Positions 1-42,395 of a DNA stretch of 42,395 bases are shown here, in pieces. The stretch's first letter is position 1. Every line of letters starts with the position of its first letter. Under the pieces are notes generated by a model. The model ran no database searches. It had not been told where the DNA came from and was given only the letters and a program-made list of their open reading frames with translations. A program made the translations under genes and the position numbers. This DNA comes from Desulfosporosinus sp. GTDB taxonomy: Bacteria > Bacillota > Desulfitobacteriia > Desulfitobacteriales > Desulfitobacteriaceae. The stretch is from the NCBI GenBank assembly GCA_020692355.1, contig JAIMKP010000026.1:1-42395 (forward strand). Direction: 5' to 3'.

Positions 1-16
1 CGATTGAATAAAGCGG

Positions 17-1561
17 ATGGGCGTGAAAAATGTCATGAGGATCTCGGTAAACCGCAACAGCAAAATACCGGTCTACTTGCAAATTAGAAACGAAATTCGC
101 GAATTAATTTTATCTAAGGTCTTGGAGCCAGGGTTTCGTCTCCCACCGGAGAGAAAACTGGCTTTAACCCTTGGGGTTAATCGGAGTACCGTTGTCAATG
201 CTTACCGGGAACTAGAAGCCGATGGATTCATTGAATCGCACGTCGGCAGAGGGACCATCATTAAACCCTTGTCCTCCCAAGAAAACACCCGTACACCCTT
301 TCCAGACGTCCAGCCCCTGGTGTGGAAGGATTTTTACAATAGACTCTCCGCTCAAATGTACAACCCGATTTTGAACAGTGTTCTAGAACAAATCGTAAGT
401 GAGGAAATCATCTCTTTTGCTGCGGGCGTGCCCGCTTATGTTTCCTACCCGGCCCAAGCCTTTGAACGGATCTTTTCCGAGCTTATGCAGAACGACCAAT
501 GGCATGCTCTTGAATACAGTGCTACGGCAGGTCACTATCCGTTGCGCGAGTACCTTTCCAAGTTTATGCGCTCACGAGGCATTCAAACAAAACCGGAAAA
601 TATCCTGATTCTTTCAGGATCCCAACAGGGGCTCGACCTTGTGGCGAAAGTTTTTCTAGAACCGGGTGACACTGTTGTCGTAGAAGAACCGACCTACCTC
701 GGGGCTATCAGCGTTTTCCAGGCCGCCGGAGCCCGAGTCTTGAGCATCCCTATGGACGAAGAAGGCATGCGCACAGATATGCTCGAACAGGTCATCTCCC
801 ACCATCGGCCTAAGCTTATCTATACGCTTCCTACCTTCCAAAACCCATCCGGAATCTCCCTTAGTCCGGAACGACGCCATGCGCTTTTGCAACTCGCCTA
901 CCGTTATCACGTCCCCATCTTGGAGGATGATCCCTACGGTGAACTCTACTACGAAGGAGAGCCACCCCTTCCCTTAAAGGCCATGGATCGCCACGATCAT
1001 GTTCTATACCTTAGCACCTTCTCCAAGATACTCTTTCCAGGACTGCGCTTAGGTTGGTGCGTTGCTCCCTCCGCGGTGATCGAACAATTAACATTGGCTA
1101 AGCAATTAGTGGATCTGCATGCCGGAACAACAGCGCAATGGGTTATGGATCGATTTTGCCGCCAAGGACTACTGGAAAGACACCTTGCCCAAGTCAGAAA
1201 AGATTATGCCCAAAAACGCAACACGATGATTGAGGCCTTGGAAGCATGCGCCCCTCCTGGTTTCGTCTGGAACGTACCGAAGGGCGGATTCTATCTGTGG
1301 TGTCAATTGCCGGTAGGAGTCACAGCCACTTCTCTTCTAAACAAGGCCTCAGAAAAGCGGGTGGCTTTTTTGCCGGGCAATGCGTGCTATGTCGGCGGAG
1401 GCGGAACGGATCGAATCCGTCTCTGCTTTAGTCGGTACACGGAAGAAACGATTCGAGAGGGCATCAAACGTATCTGTATGGCCATGAAGGAGATTATGGT
1501 TAAGCAAACTGGATTAGAGGGAAAGTCTGGCAAAGAACAAGGAATAAAACCCATTGTTTAG
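17..1561 (+). CDS. MocR/PdxR-family regulator (GntR-type HTH fused to aminotransferase-like domain)
   Basis: A transcription factor that couples a winged-helix DNA-binding domain to a PLP-binding fold I aminotransferase-like domain. Residues about 10-80 form the GntR-type helix-turn-helix (PPERKLA, then NRSTVVNAYRELEADG). Residues about 125-490 match class I/II aminotransferases: SGSQQGLDL near 200, the Asp-containing segment LEDDPYGELYY near 302, and the PLP lysine K337 in STFSKILFPGLRLGW. The 514-residue length is usual. MocR proteins often sense PLP or an amine and control an adjacent divergent gene, but that side lies outside the window, so the target is unknown. The start is weakly supported: ATG at 17 and ATG at 35 both lack a clear ribosome site. 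A 2-aminoadipate-type aminotransferase with an HTH is the alternative reading. Confidence 0.85.
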   Translation: MGVKNVMRISVNRNSKIPVYLQIRNEIRELILSKVLEPGFRLPPERKLALTLGVNRSTVVNAYRELEADGFIESHVGRGTIIKPLSSQENTRTPFPDVQPLVWKDFYNRLSAQMYNPILNSVLEQIVSEEIISFAAGVPAYVSYPAQAFERIFSELMQNDQWHALEYSATAGHYPLREYLSKFMRSRGIQTKPENILILSGSQQGLDLVAKVFLEPGDTVVVEEPTYLGAISVFQAAGARVLSIPMDEEGMRTDMLEQVISHHRPKLIYTLPTFQNPSGISLSPERRHALLQLAYRYHVPILEDDPYGELYYEGEPPLPLKAMDRHDHVLYLSTFSKILFPGLRLGWCVAPSAVIEQLTLAKQLVDLHAGTTAQWVMDRFCRQGLLERHLAQVRKDYAQKRNTMIEALEACAPPGFVWNVPKGGFYLWCQLPVGVTATSLLNKASEKRVAFLPGNACYVGGGGTDRIRLCFSRYTEETIREGIKRICMAMKEIMVKQTGLEGKSGKEQGIKPIV

Positions 1562-1759
1562 TGGTATGGATGAAATCTGAGCCACTTCCTGTAACCGTCC
1601 GAGGTATTTGGAGATTTGGCGCAATTGAAAGGCGAGTTTTTCATCTCCGTTCGACACGATCGTTATTTTTTTGCGGCAGGAGAAATGGAATGAACAGAGA
1701 AATGGAGAGAATGAAGGCTATCTAGGGATGGTTTTGAGGAAAAGGAGCGGGAATTCATC

Positions 1760-2392
1760 ATGGAACGGAGATTTCGCTTTATCTGGTGGGGCCTGCTGGT
1801 GGTGCTGATTATCGTCGCCAGTTGGAGGCTGTTTTTGCCGCACGGAAATAAGGCGTACCTGGAGAAAACGTCAACCAGCCGGGAGATCATCGTCTATGTG
1901 ACGGGAGCGGTTTCGAAGCCGGAACTTGTACATTTATCCCTGGATGCCCGTTTGGATGATGCCTTGAAGAAAGTGAGTCTTCTGCCAGAGGCTAATTTAG
2001 AGGCGCTTAATCCAGCCGAGAAACTGAAGGACGGGCAGAAAATTGCGATTCCGTATAAGCCTGTCGTGGCCGTGACTACAGCGGGGAGCCCAATTTCGCC
2101 TGGGAGTTCGGGTTCCGCTTCCACCGCAGCTACGGCAGGCAGCACCGCTGCGACAGCATCTTCCGGCAGCGCAGCCACGGCAAGTAGCGGCGGCAGCAAG
2201 ATCAATATCAATACGGCAGGAGTCGCTGAATTGGACAAGCTGCCAGGGATCGGCCCGGCCTTGGCTGAGCGCATTGTTCAGTACCGGACAGACAATGGTC
2301 CCTTTGTTCGACCGGAGGACTTGCAAGAGGTGGCGGGGATTGGGCCCAAGACCTATGAGAAGATGGCCTCGATGGTCAGTGTCGGGCCATGA
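1760..2392 (+). CDS. comEA: Competence protein ComEA, membrane-anchored DNA receptor
   Basis: Binds incoming double-stranded DNA at the cell surface and hands it to the ComEC channel. One N-terminal membrane helix (about residues 8-26) anchors it. An SLBB-like domain (about 42-98, starting REIIVYVTGAV) is followed by a Ser/Ala/Gly-rich flexible linker (about 104-147) and a C-terminal double helix-hairpin-helix DNA-binding domain (about 150-210, with LPGIGPALAERI and VAGIGPKTYEKM). The 210-residue length fits the family. AAAGGAG lies upstream of the ATG. The stop codon overlaps the comEC start in an ATGA, so the two are translationally coupled. Confidence 0.95.
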   Translation: MERRFRFIWWGLLVVLIIVASWRLFLPHGNKAYLEKTSTSREIIVYVTGAVSKPELVHLSLDARLDDALKKVSLLPEANLEALNPAEKLKDGQKIAIPYKPVVAVTTAGSPISPGSSGSASTAATAGSTAATASSGSAATASSGGSKININTAGVAELDKLPGIGPALAERIVQYRTDNGPFVRPEDLQEVAGIGPKTYEKMASMVSVGP

Positions 2393-5070
2393 GGGATGGT
2401 TGGCTGCAGCGGGCGCTCTCCGTTTTGGCTGGAGGTGGATTTGCCCTTTTCTTACCCGAGGACTTCAGACCTTGGGTTTTAGCCGTGCTCCTGCTTTTGG
2501 GGGTGCGGTTTTGGTTTTGGCGGCCTCGGGATTTCTTTGGCCAGTTGAAGCGTCCGGAGCTGCTGCTCCTCGGGGCGATTTTTATTGCGGGATACCTTTA
2601 TGGGATGGCTGCCGAGCGTATCCTACCAGAGCCTCTGACTCTGGAAACGGTTGAGGTGACAGGTGTTCTCAAGGACTGGAGTAGGCTATCCGATAAAGCA
2701 AGCGGGACGATCACCCTGGAAGCGATTCACGGGGTTCAAGGCGAAAGTAGAACGGGGGTTTCAGATAATCAGGGAAATCGGGGAAATCAGGGAAATCAGG
2801 GAAATCCAGCGAGTATCGTTCTGACATCAAATTGGGAAGTGCCTGGAACGAGCGGGTTAAACGAGGGAGAGCGTTTTCGCTTGGTTGTCTATCCAGATAA
2901 GGAGGGGAAGCTTCCGGGTCTTTGGGAGAAGGTACTGCCAGGGGACGCCCTTTCCTTTAAAGCTCGTTTGGAAAGACCAAAACCAGTGGGGACGAAGGGA
3001 GGGTTCGATCCCCAGATTTTCAATGCAGCGAGAGGGCTGGAGGGAGTGCTTATCGCTCGGGGTGAGCCGCTCGCGCTCCATCCCGGAAATCCTCCCTTGG
3101 CCTGGCGGGTACGTGAGCAGGTGAACTTGGCGCTTGAGCCGTTTGAGACCGGGGTGACAAAAGAAGGCACCGGGGTAGCGGGAGAGACAGGAGTCTTAAA
3201 AGGCATCTTATTTGGGGATGCGAGTGGGATCCCACCTGACGTCATGGAGCGTTACCGGATCACCGGGGTACTGCATGTTTTTGCGGCCTCGGGTTCCAAT
3301 GTGGCCTTTGTTATCGGCCTTGCCTGGGGTCTGTTGCGGTTCCTCCCCCAGAGTGTGCGGATCGGTGGGAGCAGCTTGGCTGTGGTTTTTTATGCCCTTC
3401 TTTGCGGAGGCAGCCTCCCCATCGTTCGGGCTTCCATCATGGGAATCGCTGTGCTCTTGGGCCAGTTTGGCCGGGGCAGGGCTGCGACGCTGCGTTGGCT
3501 TTTCCTGGCGGTATTGGGAATGTTCGTCGTCAATCCGATCGTCCTCAAAGACGTGGGCTTTCAGCTCTCGGTTGCGGCTGCCTGGGGCATTGTCGTTGTA
3601 GCTCCCCGCTTAGTCCAACAGACATGGTTAAAAAAGGTGCCCGGCAGTTTGCGGGGTCTTTTGGTGGCGACCCTAGCGGCCCAGATCACGACTTTTCCGA
3701 TCCTGGTTTCAACCTTTCACAGGGTATCCCTAATCGGGTTTGTGGCCAATCTTTTTGTACTCTTTCTCTTAGGGAGCGTTTTGGAAGTGGGGCTTTTGGG
3801 GGTCATTCTCTCTTTTTCCCTGGTTCTATCGGCTCCCTTCTTTCAGGTGAGCCTTTGGCTTTTGCAAGGGGCTGATCAGATACTTGGCTGGCTGGCTCGG
3901 CTTTCCTGGGCGGATTTTTGGGTACTGCAGCCGGGGTTTGTCTTTTGGGTGCTTTGGTATGGTGCTATCATGGTTTGGCTATTTGGCCGGGAAAAGGCAG
4001 ACTTTATCGCGCGGGTATTCCTGCGGCGGGGTGTCTGGAAACTCAAAAAATTGAAAAATGCTTTAGGGATTGTTCCAAAGTCGGGGAAAGACAGCACGCT
4101 TACGCGCGTTTTAAATGCCAGATACGCGCGCAAGGCACAGCCATCTCAGACATCGCAGATGTCTCACACGACAGAGATAGGTTTGCAGGGTTTGACCGCC
4201 AGGAGGAGTCGCTTCCTTCCGCTGGCCTTAGTTTTCTTCTTAGTGCTTCTCCTGTGGAGCCCGTGGGCCGGGGGAGACCTCCAAGTCAGTTTCCTGGATG
4301 TGGGTCAGGGAGATTCCTTGTTGATACAAACCCCCAAGGGTAGGGTTGTGCTTATTGATACGGGGCCTAAAAGTGATCGTTTTGATGCAGGGGAACGGAT
4401 TGTGTTACCTTATCTTCTGGAACATCGCATTCGAAATCTCAATGCGCTGATCGTGACGCATGAGCATGCCGATCACATTGGCGGGGCGCGGGCCATCCTG
4501 GATAATATGCCGGTGGATTGGGTGGGTGTTCCGGATAGTGGGGAACGCCTGCAAAACCCGGAATGGAGAGGGGGGATTCCCGAACGGATTTGGCGGGATC
4601 CGGAACGCCTCAGACTGCTTGGAGCCGGGGATCGGATTGAATTGGATGCGGAGGCTTGGCTGGAGGTTGTGGGGCCGCGTGAAATATTACAAGGAACACA
4701 TTCCGATCCTAACAATAATTCGATGGTTCTGATGCTGCATTACTTGGATCAGACGGTTTTTCTCACGGCCGATATGGAAGAGGAAGAGATGCGGACGCTC
4801 TGGAGTACGGAGGCAGAGATGGTAAATTTCTATAAAGTGCCGCATCATGGCAGCCGTTTTTCCCTTGACAAAGACTTGCTGGATCGGATGCATCCGCAGG
4901 CCGTATATATCTCGGTCGGGAGAAACACGTTTGGGCATCCAGCGCCTGAGGTGCTGCGCTACTGGGCTGAGCAGGGGATCCCAGTGTATCGGACAGATGA
5001 AAGGGGAACGATCACAGTACACCTTGGAAAACAAGGAAGTACGATTGAGACTGGGCGTAGGCTTCACTAG
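2389..5070 (+). CDS. comEC: ComEC/Rec2 DNA-uptake channel protein
   Basis: Polytopic membrane protein that carries transforming single-stranded DNA across the cytoplasmic membrane. Visible parts are an N-terminal region with membrane helices and a soluble DUF4131-like domain (about residues 1-250), a long multi-helix Competence domain (about 265-560) with ASGSNVAFVIGLAWG, and a C-terminal metallo-beta-lactamase domain (about 630-890) starting VSFLDVGQGDSLLI. The metal-binding motif is intact: H691-x-H693-x-D695-H696, with a second conserved segment KVPHHGSRFS. At 893 residues it is longer than many homologues. Part of the excess is a run of Asn-Gly-(Gln/Arg) triplets encoded by 9-bp repeats near residue 127-139. 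The second gene of the comE operon. Confidence 0.95.
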   Translation: MRDGWLQRALSVLAGGGFALFLPEDFRPWVLAVLLLLGVRFWFWRPRDFFGQLKRPELLLLGAIFIAGYLYGMAAERILPEPLTLETVEVTGVLKDWSRLSDKASGTITLEAIHGVQGESRTGVSDNQGNRGNQGNQGNPASIVLTSNWEVPGTSGLNEGERFRLVVYPDKEGKLPGLWEKVLPGDALSFKARLERPKPVGTKGGFDPQIFNAARGLEGVLIARGEPLALHPGNPPLAWRVREQVNLALEPFETGVTKEGTGVAGETGVLKGILFGDASGIPPDVMERYRITGVLHVFAASGSNVAFVIGLAWGLLRFLPQSVRIGGSSLAVVFYALLCGGSLPIVRASIMGIAVLLGQFGRGRAATLRWLFLAVLGMFVVNPIVLKDVGFQLSVAAAWGIVVVAPRLVQQTWLKKVPGSLRGLLVATLAAQITTFPILVSTFHRVSLIGFVANLFVLFLLGSVLEVGLLGVILSFSLVLSAPFFQVSLWLLQGADQILGWLARLSWADFWVLQPGFVFWVLWYGAIMVWLFGREKADFIARVFLRRGVWKLKKLKNALGIVPKSGKDSTLTRVLNARYARKAQPSQTSQMSHTTEIGLQGLTARRSRFLPLALVFFLVLLLWSPWAGGDLQVSFLDVGQGDSLLIQTPKGRVVLIDTGPKSDRFDAGERIVLPYLLEHRIRNLNALIVTHEHADHIGGARAILDNMPVDWVGVPDSGERLQNPEWRGGIPERIWRDPERLRLLGAGDRIELDAEAWLEVVGPREILQGTHSDPNNNSMVLMLHYLDQTVFLTADMEEEEMRTLWSTEAEMVNFYKVPHHGSRFSLDKDLLDRMHPQAVYISVGRNTFGHPAPEVLRYWAEQGIPVYRTDERGTITVHLGKQGSTIETGRRLH
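2769..2806 (+). repeat. 9-bp tandem repeat inside comEC
   Basis: About four tandem copies of a unit close to CAGGGAAAT encode a repeated Asn-Gln-Gly-like tract in the soluble N-terminal domain of ComEC. The period is a multiple of three, so copy-number change would keep the frame. Confidence 0.8.
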
Positions 5071-5091
5071 GATTTACACCATGTCCACTTT

Positions 5092-5114
5092 CTGCGAAGA
5101 CCGGGCATTCGCAG
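5092..5114 (+). other. Hairpin just after comEC
   Basis: CTGCGAA and TTCGCAG form a perfect 7-bp stem with a 9-nt loop. It lacks a T-run and stands directly before the terminator at 5118, so it may protect the 3' end of the comE transcript. Confidence 0.4.
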
Positions 5115-5117
5115 AAT

Positions 5118-5150
5118 CCCCTCCAGCTAATTGCGGCGCGAGGGGTTTTT
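5118..5150 (+). terminator. Probable terminator of the comEA-comEC operon
   Basis: CCCCTC at 5118-5123 pairs with GAGGGG at 5140-5145, followed immediately by five T. The loop is long (16 nt), so the stem is moderate only. Confidence 0.55.
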
Positions 5151-5256
5151 CAAGTGGGGCTTTCTGTGTCGTCAAAAATTACCTACAACATGTATATTAA
5201 ATCTATAACTGGTAAGAATAGGAGGGAACATCTCTTTTCTCCTCCTCTTTCTTTGA

Positions 5257-5283
5257 CCCCTTCAGTTTTTGAGGGGGTTTTTT
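5257..5283 (+). terminator. Second intrinsic terminator downstream of comEC
   Basis: CCCCTTCA pairs with TGAGGGGG (8 bp with one wobble, loop GTTTT), followed by six T. Two terminators in a row suggest that a short separate transcript may start between 5150 and 5250, or that this is a backup to the first. Confidence 0.75.
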
Positions 5284-5351
5284 CTGTTTCACGGGTGAGT
5301 GCAGGGAAGCTAAAAGCTGAGCGTATTGTCCAACCACCACTGAACGAATAT

Positions 5352-5378
5352 AATGAACTCGTTCAACTAAAGTTGAAC
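5352..5378. repeat. Partial copy of a palindromic repeat (other copy at 11064-11103)
   Basis: AATGAACTCGTTCAACT at 5352-5368 is identical to part of the perfect 40-bp palindrome at 11064-11103. Here only the inner arms pair (GTTCAACT, 2-nt loop, AGTTGAAC); the outer right arm is replaced by the start of the next element. Confidence 0.7.
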
Positions 5379-5385
5379 ATCGAGA

Positions 5386-5548
5386 CTTCGGTGACGAAAG
5401 TATCCAGTGGACACTTTCGCCGAAAGCGCTTAGCCTTTAACGAACGCCATCGCGCTGAAGGGTGGAGTCTACCTCCGTCGCCGCTAAGTGTTTCTATTGG
5501 GAAAGGCGGCTCGGCGATACTCTCCACTGGAGACTATCGTCACCGAAG
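5386..5548. repeat. Nested inverted repeat, MITE-like or cruciform element
   Basis: The outer arms 5386-5423 and 5511-5548 (38 nt each) are reverse complements at 33 of 38 positions. Each arm also contains its own 25-nt palindrome (5395-5419 and 5515-5539; 11 of 12 pairs each, centred on TCCA-N-TGGA). One inner pair is A-T in the left palindrome and T-A in the right, a compensatory difference. The 87-nt centre carries a further CTTAGC/GCTAAG pair. No protein is supported in it. It looks like a small non-autonomous mobile element; the family is not recognised. Confidence 0.7.
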
Positions 5549-5564
5549 CAAAGTACGAGGTACC

Positions 5565-5588
5565 ACTCCCACTTGTAGAAGTGGGAGT
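5565..5588. repeat. Perfect 10-bp hairpin before the tnpB relic
   Basis: ACTCCCACTT and AAGTGGGAGT form a perfect 10-bp stem with loop GTAG. Its form, GC-rich with a short loop and followed by CTCAC, resembles the subterminal hairpins at IS200/IS605 ends. It could be the end of a second, deleted element. It has no T-run, so it is not a terminator. Confidence 0.55.
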
Positions 5589-5603
5589 CTCACGATAGGA
5601 TGA

Positions 5604-5979
5604 ATGTTATCAGAGGAAAGAAGCCTTCTAGTGAACATCAGGGTCATTGTACGCACATCGCAAACCTGCTTATGTGGAGCGCATGTCCCCAAAGACCTAA
5701 GTATCCGTGTCCATGAGTGCCCAGTTTGCGGATTAGTGATGGATCGGGATCTGGTGAGTGCTAAACTAATCTGGGAGCGTGGCCTTGCGGCCATTGCCTA
5801 AAATAGATTCTGTAGGGCGGGAACCGCCCGAAGTTACGCCTGTGGAAATCGTGTAAGACCGGATCCAGCACTCAGAAACCCTGAGTGCTGGACGAGGGCA
5901 ACGGTTGCTGAACCAGGAAACCGATGCCCAAACTTTGCCGAGAAGCCCCCGCTTCTTAGCGAAGCGTAAGCGGGGGTAG
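5604..5979 (+). pseudogene. Decayed 3' end of a TnpB-type gene (IS200/IS605 family)
   Basis: Only the C-terminal end of a TnpB-like, RNA-guided nuclease accessory protein remains. Frame 1 (5604-5801) has the zinc-ribbon and RuvC-III region of TnpB: QTCLCGAHVPKDLSIRVHEC, then CPVCGLVMDRDLVSAKLIWERGL. The first Cys pair is damaged, reading CxC rather than CxxC. After a stop at 5799 the typical TnpB tail continues in another frame from 5806 (SVGREPPEVTPVEIV, stop at 5854, later RSPRFLAKRKRG, stop at 5977). So there is at least one frameshift and one nonsense codon, and the N-terminal three quarters are missing. The right-end hairpin follows directly. The fragment cannot be functional. Confidence 0.75.
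5865..5891. repeat. Perfect 11-bp hairpin within the tnpB relic
   Basis: CCAGCACTCAG, loop AAACC, CTGAGTGCTGG: a perfect 11-bp stem in the 3' part of the tnpB relic, where omega RNA (reRNA) structure normally lies. It may be part of that RNA's scaffold. Confidence 0.5.
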
Positions 5980-5984
5980 TTCAC
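5940..5984 (+). mobile_element. IS200/IS605-type right end and possible omega RNA 3' hairpin
   Basis: CCCCCGCTT (5946-5954) pairs perfectly with AAGCGGGGG (5968-5976), followed by TAGTTCAC. This matches the layout of IS605-family right ends, where a subterminal hairpin precedes the cleavage site and also forms the 3' end of the TnpB guide-RNA scaffold. Sequence after about 5984 would be the element's flank and, in a live element, the guide. The left end and tnpA are not visible. Confidence 0.6.
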
Positions 5985-6035
5985 GGATACAGGTGTAAAA
6001 TAGAGCGAGTGGCTAAAGAAAGTGGGAGGGAAGAC

Positions 6036-7037
6036 ATGCGTGAAATCGAACAGATTAAGAAAGCGGTAGAACAGGGGAAGATTCCTAGGCTTTCGCTTTG
6101 GCATGGAGAGGATCGGTTCTTGCTGGAAGAGGGCCTACGGCTGCTGCGAGGGGCTTTTCTTAAGGACGACCCCTCGGGAAGTTCGATCGAGGTGGTGTCT
6201 GCGCAGGAGATCCCCCCGGCGGGCATCGTGGAGCGGGCGGATACGTCTTCCTTTTTTCAAGAGCGCTTGCTGATCGTGCGCGAGATTCCTTATTTCCAAG
6301 AGGGATCCAGCGTGGATTTGGAACCGCTCTATGCGTATTTTGCCAACCCTAATCCGGGAACCAGCCTCTTGTTTGTGGCCGAAAGTGTGCACCGGGGGCG
6401 CAAATTTTATAAGGAATTGGCCAAACAGGGCGTGATCGTTGAGTTTGCAGTTCCTAAAAGGAGTCAGGATTGGCTGTTTTGGGTACAAAGCGAACTAAAA
6501 GCCCGCAGCATAGGGATGTCCCCAGATACGGTCACGTTCTTTCTCGAATGGGCGGGGCATCAGCCGGGGGTTTTGAGCCAAGAGTTAGACAAGTTGGCGT
6601 TGTATATCGGAGCAGAGACCATCGTTAAGAGGCAGGATATCGAGGCGATTGTCCCTCGGGCCTCGGAAGCGACGGTTTTCGATTTATTGAATGCGGTGGC
6701 TCAGCGCTTTGCTGATCAAGCCATTGCCAAACTCCATGAAGTCCTGCGGACTGAACATCAGCTGAAAGTACTGACCATGCTCGTCCGCCAAGTGCGTCTG
6801 CTGCTGGGGGCCTTGGCTTGGCGAGAAAAAGGTGGAGACAGTTCGGGTTTGCCTACGGCTTTAGGGATAAAGCCCTTTGAAGCCCAAAAAATTTGGGCAC
6901 AATCTTTAAAAATGAACTTTCGGTTGTTGGCGAATGCCTTGGAGGAATGTTTGAAGACCGAAATTGCCCTGAAGAATTCGGGTGGTGAGCCGGGCTTTCT
7001 CTTGGAGATGATGATTATCAAGTTTTGTAAGGTCTGA
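6036..7037 (+). CDS. holA: DNA polymerase III delta subunit (clamp loader)
   Basis: Delta subunit of the replication clamp loader, which opens the beta sliding clamp. The protein has the HolA layout: an N-terminal AAA+-like domain starting IPRLSLWHGEDRFLLEEGLRLLR, then HolA-typical helical regions (LSQELDKLALYIG, ATVFDLLNAVAQRF). The start is placed at ATG 6036 because GGGAGGG lies 6 nt before it; an in-frame GTG at 6009 has no such site. The length is 333 residues, as expected. In Firmicutes holA usually follows comEC and precedes rpsT, as here, although the tnpB relic has been inserted between comEC and holA. Confidence 0.92.
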   Translation: MREIEQIKKAVEQGKIPRLSLWHGEDRFLLEEGLRLLRGAFLKDDPSGSSIEVVSAQEIPPAGIVERADTSSFFQERLLIVREIPYFQEGSSVDLEPLYAYFANPNPGTSLLFVAESVHRGRKFYKELAKQGVIVEFAVPKRSQDWLFWVQSELKARSIGMSPDTVTFFLEWAGHQPGVLSQELDKLALYIGAETIVKRQDIEAIVPRASEATVFDLLNAVAQRFADQAIAKLHEVLRTEHQLKVLTMLVRQVRLLLGALAWREKGGDSSGLPTALGIKPFEAQKIWAQSLKMNFRLLANALEECLKTEIALKNSGGEPGFLLEMMIIKFCKV

Positions 7038-7088
7038 GGTTTGAAGTAGAGTGACAGAAAAATAATCGACAAAAAAATGAGCATGAAA

Positions 7089-7112
7089 AAAAGCGACTTT
7101 CTCGTCGCTTTT
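7089..7112. terminator. Bidirectional terminator between holA and rpsT
   Basis: AAAAGCGAC, loop TTTCTC, GTCGCTTTT. On the minus strand the stem is followed by a run of T, making a strong terminator for rpsT. On the plus strand TTTT within the stem end can serve holA. Confidence 0.85.
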
Positions 7113-7139
7113 CTCATCTCAAGAGGTACTTGGCTAATA

Positions 7140-7412
7140 TTAGCTCACTTTGGCAAATGTTTTTGCCAGCTTTTTGGTCAGCCGGGATTTTTTCCGGGCA
7201 GCCATGTTCTTATGAATCAACCCCTTGGAAGAAGCTTTGTCCAAAGCGCGAGAAGCCTTTTTTAGCGCAGCGTTGGCGGCTTCGGCATCGACGCTCAGAG
7301 CCTCTACAAAACGGCGAATCGCAGTCTTTAAAGCAGACTTTGCTGCAGCATTTTTGATGGTGCGGGCTTTCGCGATCTCAACCCGTTTGATAGCGGATTT
7401 AATGTTTGGCAC
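7140..7412 (-). CDS. rpsT: 30S ribosomal protein S20
   Basis: Small primary-binding protein of the 30S subunit. MPNIKSAIKRVEIAKARTIKN at the start and the basic, Ala-rich helical body are typical of S20, as is the 90-residue length. Translation starts at GTG (7412); GGGGGTGA is spaced about 7 nt upstream, and the overlapping AAGGA is too close to act as the ribosome site. It is convergent with holA and shares the terminator at 7089-7112. A likely promoter lies at 7487-7515. Confidence 0.97.
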   Translation of the reverse strand: MPNIKSAIKRVEIAKARTIKNAAAKSALKTAIRRFVEALSVDAEAANAALKKASRALDKASSKGLIHKNMAARKKSRLTKKLAKTFAKVS

Positions 7413-7486
7413 TCCTTGGTCACCCCCTTGGACAGATACCTAACCAAACGCATGGTCAAAAAACCTGTCAGTTATACGCAAACTAC

Positions 7487-7515
7487 ATATTATCATTACA
7501 GCGGGAATTTCGCAA
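7487..7515 (-). promoter_or_regulatory. Likely sigma-A promoter for rpsT
   Basis: Read on the minus strand: -35 TTGCGA (7510-7515), 17-nt spacer, -10 TAATAT (7487-7492). The fit is fair; GATAAT one frame further is an alternative -10. Confidence 0.45.
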
Positions 7516-7641
7516 GGCAATCTCAGCACGTCTTGCTGGAAATTCACTGGCAAGCGTAAATATTTTCGGTGAAAATGGTTAAAACTAAAGTCTGACGACA
7601 GGGTTTAGGTATGCAAAACAAAAAGGAAGGGGTTTTTGGCC

Positions 7642-7974
7642 ATGTTAGGTGCGATAGTTCGGTTTATTGTATCAGCGTTAGTACTGCTTCTTGTCAGCTA
7701 TATTGTTCCGGGACTCAGGGTAGCTGGGTTTACAGGAGCCTTGATTGCAGCCATCGTGATTGCCGGGTTAGGCTGGGTTGTGGAGATGGCATTTGGACGG
7801 GAGAAAATTTCGCGGGCTGGCCGGGGAGCGGTTGGGTTTATCACGGCCGCTGTGGTCATTTATGTAAGCCAATTCATTGTTCCTGGTTCGATTTCAGTAA
7901 CAATCATTGGGGCTTTACTGGCTTCCTTAGTTATCGGGATCGTGGATACTTTCGTGCCCACAGAGCTGAGGTAA
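7642..7974 (+). CDS. Small membrane protein of the phage holin superfamily IV type (YvlD-like)
   Basis: A 110-residue, very hydrophobic protein with about four membrane helices (roughly 4-22, 28-46, 60-78, 84-104), with patterns such as SYIVPGLRVAGFTGALIAAIV and SQFIVPGSISVTIIGALLASL. These resemble the four-helix 'phage holin family' proteins common in Firmicutes chromosomes, which are not clearly phage genes. ATG at 7642 is preferred over TTG at 7636 because AAGGAAGGGG is then 9 nt away. It stands alone before the terminator at 8012. The function is not known; no lysis partner is nearby. Confidence 0.75.
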   Translation: MLGAIVRFIVSALVLLLVSYIVPGLRVAGFTGALIAAIVIAGLGWVVEMAFGREKISRAGRGAVGFITAAVVIYVSQFIVPGSISVTIIGALLASLVIGIVDTFVPTELR

Positions 7975-8011
7975 TACGCAACTATGTATAACAGAGATTA
8001 ATTTTAAGGAA

Positions 8012-8042
8012 AGAGGCTCATTTCCAATGAGCCTCTCTTTTG
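8012..8042 (+). terminator. Intrinsic terminator after the holin-like gene
   Basis: AGAGGCTCATT, loop TCC, AATGAGCCTCT (11 bp), followed by CTTTTG. Confidence 0.85.
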
Positions 8043-8143
8043 TGATTGTAGCGTGCTGCCCGTCTCGATGAGCACAACGAATTCACTGGTTCTATGAATG
8101 ACTTGTCCCTCATATTTCTGTAGAAGGAAAGGGGGACAAGTCT

Positions 8144-9235
8144 TTGCTTCAAGATGGAGTTTATCACCACACCCTCCTAAAACGCAAACTGATGCTCTGG
8201 TTACGCCGCATTTCCCTGATGTTAGGCGGCTTAGTCTTTGTGCTGGGGGTGGTATTGGCGGTTCAGACTGGCAGTTCGAAGCAGGTTGTGCGCTTACTCA
8301 GTGAGCAGCGATTCCCTTTTGATGCCCTTCTCTTAGAAGGAATTCCGGGTTATTGCCAACCTGAGCGGGCCAAGCTGGATGCAGTAAGGGAGCAGGGAGT
8401 ATCCCTAGGAATATTTCTGCTCACAGGGGTTAATGTTTCGGATCCGCGAACATTCTTTTTGAGTTATTTCACGCCACCGCCCCAGGGGCCGGCCTGGATT
8501 GGCTGGGCCTATAACCCCAAAGACCCGGAGTTTGAGGGTCCTATCTTGGAGCAGGACCCGAATGGACAAGGAATCCCGGGGACGGGGGGGAGTGGCACTG
8601 ATCCCCTCCCAGACAACCAGGGAGACAACGTTAAGGCTCGCGGTGTTTTGGTAGGGATTTACCATACCCATAATGGGGAAAGTTACACGGGTGATGGCGG
8701 GTCGGAACGTAAAGGGGGAAATGGAGATGTTGTGGTCGTGGGGACAGCGTTGAAATCGGCCCTGGCGAAAAACGGAGTGCAGGCGATTCAATCCACGACA
8801 GTGCATGATGCGGTTGATTTCATGAAATCCTATACGCACTCGGCGGAGACGGTTGCTAAGATGCTCAAGGATTATCCCTCGCTCAAGCTGCTGATCGATA
8901 TCCATCGGGATGGCTTGCCGCCGGGTGTGAACAAATCGACCGTGAATATTAAGGGGAAAGAAGGGGCCAAGGTCCTCATCGTGATCGGTAAACGGAACCC
9001 CCATTGGCAGAAGAACGCCGAATTGGCTAAGGAGATCATCGACTTAGGGAACAAGAAGGTTCCGGGGCTTTTCCTGAGTGAAATCAGCTATGCTGATGAT
9101 GCCCGCTACAACCAGCACTTCTCCAACGGAGGATTGCTTCTGGAATTTGGCAGTCAATTGAATACTCTGGGTGAAGCGACAGTGAGTGCGGAAGCGGTAG
9201 CCGAAGTGATCGGGGAATGGTTGCAGGAGCATTGA
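8144..9235 (+). CDS. spoIIP: Stage II sporulation protein P (peptidoglycan amidase)
   Basis: Amidase of the SpoIIDMP engulfment machine, which thins septal peptidoglycan as the mother cell engulfs the forespore. One N-terminal membrane helix (about 25-42) anchors it. A linker follows, with a Pro/Gly/Asp-rich stretch near 137-163. The C-terminal amidase domain shows GIYHTHNGESY (H174, H176, E179), LLIDIHRDG (about 249-257) and LLLEFGSQLNTLGEA near the end. The start is TTG 8144 with AAGGAAAGGGGG 8 nt upstream. The spore protease gene gpr, which often precedes spoIIP, is absent. No SigE promoter could be assigned with confidence. Confidence 0.92.
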   Translation: MLQDGVYHHTLLKRKLMLWLRRISLMLGGLVFVLGVVLAVQTGSSKQVVRLLSEQRFPFDALLLEGIPGYCQPERAKLDAVREQGVSLGIFLLTGVNVSDPRTFFLSYFTPPPQGPAWIGWAYNPKDPEFEGPILEQDPNGQGIPGTGGSGTDPLPDNQGDNVKARGVLVGIYHTHNGESYTGDGGSERKGGNGDVVVVGTALKSALAKNGVQAIQSTTVHDAVDFMKSYTHSAETVAKMLKDYPSLKLLIDIHRDGLPPGVNKSTVNIKGKEGAKVLIVIGKRNPHWQKNAELAKEIIDLGNKKVPGLFLSEISYADDARYNQHFSNGGLLLEFGSQLNTLGEATVSAEAVAEVIGEWLQEH

Positions 9236-9262
9236 CGGATCGAGGTGCGCAGCTCTGAAAAT

Positions 9263-9310
9263 GGATTGGAATTAGACTGAAAGATTGGATTGGAATTGGA
9301 CTGGGAGATT
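9263..9310. repeat. 24-bp tandem duplication upstream of murJ
   Basis: Two adjacent 24-bp units (9263-9286 and 9287-9310) beginning GGATTGGAATT differ at three positions, all A/G. They lie just upstream of the murJ promoter. Confidence 0.8.
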
Positions 9311-9322
9311 CGATCCCGATGC

Positions 9323-9352
9323 TTGGTATCAGCCGTCGAAAAATGTTATAAT
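9323..9352 (+). promoter_or_regulatory. Likely sigma-A promoter for murJ
   Basis: -35 TTGGTA (9323-9328), 18-nt spacer, perfect -10 TATAAT (9347-9352), 33 nt before the murJ start. Confidence 0.6.
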
Positions 9353-9385
9353 TCGAGAGGAATACGCGGGCGAAAGGAATCGGCC

Positions 9386-10951
9386 ATGTCCATTACACGT
9401 ACGGTCGCCAAAGCGGCAGCTTTTTTAATGGCTGCCAACTTAATTTCTCGCATTTTGGGCTTTTTGCGGGAGTCCTTGGTTGCGGGACTCTTTGGTAAAA
9501 ATAATTTAACAGATGCCTTCAACACAGCCTTCATTCTTCCGGATTTACTCTACTGGCTTTTGGTCGGAGGGGTTTTGAGTTCGGCCTTTATTCCCGTTGT
9601 CTCAGAATATATCGCCAAAGGAAAAAGTGATGAGGGCTGGCGGATTATCAGTTCAGTGGTCAACATCATTTTTCTGGCCTTGAGTAGTTTAACGGTTGTA
9701 GGGCTCATCTTAACCCCTCAGTTCGTACGCCTGCAGGTGCCAGGCTTTGATGCTCAGACCACCGCGCTGACGATTCATTTGACCCGGATTATTCTTATCC
9801 AACCGCTCATTCTGGCTTTAAGCGGGCTGACGATGGGGATCTTGAACGCACATAAGATTTTTTGGCCCTCGGCTTTGGGCTCAGTGCTCTATAATGCCAG
9901 TATTATTATCTTTGGGACGTTGTTTACCCTGATGGGACTGGGTATTTCGGGGTTTGCCTTTGGGGTGGTGCTTGGGGCCGCAGCTAATTTCGCAGTCCAG
10001 CTTCCGGCCTTGCGCCGCATCGGGATGAAGTACCACCCGATCATTGAATTTCACCATCCGGGCGTGCGTCGGATCGCGCTTTTGGCCGTACCGATTGTAC
10101 TGAGCTATACCTTGAACCAACTTCAGGTCATTGTCAATTCCCACCTGGGTTCTTCCCTGCCGGCGGGGAGTCTGACGGCCGTTTGGCAATCCTATCGGCT
10201 TTACCAGCTACCGGTCGGGATCTTTGCCTTAGCGATTGCAGTCGCGGTTTTTCCGACTTTGACCGAGCAGGCGGCTTTACACCAGTGGGAGGATTTCAAA
10301 GCGACATCGTCAAGTGCCTTACGCACGATCATTTTCATCACACTTCCCATTTCGGTAGGGATGATCGTACTTCGGTTTCCCCTGATTCGGGTCTTGTTCC
10401 AACATGGGCACTTTACGGCAGCGGATACGGCAGCCACGGCCATTCCGCTTCTTTACTTTGCAGTGGGGATTGTCGCTCAGTCGATGATCCAGATCCTGCC
10501 GCGTATGTTTTATGCCCTTCAGGATACCTGGACTCCGGTGATTCTGGGACTGGTTGCGATGGGGGTGAATATCCTCGCCATGATTCTCTTGGTTAAGCCC
10601 TTGGCCCATGGAGGGTTGGCCTTCGCGACCTCGATATCGGCGCTTGTAAATATGATCCTGCTCATCTATGTTTTACGCCGACGCCTGGGTACAATGGATG
10701 GGCGTCGGTTGTTGGTTACACTTGTGAAGTCCCTGGCCGCGTCCCTCGTCATGGGAGCGGCGGTCTGGGGTTGGAGCGCTTGGCTCGCGCGTATGCTCGG
10801 CCATGGAACCGGGGCATCTATTCTGGTGCTCTTCACCGGAACGGGCCTGGGCGCGTTGGTGTTTGGCGTGCTGGCCCGTGTGCTGAGAATGGAGGAATTT
10901 AAGCAGGTGTGGGGACTGGTGGAGCGGCGCTTCTTTTCAGTTTCCACGTGA
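9386..10951 (+). CDS. murJ: Lipid II flippase MurJ (MviN family)
   Basis: Flips the lipid-linked peptidoglycan precursor to the outer face of the membrane. The N-terminus AAAFLMAANLISRILGFLRE with DAFNTAFILPDLLYWLLVGGVLSSAFIPV is characteristic of MviN/MurJ, and the 521 residues contain about 14 membrane helices. The start is ATG 9386, with AAAGGA about 9 nt upstream; the reading frame extends 32 codons further upstream, but that part covers the promoter. It could be a spore-cortex or general paralogue; only one copy is seen here. A monocistronic unit is likely. Confidence 0.92.
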   Translation: MSITRTVAKAAAFLMAANLISRILGFLRESLVAGLFGKNNLTDAFNTAFILPDLLYWLLVGGVLSSAFIPVVSEYIAKGKSDEGWRIISSVVNIIFLALSSLTVVGLILTPQFVRLQVPGFDAQTTALTIHLTRIILIQPLILALSGLTMGILNAHKIFWPSALGSVLYNASIIIFGTLFTLMGLGISGFAFGVVLGAAANFAVQLPALRRIGMKYHPIIEFHHPGVRRIALLAVPIVLSYTLNQLQVIVNSHLGSSLPAGSLTAVWQSYRLYQLPVGIFALAIAVAVFPTLTEQAALHQWEDFKATSSSALRTIIFITLPISVGMIVLRFPLIRVLFQHGHFTAADTAATAIPLLYFAVGIVAQSMIQILPRMFYALQDTWTPVILGLVAMGVNILAMILLVKPLAHGGLAFATSISALVNMILLIYVLRRRLGTMDGRRLLVTLVKSLAASLVMGAAVWGWSAWLARMLGHGTGASILVLFTGTGLGALVFGVLARVLRMEEFKQVWGLVERRFFSVST

Positions 10952-10969
10952 ACAACAGTGTGTTATAAT
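10941..10969 (+). promoter_or_regulatory. Possible promoter for the broken antitoxin-like ORF
   Basis: TTTCCA (10941-10946), 17-nt spacer, perfect TATAAT (10964-10969), starting inside the last codons of murJ. The only downstream target is the pseudogene at 11052. Confidence 0.4.
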
Positions 10970-11051
10970 TAAGGTGTAGGCATGAATGATATGGACTATA
11001 ATAGCTAATGTATATGCGTGTTATTATATCCCGCAAGGGGGGCTGAGGACG

Positions 11052-11285
11052 ATGAGACAGGAATCAATGAACTCGTTCAACTTTAGTTGAACGAGTTCAT
11101 TGAACCGTTCCATAAAAAAACCGGACGCTTGGGAAAGAATCGATCAAGTGGAACCGGACGATGAACCTTTGACTGAAGAAGAACTTCGCTAGCTCAACAG
11201 CGATACCGGTTATGTTACGGGGGAGGAAGCCAGGCGTGAGTTTGGGTTACGAGTTGATCTACCCCGTGGAGGGATATATAAGTAA
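11052..11285 (+). pseudogene. Broken antitoxin-like small ORF containing a palindromic repeat
   Basis: One frame runs from ATG 11052 (AAGGGGGG upstream) to TAA 11283, but it is cut by TGA at 11088 and TAG at 11190. Read through, the middle and end are clearly protein-like: DAWERIDQVEPDDEPLTEEE, then LNSDTGYVTGEEARREFGL and VDLPRGG. The acidic centre followed by a short basic end resembles small antitoxins of type II toxin-antitoxin pairs, but no family can be named and no toxin gene follows. The first stop is created by the 40-bp palindrome at 11064-11103, which looks inserted just after the start codon. At 77 codons it is of antitoxin size. Confidence 0.5.
11064..11103. repeat. Perfect 40-bp palindrome
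   Basis: TCAATGAACTCGTTCAACT and its exact reverse complement are separated by TT: a 19-bp stem with a 2-nt loop. Seventeen bases are identical to 5352-5368. No T-run follows, so it is not a standard terminator. It interrupts the antitoxin-like ORF. Confidence 0.9.
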
Positions 11286-11293
11286 TCGAAAGC

Positions 11294-11326
11294 CGATTTC
11301 TCCTTAGGTAGGGAAATCGACTTTTT
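11294..11326 (+). terminator. Terminator after the antitoxin-like relic
   Basis: CGATTTCTC pairs with GGGAAATCG (9 bp, one wobble), then CTTTTT. Confidence 0.7.
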
Positions 11327-11342
11327 AATTCTTGGATATGTG

Positions 11343-11378
11343 GAGAATTGTGTGTGGTACAACCCCCACACAATTCTC
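11343..11378. repeat. Inverted repeat downstream of gnd
   Basis: GAGAATTGTGTG and CACACAATTCTC, a perfect 12-bp stem with a 12-nt loop. It lies past the gnd stop codon on the minus strand but is not followed by T on that strand, so it is at best an unusual 3' end structure. Confidence 0.6.
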
Positions 11379-11433
11379 GATAAATTTAGCATCTCTTCGA
11401 AGACCCGCTTTAGTGTCGGACTTCGGACCTCTA

Positions 11434-12843
11434 CTATTCCAGCCACTCGGTATGGAAGCTGCCAGGCTTGTCGATGCGTTCGTAGGTGTGAGCGCCGAAG
11501 TAGTCGCGCTGGGCCTGGAGCAGGTTGGCGGGGAGGACGGCTTGGCGGTAGCTGTCGAAGTAGTCAAGGGAGGCACTCAGAGAGGGTGTCGGAATCCCAA
11601 GGGATTTGGCGGTGGAGAGGACGAGACGCCAGCTGGAAAGGGATTTTTTCAGGATCGCCAGGAAATAGGGATCGAGCATAAGGTTTGGCAGGTTCGGGTC
11701 GCGGTCGTAAGCTTCTGTGATGCGATTAAGGAATTGGGCGCGGATGATGCAGCCGCCGCGCCAGACACTGGCGGCTTCTCCGAGGTTCAGATCCCAGCTA
11801 TATTCCCGGCTGGCGGCTTTGAGGAGGTCAAAGCCTTGGGCATAACAGCAGATTTTTGAAGAATACAGGGCATCATGCAGCGCCTGGATAAAGACTTGCT
11901 TGTCTCCGGCATAGGGTAGGTTCTGAATCCCGAAGCGTTCGGAGGCTTCCAGACGCTCGGCTTTGAGAGAAGACATGAGGCGGGCGAAGACCGCTTCGGT
12001 AATGGTCGGGGTGGGTACACCAAGTTCGAGGGCACTCTGGGAGGTCCATTTCCCGGTTCCTTTTTGCGCGGCTTTATCGAGAATCATCTCGACCAACGGC
12101 CGCCCGGTCTCAGGGTCACGGCGTTTAAGAATGTCCCCGGTAATCTCGATGAGGTAGGATTCGAGTTCTCCGTGATTCCAGGTGCGAAAGATCGCCCCGG
12201 TTTCTTCAGCGCTAAGGCCAAGGGCCTCCTTCATTAAGTGATAGGTTTCAGCGATGAGCTGCATGTCGGCATACTCAATCCCGTTATGTACGGTCTTGAC
12301 ATAATGTCCAGCCCCATCAGGCCCGAAGTGAAACGCACAGGCTTTACCTTGGACATGGGCGGAGATGGTTTTAAACATCTCACCGACTTCGGCATAGGCA
12401 TCTTCTGGGCCGCCGATCATTAGGCTCGGCCCTTTGAGGGCACCTTCCTCACCCCCGCTCACCCCGATGCCCAGAAAGCGAAAGCCCTGGGCCGCCAGAT
12501 CCCGACTTCGGCGGCGGGTATCCTCAAAGAAGGAATTGCCGCAATCCATCACGATGTCCCCTTGGCTCAAATGGGGCGTAAGCTGGTTGAGCATGTCGTC
12601 GACGGGTTGACCCGCTTTGACCATGATGATGATCTGGCGCGGCGTTTGCAACAGGCTCACGAATTCCTTAACGCTGTGGGCCCCCCCGAAATGTTGGCCT
12701 TGGGCTTTGGCCAGAAACTGGTCGACTTTAGCTGTTGAGCGATTGTAGAGTGCGACTGAATAACCGTTTCGTTCTAGATTCAGGGCGAGGTTTTCTCCCA
12801 TGACAGCGAGGCCAATCAGACCTATATCAAATGTCTCTTTCAT
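11434..12843 (-). CDS. gnd: 6-phosphogluconate dehydrogenase, decarboxylating
   Basis: Oxidises 6-phosphogluconate to ribulose 5-phosphate and CO2 in the oxidative pentose phosphate pathway, yielding NADPH. The N-terminal Rossmann motif is GLIGLAVMGENLALN (residues 8-22). The substrate site IGVSGGEEGALKGPS (126-140) and the catalytic stretch YVKTVHNGIEYADMQ with K183, N187 and E190 are intact. The 469-residue length is that of the full dimeric enzyme, ending in TYERID and FHTEW. It is encoded on the minus strand among plus-strand neighbours as a single gene. The ribosome site (AGTAGG) is weak. Confidence 0.96.
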   Translation of the reverse strand: MKETFDIGLIGLAVMGENLALNLERNGYSVALYNRSTAKVDQFLAKAQGQHFGGAHSVKEFVSLLQTPRQIIIMVKAGQPVDDMLNQLTPHLSQGDIVMDCGNSFFEDTRRRSRDLAAQGFRFLGIGVSGGEEGALKGPSLMIGGPEDAYAEVGEMFKTISAHVQGKACAFHFGPDGAGHYVKTVHNGIEYADMQLIAETYHLMKEALGLSAEETGAIFRTWNHGELESYLIEITGDILKRRDPETGRPLVEMILDKAAQKGTGKWTSQSALELGVPTPTITEAVFARLMSSLKAERLEASERFGIQNLPYAGDKQVFIQALHDALYSSKICCYAQGFDLLKAASREYSWDLNLGEAASVWRGGCIIRAQFLNRITEAYDRDPNLPNLMLDPYFLAILKKSLSSWRLVLSTAKSLGIPTPSLSASLDYFDSYRQAVLPANLLQAQRDYFGAHTYERIDKPGSFHTEWLE

Positions 12844-13142
12844 GTCAGTGCCTACTTTCTTTCTGAGATCAATACTGTATTTTCCCCAGGTTGCTGGTTT
12901 CTATTTTATGAAAAATATTTCCTCATAGCAATATGTGATTGAAAAATATGAACATATGAATTACGGGACTCGAGCGAAGCAAAAGGAATGGTTTATAAAA
13001 ATGAGCGGCATAACAGCCGCTCTTTCAATCTATAAGAAGCTCTGGAAGGGTAGAAAGTTCTATTAGGGGATCCGAGAAAATAGGAGCCGATTGTTCCCTT
13101 GTTTCGTGATGCTTCGGCTGGTTGCAGGGGCTCCTCCGGATC
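12844..13142. other. Intergenic region gnd-lepA with two inverted repeats
   Basis: No gene is visible in this divergent spacer. GAGCGGC/GCCGCTC (13003-13022, loop ATAACA) is a hairpin followed by T-rich sequence on the minus strand. A nested inverted repeat combines GATCCG/CGGATC (13069-13074, 13137-13142) with AGGAGCC/GGCTCCT (13082-13088, 13129-13135) just upstream of the lepA -10. The gnd promoter must be in the AT-rich part near 12880-12960 but no good -35/-10 pair stands out. Confidence 0.5.
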
Positions 13143-13151
13143 TGATATAAT
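13143..13151 (+). promoter_or_regulatory. Extended -10 promoter for lepA
   Basis: TG-A-TATAAT (13143-13151) is a perfect extended -10 element. Only a poor -35 (TTGCAG, 18-nt spacer) is present, which is acceptable with an extended -10. Confidence 0.55.
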
Positions 13152-13189
13152 TACGGTTCAGAGCAAGCAGTGAAATGAGGGAGACAATC

Positions 13190-14995
13190 GTGGCAGAAGC
13201 CTCACGTAATATCCGTAATTTTTCTATCATCGCCCACATCGATCATGGCAAATCGACCTTGGCTGATCGGTTGATCGAATACACTGGGGCTTTATCGGCT
13301 CGGGAAATGGAAGATCAAATCCTCGATACGATGGATTTGGAAAAGGAACGCGGGATCACGATCAAGCTCCAAGCGGTTCGTCTGCAATATAAGGCGAAGG
13401 ATGGGCAGGTGTATGAATTAAATTTGATTGACACCCCTGGCCATGTGGATTTTACCTACGAAGTATCGCGGAGCTTGGCGGCCTGCGAGGGTGCCCTTTT
13501 GGTCGTGGATGCGGCCCAAGGGATTGAGGCCCAAACCATGGCCAATGTCTACCTGGCGTTAGAAAATAATCTAGAGATCTTGCCGATTATTAACAAGATC
13601 GATCTTCCCAGTGCCGAACCGGAACGGGTGAAGCAGGAAATCGAAGATGTGATCGGCCTCGATGCCAGTGAGGCGATTTTGGCGTCCGCTAAAACCGGCG
13701 TCGGGGTGGAGGAAATCCTCGAAGCGATCGTGGCGAAGATCCCGCCGCCTCAGGGGGATGATAAGGCCCCTCTGAAAGCCCTCATTTTCGATTCCCATTT
13801 TGACGCCTATAAAGGAGCCATATCCTATATCCGGGTGATGGAGGGTCGGGTGGCTAAGGGCACGCGGATCAGCATGATGGCGACCCATAAGGTCTTTGAG
13901 GTGACCGAGGTCGGGGTGTTTATGCCCTCCATGCGTATGGTTGATGAACTCAAGGCGGGGCAGGTCGGATTTTTGGCGGCCAGCATTAAGAATGTGAAAG
14001 ATACCCAAGTTGGGGATACGGTTACCGATGCGGAAAACCCGGCGCACTTTCCGCTGCCGGGCTATAGGAAAGCGACACCGATGGTCTATTGCGGCCTCTA
14101 TCCAGTGGATGCCTCGGATTATGGGGAACTGAAAGATGCTTTGGAGAAGCTTCATTTGAATGATGCCAGCTTGGTGTATGAACCGGAAACGTCCGTAGCT
14201 TTGGGATTTGGTTTTCGCTGCGGTTTCCTGGGACTTTTGCATATGGAAATTATTCAGGAGCGGCTGGAACGCGAATATAATTTGAATTTGATTACGACCG
14301 CACCGAGTGTGGTTTATAAGGTTAAAACGATCGCTGGAGAGACCCTTTCAGTGGATAATCCTACGAATCTGCCGGCAGCCGGGGAGATTGAAACCATTCA
14401 AGAGCCGGTAGTCAAAGCGACGATTATGGTGCCTTCGGATTATGTGGGAGTCATCATGGAATTGAATCAGGAAAAGCGCGGGACGTATTTGAATATGGAG
14501 TATCTGTCGGTGAATCGTGTGAGCCTTACTTATGAGTTGCCTTTGAGTGAAATCGTCTATGACTATTTTGATGAACTAAAGTCAAGGACTAAAGGGTATG
14601 CATCCTTAGACTATGAATTGGCTGATTATAAAGAAGCGGATTTGGTGAAGCTGGATATTTATCTTAATGATGAGCTGGTGGATGCTCTCTCTTTCATTTT
14701 ACATCGGGATAAGGCCTATTTCCGGGGGCGTAAGCTGGTGGAGAAACTGAGGGGGATCATTCCCAGACAACTCTTCGAAGTGCCGATTCAGGCTGCCATT
14801 GGCACGCGGATCATTGCTCGCGAAACGGTTCGCGCCCTGCGTAAGGATGTCCTGGCTAAATGCTACGGCGGGGACATCAGCCGCAAACGCAAGCTCCTGG
14901 AGAAGCAAAAAGAAGGAAAGAAGCGTATGAAGCAGGTGGGGAACGTCGAAATCCCGCAGGACGCGTTTATGGCGGTGCTCAAGATTGATGAGTAG
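13190..14995 (+). CDS. lepA: Elongation factor 4 (LepA), ribosome-associated GTPase
   Basis: Translational GTPase that acts on stalled or maturing ribosomes. The G domain starts [20 protein letters not shown], with G1 AHIDHGKS at 15-22, then [21 protein letters not shown] and [13 protein letters not shown]. The C-terminal half has the LepA-specific [14 protein letters not shown] and the end domain [22 protein letters not shown]. The start is set at GTG 13190, which has GAGGGAG 7 nt upstream; the in-frame ATG at 13175 overlaps that ribosome site and has none of its own. The length is 601 residues, as expected. In Firmicutes lepA-hemW-hrcA is a common order, retained here. Confidence 0.96.
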
Positions 14996-15008
14996 GTTCG
15001 GTTTTGGG

Positions 15009-15245
15009 GAGCTTGGGGTTGGAAATGCTCCACGGCACCACGCTCACCCATGGCGCGAGCAGACTAAACTACTCACTCGGCTCGGTTGTGGGTGGAGGGT
15101 AAATCGCCAAATTCGCCGTCCATGGCTCAGTTGGCAACCGCCGCGCATCCGGCGCGTCGTCCCTCTAATGGAAAGGGCTCGCCTCGTGGGGTTTAGTTGC
15201 TGCTCACTTTAGGGTTCGCTTAGGTGCTCGCGGAGCATTCCCTGC
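15009..15245 (+). repeat. Non-coding dispersed repeat, copy A
   Basis: A GC-rich non-coding block between lepA and hemW. Its segment 15191-15228 is the reverse complement of 16671-16708 at 35 of 38 positions, and 15119-15152 matches 16806-16838 in the same inverted sense. Weaker similarity covers 15009-15050. The block between the matching segments differs in length and sequence. No protein is supported. Confidence 0.75.
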
Positions 15246-15333
15246 TTTGAGGTTTTCTGGAAAGCTAATAATTCAGCTAGCAGATTCGACCCTCGAACAT
15301 CGAACCACGAACTACGACAAAGGGAGTATATTT

Positions 15334-16575
15334 ATGCCGGGACTTTATGTGCATGTACCGTTTTGTTTGCAGAAGTGTGCCTATTGCGCCTTTTATTCGG
15401 TTCCGTTGGCTGATGTACATGGGGTTGGTACCGTTAAGGACTACTTCGAGGGGCTCGCTGCAGAGATCCGCTTGCGGCAGCAAGATACCCCATTCGGGGT
15501 GTCTTCTCTTTTTATCGGCGGGGGTACGCCGACGGTTCTTGCGCCTGAAGGGTTGGAACGGCTGCTCAAGATGCTTGTCTCTGGGTTTTCGGGGGACGCG
15601 GGGCTTGTAAGCGGGCTAGAAGAGAACGCTATTGGGTCAGGGGGTTCTTTGGGGTGGGAAAGGCAGCGTGCCGTGCGGTTTGAGGACATCGAAGCCACCT
15701 CGGAGGCGAACCCAGGAACGATCACGCCGGAAAAGCTGAGAATCCTGCGTCAGTATGGCATCCACCGGATTTCCCTGGGGGCCCAGTCGTTTTCAGACCA
15801 ACTGCTAAGGGAGATCGGACGGATTCATAATGCGGAGGCGATCCGGGAGGCGGTGCGGCTCATCCGCTTGGGGGGCTTTAGTAATCTCAATCTGGATTTG
15901 ATGTTTGGGCTTCCAGGTCAGGACATGAAGACTTGGCAGGAAAGTATAGAAGAGGCACTCAGACTCGGGCCGGAGCATCTGTCCCTCTATGCCTTAAGCT
16001 TGGAGGCAGGGACGCCCTTGGCAAAGCGCTATCCACTGGGCCAGGGGAAGACATCCTCGCGCATGCCACACCTTCCTGACGATGATGAGCAGGCGGATAT
16101 GTATGAGTGGGCTGTTGAATGCCTGGTGCGAGCAGGCTATATCCACTATGAGGTCTCGAATTTTGCTTTGCCGGGAAAGGAATGCCGCCATAATCTGGAG
16201 ATTTGGCGGGGCAGAGATTACCTCGGCCTGGGGCCAGGTGCGGTGTCTACTCTCGGAGGCGTCCGCTGGCGGAACCTTGAAAACGTGGCCGTCTATGGCC
16301 AGTGCCTTCGGAACGGAGAACTTCCGCTCACGGAAGTGGAACATCTCAGTGAACGTGAGCGCATGACCGAGCGTTTGATGCTGGGTTTAAGGTTAAGTGA
16401 AGGAGTAAGCCTGGAGGGATTTAAACAAGAATTCGGACAGGATTTAAGGGATATTTATAAGGACGTTTTGGAAACCTATCTGCAGCAGAAACTTCTTTCT
16501 ATAGAAGAAAATCACCTGCGCCTGAATCCCCAGTACATCTTCACCGCCAACGCCATCCTGCAGGCGTTCGGATAA
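15334..16575 (+). CDS. hemW: Radical SAM heme chaperone HemW (HemN-like)
   Basis: Radical SAM protein related to coproporphyrinogen III dehydrogenase but, in this subfamily, thought to bind and transfer heme. The N-terminal motif LYVHVPFCLQKCAYCAFYS has the C11-x3-C15-x2-C18-x-F pattern of HemW for the 4Fe-4S cluster. Later landmarks are IGGGTPTVL, RISLGAQSF and LDLMFGLPGQDMKTW. The start is ATG 15334, with AAAGGGAG 8 nt upstream; the upstream in-frame extension to 15247 lies in repeat sequence. It is 413 residues, slightly longer than many homologues, with a Gly-rich insertion near residues 85-115. It is flanked by the inverted repeat copies A and B. Confidence 0.92.
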   Translation: MPGLYVHVPFCLQKCAYCAFYSVPLADVHGVGTVKDYFEGLAAEIRLRQQDTPFGVSSLFIGGGTPTVLAPEGLERLLKMLVSGFSGDAGLVSGLEENAIGSGGSLGWERQRAVRFEDIEATSEANPGTITPEKLRILRQYGIHRISLGAQSFSDQLLREIGRIHNAEAIREAVRLIRLGGFSNLNLDLMFGLPGQDMKTWQESIEEALRLGPEHLSLYALSLEAGTPLAKRYPLGQGKTSSRMPHLPDDDEQADMYEWAVECLVRAGYIHYEVSNFALPGKECRHNLEIWRGRDYLGLGPGAVSTLGGVRWRNLENVAVYGQCLRNGELPLTEVEHLSERERMTERLMLGLRLSEGVSLEGFKQEFGQDLRDIYKDVLETYLQQKLLSIEENHLRLNPQYIFTANAILQAFG

Positions 16576-16653
16576 ACTCAGAAGTCAGAGATTTGAGGCC
16601 GGAAGTCAGATGCTAACACAGGGCTTCGAAGGCTTGCTAATGCGTGCTACAGA
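16576..16653. other. Spacer after hemW
   Basis: Short degenerate direct repeats of the type GAAGTCAGA occur at 16580-16610. No terminator and no gene are seen. Confidence 0.4.
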
Positions 16654-16880
16654 GCAGGGAATGTCACACCAGCACCTAAGCGAACCCTAAAGCGAGAAGC
16701 AACCAAACTCTAGGATAGGCTCGTACTTGAAAGATGAGGGGCGCTGCGCCGGAACACGATGTTCCTAGTGTCGCAGGCGCCACGGATGGCATTAGCCTGT
16801 GACTGCCGGATGCGCAGCGTCGCCAACTGAGCCATGGAAGAGCCCGGTGCCGTGGGATATTCCCCACCCAAGACGCCTCC
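16654..16880 (-). repeat. Non-coding dispersed repeat, copy B (inverted relative to copy A)
   Basis: Contains the reverse complements of the two conserved blocks of copy A (16671-16708 and 16806-16838) in the mirrored order, plus GCAGGGAATG at 16654, the counterpart of CATTCCCTGC at 15236-15245. Between the blocks it carries a private segment with a GGAACA-CGA-TGTTCC hairpin (16751-16765) inside GC-rich arms. Not coding. Confidence 0.75.
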
Positions 16881-16936
16881 AACGAAGCCCCCATCGATCA
16901 CCATTATTTAGGAAGAAATTCATCCTTTTTTTCCCC

Positions 16937-16965
16937 TTGACAAAGAATTCCGTGCGTGGTAATGT
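16937..16965 (+). promoter_or_regulatory. Promoter of the hrcA-grpE-dnaK operon
   Basis: Perfect -35 TTGACA (16937-16942), 17-nt spacer, -10 TAATGT (16960-16965). The CIRCE operator begins 14 nt downstream, covering the transcription start. Confidence 0.75.
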
Positions 16966-16979
16966 GATGCCAAAAGGAG

Positions 16980-17006
16980 TTAGCACTCATCGACTGAGAG
17001 TGCTAA
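16980..17006 (+). promoter_or_regulatory. CIRCE operator (HrcA binding site)
   Basis: TTAGCACTC-N9-GAGTGCTAA, a perfect match to the CIRCE consensus. HrcA bound here represses the operon at normal temperature and is released on heat shock with help from GroEL. Confidence 0.97.
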
Positions 17007-17063
17007 CAACGACCTCATCAACAGTGGAAACCGGAGAGGCTTAGGAAAGGATGGCGAGAATAA

Positions 17064-18107
17064 ATGCAAATGGATGAACGCAAAAAGAAGATCCTGCGTG
17101 CACTTATTCAAGATTACATCGCTTCCGCAGAACCCATCGGCTCGCGCACGATTGCGCGCAAGTTCGATCTGGGCGTGTCACCGGCAACGATCCGCAATGA
17201 GATGTCCGATTTGGAGGAACTTGGACTGATCGAACAGCCCCACACGTCGGCGGGCCGGATTCCTTCTGATGCCGGGTATCGGTATTATGTTGATTTTTTG
17301 ATGGAACCGCCAGCCCTTCGGGACGATGATAAGATGCTCATTGAGCGCGAGACGACGCACCGAATCCATGAGATACAGGAAGTCATTACTCAAACCAGCA
17401 AGCTCTTATCTCAGCTCACGAGTTTGACGAGTGTCGTGCTCGGTCCCCAGAAAGGGAAAGGGACTTTCAGTCGGATGCATTTTTTACCGTACCAGCCGGG
17501 TCAGGCCATCATGGTCGTGGTCAAGGAAAACGGGGCGGTGGAAAATCATATTATTGAGATTGGCCAAGATGTTGCAGCCGAAGAGCTGCAGAAGATTGCC
17601 GATGTTCTCAATCGGAAAATGCACGGGTACACGCTGAACGAAGTCAAACGGACGCTTCTCCATGAAATTTACAGCGAGCTCACCCGCCAACGGAGTCTAT
17701 TGGATAGTGCGCTTGAACTGCTTGAACCGATCCTGAACGATCAGGATCAGGAGCAAGAACACGTTTATTTGGGTGGGGCACTCAATATGTTGAACCAGCC
17801 GGAGTTTCGCGATTTAGAAAAGGTTAAGACGCTGTTCAAGGCGTTTGAAGAAGATGGCCGCCTTAAAAAGTTGCTCTCCATGGATAGAGAGGGATTAACC
17901 GTTACTATCGGTGGAGAAAATAAATTGGATGAGTTTAAAGATTGCAGCGTAATTTCGGCGACATTTCGCGTAGGCGGAGAGATAGTTGGTGCGGTGGGGA
18001 TCTTAGGGCCGACTCGCATGGATTATGCTAAGGCAATGGCCATTGTGGATTATACAACGCGCATGCTAAACCGACTCCTGCGAACTTCAAAACGAACGCC
18101 GCTCTGA
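17064..18107 (+). CDS. hrcA: Heat-inducible transcription repressor HrcA
   Basis: Represses class I heat-shock genes by binding CIRCE. The N-terminal winged helix (about residues 1-75) includes ILRALIQDYIASAEPIGSRT and the recognition region GVSPATIRNEMSDLEELGLI, followed by PHTSAGRIPSDAGYRYYVD. The C-terminal GAF-like inserted domain ends IVGAVGILGPTRMDYAKAM. At 347 residues it is full length. It is the first gene after CIRCE, so it controls itself, grpE and dnaK. The ATG at 17064 has no strong ribosome site, and an 8-codon ORF at 17051-17077 overlaps the start out of frame. ATG 17070 is an alternative start. Confidence 0.96.
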   Translation: MQMDERKKKILRALIQDYIASAEPIGSRTIARKFDLGVSPATIRNEMSDLEELGLIEQPHTSAGRIPSDAGYRYYVDFLMEPPALRDDDKMLIERETTHRIHEIQEVITQTSKLLSQLTSLTSVVLGPQKGKGTFSRMHFLPYQPGQAIMVVVKENGAVENHIIEIGQDVAAEELQKIADVLNRKMHGYTLNEVKRTLLHEIYSELTRQRSLLDSALELLEPILNDQDQEQEHVYLGGALNMLNQPEFRDLEKVKTLFKAFEEDGRLKKLLSMDREGLTVTIGGENKLDEFKDCSVISATFRVGGEIVGAVGILGPTRMDYAKAMAIVDYTTRMLNRLLRTSKRTPL

Positions 18108-18162
18108 CGATGTGGCTGGGCTGGGTTATGAGAAATTCATTTTAGATTAGGGTGGTGACAGG

Positions 18163-18771
18163 ATGGTGGCAAAGAGGGCAGAGACCTCTGCTGAGGAAGC
18201 GGGCTGGGGTGGATCCGGCGCGGAACATGCGGAACATGAAGTGGATGATGTTTTGGATGAACAACGCCTTGAGGAGGAGATTCCTGGGGAAGCCTCCCTG
18301 GAGGAAAAAGTGTTGACACTAGAAGCGAAGCTGAATGAGTCTGAAAACCAGGCGAAAGCGCATTATGACCATTTGCAGCGCTTACAGGCGGAATTTGATA
18401 ATTACCGTAAGCGCACGCAGAAGGAAAAAGAGGAAACGGTCAAATATGCGGCTGAGCGCCTGATCGAAGCACTGCTTCCGATTCTGGACAACTTTGAGCG
18501 AGCTATGACGGCGAGCCAAAGTCATCAAGATTCCGCAGGTTTTGTTCAAGGGATGGAATTGATCCTAAGGCAAATGCAAAATGTCCTGACCAAGGAAGGC
18601 CTTACGGCCATTGAGGCCTTAGGCCAGCCGTTTGACCCTAACCTGCATGAAGCCGTATTGCAGGTCGAGGCGGAGGAGCATCCGGAGAACACGGTTGTCG
18701 AGGAACTACAAAAAGGATATTATCTCAAAGAAAAAGTGCTGCGCCCGAGCATGGTGAAAGTTTCACGCTAA
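18163..18771 (+). CDS. grpE: Nucleotide exchange factor GrpE
   Basis: Co-chaperone that releases ADP from DnaK. It has an acidic, disordered N-terminus (about residues 1-50), a long coiled-coil helix (about 50-110, LEEKVLTLEAKLNESENQ then AEFDNYRKRTQKEKEE) and the compact beta domain with GVEP-type end (TAIEALGQPFDPNLHEAV, KGYYLKEKVLRPSMVKVS). The length is 202 residues. The start is ATG 18163 behind GGTGGTGACAGG. It is co-transcribed with hrcA (55-nt gap) and dnaK (40-nt gap). Confidence 0.96.
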   Translation: MVAKRAETSAEEAGWGGSGAEHAEHEVDDVLDEQRLEEEIPGEASLEEKVLTLEAKLNESENQAKAHYDHLQRLQAEFDNYRKRTQKEKEETVKYAAERLIEALLPILDNFERAMTASQSHQDSAGFVQGMELILRQMQNVLTKEGLTAIEALGQPFDPNLHEAVLQVEAEEHPENTVVEELQKGYYLKEKVLRPSMVKVSR

Positions 18772-18811
18772 GCGTGGCTAAACATAGGGCGTATTAAGGA
18801 GGATGAAAACC

Positions 18812-20665
18812 ATGGGTAAAATTATTGGAATTGATTTAGGAACAACATTTTCGTGCGTTGCAGTCATGGAAGGCGGCGAGGCGACCGTTATTCCGAATGC
18901 GGAAGGAAACCGCACGACTCCGTCTGTTGTGGGTTTCTCCAAGACCGGGGAGCGCCTGGCCGGCCAAGTGGCTAAACGCCAGGCAGTATCGAATCCAGAT
19001 CGTACGGTAAGCTCGATTAAACGGCATATGGGTTCAGATTATAAGGTCACGATTGAAGGTAAAGGCTATTCTCCTCAGGAAATTTCAGCCATGATCCTAC
19101 AAAAGCTAAAAACGGATGCGGAGGCCTACCTGGGTCAGACCGTCACTCAGGCTGTCATCACGGTTCCGGCTTACTTTACAGATGCCCAGCGTCAAGCGAC
19201 AAAAGATGCGGGGACGATTGCCGGGCTGGAGGTTTTGCGGATCATCAACGAACCGACCGCAGCCGCTCTCGCCTATGGCCTTGACAAGCAGGAAGATCAA
19301 ACGGTCTTGGTCTATGATTTAGGTGGCGGAACCTTTGACGTCTCCGTATTGGAATTGAGCCAAGGGATGGTCGAGGTGAAAGCGACGAGTGGAAACAACC
19401 GCTTGGGCGGCGATGACTTTGACCAACGTATTATCGATTATATGGTCGTCGAGTTTAAAAAGAGCACCGGTGTGGATTTGGCGAAAGACAAGGTGGCGTT
19501 GCAGCGTTTGAAAGAAGCGGCTGAAAAAGCGAAGATCGAGCTTTCCGGCGTGACCACTACGAACGTCAATCTGCCGTTTATCACAATGACGGCGGAAGGA
19601 CCTCAACACTTGGATATGAACATCAGCCGGGCTAAATTTGAAGAACTCATAGCGGATCTCGTGGAAGCAACGATGGGGCCGACTCGCCAGGCGCTTCAAG
19701 ATGCCAAGCTCTCCTGGAGTGACATTCATCAAGTGATTTTGGTGGGTGGTTCGACCCGGGTACCGGTCGTTCAAGAAGCGATTCGCAAGATCAGCGGCAA
19801 AGAGCCGCATAAAGGAGTGAATCCGGATGAAGTCGTGGCCCTCGGTGCCGCGATTCAAGGGGGCGTCCTGGGTGGCGAAGTGAAAGACATCATTTTGGTG
19901 GATGTCACTCCGCTTTCTTTAGGAATTGAAACCTTGGGCGGGGTCTTCACTCGGATTATTGACCGGAACACCACGATTCCGACGACAAAGTCTCAAACTT
20001 TCTCGACTGCTGCCGACAACCAAACTTCAGTGGATATCCATGTACTGCAAGGGGAACGGGAAATGGCAGCTTATAATAAAACCCTAGGCCGTTTCCAATT
20101 GAGCGGAATCCCGCCTGCCCCGCGCGGCATCCCGCAAATCGAAGTCAAATTCGATATTGATGCTAACGGGATCGTCCACGTTTCTGCGAAAGATATGGCA
20201 ACGGGCAATGAGCAGAAAGTGACGATCACTTCATCCACCGGGCTATCCAAAGATGAGATCGAGCGCATGAAGCAGGACGCGGAGTCTCATGCTGAAGAGG
20301 ATCGCAAGCACAAAGAGTCGATCGACGTCAAGAACCAGGCGGATTCCCTCGTCTACCAAACCGAGAAGGCCCTCAAGGATTTTGAAGGCAAGGGTAATGC
20401 GAGTGAGATTGACGCTGTCAAGAAAGCCTTAGAAGAGCTGAAGACCGCAGCGGCTGGAGACAACGTCGAGGTCATTAAGGCGAAGTCAGAAGCCGTGACG
20501 AAAGTGCTTTATCCCTTCATTGAAAAGATGTACCAGCAAACGGGCGCCCAGCCTGGAGCCGGAGCGGGGGATCCTGGAGCTGCTGGAGCTGGTGCAGGGG
20601 CAGGCGGTCCCAAAGATGATAATGTGGTTGATGCGGAGTATACCGAGGTCGATAAGGATAAATAA
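18812..20665 (+). CDS. dnaK: Chaperone DnaK (Hsp70)
   Basis: ATP-dependent chaperone for unfolded proteins. The actin-like ATPase domain begins [20 protein letters not shown] and contains [32 protein letters not shown] and [13 protein letters not shown]. The substrate domain follows, with [14 protein letters not shown] and [14 protein letters not shown], and then a helical lid. The C-terminal tail is a Gly/Ala/Pro-rich stretch before [12 protein letters not shown]. The start is ATG 18812, placed 9 nt after AAGGAGG; the ATG at 18803 abuts the ribosome site. The product is 617 residues. A REP-like hairpin follows, and dnaJ is 276 nt downstream. Confidence 0.98.
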
Positions 20666-20691
20666 GGATTCGGTTCGAAGCGGATGTTTGA

Positions 20692-20749
20692 AAACGGGGT
20701 AAGACCTTAGGGCCAAAATGATGCATCAGGGTAAGGTCTGACCCCGTTT
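20692..20749. repeat. REP-like long hairpin after dnaK
   Basis: AAACGGGGT-A-AGACCTTA (20692-20709) pairs with TAAGGTCT-G-ACCCCGTTT (20732-20749): 17 of 18 pairs, with a 22-nt loop. GGGGTnAGACC-type palindromes are a recurring intergenic repeat in many bacteria and are often linked to REP-associated Y1 transposases; that link is inference here. It may also end the hrcA-dnaK transcript, being followed by TTTGTCC. Confidence 0.75.
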
Positions 20750-20784
20750 GTCCTTGTAGAGTCTTCCTAAGCATTCAAAGCCTC

Positions 20785-20850
20785 GCTTGAGCATCCGCAC
20801 CTCGAACCTCGGACTTCGACTCTGACTTCTGATTTCCTGCCTCTGACTTC
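20785..20850. repeat. Degenerate short-period intergenic repeat
   Basis: A run of related 7-9-nt units of the type CTCGGACTTCGA and CTCTGACTTC. Similar strings occur at 11405-11432, 15283-15320, 16577-16610 and 23748-23775. Confidence 0.5.
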
Positions 20851-20858
20851 CAAAATGA

Positions 20859-20887
20859 TTGCCTTCTAAAGCAAAAGTGAGTAGAAT
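20859..20887 (+). promoter_or_regulatory. Likely separate promoter for dnaJ
   Basis: -35 TTGCCT (20859-20864), 17-nt spacer, -10 TAGAAT (20882-20887). No CIRCE follows, so dnaJ transcription from here would not be under direct HrcA control. Confidence 0.55.
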
Positions 20888-20941
20888 ATAGGGATGGATT
20901 GCGTTTGAGACGGATGGTAAGTAGGAGTGATGGGTGAAAGC

Positions 20942-22072
20942 ATGAAACGAGATTATTATGAAGTGCTCGGGGTAGGCAAAACTGCGAGTGAGACGGAAAT
21001 CAAACAGGCTTACCGGAAATTGGCTCGCCAGCACCATCCGGATGTGAACCCGGGGGACAAGGAAGCAGAGGCGAAGTTTAAAGAGGCAACTGAGGCCTAC
21101 GATGTGTTGAGCGATGGTGACAAACGGGCCCGCTATGATCAGTTTGGGCATGCTGGTGTGGATCCGAACCAGGCCGGAGGATTTGGTGGCGGGTTCGATA
21201 TGGGTGGCGGTTTCGGTGATATTTTCGATATGTTTTTTGGCGGCGGCGGGGGCGGTCAGCGCCGCAACGGGCCGCAAAGGGGTTCGGATCTCCGTTATGA
21301 TATGACGCTCTCTTTTGAAGAAGCGGCGTTTGGTACGGAAAAAGAGATCGAAATACCACGCATGGAATCCTGCTCAGACTGTCAAGGTTCAGGAGCGGCA
21401 GCGGGTACGCATCCGACCACTTGTCCTCAGTGTCGGGGTGCCGGCCAGGTGAAGACCGCTCAGCGCACTCCTTTTGGTCAATTCCAGACCGTACGCACGT
21501 GTCCCCAATGTCATGGAGAAGGGAAGATCATCTCCAGCCCCTGCAAGACCTGCAATGGTCAGGGTAAGGTACGGCATGTAAAGACATTGAAAATTAATAT
21601 TCCGGTCGGTTCCGAAGATGGCCTCAGCCTTCGTCTTAACGGCGATGGTGAGGCAGGTACGCGAGGCGGGCCGCCTGGAGATCTGTATATTGTCCTTCAT
21701 GTTAAACCACACAAGTTTTTTGACAGGGAAGGAAACGATGTTTTCTGCGAAGTGCCGATTACCTTCGTGCAGGCGGCTCTCGGTGCTGAAATCGACGTTC
21801 CGACTTTGGACGGTGCGGTTAAGATGAAGATCCCGGAAGGAACGCAAACTTCAACCGTCTTTCGCTTGAAGGGACACGGCATTCCGTATCGGCGTGGTAG
21901 CGGGCGCGGAGATCAGCATGTGCGGGTTATGGTGGCAACCCCGACCAAGCTCACTGAGAAGCAAAAAGAGCTTCTGCGGGAGTTCGGCGAAGCTGCATCA
22001 GAACAACAACAGATGGGGAAGAAATCCTTTTTTGATAAGGTGAAAGAAAACCTTCGCGACGCGATGGGATGA
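20942..22072 (+). CDS. dnaJ: Chaperone DnaJ (Hsp40)
   Basis: Delivers substrates to DnaK and stimulates its ATPase. The J domain starts [10 protein letters not shown] and has the HPD motif at residues 32-34. A Gly/Phe-rich segment follows (about 78-108, [20 protein letters not shown]). Four complete zinc motifs of the CxxCxGxG type are present ([32 protein letters not shown]). ATG 20942 is chosen as the conserved N-terminus; in-frame GTG 20927 and ATG 20930 would add five or four residues. The length is 376 residues. The gap and repeats after dnaK suggest it can be transcribed separately and together with prmA and rsmE. Confidence 0.97.
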
Positions 22073-22085
22073 AGGGGCGCAAAGC

Positions 22086-23024
22086 ATGGACTGGCATGAA
22101 GTGGCGGTAACGGTTTCCTCGCAAGGAGAGGAGGCTGTTGCCGATCTTTTTTATCAGCTGGGTTGCCCTGGGGTGAGTATTGAAGATCCGGAACTTTTGC
22201 AGAGCTATGTGGAATCCGGGGTTTGGGACTACCATGATTTCGGGGAAGTCGCCCTGACCGGGCAGTCAGTGGTCACCGGGTACTTTGCGGAAGGGAAGGA
22301 TCTTCCAGCGAAGCTCAGCCAATTGGAAGCCGGGCTACAAAAACTTCTCGAACGTTTCCCGGAGTGGGTTCTCCAGGTCAAGGGAGCCACCGTTAAAGAA
22401 GAAGATTGGGCCACAGCCTGGAAGACCTATTTTAAGCCAATTCATGTTGGCCAGTTCCTGATCAAACCGACCTGGGAAGAGGCTAATCCAGTGGACGGAG
22501 ACGTCGTTCTGGAGCTTGATCCGGGGATGGCCTTTGGGACAGGAACCCATGCCACAACTACGCTTTGTTTGCACGCCCTGGCGGAACGCGTCCAGCCGGG
22601 TATAGAGGTGTTTGATTTGGGCACAGGTTCAGGGATTTTGGCTATCGCGGCGGCGAAGCTAGGAGCCCGGGTGAAAGCCGTGGATCTGGATCCGGTCGCA
22701 GTGCGGGTGGCTCAGGAGAATGTCGAGGTGAACAGGGTTTCAGACGTGGTGGAGATCCTGCAAGGGGATTTGGGAACGGTGCTCCACGGTAGGGCCGACC
22801 TGGTGGTTGCCAACATCATCGCAGATGTGATTTTGGCTCTCCTGTCTGACTTGCCAAGGCTTTTGCGCCCTAAAGGCGTATTTCTTGCTTCCGGTATCAT
22901 TGAAAATCGGGCAGTAGACGTTGAAGAAGGCTTGATTCAGGCAGGGTTTAAAATCCTAGAGCGCCGGGAAGACTCTGGCTGGATACTCTTGATGGCGAGG
23001 TGGGACAGCATTGCACCGATTTAA
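22086..23024 (+). CDS. prmA: Ribosomal protein L11 methyltransferase
   Basis: SAM-dependent enzyme that methylates ribosomal protein L11. The N-terminal substrate-recognition domain (about residues 1-125) ends at TWKTYFKP-like [16 protein letters not shown]. The catalytic domain has the PrmA signature [15 protein letters not shown] (144-158), the SAM loop [18 protein letters not shown] (176-193) and the motif [11 protein letters not shown]. It is 312 residues long. The start is ATG 22086 behind AAGGGGC. The gene lies 13 nt after dnaJ and overlaps rsmE, a standard Firmicutes arrangement. Confidence 0.96.
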
Positions 23025-23748
23025 AGTGACGGAGCTGGGGGATCATGTCTTTTGGCTCCGGGATGCCGAGCGGGAGCATCTGGTCCGCGTTTTGCGCCTG
23101 TCTTCGGGCGATGCGATCCTTGGTTTTGATAATAGTGGCAGAGAATGGTTGGCTGAAATCCTGAAGATCGAGGATAACAGTGTAACCTGCGTCATGCTGG
23201 AGGAGCGCCAACCCCATGTCGAAGCCTGCAGCGAAGTCTATCTTGTTGCGGGGCTCTCCAAAGGGGAGAAGCTGGAATGGGTCATTCAGAAGGGCACTGA
23301 GCTGGGCATGTACGGCTTTGTTCCGCTCAGGGCGAAACGATCCATCATGCGTTTGGAAGGGAGTAAAGCCTCGGAGCGGGTGGAACGCTGGCAAAAGATA
23401 GCTAGGGAAGCAGCGAAACAATCCCACCGTGTGCGCGAACCACAAATCTTTGGGATCACAGATTGGGAAGACATCGCATCCGTTCTCCCCGAAACCACCC
23501 AGTGGTTGATTCCCTATGAAGAAGAAAAAAGCCAAGGGTTGAGCCAAACGCTGGCAACGCTTGTCTCGGACAAGCCCATTGCCATCCTCATCGGCCCCGA
23601 AGGGGGCTTCGACCCCTCGGAAGTCAGTTATGCCACCGAACATCTTAAGGCACAAAGCGTCTCCCTCGGCCCCCGGATTCTCCGTGCCGAAACCGCAGCC
23701 CTCGCAGCTTTAACCATAACCCTGGCGCATTGGGCAGACCTGGGGTAG
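23011..23748 (+). CDS. rsmE: 16S rRNA m3U1498 methyltransferase RsmE
   Basis: SPOUT-class methyltransferase that modifies U1498 of 16S rRNA. An N-terminal PUA-like domain (about 1-70, with [16 protein letters not shown]) is followed by the knotted SAM-binding domain with [33 protein letters not shown] and [16 protein letters not shown]. The start is TTG 23011 with GAGGTGGG 6 nt upstream; it overlaps prmA by 14 nt. At 245 residues it is complete. Confidence 0.95.
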
Positions 23749-23785
23749 TAGAAGTCGGAGGTCGGACGGAGGGAAGGTAGGGGAA

Positions 23786-23927
23786 GGTTCTGCTGCTTCT
23801 AGGCAAGTAAACTTAACTCACCTAGGTAACCCAGGATCTCTATCCATTGACTCATTTAGAAGCACGAGAACCGTCCCTTTGCTCCCCATTGACTCATTTA
23901 GAAGCACGAGAACCGTCCCTTTGCTCC
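23786..23927. repeat. REP-like element with an exact 42-bp tandem duplication
   Basis: 23844-23885 and 23886-23927 are identical 42-bp units containing AGCACGAGAACCGTCCC. Upstream, 23786-23801 (GGTTCTGCTGCTTCTA) pairs with TAGAAGCACGAGAACC at 23857-23872 at 14 of 16 positions, so each unit carries one arm of a REP-like hairpin. GAACCGTCCC strings are common in intergenic repeats of related bacteria (from memory, not checked). Confidence 0.8.
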
Positions 23928-23975
23928 CGGAGATACTAGAATCAAATCTCAGCTGAAACGAGGAGCGCATAACCT

Positions 23976-25277
23976 ATGCAAACCCCAACCGTAACTTTTG
24001 TGACGCTAGGATGCAAAGTGAATCAAACCGAGAGTGAAGCTGTGGCCCAACTTTTTCGTCAGGAGGGGTATCGGGTTGTGGACTCGGGTGAGCCTGCGGA
24101 TGTCGTCGTGGTCAATACCTGTACGGTGACCAATACCGGTGATAGCAAGTCACGGCAGGTGATCCGGCGGATGATTAAGGCGAATCCGGAAAGCTTTATC
24201 GTGGTTATGGGCTGCTATGCCCAAACGGCTCCGGGAGAGGTTCTGAACATCGAAGGCGTGGACTTGGTTTTAGGGACGCAGGACAGAAACCGGATCCTGG
24301 AGTACATCGAGATCGCGCGTGCGGCGCAGAAACCTCAGAATGCGGTACATCATATTTGGAAAGCCAGGGACTTCGAGGAGCTTCCCTTGCTCGAAGAGGA
24401 AACACGAACTCGCGCAACGCTCAAAATAGAGGAGGGGTGCAACCAGTTCTGCACCTATTGCATTATCCCCTATGCCCGCGGCCCGGTGCGCAGTCGGAGA
24501 CCCGAAAATGCGCTGGCAGAAGCACGCAAACTCACTGAGGCAGGATATAAGGAAATTGTACTGACGGGAATCCATACGGGAGCCTATGGCCAGGATCTGG
24601 GTTCGCAGTGGGATCTTACCGGTTTGGTGCGGGAACTGGTACACATATCAGGATTAGAGCGTCTCCGCTTAAGTTCGATTGAGCCGATGGAGTTCACCCC
24701 CAGACTGATTCAGGCTATTGAAGAATCCGGGGTTGTCTGCCGCCATCTTCATATCCCGTTGCAAAGCGGAAGCGATGCGGTGCTGGCACGGATGAAGCGT
24801 CCGTACACCTTGGCGGATTACGCCGAACTGCTTCAAAACCTGCGGGCGAAGCTGCCGGGCCTCGCGGTGACCACGGATGTGATTGTTGGTTTTCCTGGAG
24901 AGAGTGAAGAAGATCATCAAGAGGCCTTGGATTTCGTAACTGGCTGTGAATTTGCGGGAATGCATGTTTTCCCCTACTCACGGCGGGAAGGCACACCGGC
25001 GGCTCGCTATCCGGGGCAGCTTCCTAATGCGGTGAAGCAGAAGCGGGTGCGGGAGATGCTGGAAGTCGCCCGCCAAAGCCAGGAACGGTATAAATGCCAC
25101 TTCGTCGGCCAGGTATTAGATGTCCTGATTGAAACTGTGGACGAGGCTGGGACGGCCTTCGGGCATACCGGAAATTACCTGGAGGTCAGCTTGCCGCCTT
25201 CTGACGCCGAAAGAACTTGGGAAGCAGGAAGCCTCGTATGGGTCAACCTAAAAGCAGAGCATCTCGGATTAAGCTAA
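23976..25277 (+). CDS. mtaB: tRNA t6A37 methylthiotransferase MtaB
   Basis: Radical SAM enzyme that converts t6A to ms2t6A at position 37 of ANN-decoding tRNAs. The N-terminal methylthiotransferase domain binds one cluster through C13 (TLGCKVNQTES), C49 (NTCTVTN) and C80 (MGCYAQ). The radical SAM cluster uses C155, C159 and C162 in EGCNQFCTYCIIPYARG. A TRAM-like domain ends the 433-residue protein. GCKVNQTES and the overall layout distinguish it from MiaB and RimO. It follows the REP-like repeat, ATG at 23976 with GAGGAG upstream. Confidence 0.94.
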   Translation: MQTPTVTFVTLGCKVNQTESEAVAQLFRQEGYRVVDSGEPADVVVVNTCTVTNTGDSKSRQVIRRMIKANPESFIVVMGCYAQTAPGEVLNIEGVDLVLGTQDRNRILEYIEIARAAQKPQNAVHHIWKARDFEELPLLEEETRTRATLKIEEGCNQFCTYCIIPYARGPVRSRRPENALAEARKLTEAGYKEIVLTGIHTGAYGQDLGSQWDLTGLVRELVHISGLERLRLSSIEPMEFTPRLIQAIEESGVVCRHLHIPLQSGSDAVLARMKRPYTLADYAELLQNLRAKLPGLAVTTDVIVGFPGESEEDHQEALDFVTGCEFAGMHVFPYSRREGTPAARYPGQLPNAVKQKRVREMLEVARQSQERYKCHFVGQVLDVLIETVDEAGTAFGHTGNYLEVSLPPSDAERTWEAGSLVWVNLKAEHLGLS

Positions 25278-25357
25278 CCACTGAAAACATGAAATATAGA
25301 TCGGATGGCACAGGATGGCCGAGTAAGCAAATCTTAAGATATTGAGGGGGTTTAAGC

Positions 25358-25702
25358 ATGTCAGACTGCCTGTTTTGCAAGATTGCCCAGAAGGAGATTC
25401 CCAGTGAGATCATCTATGAAGATGAGTTAATCGTAGCCTTTAAGGACATTAATCCCGTAGCTCCAGTGCATATTTTGTTGATTCCTAAGAAACATTTAAT
25501 CAGTGTTAACAATATAATGGAGGAAGACGAAGCAGTCATCGGGCGGATTTTCAGCGTCGCGAAAGAACTTGCACATCAATTCGGGATCGCTGAGTCCGGC
25601 TATCGGGTCGTCACGAATACCGGGACAGACGGAGGCCAAGTCATTGGACACTTGCATTTCCATATTTTGGGGGGCAAAGCGTTGAGAAGTGAGCTTGGGT
25701 AA
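25358..25702 (+). CDS. HIT-family nucleotide-binding protein (HinT-like)
   Basis: Small purine-nucleoside phosphoramidase-type hydrolase. It has an N-terminal CxxC (SDCLFCKIAQKEIPSEI) and the histidine triad GHLHFHILGG with H98, H100 and H102. The 114-residue length is typical of HinT. The start is ATG 25358 behind GAGGGGG. The physiological substrate cannot be told from sequence. It is usually found near rpsU and yqeY in this group, as here. Confidence 0.93.
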   Translation: MSDCLFCKIAQKEIPSEIIYEDELIVAFKDINPVAPVHILLIPKKHLISVNNIMEEDEAVIGRIFSVAKELAHQFGIAESGYRVVTNTGTDGGQVIGHLHFHILGGKALRSELG

Positions 25703-25704
25703 AA

Positions 25705-25800
25705 ATGTCGGTAAATGTCGAAAATAGGTGGGAGGAAAAAACTGGGTCTGAGGACACTCGGAACATAGGGCATTCAGGACATCTGGGACATATGAGGATA
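25705..25800. repeat. Degenerate GGACAT-type short repeats
   Basis: About six imperfect units (GGACACT, GGAACAT, GGGCATT, GGACATC, GGGACAT) follow the HIT gene. No coding potential is seen. Confidence 0.45.
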
Positions 25801-25802
25801 AC

Positions 25803-25831
25803 TTGACTCGCCCAAGTTCATCCAGTATAAT
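25803..25831 (+). promoter_or_regulatory. Strong sigma-A promoter for rpsU-yqeY
   Basis: -35 TTGACT (25803-25808), 17-nt spacer, perfect -10 TATAAT (25826-25831), 41 nt before the rpsU start. Confidence 0.85.
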
Positions 25832-25872
25832 CAAATAGTGCACTTTACGATCCAGTGGAGGGAGGGATAAGA

Positions 25873-26049
25873 ATGAGCGAAATCAAAGTCGGAAAAAACG
25901 AATCCCTAGATAGCGCACTCCGCCGGTTCAAGCGTACTTGTCAGCGTTCGGGAGTTTTGTCTGAAGTTCGCAAACATGAGCATTACGAAAAGCCTAGCGT
26001 ACGGAAGAAAAAGAAATCCGAAGCCGCGCGCAAACGCAAGTTTAAGTAA
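25873..26049 (+). CDS. rpsU: 30S ribosomal protein S21
   Basis: Small basic protein of the 30S platform. [20 protein letters not shown] and the very basic end ([16 protein letters not shown]) identify it. The start is ATG 25873, with GGAGGGAGGGA upstream; the frame extends to 25855 but that codon precedes the ribosome site. It has 58 residues. It is transcribed from the strong promoter at 25803 together with yqeY. Confidence 0.96.
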
Positions 26050-26063
26050 GGAGTGTCTCGCAA

Positions 26064-26516
26064 TTGTCTCTAAAGGATCGCCTAGTTGAGGATATGAAGG
26101 TTGCCATGAAGGCCAAAGGGGAGGGGAAGGTAAAGCTTTCCGTCATCCGAATGGCCAGGGCCGCCATTAAAAATGCTGAGATAGATAAAAGACAGGAGTT
26201 TAATGACACTCAAGTCATCGAAGTCTTAGCACGTGAAGTCAAGATGCGCCGTGATGCCATGGCTGAGTTCGCCAAAGCGGGCCGCCCCGAAATGGTCAAA
26301 AGTCTGGAAGAGGAAATTGCCATTTTAATGGACTACCTTCCTCAACAGCTTTCCGAAGGGGAGATTAGACACATCGCGCAAGCAGTGATTGTTGATCTGG
26401 GTGTCCAAGGGCCAAAGGATTTGGGCAAAGTCATGGGGGCGTTAACGCCGAAAACCAAGGGGAGAGCTGATGGCAGGCTGGTTAACCAGATTGTGCGCGA
26501 ACTCCTCGGTTTATAA
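26064..26516 (+). CDS. yqeY: YqeY/GatB-tail domain protein
   Basis: A 150-residue protein of the GatB/YqeY family, related to the helical tail domain of the amidotransferase subunit GatB that contacts tRNA. Typical stretches are LKDRLVEDMKVAMKAKGEGK, KLSVIRMARAAIKNAEI, VIEVLAREVKMRRDA and KDLGKVMGALTPKTKGRADG. The start is TTG 26064, AAGGAG about 10 nt upstream. It follows rpsU by 14 nt, the classical pairing. Its exact biochemical role is not established. Confidence 0.93.
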   Translation: MSLKDRLVEDMKVAMKAKGEGKVKLSVIRMARAAIKNAEIDKRQEFNDTQVIEVLAREVKMRRDAMAEFAKAGRPEMVKSLEEEIAILMDYLPQQLSEGEIRHIAQAVIVDLGVQGPKDLGKVMGALTPKTKGRADGRLVNQIVRELLGL

Positions 26517-26531
26517 ATTTATATTTGGCTC

Positions 26532-26563
26532 AAAAACCCGGTTGCGGATGCAACCGGGTTTTT
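26532..26563 (+). terminator. Strong intrinsic terminator after yqeY
   Basis: AAAAACCCGGTTGC, loop GGAT, GCAACCGGGTTTTT: a perfect 14-bp stem ending in T. Confidence 0.95.
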
Positions 26564-26878
26564 AGAACTTAACAGGCAGGGCTTCACGATAGTCTCGGGG
26601 CAGAATCACATGGTATGTTCGATGCGTTATGGTAAAATATAAAGGTACAGCTGGAATCCAAGATATTTCACCTAAATTAGGTACAGTGGAAGAAGTTGAA
26701 GCTGTCTAGCTCTAATTATGATCGAAGGAATATGTCCAAGCTACTAAGGCTTGGACTATTTTGTTCCTCTTCCTCATAAATATCTAAAAAAGGATGTCGG
26801 TTTAGCATCTGGGGTACAGATCGGTGCAGATCAGTACAGACCTCAGAGGCTGCCTTGAGGTTTAGGGGAGGGACGTTT
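26564..26878. other. Intergenic region with a possible small ORF and a terminator-like hairpin
   Basis: No certain gene. A 26-codon ORF (26629-26709, beginning MVKYKGTAGIQDISPKLG) has no ribosome site. It is followed by GTCCAAGC/GCTTGGAC (26734-26756, loop TACTAAG) and TATTTTG, a plausible terminator. Three 10-nt units of the type GTACAGATCG stand at 26814-26843. Together these could mark a short transcript or the remnant of a gene. Confidence 0.4.
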
Positions 26879-27184
26879 ATGTTTGAGAAACTGCAAAAGA
26901 CGATGAACGATGTCTTGGAATTTCCGCCGGATGTGGTCGGGGACGCGCCGAAGATTACGATAACCGGACGTCAACAAGTGGTCATTGAAAATTATAAAGA
27001 AATTGCGGCTTTTTCAGGAGAAGCGATCACCCTTGCGACCAGCGAAGGAGAACTGTTGCTCACCGGTATTGGTCTGGTTCTCAAAACGGTACTCCCGACT
27101 GAACTTCTGATTGAGGGCGAACTCATTTCCTTATCCTATCAAGGGGAAGATGAGAAGCTAGGGAGGGAAGTAAAGCGTGTTTGA
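26879..27184 (+). CDS. yqfC: Sporulation protein YqfC
   Basis: Small protein of the sporulation-associated YqfC family, made in the mother cell under SigE in Bacillus; its molecular role is unknown. The 101 residues include LEFPPDVVGDAPKITITGRQ and VVIENYKEIAAFSGEAITL. The start is ATG 26879, with GGGGAGGGA upstream; the frame runs back to 26855 without support. It overlaps yqfD by 8 nt. Confidence 0.9.
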   Translation: MFEKLQKTMNDVLEFPPDVVGDAPKITITGRQQVVIENYKEIAAFSGEAITLATSEGELLLTGIGLVLKTVLPTELLIEGELISLSYQGEDEKLGREVKRV

Positions 27185-28331
27185 GCGGCTTTCGGCGTTC
27201 TGGCAGGGCCGAATTTACTTTTCCGCCTGGGGAGGAAATCCGGCTCTTTTTCTCAACAAGGCTTTGAAAGATGGGATTATACTTTACCATACCCAAAAAG
27301 CGGAGCACGGGCTAAGGGCCATCGTGAGCCTGCAGGATTTTCCGCGCCTGCGCCAGGCAGCTCGTCTCAGCCATTCTCGGGTCAAGATCATGGCCAAGTA
27401 TGGTTGGCCCTTTATTGCGCGCCGCTGGTGGCGTCGCAAGGGGCTTATTTTAGGAGCGGCGATCATTGGCATCAGCCTGAGCCTGCTCTCGCAATTGGTT
27501 CTGTTCATCACGGTCAACGGAAATAAAGTGATTGACAGTGCCGAGCTTCTCCAGCAAGCGAACACATTAGGGCTCAAGACGTGGGTTTGGCATCGGAGTC
27601 TGGATTTGAATCAAATTGCTACCGGCATCCAGGATAATTTTCCGGATGCAGCTTGGGTAGGTGTCGGTCGCAAAGGCACGCTTATTGAGATTACGGTCGT
27701 GGAGAAAAAGCGGGTTCAAGCCCATACAGAGGCTGGGAATCTTGTGGCGGCGAAAAACGGGCTGGTCAAAGAAATCATGGTGATCCAAGGCACGCCCCAA
27801 GTGCATGAAGGGGAAATGGTCAAAGCCGGGCAGATCCTCATAGCGCAGCCGCTAATGACGCAGAACGCCCCGGCGGCGAAAGGATTTGTGCGCGGACGGG
27901 TTTGGTATAGTGCGGAGGCGAAAGTGCCGCATCAAGAAGATAAGATTGTGGCGACAGGGCAGCAAAGCAAGGGGTACGGTATAAAATTTGGATCCCGTGT
28001 CATAATGGTAACGACACCTGACTCCCCATATCCTTTGGTGGACAAAGAAGTCTGGAGCACACCGCTGCTAGCTTGGAGGAATTGGCGTTTCCCTGTCGAA
28101 GTTATTACTATTACCTATAAAGACTTAGAACAGGTCCACCTGGAACGCACTACCGAAGAGGCTCGCCAAGCAGCAGAGAATGAGGCGCGCCAAGACATCC
28201 AGCGGAAGTTGACTCCCGGTATCATCCCCATGGAAGAAAGGGTCAGGGTGCTTGCGAGTACGGCAGGTGTCGAGCGGGTTCGGATCGAAGTCGAAACGTA
28301 TGAGGACTTAGCCGTTTATCCTAATCCATAG
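27177..28331 (+). CDS. yqfD: Sporulation protein YqfD
   Basis: Membrane protein of the YqfD family, required for efficient sporulation in Bacillus. An N-terminal cytoplasmic region (about 1-85) with GNPALFLNKALKDGI leads to one membrane helix (about 89-112). An outer domain follows with FPDAAWVGVGRKGTLIEITV, NLVAAKNGLVKEIMVIQGTP and WYSAEAKVP-like RGRVWYSAEAKV. It has 384 residues. The start is GTG 27177 behind GGGAGGGAA. It is coupled to yqfC by overlap and followed by phoH after 8 nt. Confidence 0.93.
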   Translation: MFERLSAFWQGRIYFSAWGGNPALFLNKALKDGIILYHTQKAEHGLRAIVSLQDFPRLRQAARLSHSRVKIMAKYGWPFIARRWWRRKGLILGAAIIGISLSLLSQLVLFITVNGNKVIDSAELLQQANTLGLKTWVWHRSLDLNQIATGIQDNFPDAAWVGVGRKGTLIEITVVEKKRVQAHTEAGNLVAAKNGLVKEIMVIQGTPQVHEGEMVKAGQILIAQPLMTQNAPAAKGFVRGRVWYSAEAKVPHQEDKIVATGQQSKGYGIKFGSRVIMVTTPDSPYPLVDKEVWSTPLLAWRNWRFPVEVITITYKDLEQVHLERTTEEARQAAENEARQDIQRKLTPGIIPMEERVRVLASTAGVERVRIEVETYEDLAVYPNP

Positions 28332-28339
28332 AGGAGAGG

Positions 28340-29323
28340 TTGCTTACGGAATCAAGGCTTTATTTGCAGGACGCGAACGAAGCGATGAATGTGTTAGGTT
28401 TGGAAGACAGCCATTTGCGACTGTTGGAGGAGCGTTTAGGCGGAAGATGTGTCGTGCGAGGCGAAGAGATGATCATTTCCGGTAACCCGGAGGATGTCGC
28501 CCAGACAGAGGCTGCCCTCAATGAACTACTGGCGATGTCTCGGCAGGGCCACACTTTGACCCCCGCGGACGTCTCCTACATGATTTCTCAGGTTGAGAAA
28601 GGGCAAGAAAGCGGCATGGCGGATACCCTCGCTCGGGTCATCGCGACAAACCACCGGGGGCGGCCGATCAAAGCGAAGACGTTGGGGCAGGCTGAGTACC
28701 TAAAAGCGATCGAGAAGCAGGCGATTGTTTTCGGGATCGGCCCCGCAGGAACCGGGAAAACGTATCTCGCAGTCGTCATGGCTGTCCAAGCTTTGCGTTC
28801 GAAGACAGTCAATCGGATTGTACTCACCCGCCCTGCTGTGGAAGCTGGGGAAAAACTTGGCTTTTTGCCAGGTGATCTACAGGAAAAAATTGATCCGTAT
28901 TTGCGCCCGCTCTACGATGCCCTCTATGATTTATTAGGGGTGGAGACCGCCCAGCGCTATGTTGACAAGGGCACGATTGAGATTGCCCCGCTGGCCTACA
29001 TGCGCGGTCGAACCTTGGATGATTCTTTTATCATCCTCGATGAAGCGCAGAATACCACACCAGAGCAGATGAAAATGTTCTTGACGCGGCTGGGATTCAA
29101 CTCCCAGGCTGTGGTGACCGGGGATGTGACTCAAGTCGATTTGCCGCGCGGGCATTATTCTGGGCTGGTTGAAATCCAGCGGATTCTTAAGGGGATTCCA
29201 GAGATTGTTTTCCATAATTTCGGCGCAGCGGATGTTGTCCGCAATCCGTTGGTGCAGAAGATCATTCAAGCCTATGAGCGGGAGGGCGACCAGAGAATCG
29301 GACAGAAGGAAGGATCCGTTTGA
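28340..29323 (+). CDS. phoH: PhoH-like ATPase
   Basis: PhoH-family P-loop protein, probably acting on RNA; the family often sits beside ybeY, as here. An N-terminal KH-like or R3H-like part (about 1-90, with VVRGEEMIISGNPEDVAQTE) precedes the ATPase domain. Walker A is GPAGTGKT (134-141) and Walker B is SFIILDEAQNTTPEQMKMFL, with RMG-type sensor TRLGFNSQAVVTGDVTQVDLP. It has 327 residues. The start is TTG 28340, with AGAGGAGAGG directly upstream, rather close. It overlaps pgpH by 4 nt. Confidence 0.94.
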   Translation: MLTESRLYLQDANEAMNVLGLEDSHLRLLEERLGGRCVVRGEEMIISGNPEDVAQTEAALNELLAMSRQGHTLTPADVSYMISQVEKGQESGMADTLARVIATNHRGRPIKAKTLGQAEYLKAIEKQAIVFGIGPAGTGKTYLAVVMAVQALRSKTVNRIVLTRPAVEAGEKLGFLPGDLQEKIDPYLRPLYDALYDLLGVETAQRYVDKGTIEIAPLAYMRGRTLDDSFIILDEAQNTTPEQMKMFLTRLGFNSQAVVTGDVTQVDLPRGHYSGLVEIQRILKGIPEIVFHNFGAADVVRNPLVQKIIQAYEREGDQRIGQKEGSV

Positions 29324-31527
29324 AACGGGCAATTCGAGTTCCTGAAGTATTTGATAGGTTTTTGCCAAGCACCACTTGGCGACGTATTGCAGCGGTGGTG
29401 TTCTTTTTAGTGTTTTCGTTTCTTCTCGCCTCAGGGTTGTTTGTTACGAAAGTGCACCTGAAGCTGGGAGAGCCGAGCCCGGAAACCATTCCGGCCCCCT
29501 GGGATTTGGATATTAAGGACATGGATCGCTACCACTTGGATCAGGATGCGGCCGAAAAGGCAGCACCGCCGGTGTACAAACCAGATGACGAGTATGTCTC
29601 GTCTCTGGCCACGGACATTAGCCGCGCGTTTTCTTCTCTGCATGATGCGATCAATTCTGGATTGGATGAACGGGGTAAAGTCAACAAACTGCGCCAGACC
29701 TCCCCGTTTACCAGCCTTCCGGACGGCGTTCTGGCCATGCTCGTGAAGGCGAGGCCGGATGAACTGCGGGATGCGGAAACGTCAGCGAATGAAATCATTC
29801 TGGGACGAGCGCGAAACCTTGATTATGGTGCCAAGGTGGAGGCGGAGGTCGCTCCCTTACGGGATCGGATGAAGGATGAGATCAATCGGGTGGCTCTGTC
29901 AGATGAGACGAAAGTCTTTTTGAATGCCTTTGTCGATGCGAAGATCAACCACCCGACCTTGATTCAGGACCAAGAGGCTTCCCAAAAAGCGGCGCGCGAG
30001 GCCCGAGATAAGGTTAAAATCGAGAATTACGTCGAACATTATAAAACAAAACAGAAAATTATTGGGCAAGGAGAGATTCCCGACAAAAAGGTTTTTCAAG
30101 TCTTAGAAGCCTATGGCTTCGTCGATAGTCGTTCCCCTTGGAAGATGACGGGTGGGATCTTACTGCTGACTTTAGTCGGTATGGGGGCTATCACGGCCTT
30201 TGCCTACCAATATCGACCGCACGTTTTTCGTTCGACTCGAAAACTGGTGCTACTGGGGCTAACGATGATTTTGGTCTTGATGATCGCGAAAGGGATCAAT
30301 GCCTTGAATCTTGGTTCGGAATTCAATTCCCTGGCTGGATTTTTGATTCCTGTGGCCTGGGCGACGACTACGGTGGCCATTTTGGTGGATGCTCAACTCT
30401 CTGTTGTGGTGGCCTTGGTTTTAGCTGTATTTGTGGGAGTACTTGCCGATCCGCGTTTTGGCAGCTCGACGGGGATGCAAGTTGGCCTTGTCGCTCTCTT
30501 TGGCGGGATAACCGGAGTGCACAGTGTCTCCCGTCTTAGTCAGCGCTCGGATTTGGCGCGGTCCGGTTTGTTTGTCTCAGCGGTTAATGTTTTGGTTGTC
30601 AGTGGGATTGCCCTTATGGCGGGAATGCATCTGGCAAATTGGGCCGTCGCTATCCTCCTGGCGATTGTGAACGGCCTGGCATCTTCGGTGCTGACGGTTG
30701 GCACCTTGCACTGGTTCGAAGCCGGATTTGAGATCACGTCAGCCGTTCGCCTGCTCGAGCTTTCCAACCCCAATCAACCGCTGTTAAAACGCTTGTTGAT
30801 GGAAGCCCCTGGAACCTACCATCATAGTATTTTGGTCGGAAACTTGGCGGAAGCGGCGGCGGAAGCAATTCATGCGGATGCGACCCTGGTTCGGGTCGGT
30901 TCGATGTATCACGATATCGGCAAATTGAAACGCCCTTATTTCTTTATTGAAAACCAGTTCGCCCAAGAGAATCCTCATGACAAAATTGCGCCCACCCTGA
31001 GTTCCCTCATTATCACCTCTCATGTGAAAGATGGGCTGGAAATGGCGAAAGAGCAGAAACTTCCGGAAGCGATAATGGACATCATTGCCCAGCACCATGG
31101 GGATTCTTTGGTGACATTCTTTTACCACAAGGCCAAAGAGGGAAATGAAGATATTCCGGAAGAAGCATTTCGCTATGATTTGCCCAGACCGCAGAATAAA
31201 GAATCAGCGCTCGTTTGTTTAGCCGATAGTGTGGAAGCTGCGGTACGCTCCATGCGCCAGCCGACGCCAGGCCGGATTGAAGGATTGGTTCGCAAGGTCA
31301 TTAAAGAAAAATTCAATGACGGGCAGTTGGATCAATGCGAACTTACGTTTAAAGATCTGGATCGGATTGCCATCGCTTTCGTCCGGGTCTTGAGTGGGAT
31401 TTTCCATTCCAGGGTGGAGTATCCGGAACTTCCCGCAGGGAAAGGAGACTCGGGCAAAAAACTGGAGAGTCAGGATCCTGAGCAGGCAGCGCAGAAAGAG
31501 GAAGGCCCAGAGGATTCAGAGCCTTAA
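29320..31527 (+). CDS. pgpH: 7TM-HD phosphodiesterase PgpH/YqfF type (c-di-AMP hydrolase)
   Basis: Membrane phosphodiesterase that in related Firmicutes degrades the second messenger c-di-AMP. One N-terminal helix (about 24-45) is followed by an extracytoplasmic domain (about 46-272), a bundle of about seven helices (about 275-475) and a cytoplasmic HD domain (about 490-700). HD residues are visible in APGTYHHSILVGNLAEAAAE, SMYHDIGKL (H531, D532) and IIAQHHGDSLVTFFYHKA. It has 735 residues. The start is TTG 29320, overlapping the phoH stop. Function is assigned by family; activity has not been tested for this protein. Confidence 0.93.
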   Translation: MKRAIRVPEVFDRFLPSTTWRRIAAVVFFLVFSFLLASGLFVTKVHLKLGEPSPETIPAPWDLDIKDMDRYHLDQDAAEKAAPPVYKPDDEYVSSLATDISRAFSSLHDAINSGLDERGKVNKLRQTSPFTSLPDGVLAMLVKARPDELRDAETSANEIILGRARNLDYGAKVEAEVAPLRDRMKDEINRVALSDETKVFLNAFVDAKINHPTLIQDQEASQKAAREARDKVKIENYVEHYKTKQKIIGQGEIPDKKVFQVLEAYGFVDSRSPWKMTGGILLLTLVGMGAITAFAYQYRPHVFRSTRKLVLLGLTMILVLMIAKGINALNLGSEFNSLAGFLIPVAWATTTVAILVDAQLSVVVALVLAVFVGVLADPRFGSSTGMQVGLVALFGGITGVHSVSRLSQRSDLARSGLFVSAVNVLVVSGIALMAGMHLANWAVAILLAIVNGLASSVLTVGTLHWFEAGFEITSAVRLLELSNPNQPLLKRLLMEAPGTYHHSILVGNLAEAAAEAIHADATLVRVGSMYHDIGKLKRPYFFIENQFAQENPHDKIAPTLSSLIITSHVKDGLEMAKEQKLPEAIMDIIAQHHGDSLVTFFYHKAKEGNEDIPEEAFRYDLPRPQNKESALVCLADSVEAAVRSMRQPTPGRIEGLVRKVIKEKFNDGQLDQCELTFKDLDRIAIAFVRVLSGIFHSRVEYPELPAGKGDSGKKLESQDPEQAAQKEEGPEDSEP

Positions 31528-31599
31528 ATGAGGTCGCACGCCAGACGGTGCGGTAGTTACATGAACGGATGCAGTCGGGAAAGGAACGGAGTGAATTGC

Positions 31600-32079
31600 G
31601 TGCTTGATTTGGATGTAATCTGGGATGAGGGTTCGATTCCGGAAAGTCAGCGTGACCCGTTGGTCGTTCTCTTGGAACAAGGGATTTCTGCAGCGATAGT
31701 GCAGGCGGAAGGACCTGAGGATGCGGAAGTGAGCCTCACCTTAACCAATGATGCGCGGATTCGGGAATTAAATCGCACTTATCGGGAAGTGGATCGACCG
31801 ACCGATGTCCTTTCTTTTGCCTTGCAAGAACAGGTTGAGGAGGAGCCGGACATTTTTGGTTTCGAGGATAGCGCGCTCGGGGATATCGTAATTTCGGTGG
31901 AGCGGGCGAGGGAGCAGGCTTTAGAGTATGGGCATTCCTTTCAACGGGAAATTGTTTACTTGGCGGTGCATGGAACCCTCCATCTTCTCGGTTTTAATCA
32001 CGAAACAGAGGCAGAGAAAGAGGCCATGCGCCAAAAAGAAGAAGCGGTTATGACTTTCCTTGAGCTTAGGAGAGAATAG
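31600..32079 (+). CDS. ybeY: Endoribonuclease YbeY (rRNA maturation factor)
   Basis: Metal-dependent RNase involved in 16S rRNA 3' end maturation and ribosome quality control. Landmarks are [34 protein letters not shown] and the zinc motif [12 protein letters not shown] (HxxxHxxxxxH, intact). The usual Asp in the GYDH part is Asn here, which is not a metal ligand. The start is uncertain: GTG 31600 is preferred because the protein then begins at the first strand and GGAG lies 8 nt upstream; GTG 31591 and upstream codons to 31528 are alternatives. At 159 residues it has the normal size. Confidence 0.92.
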
Positions 32080-32091
32080 GCGGAGGAATGT

Positions 32092-32475
32092 ATGGGGAAT
32101 TTTAATACAGGGTTTTGGCGCAGCTTAAACCAGGCTTGGCGAGGATTTTTGTACGTTTGGAAGACGGAAGGGCATTTGCAGTTTCATCTCTTTGCGGGGA
32201 CGGTGGTGCTTGGCGCGGCCTGGTGCTTCAAACTCTCGCGGATGGAGTGGCTGTTGCTCGTGTATGCGATCGGTGCGGTGATCGCGACCGAAGTGATCAA
32301 CACGGCGGTTGAACTCGTTGTGGATTTGATTCAGCCCAATTTCCATCCATTGGCCGGGATGGCAAAGGATGTGGCAGCGGGTGCGGTCTTGGTGGCGGTG
32401 ATCCAAGCGGTGTTTGTTGGGGTCGGAATCTTTTGGACACCGATGCGGAACTGGATAGGAGCGTGGTTACCATGA
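32092..32475 (+). CDS. dgkA: Diacylglycerol/undecaprenol kinase family protein
   Basis: Small integral membrane lipid kinase; the Gram-positive members phosphorylate undecaprenol rather than diacylglycerol. Three membrane helices are visible (about 32-48, 55-75, 98-118). The family signature EVINTAVELVVDLIQPNFHPLAG (near 66-88) with catalytic Glu, and KDVAAGAVLV, are intact. It has 127 residues. The start is ATG 32092 behind GGCGGAGG. It lies 12 nt after ybeY and overlaps cdd by 4 nt. Confidence 0.93.
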   Translation: MGNFNTGFWRSLNQAWRGFLYVWKTEGHLQFHLFAGTVVLGAAWCFKLSRMEWLLLVYAIGAVIATEVINTAVELVVDLIQPNFHPLAGMAKDVAAGAVLVAVIQAVFVGVGIFWTPMRNWIGAWLP

Positions 32476-32894
32476 CGTCAGATGCGCCGAGCTTTGCGGC
32501 TACCCGGGAAGGCGAGGAATTAATTCGGCGGGCCAGGGAAGTTTATAAAGAGGCCTATGTCCCCTATTCACATTATCCAGTGGGCGCTGCAGCGCTTTTT
32601 TCGTCGCGTCGGATATATTCAGGCTGCAATGTGGAAAATGCCAGTTACGGTTTGACCGTGTGTGCGGAACGTAATGCCATCTTCCAGGCTGTCGCCCAGG
32701 GGCAGCGGGTTTTGCAGGGTATCGCGATTGCCGTTCCTGGAGACGGGTTTCCTGCTCCGTGCGGGGCTTGCCGCCAAGTAATGCGGGAATTTACCGAGGA
32801 TTGCCCGGTAATCCTGGTGAATGGACGGGGCGAGACGAAGGAGACAAGTCTGAAAGCGCTATTGCCGAATGCTTTTGGGCCGGAGTTTTTATAA
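32472..32894 (+). CDS. cdd: Cytidine deaminase
   Basis: Deaminates cytidine and deoxycytidine to uridine forms for pyrimidine salvage. Zinc ligands and catalytic Glu are complete: C64-A-E66 in TVCAERNAI and C97/C100 in PCGACRQ, the three-Cys pattern of the short tetrameric enzymes. The substrate motif GCNVENASYG is present. The start is ATG 32472 in an ATGA overlap with dgkA; the frame extends upstream into dgkA but has no reason to be used. It has 140 residues. Confidence 0.96.
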   Translation: MTSDAPSFAATREGEELIRRAREVYKEAYVPYSHYPVGAAALFSSRRIYSGCNVENASYGLTVCAERNAIFQAVAQGQRVLQGIAIAVPGDGFPAPCGACRQVMREFTEDCPVILVNGRGETKETSLKALLPNAFGPEFL

Positions 32895-32999
32895 GTTCAC
32901 CCTCTTGTTGGTATTAACGCATGCGCCGGCTGGAGGAACACTGGATGCGATACTGGGGTTAGCCGGAGTTTTCCGGGTACGGTCGATGGAGGGGATTTT

Positions 33000-33911
33000 T
33001 TGAATAGTACAAGGGAAAAGGGATTTCGTTCCGGTTTTGTCACTGTGGTCGGGAGGCCAAATGCCGGGAAGTCCACACTATTAAACCACCTTTTAGGGCA
33101 AAAGGTTTTAATCATGTCTGATAAGCCGCAAACGACCCGCAATCGGATTCAATGTATTGTGACGGAGGAGCGGGGGCAGATCGTTTTTTTAGACACGCCG
33201 GGCATCCACAAACCGAAACACAAGCTCGGGGAATATATGGTGGTAGAGGCGAAAGAATCCCTGGGAGATGTGGACATCATTCTCTATATGGTGGATACAT
33301 CCGTTGAATTCGGGAGTGGGGAGGAATTCGTCCTTGAGATGATTCGCAAGGCTAAAACGCCTTGCATATTGGCCCTCAATAAAGTGGACCTGATCAGCAA
33401 GGAGCAGTTGGCCAAGCAAGTACAGAAATATGCTCAGCTCCTGGATTTTAGCGCGATCGTTCCGGTTTCAGCCTTGACGGGCGAGAATACGGATGAGCTT
33501 TTGAAGGTGATTTTCGCGGGTCTTCCGGAAGGACCGCTCTATTACCCGGAAGACGAGGTCACGGATCAGCCGGAACGGTTCATCATGGCCGAACTCATTC
33601 GGGAAAAGGTGCTCCAGATGACGCGGGATGAAGTGCCCCATTCCATCGCTGTACTTGTGGAAGAAGTGGAGGAGAAGAAGACCCTAGTGAAAGTCCGAGC
33701 AACGATCATGGTGGAGCGTGATTCGCAAAAAGGGATCATCATCGGCCAAGGCGGCAGTATGCTGAAAACGATCGGTCGTCTGGCCCGAGTAGATATCGAG
33801 GCTTTGTTGGGGAGCCAGGTGTTCCTCGAACTTTGGGTGAAGGTGAAAAAAGACTGGCGTAACCGTAGCGACACCTTGCGCCATCTTGGCTATGATTTAA
33901 GAAAATATTGA
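33000..33911 (+). CDS. era: GTPase Era
   Basis: Ribosome-assembly GTPase that binds the 3' end of 16S rRNA. G1 is GRPNAGKS (18-25), G2 region KPQTTRNRI, G3 DTPG (65-68) and G4 NKVD (127-130). The C-terminal KH domain is visible in IMVERDSQKGIIIGQGGSMLKTIG, ending VKKDWRNRSDTLRHLGYD. It has 303 residues. The start is TTG 33000, with GGAGGGG 6 nt upstream. It follows cdd by 105 nt and is followed by a period-12 repeat. Confidence 0.96.
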   Translation: MNSTREKGFRSGFVTVVGRPNAGKSTLLNHLLGQKVLIMSDKPQTTRNRIQCIVTEERGQIVFLDTPGIHKPKHKLGEYMVVEAKESLGDVDIILYMVDTSVEFGSGEEFVLEMIRKAKTPCILALNKVDLISKEQLAKQVQKYAQLLDFSAIVPVSALTGENTDELLKVIFAGLPEGPLYYPEDEVTDQPERFIMAELIREKVLQMTRDEVPHSIAVLVEEVEEKKTLVKVRATIMVERDSQKGIIIGQGGSMLKTIGRLARVDIEALLGSQVFLELWVKVKKDWRNRSDTLRHLGYDLRKY

Positions 33912-33933
33912 ATAAGAAACAAGCAAGGAAGTT

Positions 33934-33981
33934 AGTAAGTAAACAAGTAAGTAAACAAGTAAGTAAACAAGTAAGTGAGTA
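33934..33981. repeat. Period-12 tandem repeat between era and deoC
   Basis: Three exact copies of AGTAAGTAAACA (33934-33969) plus a partial, diverged fourth. It ends 15 nt before the deoC start. No coding or hairpin potential. Confidence 0.9.
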
Positions 33982-33996
33982 AGGGGATAGTGACCT

Positions 33997-34638
33997 ATGC
34001 AGATTTCGCACACGATCGAACATACTTTGCTCAAGGCTGATGCCTGTGAGAACAACATTGTCAAGCTTTGCCATGAGGCGAGCGAGCATAAATTTCACGC
34101 CGTCTGTGTCAATCCGGCCTACATCAAAACAGCCGCCAAACTCTTATATGGAACGGGAGTCGGGGTGGTCGCCGTGATTGGGTTTCCGTTGGGTGCAACC
34201 TTTACTGAGATTAAAGTTCAGGAGACCTTTGTGGCCAAGGCCCAAGGGGCTACTGAAGTGGATATGGTCATGAATATCGGCTGGGCCAAGTCCGGGGATT
34301 GGGAGGCCGTGGAGCGAGACATCCGCCGGGTCGTGGAAGCGGCGAAAAGTTGCGGACTGACGGTGAAGGTGATCATTGAGACTACACTCCTCACGGAAGC
34401 AGAAAAGCGTCGCGCGGCTGAGATCGTCAAACAATCCGGCGCTGACTTTATCAAGACCTCGACCGGCTTTGCCGGTGGCGGGGCCACAATTGAGGATGTC
34501 CGGAACCTCAAAGCCTGGGTTGGCGAAGGGGTCAAAGTCAAAGCCGCTGGCGGAATTCGCACTCGCGCAGCCGCCCTCGCCCTCATCGAAGCCGGCGCCG
34601 ATCGCCTCGGCACCAGCGCCGGGCCTGAACTCGTGTAA
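33997..34638 (+). CDS. deoC: Deoxyribose-phosphate aldolase
   Basis: Class I aldolase that splits 2-deoxyribose 5-phosphate to glyceraldehyde 3-phosphate and acetaldehyde in nucleoside breakdown. The Schiff-base lysine is K153 in GADFIKTSTGF; the second active-site part VKVIIETTLLT and the end VKAAGGIRTRAAALALIEAGADRLGTSAG match. It has 213 residues. The start is ATG 33997, with AAGGGG about 14 nt upstream. Together with cdd it gives this cluster a nucleoside-salvage component. Confidence 0.95.
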   Translation: MQISHTIEHTLLKADACENNIVKLCHEASEHKFHAVCVNPAYIKTAAKLLYGTGVGVVAVIGFPLGATFTEIKVQETFVAKAQGATEVDMVMNIGWAKSGDWEAVERDIRRVVEAAKSCGLTVKVIIETTLLTEAEKRRAAEIVKQSGADFIKTSTGFAGGGATIEDVRNLKAWVGEGVKVKAAGGIRTRAAALALIEAGADRLGTSAGPELV

Positions 34639-34690
34639 TCAATGCATACTTCCTCGAACCCCAACAAACACTAAGAAAGGGTGTCAGAGT

Positions 34691-35470
34691 GTGGCCGTCT
34701 ATCATGCGGATGCTTTAGTCATACGCAGCCGCGAGTACGGGGAATCGGATCGGCTGCTGACCCTCTTTTCCCGAGAGATGGGGAAGCTTCAAGCGCTAGC
34801 GAAAGGGGTGCGCAAGCCAAAGAGCCGCCAACGGGCGGCAGCCCAGCTTTTTACTTATGGAGAATATCTGCTTCATCGGGGGCGGACGCTGGATACCGTA
34901 AATGAGGCAAGTCCGAAGGAAAGCTTTCCCCACCTTTGGAATGATTATGACCGGACGCTGGCGGCAACACGAGTCGCGGAACTTCTGGACATGGCCACGA
35001 TTCCGGGGCAGATCTATCCCGAAGCCTTTACCCTAACTTTAACCGTGTTCTTTTTATTGGAGCACTTTGATCCCTATCTTCTGCAAGGCGCTTACGCGTT
35101 ACGGCTTTTGCGCCTACTCGGGTATGCTCCACGTTTGGGGGAATGTTCGGAGTGTGGGGGAGCGCTCTGCGGGCCTCGTTTGTTTATCAGTTCGGCTGCC
35201 GGGGGGGCGCTCTGCCTGACCTGTCGCGAACAGTATGCGGGAAGATGGATTTCCGCTGGAAGCATGGCCTTGATGAGGCAGCTCCTAAACGGAGAAATGC
35301 GAAAACTTGATCGGTTGCGCTGGAATGCAATGATGCAGCAGGAAATTCTGGAAACACTAAGGGCATATTGTGAAGAGACTTTTGAGAGAAAACTTAAATC
35401 CTGGCAGATGGGGAGTGCGGCAGTTGAGGGCGGGGGACAAGACCGTGACGGGAAGGAAGGGTCAACATGA
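34691..35470 (+). CDS. recO: DNA repair protein RecO
   Basis: Recombination mediator that loads RecA with RecR. The N-terminal OB domain is ADALVIRSREYGESDRLLTLF then GKLQALAKGVRKPKSR. A helical domain follows, with a zinc site formed by CSECGG (near 155-160) and CLTC (near 180). It has 259 residues. The start is GTG 34691, with AAAGGGTG upstream; the long upstream frame to 34376 runs inside deoC and is not real. It overlaps the next gene in ATGA. The era-recO neighbourhood is conserved, with deoC in between here. Confidence 0.93.
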   Translation: MAVYHADALVIRSREYGESDRLLTLFSREMGKLQALAKGVRKPKSRQRAAAQLFTYGEYLLHRGRTLDTVNEASPKESFPHLWNDYDRTLAATRVAELLDMATIPGQIYPEAFTLTLTVFFLLEHFDPYLLQGAYALRLLRLLGYAPRLGECSECGGALCGPRLFISSAAGGALCLTCREQYAGRWISAGSMALMRQLLNGEMRKLDRLRWNAMMQQEILETLRAYCEETFERKLKSWQMGSAAVEGGGQDRDGKEGST

Positions 35471-35943
35471 GTGAAGGCATGAGTGAAGGTATAATCGAAG
35501 GACCCTGGACCGAATTGGAGAAAGTCGATATTCTGCGGGAACGCATGGGACTGAATTATGAAGAGGCCCGGAAGGCTTTGGAAAAGGCTCAGGGGGATCT
35601 CGTCAAGGCCCTTGCCGATGTCGAAAAGGGCCAAAGTGATTTGTCTGATGGTTTTAAAGAACGGGGGCAGGTCATGTGGGAGGGCATGCAGGAAAAGTGG
35701 CAGCGGCTGAACCAAACCCGAGTGAATCTGAAACGGGAAGACCGAACCCTTCTCAGCGTTTCGGCTCCGGCGGGCCTGGCCATCGCCTACACCATCCTGC
35801 GTCGGCCCGGCCTGCGGATGCTCGGGCTCATGGGGATTGCGGCCGCAGCCCTCAGGCACTATACTTTTGAAGTTGAGAGTTTTGAAACCTTTCCCCCAAC
35901 AAATCTGGAGGACGCTTATGATGAGGCGGAGCTGGGGGAATAA
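35467..35943 (+). CDS. DUF4342 domain protein (UBA-like, membrane-associated)
   Basis: A 158-residue protein of unknown role. Residues about 18-60 (LEKVDILRERMGLNYEEARK, then ALEKAQGDLVKALADVEKGQ) resemble UBA-like three-helix domains of the DUF4342 family. A helical region and a hydrophobic segment near 95-125 (APAGLAIAYTILRRPGLRML) follow, so it may touch the membrane. The start codon region is itself duplicated: ATGAGTGAAGG occurs at 35467 and 35479, giving MSEGMSEG. It is coupled to recO by overlap and ends the gene run at the terminator 35959-35986. Confidence 0.75.
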   Translation: MSEGMSEGIIEGPWTELEKVDILRERMGLNYEEARKALEKAQGDLVKALADVEKGQSDLSDGFKERGQVMWEGMQEKWQRLNQTRVNLKREDRTLLSVSAPAGLAIAYTILRRPGLRMLGLMGIAAAALRHYTFEVESFETFPPTNLEDAYDEAELGE

Positions 35944-35958
35944 TAAGGTCATTTGCAA

Positions 35959-35986
35959 AAGGGGGCCACAAACTTGTGGCCCCCTT
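35959..35986. terminator. Bidirectional terminator between the recO run and the TRAP operon
   Basis: GGGGGCCACA, loop AACT, TGTGGCCCCC, a perfect 10-bp stem with AA/TT on either side and TTTT on the minus strand. Confidence 0.85.
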
Positions 35987-35987
35987 C

Positions 35988-36023
35988 GTGTCAGACTGCG
36001 GAATTGTGTCAGACTGCGGAATT
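35988..36023. repeat. Exact 18-bp tandem duplication across the TRAP permease stop codon
   Basis: GTGTCAGACTGCGGAATT occurs twice in direct succession (35988-36005 and 36006-36023). The second copy holds the last codons and stop of the minus-strand permease gene. Confidence 0.95.
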
Positions 36024-37988
36024 GAAACCTCCAGTTGCGGCGCTTCTTTTCTGTCTTTTCTGCCAGAAAATGACGAAGAGAATGACTGCAAAACCAACGA
36101 TGTCTGTGATTAAACCGGGTTTAATCATAGCTAAAGCGCCAGCCAAGAGCAAGATGCGCTGGACGGGGTTTGTTCTTGTGAGCATATAGCCCTGTACAGC
36201 TGATCCGAGGGCAACGACACCAACGGTTGCCGTAACCGCAGCTAACAGGATGCCCACGGCGTTTCCTTGGGCAATCAGTGCTGGGGAGTAGATCCATATA
36301 TAGGGGATGATGAAACCGGCAATAGCCAACCGGGCTGCAGTCCAACCTACTTTGTTTGGGTCTGCCCCGGCGATGCCTGCCCCGGTAAAGGCTGCTAACG
36401 CAACAGGCGGTGTCACGTTGGAGATATTGCCAAAATAGAAAACGAAAAGGTGTGCGGCTAAAGGGGCTACCCCCAGCTTTACTAAAGATGGAGCGGCAAT
36501 CGTAGCCGCAACAATATAAACGGCGGTGGTAGGCATACCCATTCCAAGGATGATGGCTGTGATCATGGCCAGGATGAGCGTAAGGAGTAGATTGCCGTGG
36601 GCCAGACTAACAAGGTTGTCGCCTAAGGTAATCCCGAGGCTGGTGAGGGATGAAACACCGACGATGAAACCCACGACTGCGGTAGCCATGGCAACTCCCA
36701 CACTGCTTTTAGCTCCAGCCTCCATGGCAGCTAAGAGGCTTCTGAAGCTCATGCGGGTGCTTTTGCGCAGAAGACTAGCTGCAATGGCAATGAAAATACC
36801 ATAAAAGGCTGCAAAGGTAGGGGTTACCCCTTTAAGCAATAAGTAAATGATCGCTATAAGGGGAAGAACCAAGTGCCCTCGTTCTTTAATAACCTCTTTC
36901 ATAGATGGTAATCGTTCTTTCGGAATCCCGGAAAGGCCGGTTTTTAAAGCTTCAAGGTGAACCATGACAAAGACTGCTAAATAATAAAGGAATGCAGGGA
37001 TCACGGCAGCGATCATAATATCTTTATAAGGAATGTTGAGAAATTCTGCCATGATAAAGGCGGCAGCTCCCATAACCGGGGGCATGATCTGCCCGCCTGT
37101 AGAAGCTACTGCCTCCACTGCTCCGGCGAAGTAAGGTTTATAGCCGACACTTTTCATGAGAGGGATCGTGAAAGCACCGGTAGTTGCTACATTAGCTACC
37201 GCGCTGCCGCTGATTGTTCCCATTAAACCACTGGCAAAAACGGCTACTTTAGCGGGGCCTCCCGGTGATGTTCCGGCTATGGCCATAGACGAATCATTGA
37301 TCAACTTAGCCATACCTGTTTCGCCTAAAAAGGCACCAAATAGAATAAAAAGGAAAATATAAGAAGCGGAAACGCCTAAGGCTATACCGAAGATACCCTC
37401 TGTTCCCAGGTACATATGCTCGATGATCCGTTTAATGGAGTATCCGCTATGGCCAAAAGAGCCAGGTATATATTTGCCGAAATAAGCGTACAGGAGAAAA
37501 ATTATGGCTAATATGGGCAACTCCTTGCCCAGAGCGCGTCGACTGGCTTCCAAGATAACGATAATGGCTATGGCTCCAAATACGTAATCCGTTGTGATTG
37601 GAAAGCCGCCGCGCGTGGCAAGTTGGTCACTGGCAAAATAAATATAGATCCCAACGGCCAGGCTTAAACTAAATAAGAGCCAATCAAGCGCGGAAGGCAG
37701 ACCCTTCAATTTCCGTTTCCGAAACGGATAAATAAGGAAAACCAAAAGTAAAACAAACGTCAAATGGATAGCCCTCATTTTAATGGCATCCAGTGCTCCG
37801 AATCCTGCGACCCAAAGTTGAAATGTAGACCAGAGGATAGCAATAGCTGAGACCAGGAAAGCTAGTATAGACTTGGGCGCGTATTTGCGGTATTGAGATT
37901 CGCTATCATATTTTTCGAGGAGTTCCTGAACAACCTCATCAGATGCTATCTGGTCAGCTGTGAGCGCTTTAGTCTCTTCGTTGTTCAC
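36009..37988 (-). CDS. TRAP transporter fused permease (DctQ-DctM type, TAXI system)
   Basis: Membrane part of a sodium- or proton-driven tripartite transporter for organic acids. The 659-residue chain carries a four-helix N-terminal part (about 45-175) fused to a large DctM-like permease of about 12 or more helices. Signatures include GGFPITTDYVFGAIAIIVIL, MGTISGSAVANVATTGAFTI, STGGQIMPPVMGAAAFIMAE and LGMGMPTTAVYIVAAT. The fused type goes with TAXI binding proteins, and one is encoded 13 nt upstream. The start is GTG 37988 with GGAAGGTG 6 nt upstream. The substrate is unknown; the neighbouring CoA genes suggest a carboxylate. Confidence 0.94.
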   Translation of the reverse strand: MNNEETKALTADQIASDEVVQELLEKYDSESQYRKYAPKSILAFLVSAIAILWSTFQLWVAGFGALDAIKMRAIHLTFVLLLVFLIYPFRKRKLKGLPSALDWLLFSLSLAVGIYIYFASDQLATRGGFPITTDYVFGAIAIIVILEASRRALGKELPILAIIFLLYAYFGKYIPGSFGHSGYSIKRIIEHMYLGTEGIFGIALGVSASYIFLFILFGAFLGETGMAKLINDSSMAIAGTSPGGPAKVAVFASGLMGTISGSAVANVATTGAFTIPLMKSVGYKPYFAGAVEAVASTGGQIMPPVMGAAAFIMAEFLNIPYKDIMIAAVIPAFLYYLAVFVMVHLEALKTGLSGIPKERLPSMKEVIKERGHLVLPLIAIIYLLLKGVTPTFAAFYGIFIAIAASLLRKSTRMSFRSLLAAMEAGAKSSVGVAMATAVVGFIVGVSSLTSLGITLGDNLVSLAHGNLLLTLILAMITAIILGMGMPTTAVYIVAATIAAPSLVKLGVAPLAAHLFVFYFGNISNVTPPVALAAFTGAGIAGADPNKVGWTAARLAIAGFIIPYIWIYSPALIAQGNAVGILLAAVTATVGVVALGSAVQGYMLTRTNPVQRILLLAGALAMIKPGLITDIVGFAVILFVIFWQKRQKRSAATGGFNSAV

Positions 37989-38001
37989 GAGGACACCTTC
38001 C

Positions 38002-39012
38002 TTATTTTATAGCTCCAATTTCTTTAAAGTATTTTTCGGCGCCAGGGTGTAAAGGGATGGGTCCTCTTCCGAGAGCTCCGGCTTCTTTCTTGATTTGCTT
38101 GGCTGTAGCATGGGCGGCGATTAAATCAGGAAGATTATCGAATATTCCTCTTGTTAGCTTGTAGACCAGTTCTTCACTTAAATCGGCCCGGGTCACGAGG
38201 AGATTGGCTAAGGCCACAGTGTGTACATCCGCATCTTGCCCTTTGTAGGTCTTGGCCGGAATTGTAACCTCATAATAGAATGGATATTGTTTGATGATGT
38301 TCTTGATCATGTCCGGTTCCAAGGAAAGGATTTTGACATCAATAGAGTTAGCAATGTCCATGACGGCAGCCAAAGGAACGGCTCCAGAGAAATTAGCGGC
38401 GTCAACCTGTTTGTTTTTGAGAAGTTCCGCTGCTTCAGTAAAACCAACATAATTGGGGTTGACATTGTTATTGCCCTTGTCCCAGAAATTTAAGCCATAG
38501 GTACTAAGGATTTCTTTAGAGTTGTAGAGAGTGCCGCTGCCATTGGCACCGGGGACGAATTTTTTCCCTTTCAGATCTTTAACCGAATTAATACCGGAGT
38601 CTTTGCGTACTACAATTTGTGTCATGTTAGGATAAAGCTGGGTCAGCACCCGCATATCCTTGTAAGCTCTGCCACTAAAGGTATCCTGGCCTTCCCAGGC
38701 GGAAAAAGCGACATTGGCCATGGTAAATCCAATTTCCGATTCTTTTCGCTGTAGTAAAGTTATGTTTTGGGCACTGCCATCTGTGGCTTGGGCTGAAGCT
38801 TTCACTCCAGGTACTTTATCATTCCAAATTTTTGCTAAGGCGTTGCCAATTGGGTAATATGCTCCTGAAGTTGTGGCAGTGCCAATGTTGACATTCTGCA
38901 CTTTAACGGAATCGCCACCAGCCTTAGCACTATTTGTTGCTGCGCTTGCGCCACATCCGGCCAGGGTCAACGTCATAAATACAATCAACAATAAAGATAT
39001 TGCCTTTTTCAT
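38002..39012 (-). CDS. TAXI-family TRAP substrate-binding lipoprotein
   Basis: Extracellular binding protein of the TRAP system, held to the membrane as a lipoprotein: signal peptide residues 1-19 with lipobox LAGC (C20). The mature part shows the TAXI pattern: NIGTATTSGAYYPIGNALAK, AQATDGSAQNITLLQRKESE, IGFTMANVAFSAWEG, VKDLKGKKFVPGANGSGT and, near the end, GRGPIPLHPGAEKYFKEIG. It has 336 residues. The start is ATG 39012 with GGGGAGGA upstream. It is the first gene of the operon, behind a good promoter and an operator cluster. Confidence 0.94.
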   Translation of the reverse strand: MKKAISLLLIVFMTLTLAGCGASAATNSAKAGGDSVKVQNVNIGTATTSGAYYPIGNALAKIWNDKVPGVKASAQATDGSAQNITLLQRKESEIGFTMANVAFSAWEGQDTFSGRAYKDMRVLTQLYPNMTQIVVRKDSGINSVKDLKGKKFVPGANGSGTLYNSKEILSTYGLNFWDKGNNNVNPNYVGFTEAAELLKNKQVDAANFSGAVPLAAVMDIANSIDVKILSLEPDMIKNIIKQYPFYYEVTIPAKTYKGQDADVHTVALANLLVTRADLSEELVYKLTRGIFDNLPDLIAAHATAKQIKKEAGALGRGPIPLHPGAEKYFKEIGAIK

Positions 39013-39103
39013 ATGGTTCCTCCCCTTTTTTCATTCTCTTTTTAAGAATCATAATATTTAGTTAATAAGTTATCCTCCTTTCCTTTTAAGCGGAATGATA
39101 CGC

Positions 39104-39129
39104 GTTCCGAATATAGGAATAACATTCCT
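39104..39129. promoter_or_regulatory. Putative IclR-type operator 1 (TAXI-TRAP operon)
   Basis: TTCC-GAATATA-GGAA (39105-39119) directly followed by AACATTCC gives two overlapping palindromes (TTCC-N7-GGAA and GGAA-N5-TTCC). A further CGGAA at 39091 adds another half site. It lies about 8-33 nt downstream of the predicted start of the minus-strand TAXI transcript, a position suited to repression. Confidence 0.65.
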
Positions 39130-39143
39130 CTTTTTATGCGCTT

Positions 39144-39172
39144 ATTATAATCCAAGTAGGAGTGGATGTCAT
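39144..39172 (-). promoter_or_regulatory. Promoter of the TAXI-TRAP operon
   Basis: Minus strand: -35 ATGACA (39167-39172), 17-nt spacer, perfect -10 TATAAT (39144-39149). Confidence 0.75.
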
Positions 39173-39283
39173 AAGTGGGCGGTAAACGGTAGTTTTTTGA
39201 GGTTGAATGGCAAGCGTTGCCCATCAATTGGTGGGGTGGACGGCCCGTTCGGAGGAGATTTCTACATCTGGGCGCAAAAGGCT

Positions 39284-39312
39284 TTGCAAGAACAGAGCCT
39301 ATCGTCTAAAAT
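39284..39312 (+). promoter_or_regulatory. Likely promoter of the iclR-type gene
   Basis: -35 TTGCAA (39284-39289), 17-nt spacer, -10 TAAAAT (39307-39312). Operator 2 lies about 18-32 nt after the predicted start. Confidence 0.55.
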
Positions 39313-39336
39313 AACCATAGAAAAACAGGGATGGAG

Positions 39337-39351
39337 TTCCGAATACCGGAA
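39337..39351. promoter_or_regulatory. Putative IclR-type operator 2 (regulator's own gene)
   Basis: TTCCGAATACCGGAA, differing from operators 1 and 3 only at the two bases before GGAA. It is in the 5' leader of the regulator gene and suggests autoregulation. Confidence 0.6.
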
Positions 39352-39381
39352 GTGGCTAAATTTAAATTTGGAGGCATAGCT

Positions 39382-40164
39382 GTGACTGAACGATCAGAGG
39401 GGGTTCAGACGGTTGAAAAAGCGTTAATCGTCCTAACGAACTTCACGTATGAACATAGCCTGTGGGGGATCACGGATCTAAGTAATAAATTAGGAATGCC
39501 TAAGAGTGTCATTCACCGTATCCTAATATCTTTGCAACGATTTGGGTTTGTGGAAAAGGATTTACAGACAGAGAAATACAGGTTGGGTATTAAACTATTT
39601 GAATTAGGCAACGTAGCTGCCGGACACATGGATCTACGAAAATACGCACTGCTGGTGATGCAGGAACTTACCCGCGTCTCCGGAGAATCAACGCTCTTAA
39701 CCATAAAGGATGGGCATTATGCGGTGTGTATCGAGTTTGTCGAAGGGTCCCAGTCCATGCCATTGAAGACTTCTTCTGGTATCCGCTTACCTTTACACTG
39801 CGGGGCGACGAAAAAAATTCACTTGGCCTTTCAATCGGAAACTTTTATTAAGCAATATCTGGCAACGGAGACACTTACGAGGATCAGCGACAACACCCTG
39901 ATGGCGCCGGATGCAATACTTCAGGAACTGGCCAGGATCCGGCGAGAAGGAGTTTCGATCACCGCCAATGAGGTTGATAGGGGTGCGACTGTGATCGCGG
40001 CCGCTATTTTTGGCCATAATGGGGATATGATTGCCGGTCTAGGTCTCGGAGGACCACTATTTCGTTTTCCAGAAGGTAGGGTTCGAGAATATACTTCTCT
40101 CGTGAAAGAGGCGGCACTTAAGATTTCATTGAAGATGGGATATTCGTTCCAGGCCGGTCAATAA
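39382..40164 (+). CDS. IclR-family transcriptional regulator
   Basis: One-component regulator that senses a small, often carboxylic, ligand. The N-terminal winged helix-turn-helix (about residues 8-65) reads VQTVEKALIVLTNF, LWGITDLSNKLGMPKSVIHR, ILISLQRFGFVEKD. The C-terminal effector domain (about 80-255) has LPLHCGATKKIHLAF and the IclR-typical GVSITANEVDRGATVIAAAIFG. It has 260 residues. The start is GTG 39382 with GGAGG 8 nt upstream; the frame's ATG at 39331 would place operator 2 inside the gene and has no ribosome site. It is divergent from the TAXI-TRAP operon and precedes the CoA genes, so both are likely targets. Confidence 0.93.
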   Translation: MTERSEGVQTVEKALIVLTNFTYEHSLWGITDLSNKLGMPKSVIHRILISLQRFGFVEKDLQTEKYRLGIKLFELGNVAAGHMDLRKYALLVMQELTRVSGESTLLTIKDGHYAVCIEFVEGSQSMPLKTSSGIRLPLHCGATKKIHLAFQSETFIKQYLATETLTRISDNTLMAPDAILQELARIRREGVSITANEVDRGATVIAAAIFGHNGDMIAGLGLGGPLFRFPEGRVREYTSLVKEAALKISLKMGYSFQAGQ

Positions 40165-40236
40165 GATGTAAGTAAACCATTAAACAGAATAAACGGACGG
40201 TTAGGGAGGCAATCTGAACCATTGGGGAGGAAAGAT

Positions 40237-40269
40237 ATGCCGTTAAGTAACAAGTATAGTATGATTTAG
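40237..40269 (+). other. Ten-codon ORF with a strong ribosome site, probably a gene-start remnant
   Basis: GGGGAGGAAAGAT precedes ATG 40237 (MPLSNKYSMI, then stop). It is too short for a protein and stands just before operator 3. It may be the beginning of a deleted gene or a leader peptide. Confidence 0.3.
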
Positions 40270-40273
40270 ATAT

Positions 40274-40298
40274 GGAACACAGTTCCGAATATAGGAAC
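40274..40298. promoter_or_regulatory. Putative IclR-type operator 3 (CoA gene set)
   Basis: GGAAC-ACA-GTTCC (40274-40286) overlaps GTTCC-GAATATA-GGAAC (40282-40298). The 15-nt core TTCCGAATATAGGAA is identical to operator 1. The associated promoter could not be assigned clearly. Confidence 0.65.
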
Positions 40299-40372
40299 AT
40301 ACAGTGAAGCGCAGAGACCGAAAGGGAAATCATCCTTCCCCAATGATAAAAATATAAGGAGTGAAAAAGAAG

Positions 40373-40680
40373 ATGGATTTTTATTAAGTAAAGAACAAAA
40401 AATGCTACAAGACATGGTTCGTAAATTCGTGAAAAAGGAAATTCTGCTGACGATGGAAGAAGACCTTAAGAACCATACGTTTCGCCTAGGTTTTTTTGCC
40501 ATCACCGAGCCCAATGCTGGTTCTGATGTCGTCAGTATGCGTACAACCGCTACGGACAAGGGAGATCATTGGGAAATCAACGGCAGCAAAATGTGGATAT
40601 CGCAAGCGGCTTACGCCGACTATGGACTTCTCTTACGAATACGAGGAGGTTTATATGCCCGAACCATTACAAGGAATTAA
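40373..40680 (+). pseudogene. Acyl-CoA dehydrogenase remnant
   Basis: The start ATG 40373 (AAGGAG upstream) opens a frame that stops after four codons; shifting one base at the run of T restores LLSKEQKMLQDMVRKFVKKE, the normal N-terminus of an acyl-CoA dehydrogenase. After about 25 residues the sequence jumps to the FAD/substrate region FFAITEPNAGSDVVSMRTTA and NGSKMWISQAAYADYG, so roughly 100 residues are deleted. It then ends abruptly and lacks the whole C-terminal helical domain (families are about 380 residues). Frameshift, internal deletion and truncation make it non-functional. It was probably the first gene of the CoA operon. Confidence 0.85.
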
Positions 40681-41845
40681 AGTTTTGGAATTGTCAAGGA
40701 CGATGGCTGGCCCTTTCGCCAGCATGCTCCTGGCCGATATGGGTGCCGATGTGATCAAGGTTGAACAACCAGGAGTAGGAGATGAGACCCGAGGTTATGC
40801 GCCACCGGAAGTTGGAGGTGAAAGTTGTTACTATTTAAGTCTGAATCGTAACAAACGAGGCATAACTGTAAATCTGAAGACTTCTGAAGGTCAAGAAATT
40901 GTCAAGAAGCTCGTTAAAGATGTCGATGTTTTGATTGAAAATTTTCGGACCGGTACGATGGAAAAGCTGGGTCTCGGTTATGATGTGTTAAGAGCGATCA
41001 ACCCCAGGCTTGTCTATTGTTCAGTGAGCGGTTTTGGGCGAACCGGACCTATGAAAGATGAACCAGCCTACGACTTGTTGATGCAAGCTTTCGGAGGATT
41101 GATGAGTGTCACGGGCGAAGCAGGGCGTCCTCCTGTCAAAGTGGGTTTCAGCATCGTGGATCTGGCAACCGGAATATATGCCAGCTATGGGATACTCTTG
41201 GCCTTATGGCATCGAGAAAAGACGGGTTGCGGCCAATGGGTGGAAACCTCCTTATTAGAGTCCATTGTTTCTTTGCAAAGCTATTTGGCTCAAGGGGTCA
41301 TGGTAACAGGTAAGGTTCCTGCCCGCCTTGGCTCCGCGCATCCCAATCTTGTTCCCTACCAGGTCTTTGAGACTCAAGACGGTTATGTCATTATTGCTGT
41401 ACCAAACGATGGGTTATGGCGGAAAATGTGCGACGCTTTAGGCTTGCAGCACCTGAAAGAACAGCCCAAGTTTGCAGTTAATGCCAATAGGGTAATCCAT
41501 CGTGAAGAATTGGTACAGGTGATGACGGAACATACCAGAACCATGACAACCGTGGAAATTACCGAGAAACTCCGGCAAGCCGGTGTGCCTGGTGGACCCA
41601 TTCATGATATTGCCGAGGTTCTGGCTGAACCTCAGGTTCTTCACCGGCAGATGATTCAAGAGGTTGAGCATCCCACGATCGGGATGTTAAAGGTGCTTGG
41701 GGTTCCTATTAAGTTATCGGAAACCCCCGGCAGTGTGCGTATGCCCCCGCCTTTACTCGGTCAACATACAAACGAAGTTCTGGCGGCTTTAGGTTACAGT
41801 GAGACGGATATCGATTTGCTGAGGAAACAGGGAGTCATATCATGA
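40655..41845 (+). CDS. Family III CoA-transferase (CaiB/BaiF type)
   Basis: Moves CoA between carboxylates, for instance from an acyl-CoA to an incoming acid, through mixed anhydride intermediates. PLQGIKVLELSRTMAGPFAS and MLLADMGADVIKVEQPG start the fold. The catalytic aspartate is D169 in VGFSIVDLATG, the same position as in formyl-CoA transferase. VYCSVSGFGRTGP is also typical. It has 396 residues and appears intact. ATG 40655 follows AGGAGG by about 6 nt; the frame's upstream part runs through the dehydrogenase remnant and is not real. It overlaps the reading frame of the next gene in ATGA. The substrate cannot be told. Confidence 0.93.
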   Translation: MPEPLQGIKVLELSRTMAGPFASMLLADMGADVIKVEQPGVGDETRGYAPPEVGGESCYYLSLNRNKRGITVNLKTSEGQEIVKKLVKDVDVLIENFRTGTMEKLGLGYDVLRAINPRLVYCSVSGFGRTGPMKDEPAYDLLMQAFGGLMSVTGEAGRPPVKVGFSIVDLATGIYASYGILLALWHREKTGCGQWVETSLLESIVSLQSYLAQGVMVTGKVPARLGSAHPNLVPYQVFETQDGYVIIAVPNDGLWRKMCDALGLQHLKEQPKFAVNANRVIHREELVQVMTEHTRTMTTVEITEKLRQAGVPGGPIHDIAEVLAEPQVLHRQMIQEVEHPTIGMLKVLGVPIKLSETPGSVRMPPPLLGQHTNEVLAALGYSETDIDLLRKQGVIS

Positions 41846-41898
41846 TTGAGCAAGGTACATCAACCGGGAACTCAAACATCGGTAAGGAGGATGGAGCA

Positions 41899-42384
41899 GT
41901 GGGTAAAGATACGCATTTACTTTACGAAAAGGACGGTTTCCTAGCTCGGATCATACTAAACCGTCCGGAAGCGCTCAATGCGTTTTCACTGGCGATGATT
42001 CAGAGTTGAGCTCGTGCATTGGAAGATGCCCAGAATGATCCAAACATACGCGTAGTGGTTATTACCGCCAAGGGGAAAGCCTTCTGTGCCGGTGGTGATA
42101 CCAAGACGATGTTTACCGGGAAGGGCTTTATTGCAGAGGATGAACATGGCGAGACTTGGGGGGAGCAAGCGCTCGATCGTAAACGCTCGCTGACGAACTA
42201 TATTCATAAAGTTGCCTTGATTTTGGACAATATGGATAAACCTGTCCTTTGCGGTATTCAGGGAGCTGCTGTTGGTGCCGGTTTAGACATGGCATTAATG
42301 TGCGATATCCGGATCGCGGCAGAAAGCGCTAAGCTTTCCGAGGGCTATCTGAATCTCCCCATGGCTAAAGCCAGGGGGTTCTAA
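41899..42384 (+). pseudogene. Enoyl-CoA hydratase/isomerase with nonsense mutation
   Basis: Crotonase-family protein, which would hydrate an enoyl-CoA. GTG 41899 has AAGGAGG 8 nt upstream (an in-frame ATG at 41842 overlaps the CoA-transferase stop). The start YEKDGFLARIILNRPEALNA is normal, but codon 37 is TGA (42007-42009), in MIQS*ARALEDA where Trp is common. The frame then continues: RVVVITAKGKAFCAGGDTK (oxyanion hole), then ILDNMDKPVLCGIQGAAVGA and LDMALMCDIRIAAESAKLSE. It breaks off at a second stop (42382) after LNLPMAKARGF, before the usual C-terminal third. The window ends 11 nt later. Confidence 0.85.
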
Positions 42385-42395
42385 GAACCTATAAT

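Follow-up and report, generated by a model that had tools for sequence, protein, structure and literature searches.

The gene hemW of a Desulfosporosinus species lies between two diverged copies of a non-coding repeat in opposite orientation, and the question raised by this locus is what such a pair represents. The window analyzed here is the whole 42,395-nucleotide contig JAIMKP010000026.1 of assembly GCA_020692355.1, in which an initial annotation had proposed, from the letters of the sequence, that the pair might allow inversion of hemW, mark an old insertion of a mobile element, or encode a structured RNA present in many copies. A repeat search of the window confirmed the mirrored pair as four inverted matches, at 15184-15249 and 16650-16715 (66 nt, 82% identity), 15119-15138 and 16819-16838 (95%), 15139-15153 and 16805-16819 (93%), and 15003-15054 and 16831-16882 (71%). 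Copy 1 begins about 20 nt past the lepA stop codon, and its reverse-strand RNA folds at -107.3 kcal/mol (z -6.71). In copy 2 (fold z -3.56), stems P2-P5 have lost their 5' halves and the P6 loop has gained an insert of the type we call alpha, directly after ATCC, so the annotated plan of conserved blocks and variable inserts was right. The repeat is not an insertion sequence. The coordinates of all features are collected in Table 1.

Table 1. Features of the repeat pair around hemW, in positions of the window.
Feature	Position	Strand	Evidence or remark
Copy 1, intact element in R1 orientation, between lepA and hemW	15015-15247	+	R1 233.5 bits (the score of a training sequence)
P1 closing stem, 5' arm	15024-15039	+	pairs with 15223-15242; helix 1 covariation
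P1 closing stem, 3' arm	15223-15242	+	fold and covariation
Hairpin P5, RTCC loop motif (GGAY on the reverse strand)	15104-15137	+	loop reading, covariation
Hairpin P6, loop ATCCG in copy 1 (ATCGT or GTCCT in other copies)	15139-15159	+	
Sub-threshold match to Rfam RF01731 (TwoAYGGAY)	15086-15165	-	22.9 bits, cut-off 43
hemW, gene between both copies, outside the element	15322-16575	+	listed ORF 15247-16575, TTG start
Copy 2, decayed, opposite orientation, between hemW and hrcA	16652-16870	-	R1 68 bits, E 4.2e-15 for one genome; not among the R1 model sequences
Alpha-type insert of copy 2 (57 nt, two hairpins), within the P6 loop	16751-16807	-	comparison with insert-free copies

The repeat has many further copies, which lie far outside what chance would produce. 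Used as a BLAST query, positions 15009-15300 gave 27 pieces on many contigs of the same Desulfosporosinus genome (G000) and 24 in a congener from a close sister species (G001); against the other 39 genomes, short core matches only were obtained, in four. We built a covariance model, R1, from nine copies (238 positions, 67 pairs). A second model, R2, held only 19 base pairs and was left out of searching. R1 gave 32 matches in G000, corresponding to about 26 places after removal of six other-strand readings, 16 matches (14 places) in G001, and matches in at least 36 of the 45 family genomes. The exact core pattern occurred at no place in viral contigs and had no plasmid match, and a phage or plasmid origin was rejected on these grounds. 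One exact 26-base core match lies far from all other hits, in a contig (L207) of the sheep-gut Lachnospiraceae metagenome-assembled genome RGIG6221. We found nothing relevant in the literature on dispersed repeats in Desulfosporosinus or Desulfitobacterium or on multi-copy structured RNAs.

The element is a dispersed, hairpin-rich, non-coding sequence of about 240 nt. Fourteen aligned copies share one plan, consisting of a closing stem P1, in which GGGAATGCTCC..GGCACC pairs with GGTGC..GGAGCATTCCC, the stems P2-P4, and the hairpins P5 (loop RTCC) and P6 (loop RTCC or RTCG), with optional hairpin modules at a few positions. Across 61 aligned copies, 92.9% of cells were paired, falling to 35-44% in a control in which the partner was slid by 1-3 columns, and changes on both sides occurred in 55 of the 67 pairs, including 16 of 16 in helix 1 (P1); these values come from an alignment fitted to the R1 model, which therefore leans toward structure. 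Cells with both-sided changes numbered 764, compared with 192 in shuffles (0 of 500 shuffles). The arms differ wholly between subfamilies, yet still pair. The multi-branched fold is thus real, a single structure with covarying stems, and a repeat without further copies or covariation is excluded. TCC, which reads GGA on the reverse strand, was present in the P5 region of all 61 rows by a loose test that counted inserts, and the P6 loop carried TCC in 43 and TCG in 18 of the 61 family copies. Both strands of the element fold strongly.

No Rfam family was reached by the window at gathering cut-offs. When the limits were relaxed, other copies in G000 matched the full RF01731 (TwoAYGGAY) model on their reverse strand, with at best 37.6 bits; G000 holds nine such sub-threshold matches, and model positions 1-168 were matched on the reverse strand of locus L018. 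The cut-off was exceeded in three relatives (L094, L090 and L097, with 45.1, 43.9 and 48.6 bits), and the matches were always antisense to R1. Matches at E 0.001 or better occurred in at least 50 of 398 phylum genomes, at least 33 of them above the cut-off, usually with several copies each. In several members that we folded, near-perfect outer arms reach 30-45 nt past the Rfam model, and the GGA of each loop showed little or no variation among 25 RF01731 members from other families. RF01731 and Escherichia coli CsrB belong to a common Rfam clan, CL00106. PMC4333381 proposes TwoAYGGAY as a CsrA-binding sRNA or sponge outside Gammaproteobacteria, and PMC2864571 lists it as probably RNA and not cis-regulatory. 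Judged from sequence, the element is a relative of this Rfam family, which is listed as an RNA without an assigned function: its reverse strand likewise carries two adjacent hairpins inside a long closing stem, with GGA in the P5 region and in most P6 loops. It differs in that the window and the other copies of G000 stay below the cut-off, in that a genome holds tens of copies, with modular inserts and composite inverted pairs, and in that its P6 loop is often without GGA. A separate Rfam match, to a pyrrolysine insertion sequence (RF01982, 79.3 bits), lies at L077:393-492 in relative G022.

Folds kept as RNA tolerate G-U pairs far better than A-C mismatches, which allows the level of conservation to be asked of the mismatches themselves. 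In alignment A4 (59 of 80 rows and 54 well-formed pairs, with 21 other-strand readings, duplicates or truncated rows dropped), the element had 60 G-U, 54 A-C and 63 other mismatches among 3074 cells, while a control of 25 SAM riboswitches from the same family gave 67 G-U to 0 A-C. We then passed the element and RNase P through the same MAFFT/alifold pipeline, which for the element, as for the strand-symmetric counts, used 48 of 61 rows after dropping those of more than 260 bases and two truncated ones. RNase P gave a G-U to A-C ratio of 383:29 on its true strand (41:14 when counted as pair columns with any) and 189:78 (19:23) on the reverse strand. The R1 strand of the element gave 28:46 (columns 17:23) in its own genus and 51:24 (13:11) in other genera, and the RF01731 strand 43:22 (21:16) and 32:24 (11:11), respectively; RF01731 members of other families, read on their own strand, gave 9:5 columns. 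A stricter strand-symmetric count agreed with this, at 14:17 for all element copies and 19:8 for RNase P. A per-sequence symmetric mismatch test (element 27:45) was not used because its RNase P control failed (31:38), and loop-anchored hairpins, counted without a control after duplicates and stems of fewer than four pairs were dropped, totaled 12 G-U and 12 A-C, a result uninformative alone. Neither strand of the element behaves like the RNase P and SAM controls, although the RF01731 strand tilts weakly toward G-U. The missing G-U excess on both strands suggests that the fold may be held at the level of DNA. PMC8794818 describes template switching as yielding compensatory changes without selection on RNA.

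Comparison of closely related genomes shows turnover of the copies. G000 and G001 agree at 568 of the last 600 bases of lepA, and both carry an element at the same spot between lepA and hemW whose central ~70 nt are nearly the same, although its arms are of type A in G000 and of type C in G001. Between hemW and hrcA, copy 2 has no counterpart in G001, where different sequence takes its place. At ftsW-murG, G001 is missing 575 bases that in G000 comprise an element, its tail and an assembly gap; because ACGA stands on both sides of the difference, insertion and deletion are indistinguishable here. A second element on the ftsW-murG contig retains only its first ~75 nt in G001, which is a deletion.

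Smaller units enter the element itself. Two orthologous stretches of ~800 nt from sister species (L049 and L043) are nearly identical except that one carries a 53-nt hairpin inserted precisely into the P5 loop. Inserts of this type, gamma, occurred in seven different contexts, each of them within an element, in a sample of loci biased to elements; the insert ends in CC, like its target. The alpha/delta module occurs in either orientation in P5 or P6 loops, right after TCC. We found no description of loop-targeted hairpin insertions in the literature for the TwoAYGGAY family. Whole elements also combine: the complete genome G007 has seven inverted pairs 50-400 bases apart in 2.38-3.18 Mb (one split over two stretches), five of which are one composite of ~560-600 nt at unrelated sites, made of a sense copy, a spacer and an antisense copy of another subfamily. 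The four other composites are 92, 90 (part), 89 and 83% identical to that at L368a. At all five sites the edges are sharp, with terminal inverted ends TCTGGGG...CCCCAGA and flanks that are not shared, and no target duplication was seen; elsewhere, the closing stem itself forms the inverted ends.

No complete excision product was found among the sites compared, nor did a search that covered the Y1 transposase find a mobilizing enzyme. The Y1 transposase (PF01797) is absent from G007, which has at least 26 element matches, and occurs nine times in G003 and seven times in G011, where no element was found among the matches listed; since its presence does not follow the element, an IS200/RAYT-type Y1 transposase was rejected as the mobilizer. 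Other repeats were seen as well. A second palindromic family, GGGGTAAG..CCTTAGGG..GGTCTGACCCC, stands beside the element or replaces it at L049, L043, L060 and the hemW-hrcA site of G001 (L188). Near-tandem tails of short units (CGAACATCGAACCACGAAC or CTTCTGACTTCTGAC) come after many copies in the genus, including at 15300-15320 of the window, often behind a CCTTCGAAG hairpin. A further repeat of ~120 bases, which contains a CTCCCACTTGTAGAAGTGGGAG hairpin and lies at L189:4940-5060, is matched many times in G001 and resembles the ends of IS605-type elements.

We read the 53-nt loop insertion, the presence or absence between ftsW and murG, and the five-site composite of G007 as evidence that the element is mobile. 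The explanation we favor, to which we give about an even chance of being right, is that both copies around hemW belong to a dispersed foldback repeat of Bacillota, non-coding and modular, whose reverse strand is the counterpart of TwoAYGGAY and which is mobile as DNA. Such a repeat would move or be copied as DNA, its hairpins would form on single-stranded DNA during replication, and its arms would stay complementary at the DNA level rather than as a transcript, whether through template switching, through conversion of one arm by the other, or because recognition by some enzyme is selected for. Smaller hairpin modules are found directly behind TCC in its loops. A DNA-level cause of the conserved fold is, we infer, the best fit to the mismatch counts. 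A wider form of this explanation, which we hold tentatively and at somewhat less than even chance, is that TwoAYGGAY, with its relatives, would be self-structured mobile DNA of the whole phylum instead of regulatory RNA, a set of multi-hairpin foldbacks in which GGAY/RTCC loops take hairpin modules and covariation would arise from DNA-level repair or selection for single-stranded DNA hairpins. The evidence supports, but does not prove, that the family is mobile DNA and not RNA. Counting against it are the weak G-U tilt of the RF01731 strand, also expected of a real RNA, and the more stable folding of that strand in 24 of 26 members from other families, a comparison uncontrolled for composition. 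The loops are conserved over the phylum and thus point to selection for recognition, possibly of RNA. Against mobility stand the transposase, target duplication and complete excision product that were looked for and not found, and the ftsW-murG difference could be a deletion.

The main rival, which we consider unlikely, is that the reverse strand would encode a CsrA-binding RNA, acting as a sponge or a cis site, in which the two hairpin-loop GGAs would be presented to the CsrA dimer. The clan shared with CsrB and the near invariance of GGA in both loops of RF01731 members, which favors loop recognition, both speak for it. So does the distribution of csrA, found in 35 of the 45 family genomes (some of the drafts being incomplete): in at least 7 of these 35, an element lies within ~1.3 kb of csrA, and the gene order at the loci checked is a flagellin-type gene, the element, then DUF6470 and/or fliW by Pfam. 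Set against this, the TCG found in the P6 loop of some family copies (18 of 61) removes the GGA, in 51 of 60 copies the strand with GGA runs antisense to the gene upstream, and G-U is as scarce as A-C on the GGA strand in other genera. Two genomes with copies, G048 (98% complete) and G058 (94%), had no csrA match. The element next to csrA is, moreover, one among several loci that species have retained, another being that behind methylaspartate mutase E. In a Pfam scan of chosen loci, taking one protein per side (52 upstream and 46 downstream in the family, 50 in other families), methylaspartate mutase E accounted for 6 of the 52 upstream proteins and flagellin-type proteins for 5. The recurrence of these neighbors and of the csrA region indicates that some insertions are old and inherited. 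The multi-copy structured RNA of the initial annotation stands as to structure, copy number, strong covariation and kinship of the reverse strand with TwoAYGGAY; action as an RNA would be a further step, against which the scarcity of G-U pairs weighs somewhat.

The placement of copies relative to genes bears on a further possibility, that the R1 strand serves as a 3'-UTR element that, as REP sequences may do, protects the mRNA end or acts in attenuation or termination. Of 64 rows kept from the 80 of alignment A4, 51 copies lie behind a co-oriented gene, 9 behind an opposed one, and 4 have no gene in reach, so that co-orientation holds in 51 of 60 (binomial p 3e-8). Among the 51 co-oriented copies, 32 begin at a distance between -20 and 35 nt relative to the stop codon. 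This bias fits a 3'-UTR RNA and thereby also counts against the DNA explanation, and the strong folding of both strands would suit such a role. No T-run follows the fold in the copies inspected, however, and an intrinsic terminator was rejected for this reason; A-C mismatches on the R1 strand are at least as frequent as G-U in the genus itself, and in other families the upstream gene is co-oriented in only 16 of 26 members. We therefore regard a 3'-UTR role as improbable. Of 15 lepA sites inspected in sister or other genomes, 12 are free of an element behind that gene; G001 carries one copy there and G007 an inverted pair, and the match in L108 is not at lepA. On the G007 chromosome (G007:C1), 2 copies fall within 0-0.8 Mb, compared with 20 within 2.38-3.18 Mb (binomial p 1.2e-4), a crowding on one ori-proximal chromosome arm, with GC skew and gene strand opposite between the two stretches. 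Similar clustering appears, among the best matches listed, on G014:C3, G041:C11, G024:C35 and G006:C6.

A recombination switch that inverts hemW, suggested by the 66-nt inverted arms (82%) on both sides of the gene, is very improbable, since the arms are imperfect, copy 2 is decayed, and lepA, hemW and hrcA are collinear in G001, which has one copy only. Returning to mobile DNA as the preferred explanation, the annotated old insertion of a mobile element stands in its general form, the copies being dispersed, nested, present or absent between relatives, and themselves carriers of smaller insertions; a unit bracketing hemW does not, because G001 has the lepA-side copy alone. The two copies in the window are most likely passengers, one behind lepA and one in front of hrcA.

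Each of several known systems resembles the element in part. CsrB/RsmB sRNAs also carry GGA in hairpin loops and share the Rfam clan, but each is a single gene with many short hairpins, whereas the element is dispersed and, in family copies, mostly antisense to genes. REP/BIME and RAYT systems have palindromic repeats that, like the element, closely follow stop codons and often form inverted pairs; the element differs in being 230-300 nt long and multi-branched and in having no link to a Y1 transposase. MITEs and foldback repeats such as bcr, ERIC and Correia are non-coding and dispersed, with terminal inverted ends and secondary insertions. The element shares these features and differs in that no partner transposase or target duplication was found and in that its long-range structure and loops are conserved across the phylum.

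If the family is RNA, tens of dispersed copies would adjoin housekeeping operons and, in several species, stand in front of fliW-csrA, a placement that would make the question of CsrA directly testable. If it is mobile DNA, the CsrA-sponge proposal of PMC4333381 would fall, and covariation alone would be no proof of RNA function; the count of G-U against A-C would offer a simple extra test beside it.
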